Origin: an uncultured Verrucomicrobia subdivision 3 bacterium
GTDB lineage: Bacteria > Verrucomicrobiota > Verrucomicrobiia > Limisphaerales > UBA11358
Reading direction: 5' to 3'
Length of the DNA: 49,999 bases
Assembly (NCBI GenBank): GCA_903870815.1
Contig: CAIQEI010000093.1
Location: 1-49,999, forward strand
Below, one piece after another: positions 1 through 49,999 of the stretch (its first letter is position 1; each line of letters starts with the position of its first letter). The notes beneath the pieces were generated by a model that had not been told where the DNA came from, did no database searches, and was given only the letters and a program-made list of their open reading frames with translations. Position numbers and translations under genes: made by a program.

Positions 1-1
1 C

Positions 2-1468
<1,467 letters not shown>

Positions 1469-1474
1469 TTTGCG

Positions 1475-2254
1475 ATGAAAACCGTTTTGCTTGCGAAAGC
1501 CCTCGCCACCGCCGTGAAAGCCGCGCGCGCCGCCGGCCAAATCATGCGCGCCAACTGGCACCAGCCCAAGCGCGTGAATTCCGCCGCAGCCCACGACATC
1601 AAACTGGAACTGGACGTCCGCTGCCAGGCGCTCATCGAAAAGATTCTGGCGTCGGCCTTTCCGCAGATTCCCGTGCTGGGCGAGGAGGGTATCACCGGCG
1701 ATGTGACCGCCGCATACCGCTGGGTCGTGGATCCGATTGACGGGACGGTGAATTATTTTTTCGGGATGCCGCACGCCTGCGTTTCCATCGCCCTGCAACA
1801 TCAGGAAAAATCCGTGGTTGGCGTGATCTACGACCCGTTCACCGATGAAATCTGGACGACGACGAAAGGCCAGCCGACGCGGCTGAACGGAAAAGTTGTC
1901 CGCGTCAGCAATCGCACCAAGATCGGGGATTGCATCATCGCGATGGGCTTTTCGAAGAGCCAGGACAACCTCGACCAAAGCCTGCCGCACCTGATCCGGC
2001 TCTCCCGCCGCGCCAAAAAAATCCGCATTATGGGATCCGCCGCGCTGGAGCTGGCCTACGTGGCGAGCGGCCGGCTGGACGCTTACATCGAACGCCGCAT
2101 CAACCTGTGGGACGTGGCCGCCGGCAGCCTGCTCGTGGAAAACGCCGGCGGAGATTTTTACGCGCCGCCCGCGCCGGGAAAATTCCGCTACGCCATGTGC
2201 GCCGACAACGGCAAGCTCCGCAAGAAACTTCAAGTTGACAGCCTGCTGAAATAG
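1475..2254 (+). CDS. suhB: Inositol-1-monophosphatase family protein
   Basis: 259 residues, the usual length for the family of Mg2+-dependent, lithium-sensitive phosphatases (inositol monophosphatase, SuhB, HisN, CysQ-like). Metal-binding motifs are visible: GEEG at 69-72, DPIDGT at 86-91 and WDVAAG at 212-217. The segment after DPIDGT reads VNYFFGMPHACVSIAL, close to the NF-x-G-x-P pattern of inositol phosphatases. The ATG lies 6 bp after the valS stop. The substrate cannot be told from sequence; histidinol phosphatase or a SuhB-like role is possible, so the symbol is only indicative. Confidence 0.85.
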   Translation: MKTVLLAKALATAVKAARAAGQIMRANWHQPKRVNSAAAHDIKLELDVRCQALIEKILASAFPQIPVLGEEGITGDVTAAYRWVVDPIDGTVNYFFGMPHACVSIALQHQEKSVVGVIYDPFTDEIWTTTKGQPTRLNGKVVRVSNRTKIGDCIIAMGFSKSQDNLDQSLPHLIRLSRRAKKIRIMGSAALELAYVASGRLDAYIERRINLWDVAAGSLLVENAGGDFYAPPAPGKFRYAMCADNGKLRKKLQVDSLLK

Positions 2255-2279
2255 ACCGACATATGCCCTTCCTGATTGC

Positions 2280-3995
2280 ATGAACCGACAGCATATTGTC
2301 ACGGCCATATTATTTATCCTAGCTGCGGCGCTTCCGATTTTTGCCGCTCCGTCAATTGACCCGATTCCGGCCGTGAGCTTACCGGCGGGCAAATCATTAA
2401 TCCTACCGGTCACAGCGAACTCGCCGAATGGCCGGCCGTTGATGTTCACCGCCGCGAGCAGCACCAATGGCATTACCGTTGAAATCCACACCAACAATCC
2501 ATTTTGGAAAATGTCCGTGGCGCAGGTCGCAGCCCCGAACGCACCCGGCGCCTTTCAAACCCCTTTCCGGGGCGGCATCGTTACCGTGACAAATATCGGC
2601 GACATGACCTTCATGCTTTTGCGCGATACCGCACCGCACACGGTGGATGTCGTACAAGGTTTGACGGCCGGCGGCTTCTATACCAGCAACACGATTTTTC
2701 ATCGCGTGGTTCCCGGCTTCGTCATTCAAGGCGGCGACCCCAACACCAACGGCTCGGGCGGACCGGTGTTCCGGTACGACGACGAATTCAACCCGAATGC
2801 GCTGTTCAGCGGAAACGGGCAGCTGGCGCTGGCGAATGCAGGGAAAGACTCAGACGGCTCGCAATTTTTCATCACGGCCGGACCGCAACGGGCTTTGGAC
2901 TTCGGATATACGATCTTCGGGCAGTTGCTCCGCGGCTTCGAGGTTTTGACCAACGTCATCAATACCCCAGCCGATACCAACAGCCGGCCGCTGGCCGACG
3001 TGATCATCACCCGCGCTTCGTTTGTGCCTGACAATTTCGACACCGTCCTCACGCTCAGCGGCACCAATCTGGCCGGAATCAGCGGCACCATCATGGTCAT
3101 GGCGGACGATGGCGCGGGCGGGCGCACAACCAACTCCTTCACCGCCTCCACGCTCACAAACGTCGTCAATGATCCACCTTTCCTTTATCCCAACATCGTC
3201 ACCAATTTCGTCGTGCCGATGAACGGCCGGCTGACCAACTTCGTCTCGGCCCTGGATTTAGAAGGCGATTCCATCTATTGGTTCAAATATTATGCCGACC
3301 TCAATTCAAGCCTGAACGCCTCCAACACGACTTTCAGTATCGTCAATGGCCAGTTGCAAATAGTCATTATCCCGAATACGAACTATGTCGGACCGGTTGG
3401 TTTTCGCATCGTGGTCAGCTCAAGTTCACACTGGAGTTTTCTTCCGACTCTTTATCCCTACGATTCACAAGTCTATAGCTTCGGAATTGGCGACACGCCC
3501 GTCGTCGCACAAGCAACCAACCTGACCGCCTATTCCCTCACGGCGTTTACCAACCAGTTGATGGCCACGTTCACCAACGGCGTGCCGAACAGCGCAGTCA
3601 CGAACTTCACCGCTTATATCAACTGGGGCGACGACTCGACCAATAGCGGGATAATTGTCACCAATTTGCTCAACCAGAAAGAAGTTCTCGGCGCACACAC
3701 TTACACCAACGCGGGAACATATCCGGTTTACATCAAGATTCAAAGCTCCCTCGGCGCGGCGGCAACGGTGATCGCCACGGCCAGCGTGCCACCGAGCCTC
3801 AGCCTGATTACCGCCGGCGGAAACAGCCTCGTCACTTGGCCGGCTTGGGCGACGGATTATCAACTGTATTCCGCCGGCGACCTTGCCGGCAGCGCCTGGC
3901 AAGTCGTTAGCAATTATTCCGCGTTGATCGGCTACAACTGCGTCGTCACCAACAGCCCGACGAACGCTGCCGGCTTCTTCCGGCTTAAAAAATAA
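2280..3995 (+). CDS. Secreted cyclophilin-type peptidyl-prolyl isomerase with C-terminal adhesive-type domains
   Basis: 571 residues. Residues 1-23 are a signal peptide with a hydrophobic core ending near FAA|PS. The cyclophilin domain spans about 108-248: FHRVVPGFVIQGGD at 140-153 contains the catalytic Arg (R142), and GSQFFIT lies at 193-199. Downstream are Thr/Asn-rich stretches, a PKD-like segment at about 430-500 (containing 'YINWGDDSTNSG', a PKD-type signature) and a C-terminus ending AAGFFRLKK, a form common in exported Verrucomicrobiota proteins. It is probably exported and assists folding of proteins outside the cytoplasmic membrane. The enzyme domain is clear; the role of the rest is inferred. 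Confidence 0.88.
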   Translation: MNRQHIVTAILFILAAALPIFAAPSIDPIPAVSLPAGKSLILPVTANSPNGRPLMFTAASSTNGITVEIHTNNPFWKMSVAQVAAPNAPGAFQTPFRGGIVTVTNIGDMTFMLLRDTAPHTVDVVQGLTAGGFYTSNTIFHRVVPGFVIQGGDPNTNGSGGPVFRYDDEFNPNALFSGNGQLALANAGKDSDGSQFFITAGPQRALDFGYTIFGQLLRGFEVLTNVINTPADTNSRPLADVIITRASFVPDNFDTVLTLSGTNLAGISGTIMVMADDGAGGRTTNSFTASTLTNVVNDPPFLYPNIVTNFVVPMNGRLTNFVSALDLEGDSIYWFKYYADLNSSLNASNTTFSIVNGQLQIVIIPNTNYVGPVGFRIVVSSSSHWSFLPTLYPYDSQVYSFGIGDTPVVAQATNLTAYSLTAFTNQLMATFTNGVPNSAVTNFTAYINWGDDSTNSGIIVTNLLNQKEVLGAHTYTNAGTYPVYIKIQSSLGAAATVIATASVPPSLSLITAGGNSLVTWPAWATDYQLYSAGDLAGSAWQVVSNYSALIGYNCVVTNSPTNAAGFFRLKK

Positions 3996-4017
3996 CGGTG
4001 CCGGCTTTGTAAGCTGG

Positions 4018-4662
4018 TTACTTGGTGGTCAGAAACAGTTTAAGTTTTTCCAGCGCCTGGGCGCGGTGGCTCAACTGGTTTTTAACGTCCTCGCCCAATT
4101 CGGCGAATGTCTCCGTGAAGCCGTCCGGCACAAACAACGGGTCATAGCCAAAGCCGCCGCCGCCGCTGGCGGTATATTGAATCCGTCCTTCGCACGCGCC
4201 GTCAAACAATTGCGGATTGCGAATTGCGGATTGCGGATTAATTTCAGCGAGCGCAATCACGCAGCGGAATCTGCCGTTCCGCTTTTCCAGCGGCACATCC
4301 TTCAGCAGGCGCAGCAGTTTAGCGTTGTTGTCGGCGTCGTGGGAATTTTCGGTTTTATCCAGCGCCGCAAACCGCGCGGAATGAACGCCGGGGGCGCCGT
4401 TCAGAGCGTCCACTTCCAGACCCGAATCATCGGCGAGCACCATAAGTGACGAGTGACAGGTGGCGAGTGACGAGTTGGAAAGCCACTTTGCCAGTTCCAA
4501 TGCTTTCTTAGTCGCATTGCCGGCAAAAGTATCGTCGTCCTCGACAACTTTCGGCGCGGCCGGGAAATCATTAAGTGTCAGAAATTGGAAACGGTCGCCG
4601 AGAATGGCGCGGATTTCCCCGACCTTGTGGGCGTTGCGCGTGGCGATGAGCAGCGTCGTCAT
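4018..4662 (-). CDS. rdgB: RdgB/HAM1 family non-canonical purine NTP pyrophosphatase
   Basis: House-cleaning enzyme hydrolysing ITP, dITP and XTP to monophosphates. Family motifs: LLIATRNAHKVGEI at 4-17, the FAGNATKKAL segment near 47, LADDSGLEVDALNGAPGVHSARF at 77-99 and GGGGFGYDPLFVPDG at 167-181, ending SHRAQALEKL. At 214 residues it exceeds the usual ~195-200. The excess is explained by two low-complexity in-frame inserts: residues 62-74 between ELAKWL and VLADDSG, and residues 141-152 reading INPQSAIRNPQL. Both coincide with short DNA repeats (annotated separately). The fold should tolerate them because all catalytic motifs are intact. Confidence 0.95.
   Translation of the reverse strand: MTTLLIATRNAHKVGEIRAILGDRFQFLTLNDFPAAPKVVEDDDTFAGNATKKALELAKWLSNSSLATCHSSLMVLADDSGLEVDALNGAPGVHSARFAALDKTENSHDADNNAKLLRLLKDVPLEKRNGRFRCVIALAEINPQSAIRNPQLFDGACEGRIQYTASGGGGFGYDPLFVPDGFTETFAELGEDVKNQLSHRAQALEKLKLFLTTK
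4208..4241. repeat. Short tandem repeat of TTGCGGA/TTGCGAA units inside rdgB
   Basis: About 34 bp of near-8-bp units (ATTGCGGATTGCGAATTGCGG...). It is read in frame within rdgB on the minus strand and encodes residues ~141-152 (INPQSAIRNPQL). Such sequence normally sits between genes, so its place in an enzyme gene is unusual. Confidence 0.8.
4444..4477. repeat. GTGACGAGTGAC-type repeat inside rdgB
   Basis: Imperfect repeats of GAGTGAC/GTGACGAGT, read in frame on the minus strand as residues ~62-74 (SNSSLATCHSSLM). They interrupt the otherwise contiguous conserved block ELAKWL...VLADDSG of RdgB. This is the second repeat-derived insert in the gene. Confidence 0.8.
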
Positions 4663-4759
4663 GGGCCAATTTTATCAAATTCCCGGGCGCTGGCGAGCCT
4701 GACGCATGGCGCCGAAAGATTCATTGGGGAACCGTAAAATCGCCCGTGCACCGTGAGGT

Positions 4760-5095
4760 TTAGGCCAGCAGCTTGGCCAGCCGGCTATGGTGGCGCTTGT
4801 ATTCCTGAATCAAACGGTCGTAGTGCGACAGTTTGCGCAGCGCCCGTACAATCAGATACACCGCCAGCGCGATGAGACCGAGGTTGATAAGGAGCATCGG
4901 CACCAGCCATTGGGCGACCTCGTGCAAATTGTAAGACTTGGAAGTGGCCACGAGCACGCTCAGGATCGACAGCGGAAAAGCGAAGATGGCGATGCCCGTG
5001 CGCAACGTGGCCAGCACCGTGCGTTTCTCCGCCAGCAGCAGTTGCATTTCCTGGATGACCACCAGGTCCATTGGAGTTTCCATTTCATCGCTCAT
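4760..5095 (-). CDS. DUF202-like small membrane protein
   Basis: 111 residues. The segment LLAEKRTVLATLRTGIAIFAFPLSILSVLVA (about 20-50) matches the pattern of DUF202/YidH proteins, in which AxERTxLAxxRT precedes the first membrane helix. A second helix spans about 64-83 (WLVPMLLINLGLIALAVYLI), followed by a basic cytosolic tail with YDRLIQEYKRHHSRLAKLL. Function is unknown for the family. It stands alone: the upstream metK-ahcY unit ends in a strong terminator just before it. Family assignment is moderate because only the ERT-like core is conserved. Confidence 0.75.
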   Translation of the reverse strand: MSDEMETPMDLVVIQEMQLLLAEKRTVLATLRTGIAIFAFPLSILSVLVATSKSYNLHEVAQWLVPMLLINLGLIALAVYLIVRALRKLSHYDRLIQEYKRHHSRLAKLLA

Positions 5096-5150
5096 GGCGC
5101 ATTAATTTTACCACAAGCCGGGCAAAGCGAAACAATTTCGCGCACGGAGA

Positions 5151-5182
5151 AAAACAAAAAGGCGAACGGTTGCCCGTTCGCC
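5151..5182 (-). terminator. Rho-independent terminator of the metK-ahcY operon
   Basis: Perfect 9-bp inverted repeat GGCGAACGG (5161-5169) / CCGTTCGCC (5174-5182) with a 4-nt loop. On the minus strand it is followed by a T-rich run (the A-rich stretch 5151-5160 on the plus strand). It lies 33 bp after the ahcY stop codon in the correct orientation. Confidence 0.92.
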
Positions 5183-5214
5183 TTGCGATTGCAATTTGAA
5201 ATAAATATTTGGAA

Positions 5215-6747
5215 TCAGTAGCGGTAGTGCTCCGGCTTATACGGCCCTTCGACCGGCACGTTGAGGTAATCGGCCTGCGCCTTGGTCAGCTTGGTCAACA
5301 CCACGCCGATTTTTTCCAGGTGCAAGCGGGCGACTTCCTCGTCGAGCTTCTTCGAGAGGCGATAGACGGTCTTCTCGTATTTGTCCTTGTTCGCCCAGAG
5401 GTCGATCTGCGCGAGCGTCTGGTTCGTGAAGGAATTGCTCATCACGAAGCTCGGATGGCCGGTGGCGCACCCGAGGTTCACGAGGCGGCCTTCGGCGAGC
5501 ATATAGATGCTCTTGTTGCCGGGCAAATGGTAGCGATCGTACTGCGGCTTGATGTTCTCAATGCGGATGCCCTTCATCTTCTTGAGCGCGTCCACCTGGA
5601 TTTCATTGTCGAAATGGCCGATGTTGCAGACGATGGCCTGGTCTTTCATCGCGAGCATGTGCGCGGCGGTGATGATGTCGCAGTTGCCGGTCGTGGTGAC
5701 GTAAATATCGCCAACGCCGAGCGTGCTTTCGAGGGTGTTGACCTCAAAACCTTCCATCGCCGCCTGCAGCGCATTGATGGGATCAATCTCGGTGACCACG
5801 ACGCGCGAACCGTAGGCGCGAAGCGAATGCGCGCAGCCCTTGCCGACGTCGCCGTAACCGCAAACGACGGCAACTTTGCCCGCGAGCATCACGTCGGTGG
5901 CGCGCTTGATGCCGTCGGCGAGCGATTCGCGGCAGCCGTAGAGATTGTCGAACTTCGACTTGGTGACGGAGTCGTTCACGTTGATGGCGGGCACGAGCAA
6001 TTTGCCCGCTTCCTTCATCTGATAAAGACGATGGACGCCGGTGGTCGTCTCCTCGGAAACGCCCTTCCAGTCCTTGACGATCTTGGTCCAGAGGCCGGGC
6101 TTTTCGGTCGCGAGCCGGCGCAGGAGCGCTTTCACGACAGAAACTTCATGGCTGTCGCCTTTCGATTCGTAGGCCCACTTGGAGCCCTTTTCGAGTTCGT
6201 AGCCTTTGTGGATAAGCAGCGTCACGTCGCCGCCGTCATCAACCACGAGTTCCGGACCTTTGTCGCCGGGGAACAGAATCGCCTTGAGCGTGAGCTCCCA
6301 ATATTCCTCCAGCGTCTCGCCCTTCCAGGCAAACACTGGCGTGCCGGTCGCCGCAATGGCGGAAGCCGCGTGATCCTGCGTGGAGAAAATATTGCAGCTC
6401 GCCCAGCGCACATTCGCGCCGAGGGCCACCAACGTTTCGATGAGCACGGCGGTCTGGATGGTCATGTGCAACGAGCCAGTGATGCGCACGCCTTTGAGCG
6501 GTTTGGACTTCGCATATTTCTGGCGTACGGACATGAGGCCGGGCATTTCGTGCTCGGCAATGGCGATTTCCTTACGACCCCACTCGGCGAGCGTAAAATC
6601 GCGGACGATGTAATCCTTGCCAGCCGGCGTCTGCGCGGCATATTTCGCGAACGTCTCGCTGACTTCAGCAAGCACGCCGTTGGCATTGCCGTTGCCGTTC
6701 AATTTAACGACGGTGCGGCGGGACGGAGACAGCTTGATTTTTGACAT
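5215..6747 (-). CDS. ahcY: Adenosylhomocysteinase (SAH hydrolase)
   Basis: Reversibly cleaves S-adenosylhomocysteine to adenosine and homocysteine, removing the product inhibitor of methyltransferases. The NAD-binding loop GYGDVGKG is at 297-304, [15 protein letters not shown] at 92-106 is the substrate domain, and the conserved C-terminus is PYKPEHYRY. It carries the long-form insertion (about 170-235) between the two parts of the substrate domain. At 510 residues it is longer than the usual 430-480, partly from a ~40-residue N-terminal extension rich in Asn/Gly/Ala before the conserved [13 protein letters not shown]. It lies 15 bp downstream of metK and has no Shine-Dalgarno; the leader is AACCAACCAAAAAATTATG. 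Confidence 0.98.
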
Positions 6748-6762
6748 AATTTTTTGGTTGGT

Positions 6763-7932
6763 TTAAATGGCTTTTTTGAGCGCGGCCACCTTGTCCGTCG
6801 CTTCCCAGGTGAGATCCTTGTCACTTTTGCCGAAGTGACCGTAGTTGGTCGTCTTCGAGTAGATCGGTCGGCGTAAATTGAGCTGGTCGATAATGTCCGA
6901 CGGCTGGAAACTGAACACCTTGTTGACCGCACGGATGATGCGGTCGTTGGAAACCGTATTGGTGCCGAACGTTTCAACGTGGACGCTGACCGGGTCGGGA
7001 TGGCCGATGGCGTAGGCGAACTGGAGTTCGCAACGGGTGGCAAGGCCCGCTGCAACAATGTTCTTGGCAACCCAGCGGCCCATGTAGGCGGCGCTGCGGT
7101 CCACCTTCGTCGGGTCCTTGCCGGAGAAGGCGCCGCCGCCGTGCCGGCCCATGCCGCCGTAGGTGTCCACAATGATTTTGCGCCCGGTCAAACCGGTATC
7201 GCCTTGCGGGCCACCGACGACGAAACGGCCGGTGGGATTGATGAGAAACTCGGTCCTCGGCGTGAGCAACTTCGCCGGGAGAACTTTCTTGATGACTTTC
7301 TCAATGCAAAACTTCTCAATCTCGGCGTGCCCCACGTCCGCCGCGTGCTGCGTGGAGATGACGACGTTCGAAATGGCCACCGGCTTATCGTTCTCGTAGA
7401 CGACTGAGACCTGCGACTTCGCATCGGGCCGCAGCCAAGCTGCGCCGCCGGCCTTGCGGATGCGGGTGAGCTCCCGGCCGAGGCGATGCGCAAACATGAT
7501 CGGCGCCGGCATGAGTTCGCGGGTCTCGTTGCAGGCGTAGCCAAACATCAAACCCTGGTCGCCCGCGCCCTGCTTGGCGGTCTTTTTGCCCTTGGCCTTG
7601 CGGGCATCCACGCCCTGCGCGATATCCGGCGATTGCTGGGTCACGATGACGTTGACAAAAACCTTGTCCGCATGAAACACATCGTCGTCGTTGACATAGC
7701 CGATTTCGCGGATGGCCTTGCGGGCGATGGCGACGAAGTCGAGCTTGGCCTTCGTGGTGATCTCGCCGCCGATGATGGCAACGTTCGATTTCACGTAGGT
7801 TTCGCAGGCCACGCGGCTGAACTTGTCCTGCGCCAGGCAGGCGTCCAAGACGGCGTCGGAAATGGTATCCGCGACTTTGTCCGGATGGCCTTCGCCGACG
7901 GACTCGGAAGAAAAGATGTAACGATTGCTCAT
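6763..7932 (-). CDS. metK: S-adenosylmethionine synthetase
   Basis: Makes SAM from methionine and ATP. All signature motifs are present: [19 protein letters not shown] at 13-31, [15 protein letters not shown] at 122-136 and [19 protein letters not shown] at 265-283. The length of 389 is typical. It is the first gene of an operon with ahcY, so SAM synthesis and SAH recycling are co-expressed. The start codon follows AAACCAAAAATAATAC without a Shine-Dalgarno sequence. The divergent neighbour is an ArsR-type regulator fused to a methyltransferase fold, and palindromic sites lie between them. Confidence 0.98.
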
Positions 7933-7963
7933 GTATTATTTTTGGTTTCACGCCAACAACATA

Positions 7964-7991
7964 TTGACGTATCTGGATAGGATGATATATC
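7964..7991. promoter_or_regulatory. Candidate operator/promoter between metK and the ArsR-methyltransferase gene
   Basis: Two small palindromes lie 13 bp apart, centre to centre: TATCTGGATA (7970-7979) and GATATATC (7984-7991). They overlap a possible plus-strand promoter: -35 TTGACG (7964-7969), 16-bp spacer, -10 TATATC (7986-7991). ArsR-family repressors usually bind AT-rich dyads over promoters, so this is the natural site for the adjacent regulator. The placement is inferred from sequence symmetry only. Confidence 0.5.
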
Positions 7992-8046
7992 TGAATTGAA
8001 GCGCGTCAAATGCTTTATTAAAAAAAGTTCGCCGCGCCGGAATAAC

Positions 8047-8979
8047 ATGACTTCAACCTTGAAATCTTTGCGGGCACTATCCGACCAGACGCGGCTCCGC
8101 ATCGTCGCGCTCCTGGAGAAGGAGGAACTGTCGGTCAACGAGCTCCAGGAAGTCACACGCCTCGGCCAGTCGCGCATCTCGACGCACCTCGGGCTGCTGG
8201 CGGACTGCGCGCTGGTGAAATCCCGGCGCGACGGCAAACGCACGTTTTACCGGCTGAACCCGCAGGCAGATTCCGTCGCCAGCGAATTCATTCAACTCGC
8301 CATCCGCGGCGCGCGGGAACTGGCCGAGCACGGCGGCGACCAGATCAATCTCAAGCGCGTGCTCGCCCGCCGGAAGGAGCAGGCGCAGGTCTTCTTCAAC
8401 CAGGTTGCCGGACGATTCGACCGCGTCTATGGCCCGGGCCGTTCCTGGCAGGCGTTTGGTCATTTGCTGTTGCGGATGCTCCCGGCCATCACCGTCGCGG
8501 ACCTCGGCGCGGGCGAAGGCCTGCTCAGCGAATTGCTCGCGCGCCGGTGCAAACGCGTCATTGCCGTGGACAACTCGGAAAAAATCGTCGCGTTCGGCGC
8601 GGCCAAGGCAAAAAAGAACGGGTTAAAAAACCTCGAATTCCGCCAGGGCGATTTGCAGAACCCGCCGATTGAAGCGAACAGCGTGGACCTCGTGATCTTG
8701 AGCCAGGCCTTGCACCACGCCGAAAACCCGGCGGCGGCGCTGGCGAGCGCGGCGAAGCTTTTGAAGCCGGGCGGCCAGATATTGATCCTGGATTTGCTCA
8801 AGCATAATTTCGACAAGGCGCACGAGCTTTACGGCGACCGCTGGCTGGGTTTTGCGGAAAGCGACCTGCACCGCTGGCTCGAAGCCGCCGGATTCAAGAA
8901 GATCGAGATCAGCATCGTGGCCGCCGAGGAACAGCCGCCGCATTTCCAGACAATCCTCGCCAGCGGGGAAAAATCGTAG
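8047..8979 (+). CDS. ArsR-family HTH regulator fused to a SAM-dependent methyltransferase fold (SahR-like)
   Basis: 310 residues. N-terminal winged HTH (about 5-75; RALSDQTRLRIVALLEKEEL followed by the recognition region RLGQSRISTHLGLL). A Rossmann-type SAM-binding domain follows from about 115, with motif I VADLGAGEG at 150-158, an acidic post-I residue (VIAVDNSEK) and ALHHAENP around motif IV. ArsR-methyltransferase fusions beside metK/ahcY are known as regulators of methionine/SAM metabolism that sense SAH or SAM (SahR in Proteobacteria); its divergent position supports that role here. I chose the ATG at 8047 because the HTH begins just after it; a TTG at 7996 is in frame but would overlap the proposed promoter. 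The stop TAG lies in the arm of a hairpin repeat. Confidence 0.85.
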   Translation: MTSTLKSLRALSDQTRLRIVALLEKEELSVNELQEVTRLGQSRISTHLGLLADCALVKSRRDGKRTFYRLNPQADSVASEFIQLAIRGARELAEHGGDQINLKRVLARRKEQAQVFFNQVAGRFDRVYGPGRSWQAFGHLLLRMLPAITVADLGAGEGLLSELLARRCKRVIAVDNSEKIVAFGAAKAKKNGLKNLEFRQGDLQNPPIEANSVDLVILSQALHHAENPAAALASAAKLLKPGGQILILDLLKHNFDKAHELYGDRWLGFAESDLHRWLEAAGFKKIEISIVAAEEQPPHFQTILASGEKS

Positions 8980-9059
8980 CGGCGCGGCGGCAGACCGCCG
9001 GTCCTTGCGGACGGCCACCATGGGAAAGGAAAAGCGGCTGGCTGCCGAAAGCCGCTACG
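8975..9059. repeat. Inverted-repeat (REP-like) element containing two stop codons
   Basis: Outer arms CGTAGCGGC...GGCAG (8975-8993) and CTGCCGAAAGCCGCTACG (9042-9059) are complementary apart from the middle bases. The element fills the gap between two convergent genes. The TAG in the left arm (8977-8979) is the stop of the ArsR fusion, and the CTA in the right arm (9055-9057) is the stop of leuS on the other strand. It may also act as a bidirectional terminator, although no clear T tract follows. Confidence 0.75.
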
Positions 9060-11859
9060 CCACGATCAAATTCACCATCTTCTTCGGCACGATGATGACT
9101 TTCTTGATCGTCTTGCCGGCGAGAAATGGTTGCGCTTTTTCCGATGCCTTCGCCAATACCTCTATCGTCGCGTTGTCGGCATCCACGGCAACTTTGATGA
9201 CATCGCGGAACTTGCCGTTCACTTGCACTGGAATTTCAATCTCGCTCTCGAACAGCAATGACGGGTCAAACTTCGGCCAGGGCGCGTAGGGCAGCGACGG
9301 TGCCATTTGACCAAAGGTGGAATGCAGCCGCGCCCACAATTCTTCAGCAAGGTGCGGGGCGAACGGCGCAAGCAATTGCAGAAACGGCTTCAGCACAGAC
9401 AACGGCTTCGACTGCCAGGTCATTGCCTCGTTCACAAAAACCATCATCGCGGAAATCGCCGTGTTGAAGCGCAGGCCGTCCAAATCCTCGGTGACTTTCT
9501 TGATGCAAGCGTGCAGCGCCTTGAGCTGCGCGGGGGTGGCGTCCATGTCGGCGATGCCGCCGTCCAACAAGATCAGGTCCAGCAATTCCGCAGCCGCACT
9601 GGTAAAAGCGTGGTCCTCGGCTGATTCACTTCTGCGGCTGCCAAGGTCGCTGGTCGTTTCCGCCTGCTCAAACGCGGTTTCCGATTTCTCATCCACGAAC
9701 AAGCGCCACACGCGGCCGAGGAAACGATAGACGCCCTCAACGCCCCGGGTGTTCCACGGCTTGGTGTCCTGGAGCGGACCCATGAACATTTCGTACAGCC
9801 GGAAGGCGTCCGCGCCGTATTCCGCGAGCACGTCGTCGGGATTCACCACGTTACCGCGCGACTTGGACATTTTCTGCCCGTCCTCGCCGAGAATCAGACC
9901 TTGATTGACGAGTTTGTAAAACGGTTCCGGCGTGGAGACGTGACCGAGATCGAATAACACCTTGTGCCAGAAGCGGGCGTAAAGCAGATGCAACACGGCG
10001 TGTTCCGTGCCGCCGACGTATAAATCCACGCCGGGCGTGGATTTGGGGTCTGGGGTCCGGGGTCTGGAATCCGGGGACGCCATCCAGTAATTTTCCGCAT
10101 CCTTGCCGACAAACGACTGCGCATTCTTGGCGTCGGTGTAACGGAGGTAATACCAGCACGAGCCAGCCCATTGCGGCATGGTGTTGGTTTCGCGCACGGA
10201 ACCGTCGGGCAAATTTAACCAATCTTTGGCGCGAGCCAAGGGCGGTTCACCGCCCGGCGTGGGCTTGTAATCTTCCAGCGTGGGCGGCAGCAGCGGCAAC
10301 GCGCTTTCCGGCAACGCCTCGTGATACAAATTCCCGGCCGCATCCTTTTTCCAGATGATCGGGAACGGTTCGCCCCAATAGCGCTGACGGCTGAACAGCC
10401 AGTCGCGCAGTTTGTAATTGATGGTTTTCTTGCCAAGATTTTTTTCTTCCAGCCAGAGGGTGATTTTCGTTTTGGCTTCAGGCGTGGGCAAGCCGGTGAT
10501 GAAACCGGAATTCACGGCCGTGCCGTCATCGGTAAAATTCTGCCAATCCGTTTTGGCGTCGTTCGGCTGAACCACTTGGAGAATTGGCAGATTGAATTTC
10601 TTCGCAAACTCGAAGTCGCGCGTGTCATGCGCCGGCACGGCCATGATTGCGCCCGTTCCGTAGCTGGCGAGCACATAGTCGGCGATCCAGATCTGAATCT
10701 TCTCGCCGTTGACGGGATTGATGGCGTACGCACCGGTGAATACGCCGGTTTTTTCCTTCGCGAGTTCGGTGCGTTCCAAATCAGATTTTCCGGCGGCAAA
10801 TCTTTTGTAGTCCTCAACGGCCTGCATCTGTTCCGGCGCAGTGATTTCCGCGACGAGTTTGTGTTCCGGCGAAAGAACCATATAAGTCGCGCCGAACAAC
10901 GTGTCAGGACGCGTGGTGAACACGCGGATTATTTCACCCGAACCGGCAACTAGAAAATCCACCTCCGCGCCTTCGCTGCGGCCGATCCAGTTCCGCTGCA
11001 TTTCCTTGAGGGAATCGCTCCAGTCAATCGTGTCGAGGTCGGCGAGCAATTTCTCGGCGTAGGCGGTGATGCGGAGCATCCATTGGCGCATCGGCTTGCG
11101 GATGACGGGAAAGCCGCCGACTTCGCTCTTGCCATCAATGACTTCCTCGTTCGCCAAAACCGTGCCGAGTTCAGGGCACCAGTTCACCGGCGCTTCGCTG
11201 ACATAGGCGAGGCGCTTGGAATCCACAAAAGCACGGAGGCTTTCGGCGGATTCATTATAGATTTGTGACTTACGATTTTCAATCAGCTCGGAGATCGGCC
11301 GCGCACAGTTTTTCTCCGCGTCAAAATAACTATTATAGAGCTTGAGGAAAATCCACTGGGTCCATTTGAAATACTCCACGTCGGTCGTGGCGAGTTCGCG
11401 CGACCAGTCATAGCTGAAGCCGAGGCTTTTGATCTGGCGCGTGAAGTTGGTGATGTTCGCCTCGGTGGTCACGCGCGGATGCTGGCCGGTCTTGACGGCG
11501 TATTGCTCAGCGGGCAGGCCGAACGAATCCCAGCCCATCGGGTGCAGCACGTTGAAACCGCCGGCGCGCCGGTAGCGGGCCAGAATGTCCGTGGCGGTGT
11601 AACCCTCCGGGTGGCCGACATGCAAGCCCGTGCCGCTCGGATACGGAAACATGTCGAGGATGTAATACTTCGCGGGGGCCTTGCGGCCGGCCACCTTTTC
11701 GCGTGACATTGAATCCGCGCCGTGGCGAATTGCGAACGGATGGCTCGCCGGAATTTCTTCTCCGGGATTGAAGGCGCGGAACGCCTGCTGCGCGTCCCAG
11801 GTTTGCTGCCATTTGGGTTCGATCAGGTGGAACGGATATTGTCGGCGGCTGCTGGCCAT
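9055..11859 (-). CDS. leuS: Leucine--tRNA ligase
   Basis: Charges tRNA-Leu. The HIGH box is HVGH at 80-83, within [21 protein letters not shown]. The editing domain includes the [18 protein letters not shown] segment, and [16 protein letters not shown] is intact. At 934 residues it exceeds the common ~820-880. Some excess lies in poorly conserved inserts: residues ~36-62 before [12 protein letters not shown], ~194-200 (ENRKSQI, from an ATTTGTGACTTACGATTTTC-type repeat) and ~592-608 (a Pro/Asp/Arg-rich stretch from a GGGGTCTGGGGTCCGGGG repeat). The start [21 protein letters not shown] is the usual LeuRS N-terminus. The stop codon lies inside a hairpin repeat. Confidence 0.97.
10045..10076. repeat. 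GGGGTCTGGGGTCCGGGG-type repeat inside leuS
   Basis: Three imperfect GGGGTCTG/GGGGTCCG units followed by GAATCCGGGG. On the minus strand they are read in frame as a Pro/Asp/Arg-rich insert (around residues 595-606, within [16 protein letters not shown]). They sit between ENYWM and VDLYVGG, two blocks that are normally almost adjacent in LeuRS. Confidence 0.75.
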
Positions 11860-11865
11860 AAACGG

Positions 11866-11930
11866 GAAGTCTAAAGTCCAAGGCCTAAAGTCTAAAGTCT
11901 AAACTCGCTGACCTCGGGCTTTGGACTTCC
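11866..11930. repeat. CTAAAGTC tandem/inverted repeat upstream of leuS
   Basis: Several copies of (T)CTAAAGTC followed by GGGCTTTGGACTTCC, so that GGAAGTCTAAAGTCC and the downstream GGCTTTGGACTTCC can pair. It lies just 5' of leuS and may form a hairpin in its leader. No gene is visible here. Confidence 0.65.
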
Positions 11931-11985
11931 GGTCTTCGACTAAATCGGTCCGCAACTTTTAGCCGTTTTCCGGTTTTATACCTGC

Positions 11986-12507
11986 GTGCAGAACGCGAAC
12001 GAGCAATCCGGCCGCCCCCGCTGGCTGAAGATTTTTTTAATTGGCCGGCGGCCCAAAGCCACCTTGATCCGAATCGCGGTGCTGGCAACCGTCTGCTTGG
12101 TCACCTTCAAATTTGTGCTGCTGCCCATCCGCATCGACGGGATTTCCATGCAGCCGACGTTTCACACCGGCCAGATCGAGTGCATCAACCGCCTGGCGTA
12201 TCTCCACCACGAACCGCGGCGCGGCGATATCGTTTCCGTGCGCCTGGCCGGGATGAGCGTCATGTTCATGAAACGCATCATCGGGCTGCCGGGCGAAGCG
12301 GTCGCGTTCCATGGCGGCCGGGCTTTCATCAACGGCCAGCCTCTCGACGAACCTTACGTCAAATACCCCTGCGATTGGGAACATGAGCCGATCCCGTGCG
12401 GGCCGAATCAGTATTACGTCGTCGGCGACAACCGCTCCATGCCGTTTGAATTTCACACCCAGGGCCGGGCCGAACGGGACCGGATTGTGGGCAAATTATT
12501 CTTATGA
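11986..12507 (+). CDS. lepB: Signal peptidase I
   Basis: Membrane serine protease that removes signal peptides from exported proteins. 173 residues. One membrane segment at about 26-47 (LIRIAVLATVCLVTFKFVLLPI) is followed by GISMQPT with the nucleophile Ser54, and MFMKRIIGLPGE with the general base Lys96. The box VVGDNRSM lies near 140. It is a compact, single-anchor form. The first in-frame start is GTG at 11986, giving VQNANEQSGRPRW. Its TGA overlaps the next ATG (ATGA), indicating translational coupling. Verrucomicrobiota often carry several paralogues; this may be one of them. Confidence 0.93.
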   Translation: MQNANEQSGRPRWLKIFLIGRRPKATLIRIAVLATVCLVTFKFVLLPIRIDGISMQPTFHTGQIECINRLAYLHHEPRRGDIVSVRLAGMSVMFMKRIIGLPGEAVAFHGGRAFINGQPLDEPYVKYPCDWEHEPIPCGPNQYYVVGDNRSMPFEFHTQGRAERDRIVGKLFL

Positions 12508-13001
12508 AAATTGTTCTCCGCCTCGTTTGGTTTTGCGCTCTGGCGGCGCTTGGTTTCTGGCTGTGGACCATTTGCTTTCCCAGCGCGGAAAAAGTGATTC
12601 TCCGGAAAGTCGCCAGCCTTGCCGCGACCGCCACCTTCAGATCCGGCGACGGCAACCTCACCCGCGCCGGCAAGGTGCAGAAGCTGACGGCGATGTTCGC
12701 TGCCGACGCGCAAATCATCATCGAGGGCACGGGCCAAGGCACCCGCACCCTGACCGGCCGCGACGAAATCCGGGAGGCAGCCATGGCTGGCTTCGGCAGC
12801 CTGACCTCACTGAAGGTCGAGTTTCTGGATATGACCCTCCGGATCGGCGACGACCGACAGACCGCCGACGTGAGTTGCACCGCGCGGGTGAATAGCGGCG
12901 ACGCCAAGGACAACGGCGTGCAGGAAATGCACTTTCAGTTCAAGAAAATCGACGGCACCTGGCTCATCACCCGCGCGGAAACCGTGAAGACTCTTTCTTA
13001 G
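12504..13001 (+). CDS. NTF2/SnoaL-like protein with N-terminal membrane anchor
   Basis: 165 residues. The N-terminus MKIVLRLVWFCALAALGFWLWTIC is a signal peptide or membrane anchor. The rest resembles the alpha+beta cone fold of DUF4440/SnoaL-like proteins: LTAMFAADAQIIIEGTG with a strand-turn, RTLTGRDEIREAAMAGF, then alternating strands ending FQFKKIDGTWLITRAETV, the typical last strand pair. No catalytic residues can be assigned. It is coupled to lepB by a 4-bp overlap. Function unknown; an extracytoplasmic ligand-binding role is possible. Confidence 0.75.
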   Translation: MKIVLRLVWFCALAALGFWLWTICFPSAEKVILRKVASLAATATFRSGDGNLTRAGKVQKLTAMFAADAQIIIEGTGQGTRTLTGRDEIREAAMAGFGSLTSLKVEFLDMTLRIGDDRQTADVSCTARVNSGDAKDNGVQEMHFQFKKIDGTWLITRAETVKTLS

Positions 13002-13011
13002 CCGCGACCAT

Positions 13012-13761
13012 TTACTCATTTTTTCCCAAAACCAAACGCAGCCCCTCCAGAGTCAAGTCCGGCGCGACCGCGGAGATTTCCGGCAGTTTCGCCGCGATCA
13101 ATTTGGCGTAGCCGCCCGTGGCGACTACCGGGAGCAGCTTAGATTTCATCTCGATTTTCAAAGCGTTGATCAGTTCCCGCACCATGCCTCGATAACCCTG
13201 CACCGCGCCGACCAGCATCGCATGTTCGGTGCTCTTGCCGATGGCGGACTGGATCTCGCGGATTTTGATTTTCGGTAGCAGCGCCGTTTTTTCGTGGAGA
13301 TAATCCGTCATCGCCGCCAACCCCGGCGCGATGATACCGCCGACGTAGTTGCCACGGGCGTCCACCACATCAAAGGTGACGGCCGTGCCGAAATCCACCA
13401 CCACCACCGGCGCGCCAAACTGATGGTGCGCAGCCACGGCATTGGCCAGCCGGTCCGGCCCGATGGAGTGCGGCCTGGGATAATCAATCCCCACGCCGGC
13501 GATGGTTTCGGGCGTAAGCTGCAGCACATTTAGCTTCCACCGCACACGGACGACCTTGCGGACCAGTGGGGTCGCGCGCGGAACCACGCTGCATAAAGCC
13601 GCGCCGGTGATTTTGTTTTTGCCGACAAATTTCACCACCTGCGCTTGCGCCGCTCCGCTCCGCCAGTCGCGCGTAGGGAGGTTCATTTTTTTGGTCACCC
13701 GCCGAGCGTCCCCCAAACCGATGTGCGTGTGCGTGTTGCCGATGTCGAAAAGTAAAATCAT
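13012..13761 (-). CDS. coaX: Type III pantothenate kinase
   Basis: First step of coenzyme A synthesis. 249 residues starting MILLFDIGNTHTHIGLGDAR, with the ASKHA phosphate-1 motif DIGNT (Asp6). Further family motifs are GPDRLANAVAAHH, VVVDFGTAVTFDVVD and GGIIAPGLAAM. The frame is open upstream to 13815, but the first 18 residues are not conserved and the ATG at 13761 gives the normal N-terminus. It converges with the preceding plus-strand gene, with only 10 bp between the stops. Confidence 0.96.
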   Translation of the reverse strand: MILLFDIGNTHTHIGLGDARRVTKKMNLPTRDWRSGAAQAQVVKFVGKNKITGAALCSVVPRATPLVRKVVRVRWKLNVLQLTPETIAGVGIDYPRPHSIGPDRLANAVAAHHQFGAPVVVVDFGTAVTFDVVDARGNYVGGIIAPGLAAMTDYLHEKTALLPKIKIREIQSAIGKSTEHAMLVGAVQGYRGMVRELINALKIEMKSKLLPVVATGGYAKLIAAKLPEISAVAPDLTLEGLRLVLGKNE

Positions 13762-13826
13762 GGGGCAATTCAAAGATAAAAATGCAAAACGGAAAACGGG
13801 GCCGCCTTGCCGCACTTTCGTTTTTT

Positions 13827-13852
13827 CATTTTAAATTTTGCATTTTTCATTT
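13827..13852. repeat. A/T-rich repeat at the 3' end of birA
   Basis: CATTTTAAATTTTGCATTTTTCATTT. On the minus strand it reads AAATGAAAAATGCAAAATTTAAAATG and starts with the TGA stop of birA. It is a low-complexity repeat between birA and coaX, apparently of the ATGCAAAATG type. Confidence 0.6.
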
Positions 13853-14818
13853 CTCTAAAGTGACATCGCCTCCGATGATGCGTTCCAGATGGCCGTGCTC
13901 CGTGCGGACGAGCAGCGCGCCGTCGTCGTCGAGTGATTCCGCGCTACCGCGAATGAGGCGCGACCCCATCTGCACCGAAACATTCCGGCCGATGGTCGCG
14001 CAAGCTGCTTCCCATTCATCCGCCACGGCGGAGAAGTCGCCGCCGCAAATCCGCGTGTAATCCATATCCAGTTCGCGCAACATTTCCGTCGCGAGCTCGG
14101 CACGACAGATTTCCCCGCCCGACTCGAGCTTCAGCGACGTGGCGAGCTTCCGCAATTCGGGTGGAAATATTTCCTGATTCACATCCACGCCGATGCCGAG
14201 GATGACGTGGCGGACGCGGTCCACTTCCGCGCTCATCTCCGTCAGGATGCCCACGACTTTTTTCCCGCCGATGAGCAAATCGTTCGGCCACTTGATATCC
14301 ATCCTGAGGCCGGTGACCGTTTTAACCGCACGGCGGAGCGCCGTGGCCGAAGCGACCGTGAGCTGCGTCGTTTCCTGCGGACTCAATTCCGGCCGCAGGA
14401 GCACCGAAAACCAAAGGCCCTGATGCGTCGGTGACACCCATTTCCGGCCGAGCCGTCCCCTCCCCTTGGTCTGCGATTCGGCAAATACCACGACGCCTTC
14501 CTTCACCCCGTCGCGCGCGAGCTTTTCGATCACGTCGTTGGTGGAAGTAGTTTCCTCAAACACGCGGATATCGCGGCCGATGACCCTGGTTTTGCCAAGC
14601 CGCGCCAGCAAATCATCCGCGTGCAGCGCGTCCGGCGAGCTGACGAGGCGGTAGCCGAAATGCGGCCCGGCCTCAATTTCGTAGCCAGCCTGGCGTAATT
14701 CCTCGATGCGTGCCCAGACCGCCGCGCGGCTGATCGCCAGCTCCTCGGCCAGTTGCGCGCCGGAAACACCTTCGGAATTGGCGCGCAGGGCGGAAAGAAT
14801 TTTGGCGTCAGTCGTCAT
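13847..14818 (-). CDS. birA: Bifunctional biotin--[acetyl-CoA-carboxylase] ligase / biotin repressor
   Basis: Activates biotin to biotinyl-AMP and attaches it to carboxyl carrier proteins. 323 residues. An N-terminal HTH_11 domain at about 5-45 (GAQLAEELAISRAAVWARIEEL) is followed by the ligase core with ETTSTNDV, GRGRLGRKW (119-127, the biotinyl-AMP loop) and KWPNDLLIGGKKVVGIL (176-192). A C-terminal SH3-like domain ends ERIIGGDVTLEK. The HTH suggests it also represses biotin genes. It overlaps nadC by 4 bp (ATGA) in one transcription unit. Confidence 0.95.
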   Translation of the reverse strand: MTTDAKILSALRANSEGVSGAQLAEELAISRAAVWARIEELRQAGYEIEAGPHFGYRLVSSPDALHADDLLARLGKTRVIGRDIRVFEETTSTNDVIEKLARDGVKEGVVVFAESQTKGRGRLGRKWVSPTHQGLWFSVLLRPELSPQETTQLTVASATALRRAVKTVTGLRMDIKWPNDLLIGGKKVVGILTEMSAEVDRVRHVILGIGVDVNQEIFPPELRKLATSLKLESGGEICRAELATEMLRELDMDYTRICGGDFSAVADEWEAACATIGRNVSVQMGSRLIRGSAESLDDDGALLVRTEHGHLERIIGGDVTLEK

Positions 14819-15738
14819 TCAGATTTGTTTTTAAAATCCAGTCCGAGGTCCACCGCGCGGGCGGAATGCGTGATGGCGCCGACGGAAATAAAATCCACGC
14901 CGGTCGCGGCGATGGCGCGGACGGTTTTCAAATTCACGCCGCCGCTGGCTTCGCTTTGGGCCCGGCCCCGGATGATCTTCACCGCCTGCCGCAACTGCGG
15001 CGGCGTCATGTTGTCGAGCAGAATGATGTTTGCGCCAGCAGCGGCGGCCTGCGCGACCTGTTCCAGCGTGTCGGCCTCAACCTCCACTTTCAGCTTCGGA
15101 TACTTCTTCCGCGCCCTCCCAACGGCAGCGGCAATGGCATTCGGTATTTCGTTTTGCAGGGCGACGAGGTGATTGTCCTTGATCAGCACCAGGTCGAACA
15201 AGCCGACGCGATGATTTTTCCCGCCGCCACAAACAACGGCGTACTTTTCGAAGCGCCGCCAGCCGGGCGTGGTCTTGCGCGTGTCGAGAATTTTCGCTTT
15301 CGTCCCGCGCACGGCGTCAACAAACTGCGCCGTGGCCGTGGCAACGCCGGAAAGCCGCTGGACGAAATTCAGCGCCACCCGTTCGGCGCTCAAAATGGCG
15401 CGCGACGAGCCGGAGATTTCCAGCAAAGTGTCGCCAGCCTTTGCGCGCTGGCCGTCCGGGAAGTATTTTTTAATTTTGATCAGCTTCCCGGAAGAACGCG
15501 TTCCACGCGCACCAGCTTTTGGGGACTCGTCCCTCCGATGATATTGTTCCGCGACTTCTCGAAACGCGATTTCCGCAAATTGGATGCCCGCGATGACCAG
15601 GGGTTCGCGGGCGCGCAGGAGGGCGATGGATTGGGCACCGGGCGGAACCGTGGCCAGCGTGGTCACGTCGCCGCCGCCGAGGTCTTCGGCGAGCGCGGCG
15701 CGGACGGCACGGCGGATTTCGGCGGCGGTGAGTTCCAC
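14815..15738 (-). CDS. nadC: Nicotinate-nucleotide pyrophosphorylase (carboxylating)
   Basis: Converts quinolinate and PRPP to nicotinate mononucleotide in NAD synthesis. Core motifs: ALAEDLGGGDVTT, ERVALNFVQRLSGVAT (119-134), LDTRKTTPGWRRFEKYAVVCGGGKNHR and LIKDNH, EVEADTLEQV, LLDNMTP, and SGGVNLKTVRAIAATGVDFISVG. I place the start at GTG 15738 (VELTAAEIRRAV...), which gives 307 residues; the long open frame upstream is not conserved. Residues ~66-88 are an unusual basic insert (HRRDESPKAGARGTRSSG) that overlaps a repeat also found between genes at 29080. The active-site residues are intact. Confidence 0.94.
   Translation of the reverse strand: MELTAAEIRRAVRAALAEDLGGGDVTTLATVPPGAQSIALLRAREPLVIAGIQFAEIAFREVAEQYHRRDESPKAGARGTRSSGKLIKIKKYFPDGQRAKAGDTLLEISGSSRAILSAERVALNFVQRLSGVATATAQFVDAVRGTKAKILDTRKTTPGWRRFEKYAVVCGGGKNHRVGLFDLVLIKDNHLVALQNEIPNAIAAAVGRARKKYPKLKVEVEADTLEQVAQAAAAGANIILLDNMTPPQLRQAVKIIRGRAQSEASGGVNLKTVRAIAATGVDFISVGAITHSARAVDLGLDFKNKSE
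15521..15537. repeat. 17-bp hairpin repeat copy inside nadC
   Basis: GGGGACTCGTCCCTCCG, identical to 29080-29096. It contains the short dyad GGGAC-TC-GTCCC. On the minus strand it is read in frame in nadC (RRDESP). Confidence 0.75.
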
Positions 15739-15785
15739 GCAGACAAGATGACGCCGGCGGAAAAAAGGAAAAGGAAAAAGGCGTG

Positions 15786-16139
15786 TCAGTTGCCCGGCGC
15801 GAGCGCGAGAAACTCGGTCGTCAGCGTGTCGAGGGTTTTGGCGCCGGCGGGTTCCTCGTTTACGACGGCCACCATGATCCAGCCGTCGGGCCGCGTGGCG
15901 GAACGGATTTTCCCGTGGGCAAATACCCAGGTCTGCCACAGCGGCGAAACCCCATCGGCGGCCAGCCGGGTTTTCGCGCCCACAATCTGATGGAGGATTT
16001 GCTCGAGCTTCCCGGAGGGGCAGATGAGTTCGTTGGCGCTCTGACACAGACAGTTGCCGCCGGGTTCGCTGACCCCGCAGCCAATCATCCCCGGCAGCGC
16101 GGAGCGGTCGGCAATCCATTTTGAGGCGAGGTCGTTCAT
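15786..16139 (-). CDS. Small protein, possibly roadblock/LC7-like, partner of the response regulator
   Basis: 117 residues, no signal peptide or membrane segment. It starts MNDLASKWIADRSALPGMIGCGVSEPGGNCLC and ends in strand-like segments (DGWIMVAVVNEEP...TEFLALAPGN). The opening, a helix followed by 'LPGMIGCGVSEPGG', resembles roadblock/LC7 proteins, where the helix precedes G-x-x-G...D-x-x-G; the match is weak. It overlaps the upstream response regulator by 4 bp (ATGA), so the two are translationally coupled and probably work together. Several Cys residues (25, 34, 36, 44 by my count, approximate) are unexplained. Confidence 0.6.
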   Translation of the reverse strand: MNDLASKWIADRSALPGMIGCGVSEPGGNCLCQSANELICPSGKLEQILHQIVGAKTRLAADGVSPLWQTWVFAHGKIRSATRPDGWIMVAVVNEEPAGAKTLDTLTTEFLALAPGN

Positions 16140-17164
16140 GCGTCGCCGAGGGTATGGGAAACCCGCACAAAAACCAGCCGCCCGCCGCGGGCCAGGGCCA
16201 CGGCGCGACCGCCGGGCAGCGCCAGTTCCAACCGTTCAAAATTTCCCAGCGGCAGAATTCCACCCAGCTGGCCGGCTTGATCGACGACGGATTGGAGCCA
16301 GCCGGCCCGGGCCGCCACATCGGCGCATTGCGCCTCGTAAAGCAGTTCGCCCGAACTGAAACAGATCAGCGTTTCCTCCAGGCGCGAGGCCGAGGTGTCG
16401 GCGGGCGCGGAGAGCGTCTGCGGATCCACCTCCAGCCCGGCCGCCGCCCCGTTCGCGGCCATTTCGTCGCGCACCCGGGCGGCTTCCATCAGCAGGAATT
16501 CCCAGGGCCCGCTCAACGTCTGCTTCGGCGGGGCCTCAAACTGCGCCAGCTCAAAGGAGCCACCCGGCAGCGACAGCAGTTTCTGCAACGCCTGTTCGCC
16601 GGTGAGGTCGCCACCGGCGGCGTGGATGAGTTGGCCGTCCTCGATGTAAACCCGGCCGATCACGTGCTGGTTGTATATTTCGAGGATGGAGGAATTGCGG
16701 GCGAGGCATTCCATCTGGATGACATCCGACAGGCCGACGCGGCGCAGCACCCCCTGGAATCCGTCGCGCGACTCCCATTGCAGCAGCTCGCCCAGCATGG
16801 CGAAGACGGACTTCAAGCCGTCGGGGGTGCGCGGTTTTTCGATGAAGAGATCCGCCCCGCTGGCTAGGCTGGCGGTGCGTTTTTCCTCGTCGGCAAAGGC
16901 CGTGAGCATCGCCCGCTTCATTTTCGGGTACCGCCGCTGGAGCATGCCGACGAACTGCACGCCGTCGAGCACCGGCATCTTGATATCCACCACCACCAGA
17001 TCGACCGAAACCTCCTTCAGGATTTCCAGCGCCCGGTCGGTGGTCGGGGCCAGGTGAATCTGCCACGACCCGCCGCTCAAGGTACCAAAGAGGTCGCCGA
17101 CGGTTTTTAGAAAATCGCCGTCGTCGTCCACGAACAGAACCTGATGTTGCGCCTGATTATTCAC
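16136..17164 (-). CDS. Response regulator with receiver and DUF4388-like domains
   Basis: 342 residues. Receiver domain 1-125: acidic pocket DDD (13-15), phospho-acceptor Asp60 in VVVDIKMPVLDG, Thr88 and Lys110 (FIEKP). Residues ~133-235 fit the DUF4388/PATAN fold (GVLRRVGLSDVIQMECLARNSSILEIYNQHVIGRVYIEDGQLIHAAGG...). The C-terminal ~90 residues (LPLGNFERLELALPGGRAVALARGGRLVFVRV) look roadblock-like. There is no DNA-binding domain, so output is probably by protein interaction, as in gliding or motility signalling systems. No histidine kinase lies nearby. It is coupled to the gene at 15786. Confidence 0.85.
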   Translation of the reverse strand: MNNQAQHQVLFVDDDGDFLKTVGDLFGTLSGGSWQIHLAPTTDRALEILKEVSVDLVVVDIKMPVLDGVQFVGMLQRRYPKMKRAMLTAFADEEKRTASLASGADLFIEKPRTPDGLKSVFAMLGELLQWESRDGFQGVLRRVGLSDVIQMECLARNSSILEIYNQHVIGRVYIEDGQLIHAAGGDLTGEQALQKLLSLPGGSFELAQFEAPPKQTLSGPWEFLLMEAARVRDEMAANGAAAGLEVDPQTLSAPADTSASRLEETLICFSSGELLYEAQCADVAARAGWLQSVVDQAGQLGGILPLGNFERLELALPGGRAVALARGGRLVFVRVSHTLGDA

Positions 17165-17242
17165 CTGCTGATGTTAAAATTTTGCACCGGCCAATCTGCC
17201 GCCGGTTCCGGCCAAAGTCAAAAACAAGCGGCACTGGATTTA

Positions 17243-18601
17243 TCAATTCAAAGCCGTCAACGCCGAGAGCACCGCCTGGCGCACGGAAAAATCCGAGTCG
17301 CGCACCGCATTGGTGAGGAGCGGAGCCGCCTGCGGCTCGCGCAGCCGCCCCATCGCCACCGCCGCCGCCAGCCTGAGGTCGCGGTCGCGATCGAACAGCA
17401 GATCCGCCAGCACCGGAAACGCCGGATGCGTCGCCGCCTTTTTGGAAAGCTTGGACGGCACCGAGTCCAGCGCGACATCCACCTCGACCTTTAACTGCTC
17501 CAGTAATTTGGTGGCGCAATGCCGCACCCAGTATTCGGGATGCTTCAGGGCCGCCTTGATTTTAGGGAGCGCATCGGAAACCACCGTGGCGTCCTGCCAG
17601 CTCGGGTCAATTCGTTGCAGGGCCGCCGCCGCCGCGTTGCGCACCACGCTTTCCGGATCCAGCAACGCCGGCACCAGCGGCAGCAGCGCGGCGCGTCCGC
17701 CGAGCTGGCCCAGCGCGGCGATGGCGCTTTCACGCACATCGCGGTCCGGGTCCTGCACCAGCAAGCACAAGCCATCCACCGCCGACCGCTCGCCCAGCAG
17801 CCCCAGGGCATCCGCCGCCTTCTGGCGGACCTCCCACGAGGTGTCCTTGAGACATTTCACGAGCGCCGGCACCGCGCGCACGCCGCCGCAACCCGTCACC
17901 GCCTCCACGGCGGCGAGGCGGACATTGGCATTGGCATCCGACAATAATTTCTCCACCTCGGAATAGGTGGACGGGTCGCCCAGATGGGCCAGGTTGTCGA
18001 GCGCCGCGACGCGCACCACGGGGGTGTGATTTTTCAACGCCACCAGCATGGCCGGCAACACGCGCGGATCGCTGACCTCGCCCAAGGCCTTCGCCGCCGT
18101 GAACTGCTTGTTCGGCGTACCGTTGCGCAGCACCTCCAGGAGGTGCCCCACGCCTTCCGGCCCCAGCGCGGTGAGTTGATACAGGCTGCCCAGCGCCAGG
18201 ATATGCAGCACGCGCTGCGAATCCGTCACCGGCTGCCAGCCCAGGCGGTTCAAGCTGCGCGCCGCAATACCGCGCACCACCGGGTCGGCATCGCGTAGCA
18301 CGGCCGCGAGCGGGTTGACCGCCAGCGGATCGCCCAGCCGGCCCAAGGTCTCGGCCGCCGCCGCACGCGCCAGCGGCTCGGCATCGCTCAACACATGGAT
18401 GAGCGGCTCCACTGCGCGCCGGTCATGATAGCGCACCAGCGCCTTGGCGGCCACGCAACGCACCTCGGCGTGCTTGTCGTCCAAGGCGAGGATCAGCAGG
18501 CTGACCGCCTTTTCATCGAACGTCTCCGCCAATTTTTCCACCACCGCCAGGCGCGTTTTCAAGCTGCCCAGCCGGAGTTGTTGATATTTCCACCAAATCA
18601 T
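17243..18601 (-). CDS. HEAT-repeat protein
   Basis: 452 residues made almost wholly of ~31-residue HEAT/PBS-lyase-type repeats, for example EVRCVAAKALVRYHDRRAVEPLIHVLSDAEPLARAAAAETLGRLGDPLAVNPLAAVLRDAD; about twelve units can be traced. There is no signal peptide. Such proteins are scaffolds or interaction modules. It lies 78 bp upstream of the response regulator on the same strand, so the three genes may form a signalling unit. The partner is unknown. Confidence 0.88.
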   Translation of the reverse strand: MIWWKYQQLRLGSLKTRLAVVEKLAETFDEKAVSLLILALDDKHAEVRCVAAKALVRYHDRRAVEPLIHVLSDAEPLARAAAAETLGRLGDPLAVNPLAAVLRDADPVVRGIAARSLNRLGWQPVTDSQRVLHILALGSLYQLTALGPEGVGHLLEVLRNGTPNKQFTAAKALGEVSDPRVLPAMLVALKNHTPVVRVAALDNLAHLGDPSTYSEVEKLLSDANANVRLAAVEAVTGCGGVRAVPALVKCLKDTSWEVRQKAADALGLLGERSAVDGLCLLVQDPDRDVRESAIAALGQLGGRAALLPLVPALLDPESVVRNAAAAALQRIDPSWQDATVVSDALPKIKAALKHPEYWVRHCATKLLEQLKVEVDVALDSVPSKLSKKAATHPAFPVLADLLFDRDRDLRLAAAVAMGRLREPQAAPLLTNAVRDSDFSVRQAVLSALTALN

Positions 18602-18794
18602 GACTTAAGAATGACAGCAAAAATGAAGCCTAAAGTCCCGGGTGTAAATTAAAAAACCCGATTTCCACCAAAACCGTTTGGTCGTTGGAAACGAAGGCCG
18701 TTTTTTTATGGGGCGAAAACCTCAAAATTATGCGAAGGATTTTGCCTTGGGCAACGTATTCCGGTATGAAGAACACAAATCCAATAGCCAAATT

Positions 18795-19922
18795 ATGAAA
18801 AAATTCCTCTGCGTTGCCGCCAGCCTCCTCGCGCTCAACCTCACGCCGGTCTTTGGACAACCAGGACAAACATTTCAGGAGCGATTGGCTGCCATAACAA
18901 GAAATGCGCAATATCAACCCGCCGGAAGTGCACCAGCGTTAACCAAGTTCAACCTCGATTTTCCTGGTGGCACGCCCAAGGAACTGGTCGCCGCGATCGA
19001 GAAGGCGACGACCAAGCCACTCAATGTGATTGTTGGCGACGAGGTGGCTAACACTAAACTGCCACCCATCAAGGTGAGCGAGATGGATGTTGCCAAACTG
19101 TTCCAGGCCATTTCCGAAAACAGCAAGAAATATTCAGACAATGACGTAATCAGCCAATACGGCTTTACCACCCAGGACAATCCCCCAACGGATACCTCCC
19201 TGTGGACTTTTAGTGCCTGGACCAAAGCCACCAAGCTGACACGCTTTAGCCTGAATTTTCCCGGCGGCACGCCCAGGGAACTGGTTGCCGCGATTGAAAA
19301 AGCGACGGGTAAGTCGCTGAACGTGATTGTTGCCGATGAAGATGCCGCCACGAAACTGCCACCGCTCAAGCTGAACGAAGTGACGTTTCCAATGTTGTCA
19401 GATACCATGCGGGTCGGCAGTTTCAGGACGGTGTATCTAAGAAACTACAACCAAAACTATTCAACATTTGAAACAAGCTTTGGGTTCACGAAAGCAGATG
19501 GTCAAGTGACTTCCGACAATACCGTCTGGTTTTTTACCGTCAAAAAAGCACCAACACCTGGACCTGTGGAAAAAAGCTGCCAGTTTTATTCGCTGTCGCC
19601 GTATCTGGATCGCGGCTTCACGGTGGATGACATCACCACGGCCATTCAAACCGGCTGGAAAATGGCTGGCATCACGCCGACGCCGGATTTGAATTATCAC
19701 AAGGAAACCAAATTGCTGATCGCCTACGGTGAGCCTGATAAACTGAAAACGATTGCTGACGTGTTGAAAACGCTTCCACTTTCCAACGTAACAGCTGCGG
19801 AGGGTGTTTCGTACTGGAAATATATACAAGGTTTGCAGGGCCAAATTGATGAGTTGAAAACGAAAATCAACTCGCAGAATTCATCTACAAACGCCACGGC
19901 CGCAGAAAAGACTGGCAAATAA
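18795..19922 (+). CDS. Exported protein with duplicated STN/secretin-N-like domains
   Basis: 375 residues. Signal peptide MKKFLCVAASLLALNLTPVFGQ (1-22). Two copies of one ~65-residue unit are obvious: FNLDFPGGTPKELVAAIEKATTKPLNVIVGDE... and FSLNFPGGTPRELVAAIEKATGKSLNVIVADE.... Each fits the beta-alpha-beta pattern of STN/secretin short domains, in which a peptide-like ligand or partner is bound. A third, diverged domain follows, then a C-terminal coiled coil (QGLQGQIDELKTKINSQNSS). I chose the ATG at 18795 for the signal peptide; the frame is open upstream. It is 27 bp from the following sigma factor and may be co-regulated. Confidence 0.75.
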   Translation: MKKFLCVAASLLALNLTPVFGQPGQTFQERLAAITRNAQYQPAGSAPALTKFNLDFPGGTPKELVAAIEKATTKPLNVIVGDEVANTKLPPIKVSEMDVAKLFQAISENSKKYSDNDVISQYGFTTQDNPPTDTSLWTFSAWTKATKLTRFSLNFPGGTPRELVAAIEKATGKSLNVIVADEDAATKLPPLKLNEVTFPMLSDTMRVGSFRTVYLRNYNQNYSTFETSFGFTKADGQVTSDNTVWFFTVKKAPTPGPVEKSCQFYSLSPYLDRGFTVDDITTAIQTGWKMAGITPTPDLNYHKETKLLIAYGEPDKLKTIADVLKTLPLSNVTAAEGVSYWKYIQGLQGQIDELKTKINSQNSSTNATAAEKTGK

Positions 19923-19949
19923 ATTTCATTCGTTGGTAAATGCGCCTGC

Positions 19950-20648
19950 TTGGACGAGAACACTCAAACCTTCAGCCCGCGTTCCGGGACGGCGGAAGCA
20001 TCGCCGGAACTGCCGGTGGGGCGAGGGTCCTCGCGAGCCGCGGCAACCAAGGGCGGACTAATTGAAGAAGGCTCGCGAGGACGCTCGCCCCACCAGATTG
20101 AAGCACTGACCCGCGCGCTGGCGGCGGGCGACGAGCTGGCCTGGCGCGCTTTTTACGACGCCTATTTTGACCGGCTGCTGCGCTACCTGCTCGTGGTCAC
20201 CGGCGGCAACGAGGAGGCGGCGCGCGAGGCGTTGCAACTGGCGCTCCTCCGCGTGGTGCGCCATGTGAAGCCGTTCGCCACGGAGGGCGCGTTCTGGGGC
20301 TGGCTCACGGTGCTGGCCCGCAGCGCGCTGGCGGATGAATCGCGGAAACGGCGGCGGTATTTCGCCTTTCTGGAACGGTTCACGCGGCACCAGGAAACGG
20401 GGCCGTCGCCGCTGGATAACGGCGCGGCGGACGCGCAGTTGTGCGCCTTGCTGGAAAGCCAACTGACCGGGCTGCCGGCCGACGAGCGGCAACTGGTCGA
20501 GCAGAAATATATTTTTCGCCAGTCCGTCCGCGAGATCGCCGACGGGCAGCAGACCACGGAAAAGGCAGTGGAGTCGAAGCTTTCCCGCGTCCGCCGCAAA
20601 CTGAAGGACGCGGTGCTGACCGATTTGAAAAATGAACAGACCGAGTGA
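19950..20648 (+). CDS. Sigma-70 family (ECF-like) RNA polymerase sigma factor with repeat-derived N-terminus
   Basis: 232 residues as read from TTG 19950. Residues ~50-130 form region 2 (ALTRALAAGDELAWRAFYDAYFDRLLRYLLVV...EGAFWGWLTVLARSALADESRKRRR). Residues ~165-225 form region 4 (LTGLPADERQLVEQKYIFRQSVREIADGQQTTEKAVESKLSRVRRKL). Before region 2, residues ~22-49 are the in-frame translation of an inverted repeat (20015-20094), giving GRGSSRA...GSRGRSPHQ. The true start is uncertain, since no good ATG exists in frame. The next gene overlaps its end by 17 bp. Confidence 0.85.
   Translation: MDENTQTFSPRSGTAEASPELPVGRGSSRAAATKGGLIEEGSRGRSPHQIEALTRALAAGDELAWRAFYDAYFDRLLRYLLVVTGGNEEAAREALQLALLRVVRHVKPFATEGAFWGWLTVLARSALADESRKRRRYFAFLERFTRHQETGPSPLDNGAADAQLCALLESQLTGLPADERQLVEQKYIFRQSVREIADGQQTTEKAVESKLSRVRRKLKDAVLTDLKNEQTE
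20015..20094. repeat. Hairpin (REP/MITE-like) element inside the sigma-factor gene
   Basis: The left arm 20015-20039 and right arm 20070-20094 (GGCTCGCGAGGACGCTCGCC...) are 25-bp inverted repeats with one mismatch, separated by a 30-bp loop. The right arm is identical over 25 bp to 36623-36647. The 80-bp element stays open in the sigma-factor frame. Confidence 0.9.
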
Positions 20649-21156
20649 CAACCCAAATCTGCTGGCCGAGGTGCTGGCCGAGGCGTCACCGTCGGATTTC
20701 CGCGTGGCGCTGCTGGCGGAGACTTTGCGTCTGGCGCGGCGGCGGCGCCATTTCCGGCAGGCGCGGCAGGCGACCAGAGTATTAGCGTTGATGCTGCTGT
20801 TGTTCGTGGTGGCCCGGCAAATTTCAAAACCCACGGCCGGTTCCCCGCCGCTGGCCAAAAATATTGTGAAGCAAAATTATGAACTGGTCCGCACGATACC
20901 CCTGCCGGCTGGCGAGCTGGTCGGCACCCGGAGTTTCACTGCGGCCGGATTGGTCTCGAATCTCCCGGCCGTCATTGAGGTGGCCACGGTCGGCGGCGGC
21001 TACCGCGTGATCAACGACGATGAGCTGCTGGCGTTGCTCGCGGACTGGCCGGCGGTCCTGATCCGCACCGGCCCGCATTCGGAGGAGTTGGTCTTCGCCA
21101 ACCCGGAAGACCAGAAGAAATTTTTAATATATCAACCTGGTGTACCCGCCCGGTGA
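20632..21156 (+). CDS. Single-pass membrane protein, candidate anti-sigma factor
   Basis: 174 residues. Cytoplasmic N-terminal ~45 residues rich in Leu/Arg (LAEVLAEASPSDFRVALLAETLRLARRRRHFRQA), one membrane helix at about 50-62 (LALMLLLFVVARQ) and a periplasmic C-terminal domain. Position and topology (immediately after a sigma factor, 17-bp overlap) fit an anti-sigma factor, but there is no zinc-binding H-x3-C-x2-C motif and no recognisable family. The C-terminal domain ends EELVFANPEDQKKFLIYQPG. Function is inferred from context only. Confidence 0.65.
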   Translation: MNRPSDNPNLLAEVLAEASPSDFRVALLAETLRLARRRRHFRQARQATRVLALMLLLFVVARQISKPTAGSPPLAKNIVKQNYELVRTIPLPAGELVGTRSFTAAGLVSNLPAVIEVATVGGGYRVINDDELLALLADWPAVLIRTGPHSEELVFANPEDQKKFLIYQPGVPAR

Positions 21157-21192
21157 CTGCCGCCGGGGATGGGGAATGATTGCGTTTCAGTT

Positions 21193-22599
21193 TTACGACA
21201 GTTTGCCGTAGCGCCGGATTTCCGGCCAGAGCCAGGCCACCACCAGCACCACCACCAGCGTCCCAAACCCGCCCACCACCACGGACAAGATCGCGCCAGT
21301 GGCCATGGCCTGCGCATAGACCGGCCCGGCGGTTTCGTGGACGTGGTGCAGCACCGGCCCGAACAATTGCGCGGTGAAGCCGGATTCCGCGCCGCCCAGC
21401 TCGTTGGAGGTGCCGATGAACAGGCTGTTCACCGCCGATACGCGCCCGCGCTTGTCGTCCGGCGTCAGGATCTGCACCAGCGTGGCGCGCACCACCACGC
21501 TCACGTTGTCCACCGCCCCGCACAGCGCCATCAGCCCGAACGCCACCCAGAACCACGCGCCATCCGCCGCCGGCAGCCAGTGGCCGAGGCATTGGCGGTT
21601 GGCCAGGCCGAACAGGACCGTCGACGCGCCGAAGATGGCCACGCACAGGAGCATGGTGCGGCCGGCCTTTTGCAGCGGCGGCCGGTGCGCGAGGTAAAAC
21701 ACGCAGAAAATCGCGCCCACGGGAATCGCCGCGCGCAGCAGGCCAAGGCCCACGCCTTCCGCCCCGCCGTGCAGGGGGATAATGTCCTGCGCGAAGATGG
21801 GCAGCAGCGTCACCGCGCCGCCCAACAGCACGGCAAACATGTCCAGCGTGATGGTGCCGAGGATGATCTTGTTCTGGTAAACAAAATGGAACCCGGTGAT
21901 CAGACTCTTGAGCGAGACGGGTTCGCGCGGCGGGATTTTGTGCACGTGTTTCACGCCGGCGATAAGCGCCAGGGCGACCATGGCAAAGACCACGTTGACG
22001 GCATAGACCAGCCACGCATCGCCGGTGAGCCAGATGATCACGCCCGCCGCCGACGGCCCGAGCACGCAGGAAAGCTGGAAGGCGCCGCTGTTGAAGGTGA
22101 TGGCGCGGGGCAATTCCTCGCGCGAGACGAGTGCAGTCACAAACGCCGCGCTGGCGGGCCACAGAAACGTCCGCCCCACGCCGACGACCACCAGCAGCGA
22201 GTAAGCGAACAACTGGAACGTCGCGATGTTCTGGTTGAGCGGGATGAACGCGGAGGTCAGCGTCAGGCCGAGGCTCGCCAGACCCAGCATGAGCGTGGAG
22301 CCGAGGATGATTTTTTTCCGGTTGAAACGGTCGGCTACCTGTCCCGCCGGCAGCGTGCACAGGATCATCGGCACCATGAGCGACAGCCCCACGAAGCCGA
22401 GCGCGAGGCCGGAGTGCGCGCGTTTGTAAAGCTCCCAGTCCAGCGCGGTGATCATCATCTGCATCCCGAGCGCCGCAATGAACCGCGCGATGAGGTAGCG
22501 CACGAAGTCGGCGTTGCGAAAAACGGCGTAGGTTTGCCGGCCGGCGGCGGGGAGCGTCGGCGTGAGCGTGGGGTCTTCCTGGCTATCAGTCTCGGGCAT
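21193..22599 (-). CDS. MFS transporter (MFS_3/enterobactin-exporter-like)
   Basis: 468 residues with about 12 hydrophobic helices. The N-terminus FRNADFVRYLIARFIAALGMQMMITALDWELYK and the loop GQVADRFNRKKIILGSTLMLG (the MFS motif between helices 2 and 3) match the MFS_3 group, which includes EntS-like exporters. The central loop has the PPREPVSLKSLITGFHFVYQNKIIL pattern of this group. The substrate is unknown. It converges with the plus-strand sigma/anti-sigma pair and stands alone. Confidence 0.88.
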   Translation of the reverse strand: MPETDSQEDPTLTPTLPAAGRQTYAVFRNADFVRYLIARFIAALGMQMMITALDWELYKRAHSGLALGFVGLSLMVPMILCTLPAGQVADRFNRKKIILGSTLMLGLASLGLTLTSAFIPLNQNIATFQLFAYSLLVVVGVGRTFLWPASAAFVTALVSREELPRAITFNSGAFQLSCVLGPSAAGVIIWLTGDAWLVYAVNVVFAMVALALIAGVKHVHKIPPREPVSLKSLITGFHFVYQNKIILGTITLDMFAVLLGGAVTLLPIFAQDIIPLHGGAEGVGLGLLRAAIPVGAIFCVFYLAHRPPLQKAGRTMLLCVAIFGASTVLFGLANRQCLGHWLPAADGAWFWVAFGLMALCGAVDNVSVVVRATLVQILTPDDKRGRVSAVNSLFIGTSNELGGAESGFTAQLFGPVLHHVHETAGPVYAQAMATGAILSVVVGGFGTLVVVLVVAWLWPEIRRYGKLS

Positions 22600-22664
22600 G
22601 AAACGAGCAGCAATCTACCGCAAAATCGGCAACGGTCGAGTTTTGTCGGGCATCCGTAAGCGTA

Positions 22665-22725
22665 ATCCTAATCTTAATCGCTTCCGGGACGGATTAAGAT
22701 TAGGATACTATTAAGATTAGGAATC
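22665..22725. repeat. ATCCTAATCTTAATC inverted and direct repeats
   Basis: Perfect 15-bp inverted repeat ATCCTAATCTTAATC (22665-22679) / GATTAAGATTAGGAT (22692-22706) with a 12-nt loop, then a direct partial copy TTAAGATTAGGAATC (22711-22725) ending 2 bp before a small gene. The stem may form in the leader of that gene. Confidence 0.85.
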
Positions 22726-22727
22726 AA

Positions 22728-22901
22728 ATGAGCGAGTCGGACAACCCTTCCCCAAAACGAAAATACCTGTGGCCGTGGTTGGCGGCGGCGGCGATTGTGG
22801 TGTTTTTCGCGCTGGCGGTTTTGTGGGTGGCCCTCGCCGCGAAAAAAGTGGAGGAACAGCGCGACTTCTCGCCGCTGCCGTCCAGCGCGCCGGCCCGCTA
22901 A
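22728..22901 (+). CDS. Small single-pass membrane protein (57 aa)
   Basis: ATG at 22728, TAA at 22899-22901. The sequence begins MSESDNPSPKRKYLWPW, followed by a strong membrane helix (about 18-38, LAAAAIVVFFALAVLWVALAA), then KKVEEQRDFSPLPSSAPAR. The basic N-terminus predicts it stays inside. Third-position G/C bias is as in neighbouring genes, which supports real coding. No family is recognised. It converges with the sulfatase-fold gene. Confidence 0.6.
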   Translation: MSESDNPSPKRKYLWPWLAAAAIVVFFALAVLWVALAAKKVEEQRDFSPLPSSAPAR

Positions 22902-22908
22902 GGACGCA

Positions 22909-24084
22909 TTACGGGATATCCAAACGGTCCGGCAAAGCCGGCGTGTTCGTCCCCGGCTCCCCGAACAGGTTCGGTAAAATGGAAATCCCGGCCAGGCCGG
23001 CCGTCGGTTTCACTTGCGCCATATCCAACGCGGTTGGCGTAAAATCAACCGCACTCCAGGGTATCTGGCTGACCCGTCCGGACGGAGCCTTTCCCGGCCA
23101 ATAGACGATCATCGGCAGGGGCGTCGGCCGGGAATGCTTCGGGTCGCGGAAATCCCCGGCGGGCAGCAGGAAGTTGAGGTTCGGATCCGCAAACTTTTCC
23201 GGCGCCGAGCTGGCGGTGAAAACGATGGCGAGGTTGTTGGTCAGCCGGAGTTTTTTCAACTGCTCGAACAGTCGCCCGATACCGTTGTCAACCCGAGTGA
23301 CGAGCGCGGCGCGGTTTTTCGCGGCCGCCGGCCAGGTTTCATCCGTGAACGGCGCGTCGCTCGGCACGGGAAAAACATCCAAACCGGTGGTGGCGGTGCG
23401 CGGTGAAGGAAAGTTCACCAGCAGAAAAAACGGGCGGTGATGATTGGCCGCATCCGGCCGGTTGACGCGCACGAAGTTGTTCATCGCATTAACGAACAGT
23501 TCGGGCAGGTACTGACCCTTCTTGCCGCCGGAATTAGGGTAAAGCGTCTCGCGGCCGGCGAAATCAGACACGCGGCTGCTGACGGGGTCAATGATGCCGC
23601 CGGGTGCATAGCGCCACAGGGTCCCGGGAAAATAATCCTGCGCCTCGGCATCGTCCAGAAAACCGGCGAACTCGTTGAAGCCGCGCGTCCAGGGCTGGCT
23701 GCCGAGACTCCATTCGCCGATGAGGCCGGTGTGATAGCCGGCTAGCTGGAGCCGTTGGGCGAGATTCGGCTCGCCAGCCGCCGCGAGATTTTTCTCGGCG
23801 AGCAGCTCGGCCGTGGTCGCCGCGCTGTCCGCGCCGCCGGTGTAACGATTGAAACGGACACCCTCCGCCGCCAGTTGGTCAAGGTTGGGCGTCTGAAAAT
23901 TCGTCTGGCCGTAGCAGCTCAAGTCGCCGCGCGCGAGCCCGTGACATTGGATCACGATGAGGCTCGGCCGATCCGCCAGCGCGACGGCGGGCGCGGCATT
24001 GGTGAAGATCGACGCGAGGTCGGCGCGAACGGTCAGGGCCGGGGATAGGGCGACCAGCAATAGGAGCAAGCGGTTCAGTTTCAT
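22909..24084 (-). CDS. Exported sulfatase-fold protein without catalytic residues (pseudo-sulfatase)
   Basis: 391 residues from ATG 24084, which begins a signal peptide (MKLNRLLLLLVALSPALTVRA). The fold of alkaline-phosphatase-like sulfatases is clear: PSLIVIQCHGLARGDLSCYGQTNFQTPNLDQLAAEGVRF, GYHTGLIGEWSLGSQPWTRGFNEFAGF and VDFTPTALDMA. The usual active-site residues are all replaced: the first metal site DD by CH (47-48), the formylglycine motif C/S-x-P-S-R by an ADSAATT stretch (85-91), GKWH by GEWS (122-125) and the DNG metal site by SSA (292-294). It is therefore unlikely to hydrolyse sulfate esters and may bind a ligand or have a structural role. It lies 49 bp downstream of a polytopic membrane protein and probably belongs to that operon. 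Confidence 0.85.
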   Translation of the reverse strand: MKLNRLLLLLVALSPALTVRADLASIFTNAAPAVALADRPSLIVIQCHGLARGDLSCYGQTNFQTPNLDQLAAEGVRFNRYTGGADSAATTAELLAEKNLAAAGEPNLAQRLQLAGYHTGLIGEWSLGSQPWTRGFNEFAGFLDDAEAQDYFPGTLWRYAPGGIIDPVSSRVSDFAGRETLYPNSGGKKGQYLPELFVNAMNNFVRVNRPDAANHHRPFFLLVNFPSPRTATTGLDVFPVPSDAPFTDETWPAAAKNRAALVTRVDNGIGRLFEQLKKLRLTNNLAIVFTASSAPEKFADPNLNFLLPAGDFRDPKHSRPTPLPMIVYWPGKAPSGRVSQIPWSAVDFTPTALDMAQVKPTAGLAGISILPNLFGEPGTNTPALPDRLDIP

Positions 24085-24133
24085 CTGTGGTGATTGGATT
24101 CTGTCGCTCACGGTGCGCTCAAAGCAATTCTTT

Positions 24134-25924
24134 TCACCGGTTGTCCAACCGCGCCTCGCCGGCCAGCCGCGTGAGCCGGTCCGTTTCCGCGTCAAAGCTC
24201 CAGGCCTTCACCGTGAGCACGACTTTGGGCAGGTCGGCGAGCGGACAGGATTTCTGCCAGCCGGCCAGCAGAAAGTTTTGATCCTGAAATTGTTTCACCA
24301 GGTCGGCCCGCACCAACCGCTGATCCATCAGCGCAAAAATCCGCGACTCAACGCCCGCCCCTTCGCAGGTGAACAAAACGCAATCCGCCGGCGCGCGGTG
24401 ATTCGGCGCGAGCGCCCAGCCGGAAATGACCAGATTGGCGCCGGACACCAAGCTGTTTTCGATGCCGCCGGATTGACTGGCGGGCGCCGGATCCGATTTG
24501 AAATCGGCGAGCCGGCGCGACTGAAGCAGGGAATAATTCCACACGCCGGCGTGATCGAGCGCGTCCGCCATGCGTTTGACGCGAGCGTAATCCGGACACA
24601 GAAAAGTCGCCGTCGCGGGTTGCGGCGGGAGCGCATCCAGGAATTTCAGGCAGGCTTTGGCGTGGCGCAAATCCAGGCTGAACACTTTCAGATTCACCAG
24701 CGCCGACGGCAACGCCAGCGCGTACAGGCCAATGACCACCGCACCCAGCGCCGCCAAAGCCAAGCGGATTTTGAGGCCAACCGGTCGAGGTGGGTTCACC
24801 GGTGACGGCCGGTAAATCGCCAAAATCGGCACGAGATAAACCAACGCCACGGCCAGGCAAAGGCCGAAAATTCCATAGCGCGGGGCCAGCGCCTGGGCCG
24901 GACCGAAGGCCGCGCGGCCGGCGGTGGCCAGCAGCGCACTTAACACGGCGTAGCCGCCGAGCGTCAGCCAGGGCCAGAGGCGGCTCATCAAAGCGGGATA
25001 TTTCCGCCAGCGGAACGCGGTCACGACCAGGGCGACGAACAGGCTGAACTGAACGCCGCCGATGACGATGGCGATCGTTACTTCGCTCCCGCGGTTTTGA
25101 TCCGCCAGCGGACCACCGAGAAACGCGAACAAATATTCAACCACAAGCAGCGGATCCGCGCACAACACCCGCCACAATCCCGGCGTGGCTGGGAATTGAT
25201 AATCCTGAAAATAAAATCCCGCGTTGGCCAAAAAAGCGAACAGCCAGAGCAGCGCGGCGCGGCATTTCTGCCGCAGCCCGGCCCAGCCTTCGGATAGAAA
25301 CAGAATTGGGAACAAAGCCAGCCAGACGAGCAAACCGTTGCTGAAAGAATAGGTGCTGGCCGTGGCCATGACCGCGCAGAAAACCACTTTGGCCGGCCAC
25401 GCCAAAGTGGTCCGCAGCACCAACAGGCTGGCGAGGATGAAGACCAGCGGCAGATAAAGGATCATCTCCAACCCCCAAAGCCAAGCCTGAGATTGTGCCG
25501 GCGAAAACAACAGCAGGCTCGCGATAAAGCACGCCAGCCACGCGACCCCGGGCCATTCCACCATGGTTTTTCGTCCCAACCAGCCGACAGCCGCGGCCGC
25601 GCCGCACACCAGCAGAAACGTGGCCGCCATTTCCCAGCACAGATTCCAGTGCGACAGATTTCCCAGCAGCAAAAAAATCAGGCGGGGCAGGACCAGCCGG
25701 CTTTCGGTGTGCTGCGCCCAGAAGTCGCCGAAACTCAAAGTGCCGGCGTGCCACTTCAGAAAAATTCCGGCGAGGTCGTCGTCCCACTCGTCCCAGTAGG
25801 GAACGTTCACCGCGTTCCGCCGGAGCAAAACCGCCAGCGCCAGCGGCGGGAGCAGGCACAGGCCAAACATCAGCCATTGCGCCCAAACGGGAAAACGGAG
25901 GGATGATTTCAGGTTTTCAGTCAT
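24134..25924 (-). CDS. Polytopic membrane protein, glycosyltransferase-like
   Basis: 596 residues with roughly 10-11 hydrophobic helices. After the first helix comes NVPYWDEWDDDLAGIFLKW, an acidic loop in the position of the catalytic Asp pair of GT-C membrane glycosyltransferases. The C-terminal ~140 residues are soluble, with DLRHAKACLKFLD, LFTCEGAGVESRIFALMDQRLVRADLVKQF and LAGWQ. This resembles the extracytoplasmic domain of uncharacterised PMT-like proteins. I start it at ATG 25924, overlapping the upstream MFS gene by 8 bp. The enzyme type is an inference. Confidence 0.65.
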   Translation of the reverse strand: MTENLKSSLRFPVWAQWLMFGLCLLPPLALAVLLRRNAVNVPYWDEWDDDLAGIFLKWHAGTLSFGDFWAQHTESRLVLPRLIFLLLGNLSHWNLCWEMAATFLLVCGAAAAVGWLGRKTMVEWPGVAWLACFIASLLLFSPAQSQAWLWGLEMILYLPLVFILASLLVLRTTLAWPAKVVFCAVMATASTYSFSNGLLVWLALFPILFLSEGWAGLRQKCRAALLWLFAFLANAGFYFQDYQFPATPGLWRVLCADPLLVVEYLFAFLGGPLADQNRGSEVTIAIVIGGVQFSLFVALVVTAFRWRKYPALMSRLWPWLTLGGYAVLSALLATAGRAAFGPAQALAPRYGIFGLCLAVALVYLVPILAIYRPSPVNPPRPVGLKIRLALAALGAVVIGLYALALPSALVNLKVFSLDLRHAKACLKFLDALPPQPATATFLCPDYARVKRMADALDHAGVWNYSLLQSRRLADFKSDPAPASQSGGIENSLVSGANLVISGWALAPNHRAPADCVLFTCEGAGVESRIFALMDQRLVRADLVKQFQDQNFLLAGWQKSCPLADLPKVVLTVKAWSFDAETDRLTRLAGEARLDNR

Positions 25925-27200
25925 TGGAGGCTTTGCGACCGAACTCCGGCTCCAGCGGTATTTTCGCCGCAACCAGAAAACTAGGAATGGTCGCCAGGAT
26001 GACCCAGATGAAAAAAAGCTGGTAGCCGAGCCGTTCCTGCAACCAACCGCTCCACATGCCCGGCAGCATCATGCCCAGCGCCATGAAGCCGGTGCACAGC
26101 GCGTAGTGGGCCGTCGCGTGCGGGCCCCGCGCGATCCGAATCAGGTAAAGCATAAACGCCGTGAAGCCGAAGCCGTAGCCGAACTGCTCGACGGCGACGC
26201 CCGCGCCGATGGCGAAGAGATTTTCCGGCTGCGTCGCCGCCAGCCAGATAAATACCGCGTCCGGCAGATGGATCGCCAGCAGCATCGGCCAAAGCCAGAA
26301 TTTCAGTCCGTGCCGGGAAACCACCCAGCCGCCGAGCAACGCGCCCAGCATAAACGCAATGACGCCGACCGTGCCGTAAATGACGCCGATCTTTTCCGTG
26401 GCCAACCCGAGGCCGCCCGCGGCCAGCGGCGCATGCAGAAAAATCGGGACGATCTTCAATAATTGCGCCTCGCCCAGCCGGTAAAGCAGCACAAAAAGCA
26501 GCATCGGCACAATGCCCGGCTTTTGGAAAAAGGCGGCGAAGGTCTTGAAAAATTCGCCGGAGAATTTTCCCGTGGCCGCCAGGATTTTCGGCCGGTCCGC
26601 CGCCGGCCTGGGTAAAATGAAACGATGATAAACTCCCAGGCATAAAAAAATTCCCGCCGCCACCGCAAACCCAACGGACCAGGCAAACGCCGGATCGCCG
26701 GTCCTTTTTGATAGCCGGCCGACGAGGAACACCAAGCCGCCTTGCGCGGCGATTTTCCCGGCATTAAAAAAAATTCCTCGCCAGCCGACAAAAAAGGACT
26801 GCTCGCGCTCCGTCGGCGCCAGCATATAAAACCCGTCCGCCGCGATGTCATGGGTTGCGGAACTGAACGCCAGCAACACAAAAAAAACGATCGTCCACTG
26901 GACCCCGTGCGGCACGGGAATCATCAAGGCCACGCACACCAACCCGGCGCCGATGAGCAGTTGCATGACCCAAATCCATAAACGTCGCGTCTTGAGCACA
27001 TCCACCGCCGGACTCCACAGCGGTTTGATGACCCACGGCAGATACAGCAGGCTGGTCAGAAACGCCGTCGCCCGGTTAGAGACGCCGAGGTCGTTGTAAA
27101 GCATCACCGACACGGTCGCCACCAGAGCGTTGGGGAAGCCTTCGGCAAAATAGAGCGTCGGGATCCAGCTCCACGGCGAGGTTGGTTTGGCGGCGGACAT
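25917..27200 (-). CDS. MFS transporter, AmpG-like
   Basis: 427 residues, about 12 helices. The N-terminus WIPTLYFAEGFPNALVATVSVMLYNDLGVSN and TSLLYLPWVIKPLWSPAVD match the AmpG/acetyl-CoA transporter branch, where ...LYxxxGxP... and LP...K.LW.P.VD are conserved. SATHDIAADGFYMLAPTEREQ corresponds to the AmpG motif with Q/HDIAxDG. AmpG imports muropeptides, but this branch also contains other solute carriers. ATG 27200 is chosen because residues upstream are not conserved. It is the first gene of an operon with the polytopic protein and the pseudo-sulfatase. Confidence 0.85.
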   Translation of the reverse strand: MSAAKPTSPWSWIPTLYFAEGFPNALVATVSVMLYNDLGVSNRATAFLTSLLYLPWVIKPLWSPAVDVLKTRRLWIWVMQLLIGAGLVCVALMIPVPHGVQWTIVFFVLLAFSSATHDIAADGFYMLAPTEREQSFFVGWRGIFFNAGKIAAQGGLVFLVGRLSKRTGDPAFAWSVGFAVAAGIFLCLGVYHRFILPRPAADRPKILAATGKFSGEFFKTFAAFFQKPGIVPMLLFVLLYRLGEAQLLKIVPIFLHAPLAAGGLGLATEKIGVIYGTVGVIAFMLGALLGGWVVSRHGLKFWLWPMLLAIHLPDAVFIWLAATQPENLFAIGAGVAVEQFGYGFGFTAFMLYLIRIARGPHATAHYALCTGFMALGMMLPGMWSGWLQERLGYQLFFIWVILATIPSFLVAAKIPLEPEFGRKASND

Positions 27201-27259
27201 GTTGGCGGCGCAGATTTTAGGACGCCTTAGGGTTGAAAGGAAACTTTTCTTCGTTTGCA

Positions 27260-28009
27260 ATGAGCTTCGGGAGCGGCACAATCGGGCGCGTGATTGGCGC
27301 ATTTCTCAACGCCCTCGGCATCCTGCTGGGTGCACTTCTCGGTCTGGCGGGACGCAACCCGCTGTCCCCCCGCACGCAAAGCCAGATGAAAACCGCGCTG
27401 GGGGCATTGATCGCCTTTTGCGGTTTGCAACTGGTCTGGCTGAATGTCGCCGGCAATTTTACCTCCGTCCTGAAACAGCTCTTTCTCACCGGCCTCGCCG
27501 TGGTACTTGGCAGCCTGCTGGGTAAAATTCTCGGCCTACAGAGATTTTCCAACCGCCTCGGCCGCCACGCGGCGGCGCTGCTGGCCACGGGCGAATCGGA
27601 AACAGGCCGGCCCGCCGCCGGTTTTATTGCCGCCATGATTTTGTTTTGCGCCGCGCCGCTGGGAATTCTCGGCGCGGTGACGGACGGATTGACAGGCTAT
27701 TTTTTCCCACTCGCGCTGAAGGCGGTCATGGACGGGCTGGCCACGGCGAGTTTTGTAAAAATGTTCCGCTGGCCGATGGCGCTAGCGGCCGTGCCGGTTT
27801 TTCTCTGGTTCAACGGCTTGGCCACCGCCGTCCATGCGTTTGCCCTGCCCTGGCTGGAAGCGCACCACCTGCTTCCCGCCGTCAATGCCGCCGCCGGACT
27901 GATAATTTGCGCGACGGCACTGGTCGTACTGGAAGTCCGCCGTGTGGAGCTGGCAAATTTTCTGCCGGCCCTGACCATCGCCCCACTTTTGTGGCATTAC
28001 CTGGTTTAA
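27260..28009 (+). CDS. DUF554 family membrane protein
   Basis: 249 residues from ATG 27260. The N-terminal pattern VIGAFLNALGILLGALLGL and the later block LFCAAPLGILGAVTDGLTGYFFPLALKAVMDGLATASF match DUF554 (YdfK/YqgA), which normally has G-T-x-x-N-x-x-x-I-x-x-G-x-x-x-G and P-x-G-I-x-G-x-x-x-D-G. About 7 helices are visible. Possible starts are TTG 27233, ATG 27260 and GTG 27290; the last would give the family's usual N-terminus. Function is unknown. Confidence 0.85.
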   Translation: MSFGSGTIGRVIGAFLNALGILLGALLGLAGRNPLSPRTQSQMKTALGALIAFCGLQLVWLNVAGNFTSVLKQLFLTGLAVVLGSLLGKILGLQRFSNRLGRHAAALLATGESETGRPAAGFIAAMILFCAAPLGILGAVTDGLTGYFFPLALKAVMDGLATASFVKMFRWPMALAAVPVFLWFNGLATAVHAFALPWLEAHHLLPAVNAAAGLIICATALVVLEVRRVELANFLPALTIAPLLWHYLV

Positions 28010-28050
28010 TAAAAATTTGCAGGAAATGTTCGCTGGCAATAACTTAGGGC

Positions 28051-28185
28051 GTGAGGCGTAAACGAAGGCCAACGACGCACCAAAGGCAAATCCGGTTTTT
28101 CACCCTCTTTATCGGAGGAATGATGATGCTGGCTGTTATAGTAGTGCTGTGGTTAACGAATCGCCCGCACATTCCCAGCAATTGA
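28051..28185 (+). CDS. Possible small membrane protein (44 aa)
   Basis: GTG at 28051, TGA at 28183-28185. Basic N-terminus (MRRKRRPTTHQRQIR) followed by a hydrophobic helix (FFTLFIGGMMMLAVIVVLWL) and TNRPHIPSN. A basic head plus a single helix is the pattern of real small membrane proteins. The Shine-Dalgarno is weak (TTAGGGC 3 nt before); a GGAGGA just before the internal ATGATGATG could instead start a shorter form. No homologue is recognised. Confidence 0.4.
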   Translation: MRRKRRPTTHQRQIRFFTLFIGGMMMLAVIVVLWLTNRPHIPSN

Positions 28186-28283
28186 TTGGCTGCAGCTCGA
28201 GCTATTCTTGACACTGAAATCAGGGCGGACCAAAGTGCGTTGAAGAGTTAAAGGGTTGATGGGTTGAGTTTGCCGCTAAAGTA

Positions 28284-28311
28284 GGTCAACTTTCGTAAGG
28301 GCTTGATAGAG
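28284..28311. repeat. 28-bp direct repeat, copy 1
   Basis: GGTCAACTTTCGTAAGGGCT plus TGATAGAG. It matches 28512-28539 at 25 of 28 positions. Both copies are followed within about 40 bp by a 'GGAACTTT...ACCAAAAA' segment, so the duplicated unit may be ~60 bp. Confidence 0.7.
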
Positions 28312-28511
28312 TTTTCAAAACGGGAACTTTTCTGGACCAAAAAGCTGTGAATTTTTCGTGGTTTTGGGGGGGGGCGTCTTCAGGGATTTATTTGAGCCAT
28401 ATTGACACACTCGGGTACTAGCCTGAATATGAATACAACTTCGTCGTTGACGCGAGATGAGGCCAAAATTCGACGCGTCATCGGACTTTACGAAAACTTT
28501 ACCAAGTAGCG

Positions 28512-28539
28512 GGTCAACTTTTGTAAGTGGTTGATAGAG
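28512..28539. repeat. 28-bp direct repeat, copy 2
   Basis: Second copy of the repeat at 28284 (three mismatches), 228 bp downstream. The interval between them contains a promoter-like TTGACA and a 26-codon open frame that stops just before this copy. Confidence 0.7.
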
Positions 28540-28745
28540 CATCCGGAACTTTACCTTTTCTTTACCAAAAAAAAGTTTTGAGAGGTAAAGTTTCACGGAA
28601 CCAGTCTGAGCTGTGATTGCGAACGGGATTGGAATAGGGCACAAGCTGATGCTTGAACTCCAACTATGACCGGAATTTCACATATTCCCCAAGTCAACTG
28701 GTGCCATCACCAAACGTCAACCCTACCTCACCCAGCCGATGCCCA

Positions 28746-28779
28746 CCCTCTCCCTCCCGCGATCGCGGGCCGGAGAGGG
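28746..28779. repeat. Hairpin CCCTCTCC...GGAGAGGG
   Basis: Outer arms CCCTCTCC (28746-28753) / GGAGAGGG (28772-28779) flank a perfect 14-bp palindrome CCCGCGATCGCGGG (28756-28769). It is a strong potential stem-loop without a following T tract, so probably a repeat element rather than a terminator. Confidence 0.8.
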
Positions 28780-29079
28780 AGCGACGACTAGCCAAAGGCA
28801 TGGGAAAGCCGCAAATAAAATCAGATATGCCAAAGAACAATTGCGGCGGAAAGCAGGCGGCCAGGATGCGCGAACGACCTGTATATGTATATAATATATG
28901 GAAGACATTTTATGGCAACAATAAATTTTTTCGGTTTCTTGTCCGGCAACAGGAGACTTAAAACTGAGTGGGAACCACGGAGTCGGGAATTCAACGCCAC
29001 GGCAGGGAGAAACCACAAATGGACATGGATGCACACAGATTTGAAATGCGGAAGGCGGGAAAGGGCAATTCGAGTAATC

Positions 29080-29096
29080 GGGGACTCGTCCCTCCG
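29080..29096. repeat. 17-bp hairpin repeat, intergenic copy
   Basis: GGGGACTCGTCCCTCCG, identical to the copy inside nadC at 15521-15537. Here it lies in non-coding DNA upstream of ribD, followed by GGGAAAAGACTCCCG, which can form another stem. Confidence 0.75.
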
Positions 29097-29192
29097 GGAA
29101 AAGACTCCCGATCGAGGGTTAGGCACGTAAATTGATTCCGGGGCTTTCAATCTTTTTGGCATTTTTACGATCTGCGGTTACGATGCGAGGCG

Positions 29193-30335
29193 ATGTCTGA
29201 CGCTCAATTCATGCGGTTCGCCCTCCGCTTCGCCCGACGTGGTTACGGCGCGACTTCGCCAAACCCGATGGTGGGCGCGGTGTTGGTCAAGGGTGGCAAA
29301 ATCATCGGGCGCGGCTGGCACCGGCGCGCAGGTAGGCCGCACGCGGAAATCGAGGCGCTGCGGGACGCGCAGAAAGGCGGCCACGAGCCGCGCGGCGCGA
29401 CGCTTTACGTCACGCTGGAACCGTGCTGCACCCAGGGGCGCACGCCGCCGTGCACGGACGCCATCATCGCCGCCGGCATCCGGCGCGTGGTCACGGGTGC
29501 CACCGACCCGAATCCGAGCCATGCGGGCAAGGGCTTCAGGATTTTGAAGCGCGCGGGAATTGAGGTCGTCCAAGGGGTGTTGCAAGCCGAATGCACAAAA
29601 CTGAACGAGGCCTTTAATCATTGGATCGTCCGCCGCACACCGCTGGTGACAGTGAAAGCCGCGATGACGCTGGATGGAAAGATCGCCACGGCGAGCGGTG
29701 AATCCAAATGGATCACCGGCGAAATAGCCCGCGCGCACGGGAGGAAACTGCGCCAAGGCAACGATGCGATTCTCGTCGGCGTGAACACGATTATGGCGGA
29801 TGATCCGTCGTTAACGGCGAGGGCGAAGATGGCAGATGGAAAATGGAAGATGGGAAAAGCGATCCGGCGTATTATTTTGGATTCAATGGCACGGACCCCG
29901 CTGGAGGCAAAAATTGTAAGCGATGAATTTTCGGCATTAACGACGGTGGTGGTCAGCCGGCACGCACCCAAAAAACGCGTGGCCGCGCTAGCGAAAAGAA
30001 TCAACGTGCTGGTGGCGCCGCTCCAGCGATCCTCAAGCCGCAATTCGCGAGCCGCAATCGATTTGGGCTGGCTGCTGGAACGACTGGGTGCGGAAAACGT
30101 GACCAGCCTGCTGGTCGAGGGCGGCGGGGAAGTAAACGCGTCATTTTTGATGGGTGGTTTCGCGCAGCGCGTGGCTTTCTTTTACGCACCGAAGATTCTG
30201 GGCGGGCAGGACGCGCGCAAGGCGGTTGCGGGAGACGGCGCAAAGAATTTGGCGGAGGTGCTTCTACTCCGCGAAGTCGAATGGCGCAGGCTGGGCGGGG
30301 ATTTGTTGCTGACGGCGGGCGTGGTGGCCCGTTGA
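29193..30335 (+). CDS. ribD: Bifunctional riboflavin biosynthesis deaminase/reductase
   Basis: Deaminates and reduces the pyrimidine intermediate of riboflavin synthesis. 380 residues. Deaminase domain 1-145 with the zinc motif HAE (50-52) and PCC (78-80, TLEPCCTQGRTPPC). Reductase domain from ~150 with VKAAMTLDGKIATASGESKWITG and LLVEGGGEVNASFL. Two short inserts look repeat-derived: residues ~213-223 (KMADGKWKMGK, from GATGGAAAATGGAAGATGGG) and ~279-289 (RSSSRNSRAAI, from CCGCAATTCGCGAGCCGCAATC). GAGG lies just upstream of the ATG. The stop TGA lies in the first unit of a tandem repeat. Confidence 0.95.
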   Translation: MSDAQFMRFALRFARRGYGATSPNPMVGAVLVKGGKIIGRGWHRRAGRPHAEIEALRDAQKGGHEPRGATLYVTLEPCCTQGRTPPCTDAIIAAGIRRVVTGATDPNPSHAGKGFRILKRAGIEVVQGVLQAECTKLNEAFNHWIVRRTPLVTVKAAMTLDGKIATASGESKWITGEIARAHGRKLRQGNDAILVGVNTIMADDPSLTARAKMADGKWKMGKAIRRIILDSMARTPLEAKIVSDEFSALTTVVVSRHAPKKRVAALAKRINVLVAPLQRSSSRNSRAAIDLGWLLERLGAENVTSLLVEGGGEVNASFLMGGFAQRVAFFYAPKILGGQDARKAVAGDGAKNLAEVLLLREVEWRRLGGDLLLTAGVVAR

Positions 30336-30410
30336 ATCGTTGAATCGTTGAATCGTTGAATCGTTGAATCGTTGAATCGTTGAATCGTTGAATCGTTGAA
30401 TCGTTGAATC
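30331..30410. repeat. Tandem repeat, ten exact copies of GTTGAATC
   Basis: An 8-bp unit repeated ten times without a mismatch (80 bp), then a decayed unit (GTTAAAGT). The first unit overlaps the last codon and the TGA of ribD (30333-30335). The lack of mutations points to recent slippage or expansion. Because the first unit already carries the stop codon, changes in copy number would not alter the RibD protein. Confidence 0.95.
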
Positions 30411-30496
30411 GTTAAAGTGTTCAATTTTTGAAGAAATGTCTGGAAACGTCATATAGCGGCGCCCGGTGAACACCGGATCATCTTTAAACTTCAATC

Positions 30497-30521
30497 TATC
30501 GGCGGTTATAAACCGCCGATA
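30497..30521. repeat. Perfect hairpin TATCGGCGGTT-ATA-AACCGCCGATA
   Basis: Arms of 11 bp and a 3-nt loop in the 282-bp ribD-riboflavin synthase gap. A second small dyad (CCGGTGAACACCGG, ~30461-30474) precedes it. Neither has a T tract. No FMN riboswitch signature is present in this gap. Confidence 0.85.
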
Positions 30522-30617
30522 CAAGGCGTTAAGAAAAGGGTCCGGATTCACCCAGGGTGAAAGTTGCGGGTTTTTCAACTTGTAACTGGCAACCGGCAAC
30601 CTCCAACATGTTTACTT

Positions 30618-31235
30618 ATGTTCACCGGCATTGTCGAAGAAGCGGGCGTCATTGAAAAAATCACGCCGACAAAAAAATCCATTGAAATGACCGTGCGCGC
30701 GGTGGTCTGCGGGCGCGGCGTGAAGGTCGGCGACAGCGTGGCTGTAAACGGCTGCTGCCTGACGGCGGTTAAAGTTACGGCGCGCGGGAAATCCAAGCTG
30801 ATTCAGTTCGACCTGTTGCAGGAGAGCTGGCGGCGCACCAATTTTCAATTCGGCAAGATCGGTTCGCTGGTCAATCTGGAGCGTTCGCTCCGCGCCAACG
30901 GCGAATTGGGCGGGCATTTTGTGACCGGCCACGTGGACGGCCTGGGCAAGATCATCCGCTGGGAGCGCGCGGGCAAGGATCACGTGCTGGACATCGCCGC
31001 GCAAGCGGACGTGATGCGCTACCTGGTTTTCAAGGGCTCGGTGGCGGTGGACGGCATCAGCCTGACGGTCGCGAGCGTACAGAAAAAAAGTTTCCGCATC
31101 TGGATCATACCGCACACGTTCGAGGTGACGGTGTTACGTGAACGGAAGGTGGGCGATGCCGTGAATCTGGAGGCGGACCTGCTGGGCAAATACGTTGAAA
31201 AATTCCTTGCCGCGCGCCGCCAAAAAGTAACGTAA
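30618..31235 (+). CDS. ribE: Riboflavin synthase, alpha subunit
   Basis: Dismutates two 6,7-dimethyl-8-ribityllumazines to riboflavin. 205 residues, the usual length. Two tandem lumazine-binding domains are visible: MFTGIVEEAGVIEKI...GDSVAVNGCCLTAV (1-~90), then LGGHFVTGHVDGLGKI...KGSVAVDGISLTVASV (~95-185). ATG 30618 gives the invariant N-terminus MFTGIVE. It lies 282 bp after ribD, with a tandem repeat and hairpins between, so co-transcription is uncertain. Confidence 0.96.
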   Translation: MFTGIVEEAGVIEKITPTKKSIEMTVRAVVCGRGVKVGDSVAVNGCCLTAVKVTARGKSKLIQFDLLQESWRRTNFQFGKIGSLVNLERSLRANGELGGHFVTGHVDGLGKIIRWERAGKDHVLDIAAQADVMRYLVFKGSVAVDGISLTVASVQKKSFRIWIIPHTFEVTVLRERKVGDAVNLEADLLGKYVEKFLAARRQKVT

Positions 31236-31275
31236 ACGTCATACGGTTGCCACCTGGCTTTGCCAGAGTGAAACC

Positions 31276-32037
31276 ATGAATCAGACACCTGAATCCATCC
31301 GCTTGCTGGTCGGCACCTCAGAGCAATATGCCGTCCGGCGCGCGCGCAACGCGGCTGAAATCCAGGCGGCGCAGGCATTGCGCTTCCAAGTCTTTAATTT
31401 GGAACTGAATGAAGGCTTGGCGCAGTCCTACGCGACCGGTCTCGACGCCGATCCATTCGACCAGGTCTGCGACCACCTGCTCGTCGAATATCAGGCCACC
31501 CAGCAGATTGTCGGCACCTATCGGCTGCAGACGGGCAGGACGGCGGCGCAAAACCTCGGCTACTATTCCGCGCAGGAATTTGACTTTACCCCCTTCGAGC
31601 CGATGCGAAATGAGATCATTGAACTAGGCCGGGCGTGCGTCCACCGTCAGCACCGGAATTTGGTCGTGCTGGGACTCCTGTGGAAAGGCATCGCTGACTA
31701 CGCAAAGGAGCGCGGCGCACGCTACCTCATCGGATGCAGTTCGCTATCGTCCCTAGATGCGGCGGTGGGGGCGTCGGCCTACTCAGGACTCTGCCGCAAA
31801 AAATTCCTGGCCGATTTGCCCTGGCGCACCCGACCCACCCCGGCGTACGAATGTCCGCTCGACCGGTTATCGGACGAGGAGGTTAACATCCCCAAACTGC
31901 TGCGGGCTTATCTATCCGTCGGGGCAAAAATCTGCGGCGCGCCGGCGCTGGACCGCCAGTTCCAGACGATTGATTTCCTCACGCTGCTCGATCTGGACGC
32001 GATGCCAGCCAGTGCGAGGGAACGATTTCTCGGTTGA
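31276..32037 (+). CDS. olsB: OlsB-like N-acyltransferase (hemolysin/GNAT family), ornithine-lipid synthesis
   Basis: 253 residues. Matches the OlsB/hemolysin-like acyltransferase pattern: RARNAAEIQAAQALRFQVFNLELNEG at the start, then DPFDQVCDHLLVEYQATQQIVGTYRLQ, GYYSAQEFDFTPF, ELGRACVHRQHRN and LLWKGIADYAKERGARYLIGCSSL. OlsB joins a 3-hydroxyacyl chain from ACP to ornithine, giving lyso-ornithine lipid. The next gene, a PlsC-type acyltransferase 31 bp downstream, would add the second acyl chain (OlsA step). The amino-acid substrate is inferred from family and context. Confidence 0.85.
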   Translation: MNQTPESIRLLVGTSEQYAVRRARNAAEIQAAQALRFQVFNLELNEGLAQSYATGLDADPFDQVCDHLLVEYQATQQIVGTYRLQTGRTAAQNLGYYSAQEFDFTPFEPMRNEIIELGRACVHRQHRNLVVLGLLWKGIADYAKERGARYLIGCSSLSSLDAAVGASAYSGLCRKKFLADLPWRTRPTPAYECPLDRLSDEEVNIPKLLRAYLSVGAKICGAPALDRQFQTIDFLTLLDLDAMPASARERFLG

Positions 32038-32068
32038 CCCGGCGGCGATTCGCGTTTGAAATCCACGC

Positions 32069-32803
32069 ATGATGCTCCGCACGGCGGGAAGACTGGTCTG
32101 GTTGGCGGTCAAAATCACCGCCGCCATTTTCGATTACCTCTTCGATGTCATTCTAAGCTCACCGGACAACCTGCGCACCGCCCGCGCCGGGTGGATGCAC
32201 CGCGCTGCCCGCGCGCATTTAAAAATCTTTGGTGGCACCGTCAGGGTTAGCGGCGAGATTCCGAAAAGCGGCCTGCTCGTTTCCAACCATCTGAGCTACC
32301 TCGACATCGTGGTGATCAGCTCCATCATGCCGGCAGTATTTGTTTCCAAAGCCGAGGTGCGGCACTGGCCGGTTTTCGGTCTGCTGGCCAAAATGGGGGG
32401 GACCATTTTCATCCAACGCGAACGCCGCCTGCAAGTCGGCGAGGTGAACCGCGAAATTGAAACGGCGCTGGCGGACGGCGCACTAGTGGTGGTTTTTCCG
32501 GAAGGCACCAGCTCGAACGGCGAGACAGTTTTGCCCTTCCGCGCTTCGCTGCTGGAACCGGCCCTGCGGGGCGGTTACACTATCTCCCTGGCGTGCTTGC
32601 ATTACAATCTGGACGACGGCGACGCGAAAACGGAGGTTTGTTACTGGGGCGACCACTCGTTTTTCCCGCATTTACTAAACCTGCTGGGCAAACGCCGCGT
32701 TCGCGCCACGGTGCGGTTTGGGCAATTCAACCGCACGACGGACGACCGGAAAGTGCTGGCTAAGCAACTGCACGCCGCGGTGCTGGAATTGAAAGGCCTT
32801 TAA
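32069..32803 (+). CDS. olsA: PlsC-family 1-acyl-glycerol-3-phosphate-type acyltransferase (OlsA-like)
   Basis: 244 residues. N-terminal hydrophobic segment (~8-30), catalytic NHLSYLD (73-79, the NHx4D motif), then GGTIFIQRERR and VVFPEGTSSNG (the PEGT motif at 144-147). Such enzymes acylate lysophosphatidic acid or, as OlsA, lyso-ornithine lipid. Pairing with the upstream olsB-like gene favours the latter. Its start is ATG 32069 (a second ATG follows directly). A hairpin repeat element starts at its stop codon. Confidence 0.88.
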   Translation: MMLRTAGRLVWLAVKITAAIFDYLFDVILSSPDNLRTARAGWMHRAARAHLKIFGGTVRVSGEIPKSGLLVSNHLSYLDIVVISSIMPAVFVSKAEVRHWPVFGLLAKMGGTIFIQRERRLQVGEVNREIETALADGALVVVFPEGTSSNGETVLPFRASLLEPALRGGYTISLACLHYNLDDGDAKTEVCYWGDHSFFPHLLNLLGKRRVRATVRFGQFNRTTDDRKVLAKQLHAAVLELKGL

Positions 32804-32912
32804 CCACGAAATACACCAAACACACGAAATCTAACCCGGAACCAGTTTATATTATAAATCCAAACGGGAATATCGAAGGTGATTTTTTCCGTGTTTCGGG
32901 TGTATCATGGTT
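32802..32912. repeat. MITE-like inverted element, AACCACGAAATACAC family, copy 1
   Basis: The left end AACCACGAAATACACCAAAC... (32802-32830) and right end GTGTTTCGGGTGTATCATGGTT (32891-32912) are near-complementary. The ~110-bp element fills the gap between olsA and the exonuclease gene. A second copy is at 34305-34402, and a partial relative (TTAACCACGGATTTTACACA) at 33633-33660. Confidence 0.75.
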
Positions 32913-32923
32913 TATAAAACGCG

Positions 32924-33460
32924 TTACCAGTTCACCGGCACGGTGAGTTTTTTGCCGAAGCGGTTGGTGTAATGCAGTTGTTTCTGGCGCGCGCCGTATT
33001 CGTGGACCAGCTTGGTGATTTTCACGTCGTAGCAGCAATACTCGGCGATTTCCGCGAGTTTGCCCTGCTTGAACCAGTCGATGGCCTGCAAGCCTTCCGC
33101 CGTTTTCTCCACGCCGAACGTCGCCGTTGCGATGGAATCCAGCGACAACCGGTGACCCAGCTTTTCGTTTAGCACCACCAACATATCGAGCGTGGGAAGC
33201 TGCGTGAGGTCCAGCGCGGAATATCCGTGCAGCACTTCGTAATCGAACCGCAGGTTGTTGAACCCGACCACGAGGTCGGCGCGCTGCAGCTCGGCGATCA
33301 AATCATTCACCTGCGGCTCCCCGTAGATCTTATATTCGCCGCGCGCCGTGCTGTAGGTCACGCCCACGCTCATGCCCATCTTGGAGATATTGCCCCAGCC
33401 GCCGACCTCCTCGGCGGACTTCTGGGTTTCCAGATCGAAATAAACAAGGTTCTTGGACAT
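32924..33460 (-). CDS. DEDD-type 3'-5' exonuclease (RNase H-like)
   Basis: 178 residues from ATG 33460. Carries the four acidic residues of the DnaQ-like fold: FDLET (D9, E11), NNLRFDYEVL (D73) and YCCYDVKIT (D145), in the order of motifs I, II and III. TLDMLVVLNEKLGHRLSLDSIATATFG is typical of the RNase_H_2/YprB-like branch linked to helicases. It is probably a DNA- or RNA-trimming exonuclease. The frame is open upstream to 33640, but that part is repeat-derived (KKARKSQIVNRKL) and not conserved. Confidence 0.85.
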   Translation of the reverse strand: MSKNLVYFDLETQKSAEEVGGWGNISKMGMSVGVTYSTARGEYKIYGEPQVNDLIAELQRADLVVGFNNLRFDYEVLHGYSALDLTQLPTLDMLVVLNEKLGHRLSLDSIATATFGVEKTAEGLQAIDWFKQGKLAEIAEYCCYDVKITKLVHEYGARQKQLHYTNRFGKKLTVPVNW

Positions 33461-33470
33461 CCGCACTAAT

Positions 33471-33497
33471 TTACGATTTACGATTTGCGATTTACGA
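33471..33497. repeat. TTACGATTTACGATTTGCGATTTACGA repeat
   Basis: Tandem TTACGATT/TTGCGATT units (about 8 bp) just upstream of the exonuclease start, in the 265-bp gap 33461-33725. The same gap holds TTAACCACGGATTTTACACATAAACACC (33633-33660). No gene is visible in this gap. Confidence 0.7.
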
Positions 33498-33725
33498 GCT
33501 TTTTTACATACCACGGTCGCCGTGAACGCCGACCGAGTTGGAAGGATGCCGTGGCTTTCCTGCGCCTCGGCGACACCCCGTCGCGTGATCAACCAGACGC
33601 ACCATTTGGTTGCTCCGATTGGACAAGATTCATTAACCACGGATTTTACACATAAACACCCGGGATAGCTTCTCGACCGGATTTAACAACTTGATGATTT
33701 TTTCGAATGGCGTCACATTCTGCGC

Positions 33726-34301
33726 ATGGCACTGACACCCTCCACGATGCTGCCGCTCGGCACGACCGCCCCGGATTTTCATCTGCCGGACACCAACGGG
33801 AAAACCTACACGCTGGCCGACTTCAAGAATCAGAGCGCGCTGGTGGTGATTTTCATGTGCAACCATTGTCCCTACGTCATCCACATCCGCGCCGCCCTCG
33901 CGCAATTGGCACTCGACTACACGCCGCGCGGCGTCGGCATCGCGGGCATCAACTCTAACGACGTGAAAAGTCATCCCGCCGACAGCCCGGCCCGGATGAA
34001 GGAAGAAGCGCAGGCGGCCGGTTACATTTTCCCCTATCTTTACGACGAGACGCAGGCCGTGGCCAAAGCCTATCGCGCCGCCTGCACGCCGGATATTTTC
34101 CTGTTTGATCGCGGCCGCCGGCTGGTTTACCGCGGCCAGTTCGACGCCAGCCGGCCCGGCAACGGCATACCGGTCACAGGCAAGGATCTGCGGGCCGCGC
34201 TTGACGCGGTGCTCGCCGGAAAAAGCACCTCGGAATTCCAGGTCGCAAGCATCGGCTGCAACATCAAGTGGAAAGCAGGCAACGAACCGGACTATTTCTA
34301 A
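33726..34301 (+). CDS. Thioredoxin-fold (AhpC/TSA-like) protein
   Basis: 191 residues. APDFHLPDTNGKTYTLADFKNQSALVVIFMCNHCPYVIH gives the peroxiredoxin-like fold with a CNHC pair (C45, C48) at the start of the first helix. This subgroup of AhpC/TSA-like proteins with N-H-C-P is widespread and usually annotated as a thioredoxin-family protein. Later motifs are GINSND (near 75), FPYLYDETQAVAKAYRAACTPDIFLFD and GCNIKWKAGNEPDYF at the C-terminus, a conserved ending of this subgroup. It is cytoplasmic, with no signal peptide. Likely a thiol-disulfide or peroxide-handling enzyme. Confidence 0.88.
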   Translation: MALTPSTMLPLGTTAPDFHLPDTNGKTYTLADFKNQSALVVIFMCNHCPYVIHIRAALAQLALDYTPRGVGIAGINSNDVKSHPADSPARMKEEAQAAGYIFPYLYDETQAVAKAYRAACTPDIFLFDRGRRLVYRGQFDASRPGNGIPVTGKDLRAALDAVLAGKSTSEFQVASIGCNIKWKAGNEPDYF

Positions 34302-34304
34302 TGC

Positions 34305-34402
34305 AACCACGAAATACACGAACCACACGAAATAAAACCGGATTCAAAATCCGGCTTTCATTCAGTGATCCTATTCAAGTGTTTGATGTGTTTCGTGGTT
34401 AA
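34305..34402. repeat. MITE-like inverted element, AACCACGAAATACAC family, copy 2
   Basis: The left end AACCACGAAATACACGAACC... (34305-34333) and right end GTTTGATGTGTTTCGTGGTTAA (~34380-34402) are complementary in outline. The inner sequence includes ACCGGATTCAAAATCCGG, itself a small stem. It begins just after the stop of the thioredoxin-fold gene and ends near the upstream start candidate of the sigma factor. Confidence 0.75.
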
Positions 34403-34540
34403 TAATTGTTACCCATGACCGCTTTCGCCTTTCCCAATCGAGAAGGCGGGCTTGTCGGCGGGGAAGTTTTGTTGCCGGGTGGAAAAATAATTCAAAGGAT
34501 TCCGGCTCCGGGTTTGTCAGAACCTGTAAAACCAAGCCGC

Positions 34541-35092
34541 ATGGCCGACGCCGACGCAGAACTGGTGGGGCAAACTCAAAAGGGCAGCCCGGCGGCCTTT
34601 GAAGAACTGGTTCGCAATCATCAACGCATGATTCATTCGCTGACATTCCGGATGACCGGATCACCGGCCGACGCCGAGGATCTGGCGCAGGAGACGTTCA
34701 TCCGAGCCTATGAGCAGATCGGCGCATTTCGCGGCACGGCGAAGTTTTCCACCTGGCTTTATCGAATCGCGGTCAACACCTGCCTGAACTGGAAACAAAG
34801 CGAGGCGCGTCGATTTCAAATGCAGACGAACTGTACGGAGGAATTTTCCATCCAGCAGAGCAACGGGGAAAATTCAGCGGCGGAAAATGGCGCGTGCCAG
34901 CAGGTGCAATCTGCCCTGCTGAAACTGCCGGCCAAACAGCGCGCGGCGATTGTGCTGACAGTCTACGACGGCTTGAACCACGCCGAGGCCGCGCAAGTGT
35001 TGGGCTGCTCGGAAACCACGGTCTCGTGGCGCGTGTTTGCCGCCCGGCGAAAACTTAAAGGATGGCTTTCAAACAATGGAGGCGCGCGATGA
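34541..35092 (+). CDS. ECF sigma factor heading the GspE/F operon
   Basis: 183 residues from ATG 34541, a typical ECF length (ATG 34415 is also in frame and would add 42 residues). Region 2 spans ~17-90: AAFEELVRNHQRMIHSLTFRMTGSPADAEDLAQETFIRAYEQI...FRGTAKFSTWLYRIAVNTCLNWKQ. Region 4 spans ~125-175: LLKLPAKQRAAIVLTVYDGLNHAEAAQVLGCSETTVSWRVFAARRKL. Its stop overlaps the next gene's ATG (ATGA). As the first gene of a run ending at 40229 it probably controls that unit, perhaps together with distant targets. Confidence 0.93.
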   Translation: MADADAELVGQTQKGSPAAFEELVRNHQRMIHSLTFRMTGSPADAEDLAQETFIRAYEQIGAFRGTAKFSTWLYRIAVNTCLNWKQSEARRFQMQTNCTEEFSIQQSNGENSAAENGACQQVQSALLKLPAKQRAAIVLTVYDGLNHAEAAQVLGCSETTVSWRVFAARRKLKGWLSNNGGAR

Positions 35093-35439
35093 ATGACTTG
35101 GAGCTGGAGGCCAAACTGAAACAAGTATCGCTACCAAAGCGAACGGAGGAATATTGGAATGATTTTCCAGCGCAAGTGAGCTGGCAATTGTCCCGAAGAT
35201 TGTCGCAACCCGGGGTCCGGGCAGGCTGGCTGCCGCAACTTGCCTGGAAGGTCGGCACCGGTTTCGCCAGCGGGCTGGTCGGCTTGGTGATTTTGAGCCA
35301 GCCGTTGAAGGCGGCTTCCGGCGCCATTTTTCAGCAGGAACAATTTGTGCGGCAACACCTGACGGCTCTGCCCGGCCAGCTCCGGGTCCTAATGGCCGAT
35401 GAACACGGCCTGCATTATCTCGTGGCCGAGAAGGAATGA
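35089..35439 (+). CDS. Small membrane protein, candidate anti-sigma factor
   Basis: 116 residues. The N-terminal cytoplasmic part has LEAKLKQVSLPKRTEEYWNDFPAQVSWQLSRRL, followed by one hydrophobic helix at about 56-69 (TGFASGLVGLVILS) and a short tail. Overlap with the sigma gene (ATGA) and a good GGAGG Shine-Dalgarno fit an anti-sigma factor. The zinc-binding anti-sigma signature (H-x3-C-x2-C) is missing. It has the same topology as the protein after the other sigma factor (20632-21156). Function is inferred from position. Confidence 0.65.
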   Translation: MNDLELEAKLKQVSLPKRTEEYWNDFPAQVSWQLSRRLSQPGVRAGWLPQLAWKVGTGFASGLVGLVILSQPLKAASGAIFQQEQFVRQHLTALPGQLRVLMADEHGLHYLVAEKE

Positions 35440-35454
35440 AGGGGGCGCATATTT

Positions 35455-36558
35455 ATGAATCCAACGTTTGACCAGGCCGGGCGCGGTGAAAAAAAGGCGG
35501 AACCGTCCGCGCCGAAAATCCTGGAGCAACTGGTACAGCAGGCCGAACGGGCCGGGGCGAGCGATATCCATTTGCAAATGCGCGGCCGGACGGCGGAAGT
35601 GTCCTTCCGGCTGGACGGCGTCATCACGCCGGGAGCAGAAATATCCGCCGACGTGGCCGAGCGCGTTTTTGGCCGCATTAAATTTCTCGCGCGGATGAAA
35701 ACGTATCAGGAAACGCTGCCGCAGGACGGCCGCATTCCGCACGACGAACTCAAAAGCAAAAACGATATCCGCGTCGCCACTTACCCCACGGTCACCGGCG
35801 AAAAAATCGTGCTGCGGCTGTTCAACCCCGAGACCGCAAAATCACTAGGCGAGCTGGCCTTGCCCGCCGCGGCGAACGACGAACTGGAAAAGTTTCTCCG
35901 CCAAACCACCGGCCTGCTGCTGCTCACCGGCCCGGCCGGCAGCGGCAAAACCACGACGATTTACGCGTGCCTGCGCCGGCTGGCTGAACTCGGCGGACGC
36001 CACATCATCACGGTGGAAGATCCGGTGGAGCAGATTGTTCCCGGCACGATGCAGACGGAAATCAACGAAGCCATCGGCCTGGATTTTGCCCGCGCCGCGC
36101 GGCATCTGCTACGGCAAGATCCGCAGGTTTTGATTCTGGGCGAGATTCGCGACGAGGCCACCGCGCAACTCGCCGTGCGCGCCGGGCTGACCGGGCACCT
36201 GGTCATCTCCACGCTGCACGCCGGCTCGTGCAAAGGCGTTTTCGAGCGGCTGCTGGCGATGTGCGCCGACCATTCCGCGGTGGCCAGCGCGGTGGAACTG
36301 GTATTGAACCAGCGGCTCGTCCGCAAAGTTTGTTCCGCATGCGACGGCGCGGGGTGCGATAGCTGCCTGCGCACCGGCTACAACGGCCGCGTGCCGCTCG
36401 TGGAATGGCTGCGAGTGAATGAAATCTTGCGCGAGCACATCCGCCGGCGCGAACTAACTGCGTTAGCGCCAAGGCAAACGCTTGAAGCCTCGGCGCGTTT
36501 GCTGGTGAACCAGGGCGTGACGAACGAGAAGGAATTCAACCGGGTTTTTGGCTTATGA
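35455..36558 (+). CDS. GspE/PilB-like secretion ATPase without the N-terminal domain
   Basis: 367 residues (GspE/PilB are ~500-570). The cytosolic hexameric ATPase that powers type II secretion or pilus assembly. Residues 22-125 are the N2-type domain (ASDIHLQMRG...RVATYPTVTGEKIVLRLF). Walker A is GPAGSGKT (159-166), the Asp box is HIITVEDPVEQ (183-193), Walker B is LILGEIRDE (226-234), the His box is ISTLHAGS, and the C-terminal zinc module has Cys 293/296/301/304 (CSACDGAGCDSC). The zinc module is a mark of assembly (GspE/PilB) rather than retraction (PilT) ATPases. The GspL-binding N1 domain is absent. Confidence 0.93.
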   Translation: MNPTFDQAGRGEKKAEPSAPKILEQLVQQAERAGASDIHLQMRGRTAEVSFRLDGVITPGAEISADVAERVFGRIKFLARMKTYQETLPQDGRIPHDELKSKNDIRVATYPTVTGEKIVLRLFNPETAKSLGELALPAAANDELEKFLRQTTGLLLLTGPAGSGKTTTIYACLRRLAELGGRHIITVEDPVEQIVPGTMQTEINEAIGLDFARAARHLLRQDPQVLILGEIRDEATAQLAVRAGLTGHLVISTLHAGSCKGVFERLLAMCADHSAVASAVELVLNQRLVRKVCSACDGAGCDSCLRTGYNGRVPLVEWLRVNEILREHIRRRELTALAPRQTLEASARLLVNQGVTNEKEFNRVFGL

Positions 36559-36579
36559 ACAAAAAAATTGGCGATTCAG

Positions 36580-36647
36580 GGTGGGGCGAGGCTCCTGACC
36601 AGCCGTGTTTGGATAAAGCTTCGGCTCGCGAGGACGCTCGCCCCACC
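36580..36647. repeat. Hairpin (REP/MITE-like) element between gspE- and gspF-like genes
   Basis: The right arm 36623-36647 is identical over 25 bp to 20070-20094. The left arm 36580-36605 (GGTGGGGCGAGGCTCCTGAC...) is a diverged inverse copy. It fills most of the 103-bp gap between the ATPase and the first platform protein, and could form a stem that affects downstream expression in the operon. Confidence 0.88.
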
Positions 36648-36661
36648 GAATCAAATGGTTT

Positions 36662-37678
36662 ATGAAAACGGACGAATTTGCATTCTTCAACCAGCAGCTC
36701 GCGGCGATGCTGCGCGACGGCATCCCGCTCGAAGGCGGGCTGCGGCGGCTGTGCCAGGAAATGAAGGCCGGCTCGCTCCGCACCGAACTGCAGGCGCTCG
36801 AAGCCGACCTTGCCAAAGGCACGCCGATGGCCGACGCGATCTCGCCGCGCCGGTTGCCGGAACTTTACAAGCGCATGATTCTGGTCGGCGTCAAAAGCGG
36901 GGACCTACCGGGCGCGCTGACGATGCTGGCGGATTATTTTCAGCGGCAAAACAATGTTTGGATGCGGCTGAAGAGCATGATGACGTATCCGCTGATTGTG
37001 ATGTTCGTCGCCTTTTTGATTTCGCTCCTGCTGGCTTACGCGTGGACCTGCGTGATCGGCCCTTCATTCATGTCCGTTTTTTCAGGGATAGGTGCTATGT
37101 TGCCTTGGGCCACACTTTTTGCGCTTGGCTCGTTGCAAGCCATCTGGGTATTTCCGGTGGCACTTGGAGTTTTATTTCTGCTGCTGATGGCGGTGGTCTT
37201 TGTGCCGGGACTGCGCGGAAAATATCTCTGGCGGCTGCCCGCGTTCAAGGAAGCCACCGTTTCGCGAATTGCGTCATCACTAACCTTGCTGATGAAAAAC
37301 GGCGTAACTTTGTCAGACGCCATCGGCTTGGTGGCACAACTCGAAACCAGCACGGCCGCGACCGCCGACTTGCAGCGGTGGCAGGCAAAACTGGCAGACG
37401 GCACCACAAAGTTCTCCGAAGTCGCCGCCGGCAACCGGCTGATTCCGCCCCTGTTTGTCTGGGTAGTTTCCAGTGCGGGCGAAGACCTGGTCGCCGGCTT
37501 TAATCGCGCGGCGGAAATCTACCATTCGCGCGCCATCTATCGCACCGAGGTGGCGCTGTATTCAATCCTGCCGGTTGCCTCATTATTTCTCGGCGCAGTG
37601 GTTTTATCGCAGGCATTTCTGGTTATCAGCATGTTTCTGCCATTTGTTCAGATGGTGAACAACTTAAGCGGAGACTAA
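36662..37678 (+). CDS. GspF/PilC-like inner-membrane platform protein, first copy
   Basis: 338 residues. A cytosolic helical domain at 1-~105 (FAFFNQQLAAMLRDGIPLEGGLRRLCQEMKAGSLRTELQALEADLAKGTPMADAI...LPELYKRMILVGVKSGDLPGALTMLADYF) is the T2SSF fold with the characteristic GExSGxL-like VKSGDL. Membrane helices lie at ~112-130, ~140-160 and ~165-185, then a second T2SSF domain (SRIASSLTLLMKNGVTLSDAIGLVAQLE) and a last helix. It interacts with the ATPase to assemble pseudopili. It sits directly upstream of a second, different GspF-like gene, which is unusual. Confidence 0.88.
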   Translation: MKTDEFAFFNQQLAAMLRDGIPLEGGLRRLCQEMKAGSLRTELQALEADLAKGTPMADAISPRRLPELYKRMILVGVKSGDLPGALTMLADYFQRQNNVWMRLKSMMTYPLIVMFVAFLISLLLAYAWTCVIGPSFMSVFSGIGAMLPWATLFALGSLQAIWVFPVALGVLFLLLMAVVFVPGLRGKYLWRLPAFKEATVSRIASSLTLLMKNGVTLSDAIGLVAQLETSTAATADLQRWQAKLADGTTKFSEVAAGNRLIPPLFVWVVSSAGEDLVAGFNRAAEIYHSRAIYRTEVALYSILPVASLFLGAVVLSQAFLVISMFLPFVQMVNNLSGD

Positions 37679-37692
37679 TCGGATTGAATAAC

Positions 37693-38850
37693 ATGACTGA
37701 ATTCCCATCATTTTTAATTGCCTTGTTCTGGTACGGGGTTTTTATCCTGCTACCGTGTGGCGCCTTTTCGGTGGTCATCCACTATTTGCTCTCGCTGCCA
37801 ATGCGCCGGCGCGACCGCTCATTATTTTTTCTCGACCTGGTAGAAACTGTTCTGCAACGCGGGCAACCGTTGGAACCTGCCATTCTGGCCGCCGCCGAAA
37901 ATCATGACCGCGCCATCGGGGTCCGATTTTACATGGTGGCGGCGCACCTCGAAGGCGGCTCGCGGCTAGGCGAGGCGCTGGAAAAAGAACCCCGCTTTCT
38001 GCCACCGCAGGTGAACGCCATTCTCCGCGCCGGCGAAAAACTGGGTGACCTTAAAAAAGTTCTGCCGGCCTGCCGCGAAGTGCTACGCGTCGCGCCCGAC
38101 ACTGTCCGCAGCACAACGCATTACATGGTGGCGATCCTTCTGGTGTTTGCGCCAGCCGCCTGCTGGTTGATTGCCCTGCTGTCGGCTTTCGTCGTTCCCA
38201 AGTTCAAAGACGTGGCCGCCGGCATGGGCTTTCAGATTTGGCCGTTCACGCAATTTGTCTTTGCCCTCAATGATTCGCATGTACTGGTCGGTTTTGAAAT
38301 GCTGATATTTTTCGCGCTGCTGGCAGTGGCGGCAATTTACATCGGTGGGCCGGGCCTAGTCCGCTGGTTTCAATTCCGCAGCGTTCCGATCGTGGACTGG
38401 ATCACGTGGCGCGTGCCGTGGAAGCAGAAGAAATTGCAGCGCACCTTTTCCGCCATGCTGGCCGTGCTACTCGACGGCGGGGTGCCGGAAGCCGAGGCGA
38501 TCCGACTAGCGGCAGACGCCACCGCCAATGAGATCTGCCGCCGCCGCGCCCAGCACGTCATCGCCGCGCTGGAAAAAGGCGTCAAGCTTGATGACGCCGT
38601 CCGCGCCATGGACGACACCGGGGAATTTCACTGGCGGCTCACGAATGCCACGCACGCGCACGGTGGATTATTGAACGCATTGCGCGGCTGGCATGAAGCG
38701 CTGGACGCGAAGTCCTTCCAGCAGGAGGAAGCCGCCATGCAAATCTTCACCAGCGGATTGGTTATCTTGAACGGTTTGGTGGTCGCCCTGATTGCCATCA
38801 GCATGTTCGGCATGCTGGTCATGATTTTGAGGCACATGGTGGAGTTATAA
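37693..38850 (+). CDS. GspF/PilC-like platform protein, second copy
   Basis: 385 residues from ATG 37693 (TTG 37684 also in frame). It begins with a membrane helix, then SLFFLDLVETVLQRGQPLEPAILAAAENHDRAIGVRFYMVAAHLEGGSRLGEALEKEPRFLPPQVNAILRAGEKLGDLKKVLPA, a T2SSF domain with AGEKLGDL. Two helices follow, then a second domain (TFSAMLAVLLDGGVPEAEAIRLAADATANEICRRRAQHVIAAL) and a C-terminal helix pair. It is clearly diverged from the first copy, so this is not a recent duplication. The two may form a heteromeric platform. Confidence 0.85.
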   Translation: MTEFPSFLIALFWYGVFILLPCGAFSVVIHYLLSLPMRRRDRSLFFLDLVETVLQRGQPLEPAILAAAENHDRAIGVRFYMVAAHLEGGSRLGEALEKEPRFLPPQVNAILRAGEKLGDLKKVLPACREVLRVAPDTVRSTTHYMVAILLVFAPAACWLIALLSAFVVPKFKDVAAGMGFQIWPFTQFVFALNDSHVLVGFEMLIFFALLAVAAIYIGGPGLVRWFQFRSVPIVDWITWRVPWKQKKLQRTFSAMLAVLLDGGVPEAEAIRLAADATANEICRRRAQHVIAALEKGVKLDDAVRAMDDTGEFHWRLTNATHAHGGLLNALRGWHEALDAKSFQQEEAAMQIFTSGLVILNGLVVALIAISMFGMLVMILRHMVEL

Positions 38851-39236
38851 TGAAACCAAGACTTTCAAAGCCATTGCCAGGGCGACGCACCCGCGGTTTT
38901 CTGGAGGTGGATATGGTCATCGGCCTGGCGATTCTCACGCTGGCCATCGTGCCGCTGGGCTATTCTTTCGCGCGCGAACGACAGGTTTTGAAGATGGAGT
39001 ACGCCCGGAGCGTCGCCAACGAAATCGTGGACGGCGAGATGGAGATTCTCGCCGCCGGGGCCGGCCGGGATCTGCCCGATGGGGCGCAAACGTATTCCGT
39101 TCACGCCGCTTCTGCCGCCCAATTGCCGCCGGGCCATTTTCAACTGACCAAAGCCGGAAACTACCTGCGCCTCGAATGGAAATTCGACGGGAAACACGGC
39201 CTTGGCGTCATCGTCCGCGAAACCACGCTCAGATGA
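38850..39236 (+). CDS. Pseudopilin-like protein with atypical cleavage site
   Basis: 128 residues. The N-terminal RRTRG|FLEVDMVIGLAILTLAIVPLGYSF is a class III signal: basic leader, Gly, Phe at +1 and a long hydrophobic helix. The usual Glu at +5 is Asp, with Glu at +3, so processing or assembly may differ. The rest (EILAAGAGRDLPDGAQ...LRLEWKFDGKHGLGVIVRETTL) fits a small minor-pilin beta domain. The start overlaps the preceding stop (TAATG). Confidence 0.75.
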   Translation: MKPRLSKPLPGRRTRGFLEVDMVIGLAILTLAIVPLGYSFARERQVLKMEYARSVANEIVDGEMEILAAGAGRDLPDGAQTYSVHAASAAQLPPGHFQLTKAGNYLRLEWKFDGKHGLGVIVRETTLR

Positions 39237-39736
39237 GACGGCCGCAACCCATTTCGAGAATGCGCCGGGCGGCGGGAATCATGCTGATTGAATGCATGGT
39301 CTATATCGCCGTGTTCGCCATCCTGCTGGGGATAGGCTTCGCGGCATTTTACTTCTCCTGGGATCACACGCGGGCCTTGATTGGGACAACGGATGAAATC
39401 GCCTCCGCCCTGCACGCCGGCGAACGCTGGCGCGCGGACGTGCGCGGAGCGACCGGAAAGATTTCAGTCGAGATGACGACCTCCGGCGAAGTCGTGCGGA
39501 TTCCGGAAGCGGGGAAAGAAATTATTTATCGCTTTGCATCCGGCGAATTGCGGCGCGAATCCCCGGCCGCAAACATTTCCCAACTGCTGTTGCCGCGAGT
39601 AAAGGCGTCGCAGATGGCGGCGGATGCGCGCGGTCCCGTAACCGCCTGGCGGTGGGAGCTAGAACTGAAGGAACACCGTCGGGAAACCCTTTTACCGCTG
39701 CTCTTCACCTTCGCCGCCGTGCCAAAGCAGCCATGA
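39233..39736 (+). CDS. Pseudopilin-like protein
   Basis: 167 residues from ATG 39233, overlapping the previous stop (ATGA). The N-terminus has a basic leader and the prepilin-type site AAG|IMLIECMVYIAVFAILLGIGFAAF, with Glu at +5, then an acidic/basic globular part (LHAGERWRADVRGATGKISVEMTTSGEVVRIPEAGKEIIYRF...). It resembles GspJ-type minor pseudopilins. Its globular part ends LKEHRRETLLPLLFTFAAVPKQP. Confidence 0.78.
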   Translation: MRRPQPISRMRRAAGIMLIECMVYIAVFAILLGIGFAAFYFSWDHTRALIGTTDEIASALHAGERWRADVRGATGKISVEMTTSGEVVRIPEAGKEIIYRFASGELRRESPAANISQLLLPRVKASQMAADARGPVTAWRWELELKEHRRETLLPLLFTFAAVPKQP

Positions 39737-39954
39737 AGATTTCACGCACACAATCCAATCAGAAACCTGAAAGCGGAATGGCAACGGTCATTTTTATCGC
39801 GCTGCTGGCCATCATGATGATGCTCGTCACCGCGGAGAGTCGCGCGCTTTACCAACTTCATCGCGAGGTGAAATTTTTGGAGCATCAACAAAACAAACGG
39901 CTGAATCCGCCGACAACCAACACGGTGACCGCCGCGGCCACCCCGATCCGATGA
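39733..39954 (+). CDS. Small pilin-like or membrane peptide
   Basis: 73 residues, ATGA overlap with the previous gene. A Lys/Arg/Gln-rich head MKISRTQSNQKPESG is followed by a hydrophobic helix MATVIFIALLAIMMMLVTAES and a coiled segment (LYQLHREVKFLEHQQNKR). The head-Gly-helix layout resembles PilX/GspK N-termini, but the +5 Glu is missing and the globular domain is absent. It may be a truncated GspK-like protein. Confidence 0.6.
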   Translation: MKISRTQSNQKPESGMATVIFIALLAIMMMLVTAESRALYQLHREVKFLEHQQNKRLNPPTTNTVTAAATPIR

Positions 39955-40229
39955 ACAGCATCCCCGCCACCAAGATTAAGATGATGAAAGGCTCCCTCCG
40001 CTGCCTGACGCTGGGATTGCTGGGTTTGCTGCCGCTGATTGGCGTGCCGTTCGCGTTGGCGGCGTTGTGGGCATCCTTTTCGGCACGCCAAAAGGAACGG
40101 CAGTTTTGGAATCCGGCGAAACCGCAACGGATATTGGGATTGATTTGCGCCGCGCTTGGCGCCCTGATCTGGAGCGTAGTGGATACCTTCCTGATTTACC
40201 ACGCTTGCAATGCCTACGCCAATTCGTGA
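39951..40229 (+). CDS. Small two-helix membrane protein
   Basis: 92 residues, ATGA overlap with the previous gene. Hydrophobic helices at ~18-42 (CLTLGLLGLLPLIGVPFALAALWAS) and ~62-82 (ILGLICAALGALIWSVVDTFLIY), with a basic loop between. Last gene of the sigma/GspE/F operon. No family is recognised; the translational overlap suggests it belongs to the same machine. Confidence 0.7.
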   Translation: MNSIPATKIKMMKGSLRCLTLGLLGLLPLIGVPFALAALWASFSARQKERQFWNPAKPQRILGLICAALGALIWSVVDTFLIYHACNAYANS

Positions 40230-40238
40230 CGCCCCTGG

Positions 40239-40805
40239 TCACGCCTTGGGCAGCTTCTCTTCGACCATTTCGCAGAGCGCGTGGAACAGAACTTTTTGCG
40301 CCTCTTGAATCCGCGCCGTCACCGTGCCGGGCACGATCAGATCAATCGTCGCCACGCCTTTGGTGAAGCCGCCGTCGCGGCCGAGGATGGCGATGCTCTG
40401 GACGCCCTTGCGCGCGGCCTCTTCCAACGCGCGGAGGATGTTTTTGGATTGGCCACTGGTGGTGATGGCGATAAGCACATCGCCCGGTTCCGCCAGACCC
40501 CAAACCTGGCGCGCAAAGATTTCGTCGGCGTGATAATCGTTGCAGACGGCGGTCATGAATTCGCCGTTGGCCGTGAGCGAGATGGCGGGATACGGCCGCC
40601 GGTCTTCCTTGAAGCGGCAGAGAAATTCGGTGGCCAGATGGGTGGCGTCCGACGCGCTCCCGCCGTTGCCGCAAAGGAGCAATTTGTGACCGCCCGTAAG
40701 CGAGCACAACACCAACTGCGCCGCGCGGTTCAGCGGCTCCTCCAACGCGGACAAATGGCGCAGCGTGGCGACGGATTCCTCAATGGCACGTTGCAAATGA
40801 CTCAT
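40239..40805 (-). CDS. gmhA: SIS-domain sugar-phosphate isomerase, GmhA-like
   Basis: 188 residues from ATG 40805. The pattern LLLCGNGGSASDATHLATEFLCRFKEDRRPYPAISLTANGEFMTAVCNDYHADEIFARQ follows the phosphoheptose isomerase (GmhA) family: G-N-G-G-S-A-x-x-A-x-H at 46-56, the downstream Glu60 and the N-D-x-x-x-E segment. GmhA converts sedoheptulose-7-phosphate for LPS heptose. DiaA-like DnaA-binding proteins share this fold, so the precise role is inferred. The frame is open upstream to 40868 but is not conserved there. It converges with the GspE/F operon. Confidence 0.88.
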   Translation of the reverse strand: MSHLQRAIEESVATLRHLSALEEPLNRAAQLVLCSLTGGHKLLLCGNGGSASDATHLATEFLCRFKEDRRPYPAISLTANGEFMTAVCNDYHADEIFARQVWGLAEPGDVLIAITTSGQSKNILRALEEAARKGVQSIAILGRDGGFTKGVATIDLIVPGTVTARIQEAQKVLFHALCEMVEEKLPKA

Positions 40806-40945
40806 GCCGACAGCGTAATTGCTGGCCGTTGAAAGAAAAGGCGAAAGCGCAAACCGCCGCGCCGGCATGGCAAGGGTGTTCGCGGTTCGAAGTGTGTGAA
40901 CCGAGAGGGAACCGGCAAAATCCCAAATAGCAGATTCCGCCCGAC

Positions 40946-42010
40946 TTACTTCATCTGCGCCAGGATTTGATCCGTGATGGCTTTCACCGCCGCTTCGGCT
41001 TCAGGGTCGAGACCGATGGTGGGTTCGCCGCTAGCCGGAGCCTGACTGGTCGCACCCGGGCGCCATTCGCCGCTGTCGCAGAGTTCGCATTCTTTCATGC
41101 CGTAGCGCGGGTCCACAAAACCGAGGCTCTGCTTGATATTGAGCAATTCCTTCATCTGCGGACCGGTGAAGGTGTTGATCGGCCGGCCGAGCTGCCCGGC
41201 CACCACAATGGTGCGGCAGTAGGCCTCGATGATCTCCATGCGCCAATAGGCTTCCTCGATGTTGTTGTGGCTCCAGGTCACGACTCCGTGGTTGGACATG
41301 AGGATGGTGTTGTACTGGTCGGTGAGCTCAGCGACGAGCTTGCCCATGTCCGGCGAGCCGGGCGTGCGGTACGGGGCGATGCCAACGGAACAAAAGACCT
41401 CGTACTCCGGCAACATGCAGGTGGGCGGGGCGATGTTGGCCACCGCGAACGCCGTGGCGTAGGGCGGATGGCAATGGCAGGTGGCGACGGCGGTGGGCTG
41501 GCGCTTCATCATCTGCAGGTGCATCAAAATTTCGCTGGTGCGCTTCTTGGTGCCGAGGATCTGGTTGCCCTCGAAATCCACGAGGCACATATCGGACGGT
41601 TTGAGCGAACCCTTACTCACGAGCGTCGGGGTGCAGATGGCGATGTCCTCGCCGACGCGGACGGCCATGTTGCCACCGTTGCCATCCACATAAGCGCGCT
41701 TCCAGAGGCGGTGGCCCATCTCGCAGATCTGCTCCTTCAAATTGTGCGCGTAAGGGGAATTGAAAAAAGCCTCCAATTCGGCCTTGGGCGACTTGGAATT
41801 GAGCTTCTTCGCGGGCGGAGCGAGCGGGTCGCCACTTACCTTGGCGGCGGTGACCGCATACGCGGCAGCGACCACTTTGGCGCCGCTTTTTTCCAGGTCC
41901 TGCAACAGCTCGCGCGCGGAGGGCGTGAGAATGGCGTCCGCGGGAATGCTGACGCCCTGACCGGTGCGGACCATTTCTTGAATATCGCGAACGCTGATGA
42001 CTTGGCTCAT
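40946..42010 (-). CDS. BMC-associated class II aldolase (fuculose/rhamnulose-1-phosphate aldolase-like)
   Basis: 354 residues. Zinc-dependent aldolase core at about 90-295: GNGGNMAVR (110-118), Glu160, CHCHPPYA with His179 and His181, and NHG with His241. An N-terminal ~60-residue extension (ISVRDIQEMVRTGQGVSIPADAILTPSARELLQDLE) is typical of microcompartment aldolases. The C-terminal ~25 residues (LDPEAEAAVKAITDQILAQMK) form an amphipathic helix after a Gly/Ala/Pro linker, a likely encapsulation peptide. A Cys pair CELC lies at 308-311. Expected products are lactaldehyde and DHAP. It is the last gene of the leftward BMC operon. Confidence 0.9.
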   Translation of the reverse strand: MSQVISVRDIQEMVRTGQGVSIPADAILTPSARELLQDLEKSGAKVVAAAYAVTAAKVSGDPLAPPAKKLNSKSPKAELEAFFNSPYAHNLKEQICEMGHRLWKRAYVDGNGGNMAVRVGEDIAICTPTLVSKGSLKPSDMCLVDFEGNQILGTKKRTSEILMHLQMMKRQPTAVATCHCHPPYATAFAVANIAPPTCMLPEYEVFCSVGIAPYRTPGSPDMGKLVAELTDQYNTILMSNHGVVTWSHNNIEEAYWRMEIIEAYCRTIVVAGQLGRPINTFTGPQMKELLNIKQSLGFVDPRYGMKECELCDSGEWRPGATSQAPASGEPTIGLDPEAEAAVKAITDQILAQMK

Positions 42011-42022
42011 ATAAAAATTGGC

Positions 42023-42328
42023 TTAGCCCTTCCACGGGCTGTAAAACATTTCATCCACCAACGCGCAATTGATCGCGTCAATCGGCGGCGACACCTCGAA
42101 CGGCTGGGCGGCTTCCGCGCCTTCCTCGTAACCAATCACATCGCCCACACCGCCACCGATGTCGTCATACACGACCAGACTCGGGTCGGTGCCCATGCCT
42201 GGCTTGGCGTTAATGCCTTTGGCAAACTGTTCGCGGTTGAACGGGCTGACCACCAAAAAACGCCCGCCTTTCAGCAAGTCCACTGCCTTGCTCAACGTTA
42301 CGCGACCAATGACCGTTCCTAGTTTCAA
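42023..42328 (-). CDS. BMC-P (EutN/CcmL) shell vertex protein, copy 1
   Basis: 101 residues. EutN/CcmL family pentamer that caps the vertices of the shell. Begins MKLGTVIGRVTLSKAVDLLKGGRFLVVSP, with the start ...G.V.G.V..... and a body (LVVYDDIGGGVGDVIGYEEG) matching the family core V-x-x-D-x-x-G-A-G-x-G-D-x-V. Gly-rich where others have D-x-x-G-A-G. The start overlaps the stop of the upstream BMC-P gene (ATGA). Confidence 0.92.
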   Translation of the reverse strand: MKLGTVIGRVTLSKAVDLLKGGRFLVVSPFNREQFAKGINAKPGMGTDPSLVVYDDIGGGVGDVIGYEEGAEAAQPFEVSPPIDAINCALVDEMFYSPWKG

Positions 42329-42603
42329 ATTCTCACTCCCGGTTCATGTTCATCCACGATCCCGGTAACGAGCCAGCGAACGGGACTTTTGTCCACGCCC
42401 ACCGCTTTGCGCGCAGCCTTGCCGTCCGACGAAATCACCACCTGCTGGTGCATCCCGGCGCCGAGCGAATCAATCGCGATGACCGGTGCGCCTTCCACCT
42501 GACCTTGGCTGCCAATCGGCTGGCAGATCACCAGCCGCCACGATTCAAAGCTGGGATGCTTCCGGGTCGCAACCAGGTTGCCTTCGACACGGGCCAGGAC
42601 CAT
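42325..42603 (-). CDS. BMC-P (EutN/CcmL) shell vertex protein, copy 2
   Basis: 92 residues. MVLARVEGNLVATRKHPSFESWRLVICQPI followed by VIAIDSLGAGMHQQVVISSDGKAAR and VDKSPVRWLVTGIVD is the canonical EutN/CcmL pentamer sequence. It lies directly after the aldehyde dehydrogenase gene (stop at 42604), with no gap. Three different BMC-P copies in one locus match PVM-type BMCs, where each may occupy different vertices. Confidence 0.95.
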   Translation of the reverse strand: MVLARVEGNLVATRKHPSFESWRLVICQPIGSQGQVEGAPVIAIDSLGAGMHQQVVISSDGKAARKAVGVDKSPVRWLVTGIVDEHEPGVRI

Positions 42604-44112
42604 TTAGTAAATCCTCAAGTTGTCCACCATCACGCAGCGGCGGACGCGCGTGAAAGTGCGCGGATTCGTGATGCCTTCGCCAGTCGGCGTGGCGATGCTG
42701 AAACTCAGATAGCCTTCGCCCCCGAGGCCGAGGCCGGCGGGGGAGGGGCCGTTTTTGACGAACAACGTCGTGTCCAGCGCGCGCGCCATGGCCGTGATGT
42801 TCTCCACATCGTGCGAATGGATGACCGCGGTGTGCTTGTAGTTATGCTCCGATTTCAGCGATTGGGCGATGCCCTCCTCGACGCTTTTCACGCGCACAAT
42901 GGGCAGCATCGGCATCATCTGCTCCTCCTCGACGAAGGGGTGGCTCGCATCGGTTTCGGCAAACAAGAGCTGCGTGCCCGACGGCAAATTCATGCCGGCG
43001 GCCTGCGCGAGCACGGACGGATCCTTGCCGATGTAATCCTTGTTCACGCTGGCGTGGGCGCAACCGCCGCCCTGGCCTTCCTTGAAGGTAAACGCCGCCT
43101 GCGTGAGTTTCTCCAATTGCGACGAGTTCAGTTTGACGCCGCCGTTTTCGGAGAGCTTCTGCATCAGCTTGTCCGCGACCTGGTCGAGGACAAAAACCTG
43201 TTTCTCGCCAATACACAAAAGATTGTTGTCAAACGCCGCGCCGGAAATGATGGCCTTGGCCGCGCGGGTCAGGCAGCAGGTATCGTCCACAAAGACGGGC
43301 GGATTGCCGGGGCCGGCGCAGATGGCGCGTTTACCGGTGAGCATCGCCGCCTTCACGACCATGGGTCCGCCGGTGACGAGCAGCAAGCGGGTATTCTCGT
43401 GCTTGCACAGGGCGTTGAAGGAGTCCAGCGACGGCTTCTCAATGATGCACGCGATGTTCTCGATGCCAGTCTCGCGATAGATCGCCTCGTTGTAGGCGCG
43501 CACGGCCACAGCGGCGCAGCGGGCGGCGTTCGGATGAGCATTGAAGACGACGGCGTTGCCGGCGGAACAAATATTGACGATGTTGCCGCTCAACGTGGGA
43601 ATGGAATGCGTGCTGGGGGTGATCGCACCGACGACACCGAAGGGCGTGTATTCCTCCAGCGTGATGCCGTGATCGCCGCTGCGCGCGTCGGGCCGGAGCC
43701 AGTCCACGCCGGGCACGAGCTTGATAATCTGGAGCTTGGCGATCTTGTGATCGAGGCGGCCGATCTTGGTCTCATCGAGTTCGAGCTTACCCCAAACCTC
43801 GGCATTTTTCTCGGCGAGCGTCTTGATGATCACCTCGATTTTGCGCCGGGTCTCGACGCCTTTCTGCTTCAGCTGCAGATAGGATTCCTGAGCCGCGACA
43901 CAGGCTTCCTCCGCCGTCGCGAAGACGCCGAACTTGCCGCGCAAGGGGACATTCGCCGCCGACGCCGAGGGGGTGCCGCAGCCGCAGTTCGCCGAGGGGG
44001 CGGGCGCGGGCGCCGAGGCAGAGGGTTTGGCGGTGGAGGTGGTTGAGCCGCCCAAACGGCCCAAGACTTCGGCCACCACGTCACGGATCAAAGTTTCATT
44101 GACGGTACTCAT
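42604..44112 (-). CDS. pduP: CoA-acylating aldehyde dehydrogenase, PduP-like, with encapsulation peptide
   Basis: 502 residues. Residues 1-20 (MSTVNETLIRDVVAEVLGRL) are an amphipathic helix, the usual N-terminal encapsulation peptide, followed by an Ala/Pro/Ser linker (~22-55) with CGCG. The core has catalytic Cys300 (AFDNNLLCIGEK), PFGVVGAITPSTHS and AGPGNPPVFVDDT. It turns lactaldehyde (or propionaldehyde) plus CoA and NAD+ into the acyl-CoA inside the compartment. The PduL and acetate kinase of the same operon would then convert this to acid plus ATP. Confidence 0.95.
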   Translation of the reverse strand: MSTVNETLIRDVVAEVLGRLGGSTTSTAKPSASAPAPAPSANCGCGTPSASAANVPLRGKFGVFATAEEACVAAQESYLQLKQKGVETRRKIEVIIKTLAEKNAEVWGKLELDETKIGRLDHKIAKLQIIKLVPGVDWLRPDARSGDHGITLEEYTPFGVVGAITPSTHSIPTLSGNIVNICSAGNAVVFNAHPNAARCAAVAVRAYNEAIYRETGIENIACIIEKPSLDSFNALCKHENTRLLLVTGGPMVVKAAMLTGKRAICAGPGNPPVFVDDTCCLTRAAKAIISGAAFDNNLLCIGEKQVFVLDQVADKLMQKLSENGGVKLNSSQLEKLTQAAFTFKEGQGGGCAHASVNKDYIGKDPSVLAQAAGMNLPSGTQLLFAETDASHPFVEEEQMMPMLPIVRVKSVEEGIAQSLKSEHNYKHTAVIHSHDVENITAMARALDTTLFVKNGPSPAGLGLGGEGYLSFSIATPTGEGITNPRTFTRVRRCVMVDNLRIY

Positions 44113-44119
44113 AATTCAA

Positions 44120-44434
44120 TCACCGCACTTTCGCGCTGAAAATTTCCTTACCAAACACATCCACGCTGTCCACCAGACCAATGATGACGGCGTCCACCGG
44201 GGCTTCCTTCATGCCCGGCGCGAGGCGCGCGGAACTGCCCTGGCAGAAAAGCACCAACTCACCCTCGCCGGCACCGAGGCAATCCACGGCCACAATCGTG
44301 TTCGCCCCGGGACGGAACTTGGTCGGGTCCTTCTCGTCCACGAGCTGCGGGCGGAGCAACAGGAGTTTCCGGCCCGACATGTTCGGGTCTTTCTTGGTGG
44401 CAACCACCTGGCCTTCGACTCGGGCGAGGAACAT
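44120..44434 (-). CDS. BMC-P (EutN/CcmL) shell vertex protein, copy 3
   Basis: 104 residues. MFLARVEGQVVATKKDPNMSGRKLLLLRPQ, then IVAVDCLGAGEGELVLFCQGSSAR and VDAVIIGLVD fit the EutN/CcmL pentamer. The D-x-L-G-A-G-E-G-E motif is intact. It differs clearly from the other two copies, so all three are old paralogues. It lies 7 bp upstream of the PduP-like gene. The leader before its start has AACCCTTTAACGAATCACGAATTT. Confidence 0.95.
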   Translation of the reverse strand: MFLARVEGQVVATKKDPNMSGRKLLLLRPQLVDEKDPTKFRPGANTIVAVDCLGAGEGELVLFCQGSSARLAPGMKEAPVDAVIIGLVDSVDVFGKEIFSAKVR

Positions 44435-44522
44435 AAATTCGTGATTCGTTAAAGGGTTAAATGGTCAAATCGGTTCGGCCCATCCGGCGCAAAGAGGATT
44501 CAACGCTGCAACCATTCAACGA

Positions 44523-44804
44523 TTACTTTTTCTTGGGCAACACCGCTTCGACATCGCCGTGCGGGCGGGCGATGACGTGGACGCTGACGAGCTCGCCCTT
44601 GATGGCCTTGATGGCTTGGGCGCCGGCGTCGGTCGCGGCCTTGACGGCGGCGACATCGCCGACGACACACGCGGTGCAGAGGGCGTTGCCGACCTGGGTC
44701 ACGGGGCCGACGAGTTCGACGTTGGCGGCCTTGAGCATGGCGTCCGTGCCCTCGACGAGGGCGACGAGTCCGCGGGTTTCGATCATTCCAATGGCTTGTG
44801 GCAT
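44523..44804 (-). CDS. BMC-H shell protein, copy 1
   Basis: 93 residues. Hexameric shell facet protein. MPQAIGMIETRGLVALVEGTDAMLKAANVELVG opens the single BMC domain; [36 protein letters not shown] closes it, with the usual K-A and R-P-H. I start it at ATG 44804 (a longer open frame upstream is not conserved). The leader ACCATCAACTAAATAAAACT before the ATG lacks a Shine-Dalgarno. It follows acetate kinase at a 38-bp gap. Confidence 0.97.
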   Translation of the reverse strand: MPQAIGMIETRGLVALVEGTDAMLKAANVELVGPVTQVGNALCTACVVGDVAAVKAATDAGAQAIKAIKGELVSVHVIARPHGDVEAVLPKKK

Positions 44805-44842
44805 AGTTTTATTTAGTTGATGGTTGAGAGATGTGGTTAAAG

Positions 44843-46033
44843 TCAGGGCTGGTTGGTTTCCAAAAGGCGTTTGGTTTCGCGGGCCACGACGAGCTCCTCG
44901 TTCGTGGGAATCACAAAAATCTTCACGGCCGAATCCGCCGCGCTGATGACGGCCTCGGTCGCGCGGGTGGCGCTGTTTTTGGCGGCGTCCAGCTTGATGC
45001 CGAGATTTTCCAAATTGGCGCATATGGCGGCGCGCATTTCCGCGCGGTTTTCGCCGGTGCCGGCGGTGAACACGATTGCGTCCGCGCCGTTCAACTGCAA
45101 AAAGTAGCTGCCGACCCAATGCCGCGCGCTGGCGACGAAAACGTCCAGGGCGAGCTTCGCGTTCGCGTTGCCTTTGGCCGCGGCATCGGCAATGTCACGC
45201 ACGTCGTTGGAAACGCCGCTGATGCCGAGGAGTCCGGATTGCTTGGTGAGCTGCTTTTGCGCCTCGTCAACGCTGAGGCCGAGCGTTTTCACGGCGTAGG
45301 GCAGCGCCTCGGAATCGAGATCGCCAACGCGATTGTTGTGCGGCAAACCGGATTGCGGGCTCATGCCCATGCTGGTGCCGATGGACGCGCCGTTCAAAAT
45401 GCCGGTCACACTGGAACTGCCGCCGAGATGGCAGGAAATCACGCGCAGCGGCGCGCCGGAAATTTTCGAGGCACCGTGATGAACGTAAAGCTGCCGGGCG
45501 CTTTCGGCGACATCGGGCCGGTGGAGCAATTCCGCCGAGCGTTCGGCGATGAACTTGTGGCTCGCGCCGTGGAAGCCCCAGCGGCGCACGCCGATTTGCA
45601 ACCACGAATCCGGCACAGCGTAGCGCTGCGACGCCTCCGGCGCGAACTGGTGGAACGCGGTTTCAAACAATCCGATGAGCGGAACCTTGGGCATCCGCTG
45701 CGCGAACAGCTTAATGCCGGTGATGTACGGAGGATTGTGCGCGGGCGCGAGGCCGTTGTAATCGGTCATCGCCTGCAACACGAGCTCATCTAGCCGGACG
45801 CAGCCGGTGATGTTTTTGGCGATGATGGTCTTGAAACCAACGGCGTTCAAATCGCTTTCGCCGGCAATGGCGCCGGCTTTTTTCAGTTCGGCAAGGCAGT
45901 CCTCGATCGCCTTGGGATAATCGGTGACACGCTCAAAACCGCCCTTATGCAAAAGGCGTTCACCGCCGTTCGAGAAATCGAACAGCCGCCACTTGAGCGA
46001 GGTCGAGCCGATGTTGGCGACGAGAATCTTCAT
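44843..46033 (-). CDS. ackA: Acetate/propionate kinase-type enzyme within the BMC operon
   Basis: 396 residues from ATG 46033. ASKHA kinase with VANIGSTSLKWRLFDF (the phosphate-1 motif, N-x-G-S-x-S-x-K), the HHGASKISGAPLRVISCHLGGSSSVTGI block and FTAGTGENRAEMRAAI. It makes ATP from the acyl-phosphate produced by PduL, giving lactate or acetate. It is embedded between two BMC-H genes, an uncommon spot for a kinase. N-terminal residues differ from housekeeping AckA, as in other PVM loci. The 78 bp upstream hold an inverted repeat. Confidence 0.93.
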   Translation of the reverse strand: MKILVANIGSTSLKWRLFDFSNGGERLLHKGGFERVTDYPKAIEDCLAELKKAGAIAGESDLNAVGFKTIIAKNITGCVRLDELVLQAMTDYNGLAPAHNPPYITGIKLFAQRMPKVPLIGLFETAFHQFAPEASQRYAVPDSWLQIGVRRWGFHGASHKFIAERSAELLHRPDVAESARQLYVHHGASKISGAPLRVISCHLGGSSSVTGILNGASIGTSMGMSPQSGLPHNNRVGDLDSEALPYAVKTLGLSVDEAQKQLTKQSGLLGISGVSNDVRDIADAAAKGNANAKLALDVFVASARHWVGSYFLQLNGADAIVFTAGTGENRAEMRAAICANLENLGIKLDAAKNSATRATEAVISAADSAVKIFVIPTNEELVVARETKRLLETNQP

Positions 46034-46111
46034 TAAATGCGGATTTCGGGATGCAGAGTGCGGAATTTTCGGCGCGCGGTTATCCCGCACTCCGAATTCC
46101 GCGTTCCGCAC
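46034..46111. repeat. GTGCGGAATT/AATTCCGC repeat between BMC genes
   Basis: The segment contains GCAGAGTGCGGAATTTTCGG and, reversed, CCCGCACTCCGAATTCCGCG, and ends TTCCGCAC just before the TAA of the upstream BMC-H gene. It is a repeat-rich spacer that can fold on itself. No gene is visible. Confidence 0.65.
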
Positions 46112-46390
46112 TTATTCCAGCCATTTTCCCAGGCCGCTCAATCCGTCGTGCGGACGCGGAATCACCTGGACGCTGATAACGGCGCCAACCTGGGCGGCGG
46201 CAGCAGCGCCGGCATCGGTACCGGCCTTGACGGCGGCGACGTCGCCCCGGAAAAACACGGTCACGTAGCCACTGCCGACTTTTTCCCAGCCGGTGATGTG
46301 GACGTTCGCGGATTTGAGCGCGGCGTCGGCGGATTCCACGGCGGCGCAGAATCCCTTGCATTCGATCATTCCAACAGCTTGTTTTGACAT
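46112..46390 (-). CDS. BMC-H shell protein, copy 2
   Basis: 92 residues. [61 protein letters not shown]... is a single BMC domain, but with a longer beta-turn and a different pore segment (VGSGYVT), and an Asn-to-His/Ile change near 30 relative to copies 1 and 3. It is the most diverged of the three. The C-terminal [10 protein letters not shown] is unlike the K-rich tails of the others. The leader is ACCTTTAACTTTTAACCAAAT, without a Shine-Dalgarno. Confidence 0.96.
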
Positions 46391-46423
46391 ATTTGGTTAA
46401 AAGTTAAAGGTGGTGGTTAATGA

Positions 46424-46714
46424 TTATTTCTTGGCGGCGGCACCGTTGCCGAGGAACGCGGCGAGCAGTTCTTCGTGCGGGCGGGCGATGATGTGCGAAC
46501 TGACGAGTTCGCCGACCTTGGCGGCGGCCTTCGCGCCAGCGTCCACGGCGGCCTTGATGCTGCCGACGTCGCCCTGGGCGATGACGGTGATCAGTCCGCC
46601 GCCGATGGCGATGGTTTTGACCAACGTGACGTTGGCCGCCTTCACCATGGCGTCGCTGGCTTCCACGCTGCCGACGTAGCCCTTGGTTTCAATCATTCCT
46701 ATTGCTTCGTTCAT
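46424..46714 (-). CDS. BMC-H shell protein, copy 3
   Basis: 96 residues. MNEAIGMIETKGYVGSVEASDAMVKAANVTLVKTIAIGGGLITVIAQGDVGSIKAAVDAGAKAAAKVGELVSSHIIARPHEELLAAF is a textbook BMC-H, with the pore loop at IGGGL (38-42). The leader is TCAACCATCAACCAAAAATAAAATATG with no Shine-Dalgarno. The segment CTCTCAACCATCAAC is shared with the leader of BMC-H copy 1. Confidence 0.97.
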   Translation of the reverse strand: MNEAIGMIETKGYVGSVEASDAMVKAANVTLVKTIAIGGGLITVIAQGDVGSIKAAVDAGAKAAAKVGELVSSHIIARPHEELLAAFLGNGAAAKK

Positions 46715-46776
46715 ATTTTATTTTTGGTTGATGGTTGAGAGTTGTGAGTAAATTGATAATCCGGCATCAGCGCGAT

Positions 46777-47454
46777 TTATTTCACCAGTTCCACCGAGGT
46801 GTCCGGTTGCAAATTGCAAGCGTTACCCTCGTCGGTATCAATGTGAACTTCAAGCTTGAAACTCTTGTCGACGCGGCAAAGCATCTTTTCGAGGGAGATA
46901 GCGCAGTCGCCGCCAATCTTGAGCTTCATGAAATCACCGTGCTTCACGCCGTAAAATTCCGCGTCCGCCGGACTTAAATGCGCGTGGCGCAGGGCGCGGA
47001 TCACACCGTCGGACATTTCGAAAAACCCCGCCGGCCCCATCAGCATTGCGCCGGGCGTGCCTTTGACATCGCCGGACGCGCGCAACGGAATGTCGAAGCC
47101 AAGGGCGATGGAATCGGTGTAGGCCAGCTCGACCTGATTCAAATTCCGGCACGGGCCGAGAATCCGCAAATTGGAAATCACCCGGCTGCGCGGCCCGATG
47201 AGGGTGACCGTTTCCTTCGCGGCAAACTGGCCTTCCTGGTATAGCCACTTGTGAACGGTGAGCTTGTGCCCTTTGCCAAAAAGCGCCTCGACCGCTTCGG
47301 GCGTAAGGTGACAATGGCGCGCGCTGATATTGACTATGAGCGGGTTGAGTCCGCTGGCCGTGCGCGGCAGCGGCTTGCCAAGCTTGGCGTAAACCGCTTG
47401 TCGAACCAAGTGTTCGACTACGGCGCGATGTGGTGCAGGTGCTGCAACAGCCAT
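46777..47454 (-). CDS. pduL: Phosphate propanoyltransferase PduL (BMC phosphotransacylase)
   Basis: 225 residues. N-terminal amphipathic helix (HRAVVEHLVRQAVYAKLG, ~9-26) is the encapsulation peptide. Two zinc-site motifs follow: VNISARHCHLTPE with His47 and His49, and ALRHAHLSPADAEFYGV with His157 and His159; HIDTDEGNAC (His204) is at the C-terminus. It converts the acyl-CoA to acyl-phosphate and recycles CoA in the compartment. First gene of the leftward operon; its start is 86 bp from the divergent DeoR gene. Confidence 0.96.
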   Translation of the reverse strand: MAVAAPAPHRAVVEHLVRQAVYAKLGKPLPRTASGLNPLIVNISARHCHLTPEAVEALFGKGHKLTVHKWLYQEGQFAAKETVTLIGPRSRVISNLRILGPCRNLNQVELAYTDSIALGFDIPLRASGDVKGTPGAMLMGPAGFFEMSDGVIRALRHAHLSPADAEFYGVKHGDFMKLKIGGDCAISLEKMLCRVDKSFKLEVHIDTDEGNACNLQPDTSVELVK

Positions 47455-47502
47455 AAAGTTTGACTGACTTTGCCATTTTTATGAATTAAGTCAACATTTT
47501 TC

Positions 47503-47540
47503 TTGCAAATAATTCCAAATTGTTTCAAAGTATTGCAAAT
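47503..47540. promoter_or_regulatory. Four-fold TTNCAAA operator at exact 10-bp spacing
   Basis: TTGCAAA (47503), TTCCAAA (47513), TTTCAAA (47523) and TTGCAAA (47533), one per helical turn, all in the same orientation. The last ends directly before the regulator's ATG (47541). The array lies between the divergent BMC operons. DeoR-family proteins are known to bind repeated short direct motifs, so it is a strong candidate for the operator of the adjacent gene. Nearby promoter-like elements are TTGACT (47460-47465, plus strand) and its counterpart TTGACT on the minus strand (~47489-47494). Confidence 0.8.
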
Positions 47541-48341
47541 ATGACGGCGGAAGAGCGCAAACATCGCATTGAAGCCTATCTTCAACGCGTTGAATTTGCA
47601 TCGCTGGAAGAACTGTCCCAGCACGTGGAAGCGTCCGTTTCGACGGTCCGTCGCGATTTGACGGTGCTGGAAGCGGCGGGCAATTTAAGGCGCACCCATG
47701 GAGGAGCGCGGATTGCGACGCCGAAATCGGATGAATTTGCCTTCACGTCGCGCGATGAACACCAGTTTTCCGAAAAGGAAGCGATTGGCAAGGCGTGCGC
47801 GGACTTGATCGGCGCGAATCAGAGCGTGATTCTCGATGCCGGCACGACGGTATATCACGTCGCGCGGCATCTGGAGGAAAAAGCGCCGCAAATCGTTACG
47901 AATTCGCTGCCGGTGGCGAATCTGTTCGCCTCGGCGAACAAAGTCGAAGTGATTCTGGCGGGCGGCGTGATTTATCCTCGGCTCGGGGTGATGGTCGGGC
48001 CGATGACGGTCGAAGCGTTTTCCAAAATGCGCGCCGATGTCGCCATCATGAGCGCGGGCGGGATCACGCTCGACGGCGTCACGAATTCGCACGCGCTGCT
48101 GATTGACATCCAGCGGGCGATGCTGAAGGCGGCGCAAAAGATTATTTTGTGTCTCGACCATTCGAAGTTTGGCCGGCAGTCTGTTTCGCCGTTGTGCGGG
48201 CTGGACATGGTGGATGTGATTGTCACCGACAGCCAGGCGCCGGTGGAACTGGTCGCGGGCCTGCGGGAACGCGGAGTGGAAGTGGTGGTTGCGCCCGGAG
48301 AAGTCACCAACGGCGCGATGGCGCAGGAAAAATTTAACTAA
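47541..48341 (+). CDS. DeoR-family transcriptional regulator of the BMC locus
   Basis: 266 residues from ATG 47541. N-terminal HTH_DeoR at about 5-55 (EERKHRIEAYLQRVEFASLEELSQHVEASVSTVRRDLTVLEAAGNLRRTHGGA). The effector domain (DeoRC sugar-phosphate-binding type) has IVTNSLPVANLFA, LAGGVIYPRLGVMVGP and KIILCLDHSKFGR. It probably senses a sugar phosphate of the fucose/rhamnose route and represses both operons. TTG 47520 is in frame but would put two of the four proposed operator repeats inside the gene, so the ATG is favoured. It precedes pduS by 6 bp. Confidence 0.94.
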   Translation: MTAEERKHRIEAYLQRVEFASLEELSQHVEASVSTVRRDLTVLEAAGNLRRTHGGARIATPKSDEFAFTSRDEHQFSEKEAIGKACADLIGANQSVILDAGTTVYHVARHLEEKAPQIVTNSLPVANLFASANKVEVILAGGVIYPRLGVMVGPMTVEAFSKMRADVAIMSAGGITLDGVTNSHALLIDIQRAMLKAAQKIILCLDHSKFGRQSVSPLCGLDMVDVIVTDSQAPVELVAGLRERGVEVVVAPGEVTNGAMAQEKFN

Positions 48342-48347
48342 ACTAAC

Positions 48348-49661
48348 ATGAACCTGGCAGATAAAGTCAGATTGGCCGGCGTGGTCGGCGCGGGCGGCGG
48401 TGGATTTCCCACGCACGTCAAACTCGGCGCGAAGGCGGAAGTGGTCATCGCCAACGGCGCGGAATGCGAGCCGCTCCTGCACAAGGACGCGGTGACGATG
48501 GAAGAAAGCGCCGCGGAAATGGTGCGGGGCATACAACTCGCGATGGAAGCCGTCGGCGCGATGGAAGGCGTCATCGGCGTCAAAGCGAAAAAGAAGCACG
48601 CGGTCGAGGCCGTACAGGAGGCCAGCAAAGGCACGAACGTCCGCGTCCAACTACTGGGCGATTATTATCCGGCGGGCGACGAATACGATCTGGTTTACAC
48701 CGTCACCGGCAAGCTGATTCCGCCCGGCGGCATTCCCATTGCGGTCGGCGCGGTGGTGAACAACGTCGAGACCTTTGTAAACATCGCGGCCGCCCACGAC
48801 GGCAAGCCGCTCACGCACAAGATGGTCACCATCGCGGGCGCGGTGAAATCGCCGGCCACCCTGCGCGTGCCGATCGGCACGACGTTCCGGGAGTGCATTG
48901 AATATGCGGGCGGGCTGACCACGGATGATCCGGTACTGTGCCTCGGCGGGCTGATGATGGGGACGAACACCGATGATCTGGACACGCCCGTCACCAAGAC
49001 TTCCACGGGCGTCATCATTCTGCCACGCACGCATCACACCATTGAACGCAAGCTCAAGCCGGCCAAGATGCAGGCGAAGATCGGCAAGTCCGCGTGCGAC
49101 CAGTGCCGGTACTGCACCGAATATTGCCCGCGGTTTCTGCTCGGTTACGCCGTCGAGCCGCACCAGGTCATGCGCACGCTGGCCTTCAGCGGCACGGGCG
49201 AGGATTATTTCAACCAGTGGGCGGCCATGTGCTGCTCCTGCGGGCTCTGCACGCTGTATTCCTGCCCGGAGGAACTGTTCCCGAAGGAAGCCTGCGACGA
49301 CGCGAAATCGATGATGCGCGCCAAGCAGATGAAATGGACGGGCCCGATGAATCCCAAGCCGCACGAGATGCTCGACGGCCGCCGCGTGCCGATCAAGACG
49401 CTCGCCAAGAAATTGCACGTCCTCAATTACGACCTGCCGGCGCCGCTGGTGCGCCAGACCATCTCGCCCAACCGCCTCATCCTACCGCTCAAGCAAAGCG
49501 CCGGCACCGCCTGCCTCGCCAAGGTCAAGACCGGCGACCGCGTGAGCGCCGGCCAGGTGATCGGCGAACCCGCGCCGAACGCGCTCGGCGCGATCCTGCA
49601 CGCGCCGATGGCCGGCACCGTGCGCGAAGTAAACGACAAACAAATCATTTTGGAGAAATAA
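48348..49661 (+). CDS. pduS: PduS-like (RnfC-type) flavin/iron-sulfur protein
   Basis: 437 residues. N-terminal SLBB/RnfC-type NADH/FMN domain: GVVGAGGGGFPTHVKL (11-26), NGAECEPLLHKD and GDEYDLVY. Two [4Fe-4S] clusters are shown by CDQCRYCTEYCP (C250, C253, C256, C260) and CSCGLCTLYSCP (C295 or C296, C298, C301, C306). A C-terminal biotinyl/lipoyl-like fold (LPLKQSAGTACLAKVKTGDRVSAGQVIGE...APMAGTVREV) is as in RnfC. In Pdu systems PduS feeds electrons through the shell, and with the PduT-like protein next door it could reoxidise NADH or repair cofactor. Alcohol dehydrogenase is not in view. Confidence 0.95.
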   Translation: MNLADKVRLAGVVGAGGGGFPTHVKLGAKAEVVIANGAECEPLLHKDAVTMEESAAEMVRGIQLAMEAVGAMEGVIGVKAKKKHAVEAVQEASKGTNVRVQLLGDYYPAGDEYDLVYTVTGKLIPPGGIPIAVGAVVNNVETFVNIAAAHDGKPLTHKMVTIAGAVKSPATLRVPIGTTFRECIEYAGGLTTDDPVLCLGGLMMGTNTDDLDTPVTKTSTGVIILPRTHHTIERKLKPAKMQAKIGKSACDQCRYCTEYCPRFLLGYAVEPHQVMRTLAFSGTGEDYFNQWAAMCCSCGLCTLYSCPEELFPKEACDDAKSMMRAKQMKWTGPMNPKPHEMLDGRRVPIKTLAKKLHVLNYDLPAPLVRQTISPNRLILPLKQSAGTACLAKVKTGDRVSAGQVIGEPAPNALGAILHAPMAGTVREVNDKQIILEK

Positions 49662-49665
49662 TTTT

Positions 49666-49999
49666 ATGGCCGATAAATCTGTTGGATTGATTGAACTCTC
49701 GAGCATCGCCGCCGGTTTTCAGGTGGCGGACACGATGCTCAAGGCGGGCAACGTGCGGCTCATCCTATCGCGCTCCATCTGCTCCGGCAAATACATGGTG
49801 CTCATCGGCGGCGACGCGGCCGCGGTGGCGGCCGCCGTCGAAGCCGGCTGCGTGGAGGCGGGCGGCTGCCTGATCGACAGCTTCGTCATTGCCAATTTGC
49901 ATCCCGACGTATTTGTCGCGCTCGGCCGCACCCAGCCGGCGGAGCCGAACGGCGCGCTCGGCATCATCGAATCCTTCAACGTCGCCACGCTCATCGAGG
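49666..49999 (+). CDS. pduT: PduT-like BMC-T trimeric shell protein (3' end outside window)
   Basis: First 111 residues seen. MADKSVGLIELSSIAAGFQVADTMLKAGNVRLILSRSICSGKYMVLIGGDAAAVAAAVEAG is BMC domain 1; a second starts at NGALGIIESFNVATLIE, making a tandem BMC-T. Cys39 in SICSGKYMVLIGG matches the pore Cys of PduT that binds a [4Fe-4S] cluster at the trimer axis. It follows pduS by 4 bp. A Fe-S shell protein paired with PduS suggests electron transfer across the shell. Confidence 0.93.
   Translation, partial: MADKSVGLIELSSIAAGFQVADTMLKAGNVRLILSRSICSGKYMVLIGGDAAAVAAAVEAGCVEAGGCLIDSFVIANLHPDVFVALGRTQPAEPNGALGIIESFNVATLIE

What the first reader, a model, noticed from the sequence alone, without database searches (positions are those of the whole stretch)
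34541..40229. Compact GspE/GspF/pseudopilin operon under its own ECF sigma factor
Eight more genes, mostly overlapping or closely spaced, follow an ECF sigma factor: candidate anti-sigma, N1-less GspE/PilB ATPase, two diverged GspF-like platforms, three pilin-like proteins and a two-helix protein. There is no secretin, major pilin or prepilin peptidase. Two different platform proteins with one ATPase is unusual and suggests an undescribed minimal pseudopilus machine, possibly recruited at a signal sensed by the sigma factor.
Basis: partly seen in the sequence, partly recalled or inferred. Interest (0 to 1): 0.68.

Follow-up and report, generated by a model that had tools for sequence, protein, structure and literature searches.

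The report
Minimal pseudopilus machine with paired platforms
A group of Verrucomicrobiota bacteria carries a seven-gene motor, kept in the same order across dozens of genera, that looks like the engine and tip of a protein-secretion piston but encodes two different membrane platforms and no shaft protein, so how it builds its filament, and what it does, is an open and testable question.

Summary
Window 34541-40229 encodes an ECF sigma factor, a one-helix partner, a GspE/PilB-type ATPase lacking N1, two full-length GspF-type platforms, three pilin-like proteins and a two-helix protein. E-F1-F2-p1-p2-p3-p4 form a conserved unit: 60 of 87 loci keep E-F1-F2-p1-p2-p3, mostly with p4; most others are cut by contig ends. 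F2 occurs in about 96 of 245 genomes of the order, but in only one other genome of 387 sampled across the phylum.

The order matches the T2SS operon E-F-(G-H)-I-J-K. p2 folds like GspJ (Z 12.5), p1 most resembles GspI (Z 7.0, top six matches), p3 resembles the N-terminal helix of GspK without its head. A second platform stands where gspG-gspH would be. Both platform families are old, adjacent and duplicate together, suggesting a heteromeric platform.

No major pilin, secretin or peptidase belongs to the unit in any lineage; the genome has one peptidase, several secretins and about 36 pilin genes elsewhere. The sigma pair is an add-on (15 of 69 testable loci) with a conserved promoter-like motif found once in the genome. 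I call it a new, T2SS-related variant of the type IV filament superfamily. Function is inferred, not shown.

The parts
34491..34518 (+). Candidate ECF-type autoregulatory promoter, TTCAAAGGAT-N15-GTC
   Evidence: Present at fixed spacing upstream of sigma in 15 of 15 sigma-bearing loci and conserved at third codon positions; one perfect site in the whole genome; a second copy further upstream in two relatives, outside the sigma frame
34541..35092 (+). ECF sigma factor (183 aa; frame open upstream to ATG 34415)
   Evidence: Sigma70_r2 8.3e-22, Sigma70_r4_2 8.2e-15; TIGR02937
35089..35439 (+). Candidate anti-sigma factor, 116 aa, one TM segment (residues 51-69)
   Evidence: No family match; overlaps the sigma stop; seen only beside sigma; hydropathy peak 1.62
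35455..36558 (+). E: GspE/PilB-type assembly ATPase without the N1 domain, 367 aa
   Evidence: T2SSE 1.9e-93; Walker A/B, Asp and His boxes and four Zn cysteines conserved in 20 relatives; own clade 100/100; matches the N2-to-C region of GspE/PilB/PilF structures
36559..36661 (.). 103-bp gap with palindromic REP-like element GGTGGGGCGAG..CTCGCCCCACC
   Evidence: Sequence; eight similar sites in the genome, none with the control pattern
36662..37678 (+). F1: GspF-type platform, two T2SSF domains, 3 TM, keeps the TM1 Tyr-Pro pair
   Evidence: T2SSF 2.6e-27; Y109 and P110 invariant in alignment A2; TM scan and alignment to E. coli GspF
37684..38850 (+). F2: second GspF-type platform, two T2SSF domains plus an extra N-terminal TM (4 TM), lacks the TM1 and TM3 proline pairs in the window copy
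   Evidence: T2SSF 8.7e-21; alignment A1; tree separates F1 and F2, each 99-100%
38850..39236 (+). p1: GspI-like minor pseudopilin, 128 aa
   Evidence: D/E at +5 in 75 of 75 relatives; AF2 pLDDT 91; XcpV/EpsI/GspI are the six best structural matches, Z 6.2-7.0
39233..39736 (+). p2: GspJ-like minor pseudopilin, 167 aa
   Evidence: E at +5 in 70 of 77; AF2 pLDDT 94; EpsJ/XcpW/GspJ Z 10.8-12.5, unrelated folds at or below 5.0
39733..39954 (+). p3: GspK-like N-terminal helix only, 73 aa, no acidic residue at +5
   Evidence: +5 is V/I/L/M in 14 of 14; aligns with the N-terminal helix of E. coli GspK
39951..40229 (+). p4: two-helix membrane protein of unknown role, 92 aa
   Evidence: Conserved family (A7), no curated family above cut-off, weak DUF4190 hits in 3 of 16 members; 2 TM

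Best explanation
It is a stand-alone, T2SS-related type IV filament assembly machine. Shown here: conserved gene order, conserved catalytic residues, predicted folds of p1 and p2, class III-type cleavage motifs, adjacency and joint duplication of F1 and F2. Inferred: the ATPase E drives a mixed platform of F1 and F2; p1, p2 and p3 (I-, J- and K-like) are processed by the genome's single prepilin peptidase and assemble in the inner membrane as the initiating tip; the shaft is then built from one of the many pilins encoded elsewhere, and the filament stays in the periplasm or uses a secretin encoded elsewhere. In this lineage the ECF sigma/anti-sigma pair switches the operon on at an envelope signal through a dedicated promoter.
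For: Conserved order in 87 distinct loci. p2 has the GspJ fold; p1 is GspI-like; p3 resembles the GspK helix. Order collinear with E. coli gspE-F-G-H-I-J-K. Motor residues conserved. F1 and F2 are separate clades, 12 sequences each, adjacent throughout, and the F1-F2 pair is duplicated as a unit in G537 and L066. One peptidase with both catalytic Asp motifs, several secretins and about 36 N_methyl pilins elsewhere in the genome. Minor pseudopilins start assembly and are interchangeable between T4P and T2SS (PMC7248040); peptidases are shared between systems (PMC6668835). Unique promoter-like site.
Against: No dedicated major pilin identified; which of the 36 is used, if any, is unknown. The p1/GspI match is of moderate strength (Z 7). 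No evidence for F1-F2 contact beyond genomics. No evidence that a filament forms or crosses the outer membrane. Presence is patchy even within the genus (9 of 17 sampled genomes).
Confidence: 0.5

Rival explanations
1. Shaftless or self-sufficient variant: the machine builds only a short membrane-anchored stub from p1, p2 and p3, with p1 (about the size of a major pseudopilin) as the repeating subunit, and works inside the periplasm without a secretin.
For: No major pilin or secretin in the unit in any of 87 loci; p1 is well conserved and always keeps an acidic +5 residue; p3 lacks the GspK head that would restrict it to a tip.
Against: p1 and p2 look like the I and J tip pair, which in T2SS start rather than build the shaft; plenty of other pilins exist in the genome.
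Confidence: 0.25
2. A DNA-uptake or competence-type pseudopilus of a diderm, analogous to the ComG operon (N1-less ATPase, platform, small pilins, no retraction ATPase, no PilM/GspL).
For: The ComGA model scores 239 bits on E; both platforms match ComGB more weakly; same compact ATPase-platform-pilin order.
Against: E scores higher with the GspE and HofB models than with ComGA and misses the ComGA cut-off of 300; p1 and p2 match GspI and GspJ; no competence gene nearby; patchy within a genus.
Confidence: 0.1
3. An accessory module that only re-equips the genome's own T4P or T2SS (for example gives it another tip), not a machine of its own.
For: Other PilB/GspE, PilC and secretin genes are present elsewhere; minor pilins are interchangeable between systems.
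Against: It carries its own full motor and two own platforms, E forming a clade on a very long stem apart from the resident ATPases, which an accessory tip set would not need.
Confidence: 0.1
4. A decayed T2SS operon without function.
For: Missing G, H, C, D, L and M and the GspK head.
Against: Conserved catalytic residues over divergent relatives, purifying selection on every gene, conserved order in dozens of genera.
Confidence: 0.03

Closest known systems
Type II secretion system, gspE-F-G-H-I-J-K segment
   Same: Gene order E-F-..-I-J-K; ATPase and platform families; p2 and p1 folds; p3 helix without +5 Glu as in GspK
   Different: No G, H, C, D, L or M in the locus; ATPase lacks N1 (the GspL-binding domain); second full platform; GspK reduced to about 73 aa; extra two-helix protein p4
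Gram-positive competence pilus (comG operon)
   Same: N1-less ATPase, platform without N-domain (F1), compact ATPase-platform-pilin operon, no secretin or GspL
   Different: Two platforms; no ComGC-like major pilin; pilins resemble GspI and GspJ; diderm host
Tad and Epd-like pili (TadB/TadC)
   Same: Two adjacent platform genes served by one ATPase
   Different: TadB and TadC have one T2SSF domain each (gene fission, PMC6668835); F1 and F2 have two domains each. E is GspE/PilB-type, not TadA
Type IVa pilus
   Same: ATPase/platform superfamily; core minor pilins PilV, PilW and PilX correspond to I, J and K
   Different: No PilT, PilM-N-O, PilQ or PilA in the locus

Membership tests
Type IV filament superfamily | GspE/PilB-type assembly ATPase | tested here: met
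   T2SSE 1.9e-93; PDB matches to GspE and PilB at 1e-86 or better; tree places E with PilB/GspE, not PilT
Type IV filament superfamily | Integral membrane platform with T2SSF domains | tested here: met
   Both F1 and F2, two stretches each
Type IV filament superfamily | Pilins with class III signal (Gly, then Glu/Asp at +5) | tested here: met
   p1 D/E in 75 of 75, p2 E/D in 73 of 77; cleavage itself not tested
Type IV filament superfamily | Major pilin in the cluster (needed by the generic MacSyFinder model, PMC6668835) | tested here: not met
   Window plus 86 relatives, 1.17 Mb: no shaft-type pilin in the conserved unit. Two relatives have a helix-only mini-pilin beside it; not general
Type II secretion system | GspI and GspJ minor pseudopilins | tested here: met
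   Predicted folds of p1 (Z 7.0, moderate) and p2 (Z 12.5)
Type II secretion system | GspK with large inserted head domain | tested here: not met
   p3 is 73 aa against 327 aa in E. coli GspK
Type II secretion system | GspG major pseudopilin, GspD secretin, GspL/GspM in or beside the operon | tested here: not met
   tblastn with the genome's own secretins and GspL-like and PilO-like proteins finds none beside the unit; one secretin-like hit further off in L084. Secretins exist elsewhere in the genome
[quoted passage not shown]
   Needs experiment
Com pilus (ComGA-GG) | ComGA equivalog ATPase | tested here: not met
   NF041000 238.9 bits, cut-off 300; GspE model scores 309.6
Com pilus (ComGA-GG) | Major pilin (ComGC type) in operon | tested here: not met
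   No shaft-type pilin in the conserved unit in 87 loci
Tad pilus | Two platforms with a single T2SSF domain each, TadA ATPase | tested here: not met
   Two stretches in both platforms; TadA-type model 33.7 bits, cut-off 373
ECF sigma/anti-sigma operon | Sigma and membrane anti-sigma adjacent with autoregulated promoter | tested here: inconclusive
   Adjacent pair and conserved bipartite motif; no anti-sigma family match and no transcription data

The most novel reading that the evidence does not exclude
A further family within the type IV filament superfamily, found so far almost only in one order of Verrucomicrobiota, whose motor drives an obligate heteromer of two full-length platforms and builds a filament or stub from I/J/K-type tip pilins alone, with no shaft pilin and no secretin.
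Probability: 0.25. Interest if true: 0.85.

Novelty: new variant of a known kind. Interest (0 to 1): 0.62.

Why it matters
A genomic survey of the superfamily searched with a generic model that needs a major pilin in the cluster and concluded that few new families with ATPase, platform and major pilin remain (PMC6668835). This unit lacks that pilin in the locus, so such a model would pass it by. It offers a natural system in which initiation tip, motor and platform are split from the shaft, and in which the question of platform stoichiometry (dimer or trimer, PMC10790770) becomes testable because the two platform subunits differ in sequence.

Tried and rejected
The search for related loci with the F2 alignment failed (too variable); p1 was used instead. 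Sequence searches of p1 and p2 against PDB gave nothing useful for p1 and only N-terminal pilin helices for p2. Foldseek alone gave no significant hit; the identification of p1 and p2 rests on the structural realignment. Conserved neighbours as a clue to function: none shared by most loci; flanking genes differ between lineages. Number of pilin genes against presence of the unit within the genus: no clear relation in a small sample. Helix-only mini-pilins as the missing shaft: found beside the unit in two genomes, but order-wide only 3 of the 11 strongest genomes have F2, against about 96 of 245 overall, and none was found in the window's genome, so rejected as the general partner. Sigma N-terminal extension as coding: not shown. 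One promoter-pattern search used the wrong spacing, corrected.

Full report
What is there. The window lies on contig C93 of a 3.17 Mb, 96% complete genome. Named relatives that carry the unit are mostly Limisphaerales / Verrucomicrobia subdivision 3 metagenome bins (a few record titles name other organisms and are probably mislabelled bins, which is my inference). The ATPase is 367 aa and its matches to solved GspE/PilB cover the N2 region onward, so the N1 domain is missing.

It is a conserved unit. A search with F2 in 245 genomes of the order gave strong matches (E at or below 1e-20, my count of the rows) in about 96, including 9 of the 17 sampled genomes of the same genus. I fetched neighbourhoods and kept 87 distinct loci including the window. 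Sixty keep E-F1-F2-p1-p2-p3 in that order, 43 of them with p4 recognised; most of the others are cut by contig ends; a few are real variants (E placed after p4 in L080 and L098; a unit without p1-p3 in L085; p1-p2-p3-F1-F2-p4 in L149). Genes to either side differ between lineages, so the unit runs from E to p4. A profile of F2 found only one other genome among 387 drawn from the phylum (G537), with E-F1-F2-p1-p2-p3-F1-F2. That search scored only a few candidates per genome, so it is a lower bound.

Selection. Pairs with relatives give pN/pS of 0.15-0.35 for E, F1 and F2, and 0.18-0.63 for p1-p4. In E the motor motifs and the four zinc cysteines are conserved over 20 sequences down to 48% identity. 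These look like working proteins.

What the parts are. The gene order equals the E. coli gsp operon E-F-G-H-I-J-K with G and H absent and a second F in their place. The AlphaFold model of p2 (pLDDT 94) aligns with the GspJ proteins EpsJ, XcpW and E. coli GspJ at Z 10.8-12.5, while unrelated folds stay at 5.0 or below. The model of p1 (pLDDT 91) has its six best matches to XcpV, EpsI and GspI, Z 6.2-7.0, the next unrelated one 5.9; with Z under 8 this is good but not proof. p1 has Asp or Glu at +5 in 75 of 75 relatives and p2 Glu or Asp in 73 of 77, whereas p3 has V, I, L or M in 14 of 14, the pattern of GspK, whose E. coli member also lacks an acidic residue there. p3 aligns with the GspK N-terminal helix but has none of the head.

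Two platforms. F1 and F2 each carry two T2SSF domains, unlike TadB and TadC, which carry one each and arose by fission (PMC6668835). In a tree with resident and E. coli platforms, F1 and F2 form separate clades (99-100% support), so the split predates the spread of the unit. F1 looks like a usual platform without the N-domain and keeps Tyr-Pro in TM1. F2 has an additional N-terminal TM and, in the window copy, lacks the proline of both the TM1 and TM3 pairs that line the channel of the PulF trimer (PMC10790770). They are adjacent throughout and were duplicated as a pair at least twice. A mixed platform is the simplest reading; it is inferred.

The ATPase family stands on a stem of 3.35 changes per site apart from the PilB/GspE proteins of the same genome and from E. 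coli GspE and HofB. It groups with assembly, not retraction, ATPases.

What is missing. tblastn with the genome's own prepilin peptidase, secretins, GspL-like and PilO-like proteins against 87 loci (1.17 Mb) found only a secretin-like match in one locus, L084, away from the unit. No shaft-type pilin sits in the unit. Elsewhere the genome has one prepilin peptidase with both Asp motifs, several secretins, a cluster on C19 that reads as PilB/GspE, GspL-like, PilO-like and secretin (by reading, with the secretin match) and about 36 N-methyl pilins. Sharing is plausible: peptidases are shared between systems, and minor pilins are interchangeable between T4P and T2SS and start assembly (PMC6668835, PMC7248040).

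Regulation. The sigma/anti-sigma pair is beside E in 15 of 69 testable loci, so it is a lineage add-on. All 15 share TTCAAAGG.T-N15-[GT]TC a few tens of bases before the likely sigma start, conserved at synonymous sites, and the strict form occurs once in the whole genome, at 34491-34518. Two relatives have a second copy further upstream, outside the sigma frame. This looks like a dedicated ECF promoter; it is not proven, and the same bases could also encode an N-terminal extension of sigma.

Literature. Searches for Verrucomicrobia with pseudopilins, GspF and GspE, and for Limisphaerales with secretion, found no description. Only open-licence papers were searched.

Verdict. A real, conserved, apparently undescribed T2SS-related variant of the type IV filament superfamily. 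Membership in T2SS proper is not claimed, because GspG, GspD, GspL/M and the GspK head were tested and not met in the locus. It probably works like a T2SS/T4P assembly motor with its own initiation tip; the shaft, the exit and the substrate are open.

Noticed in passing
L114:2286-2420; L081:10536-10682; L238-L247: A family of helix-only mini-pilins (about 40-50 aa, consensus GLTLTELLCVIAIIAILAALYL..IARAF.RVKKFL) in at least 12 genomes of the order; beside the unit in two, and in L114 behind a copy of the sigma promoter motif, but not associated with the unit in general.
   Followed up: partly
34415-34540: Sigma frame open 42 codons upstream with MTAFAFPN and KIIQRI segments conserved in many relatives; could be an N-terminal extension overlapping the promoter-like motif.
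   Followed up: partly
36559-36661: Palindromic REP-like element between E and F1; eight similar sites in the genome.
   Followed up: partly
L172:4631-6113: The genome's only detected prepilin peptidase carries an insertion of roughly 220 residues between its two catalytic Asp motifs.
   Followed up: no
40946-46111: Minus-strand cluster with class II aldolase, EutN/CcmL vertex protein, aldehyde dehydrogenase and acetate kinase: looks like a bacterial microcompartment locus.
   Followed up: no
L085 3898-7891; L066 750-3225; L169 7746-14677: Variants of the unit: E-F1-F2-p4 without pilins, and tandem extra F1-F2 pairs without their own ATPase.
   Followed up: partly
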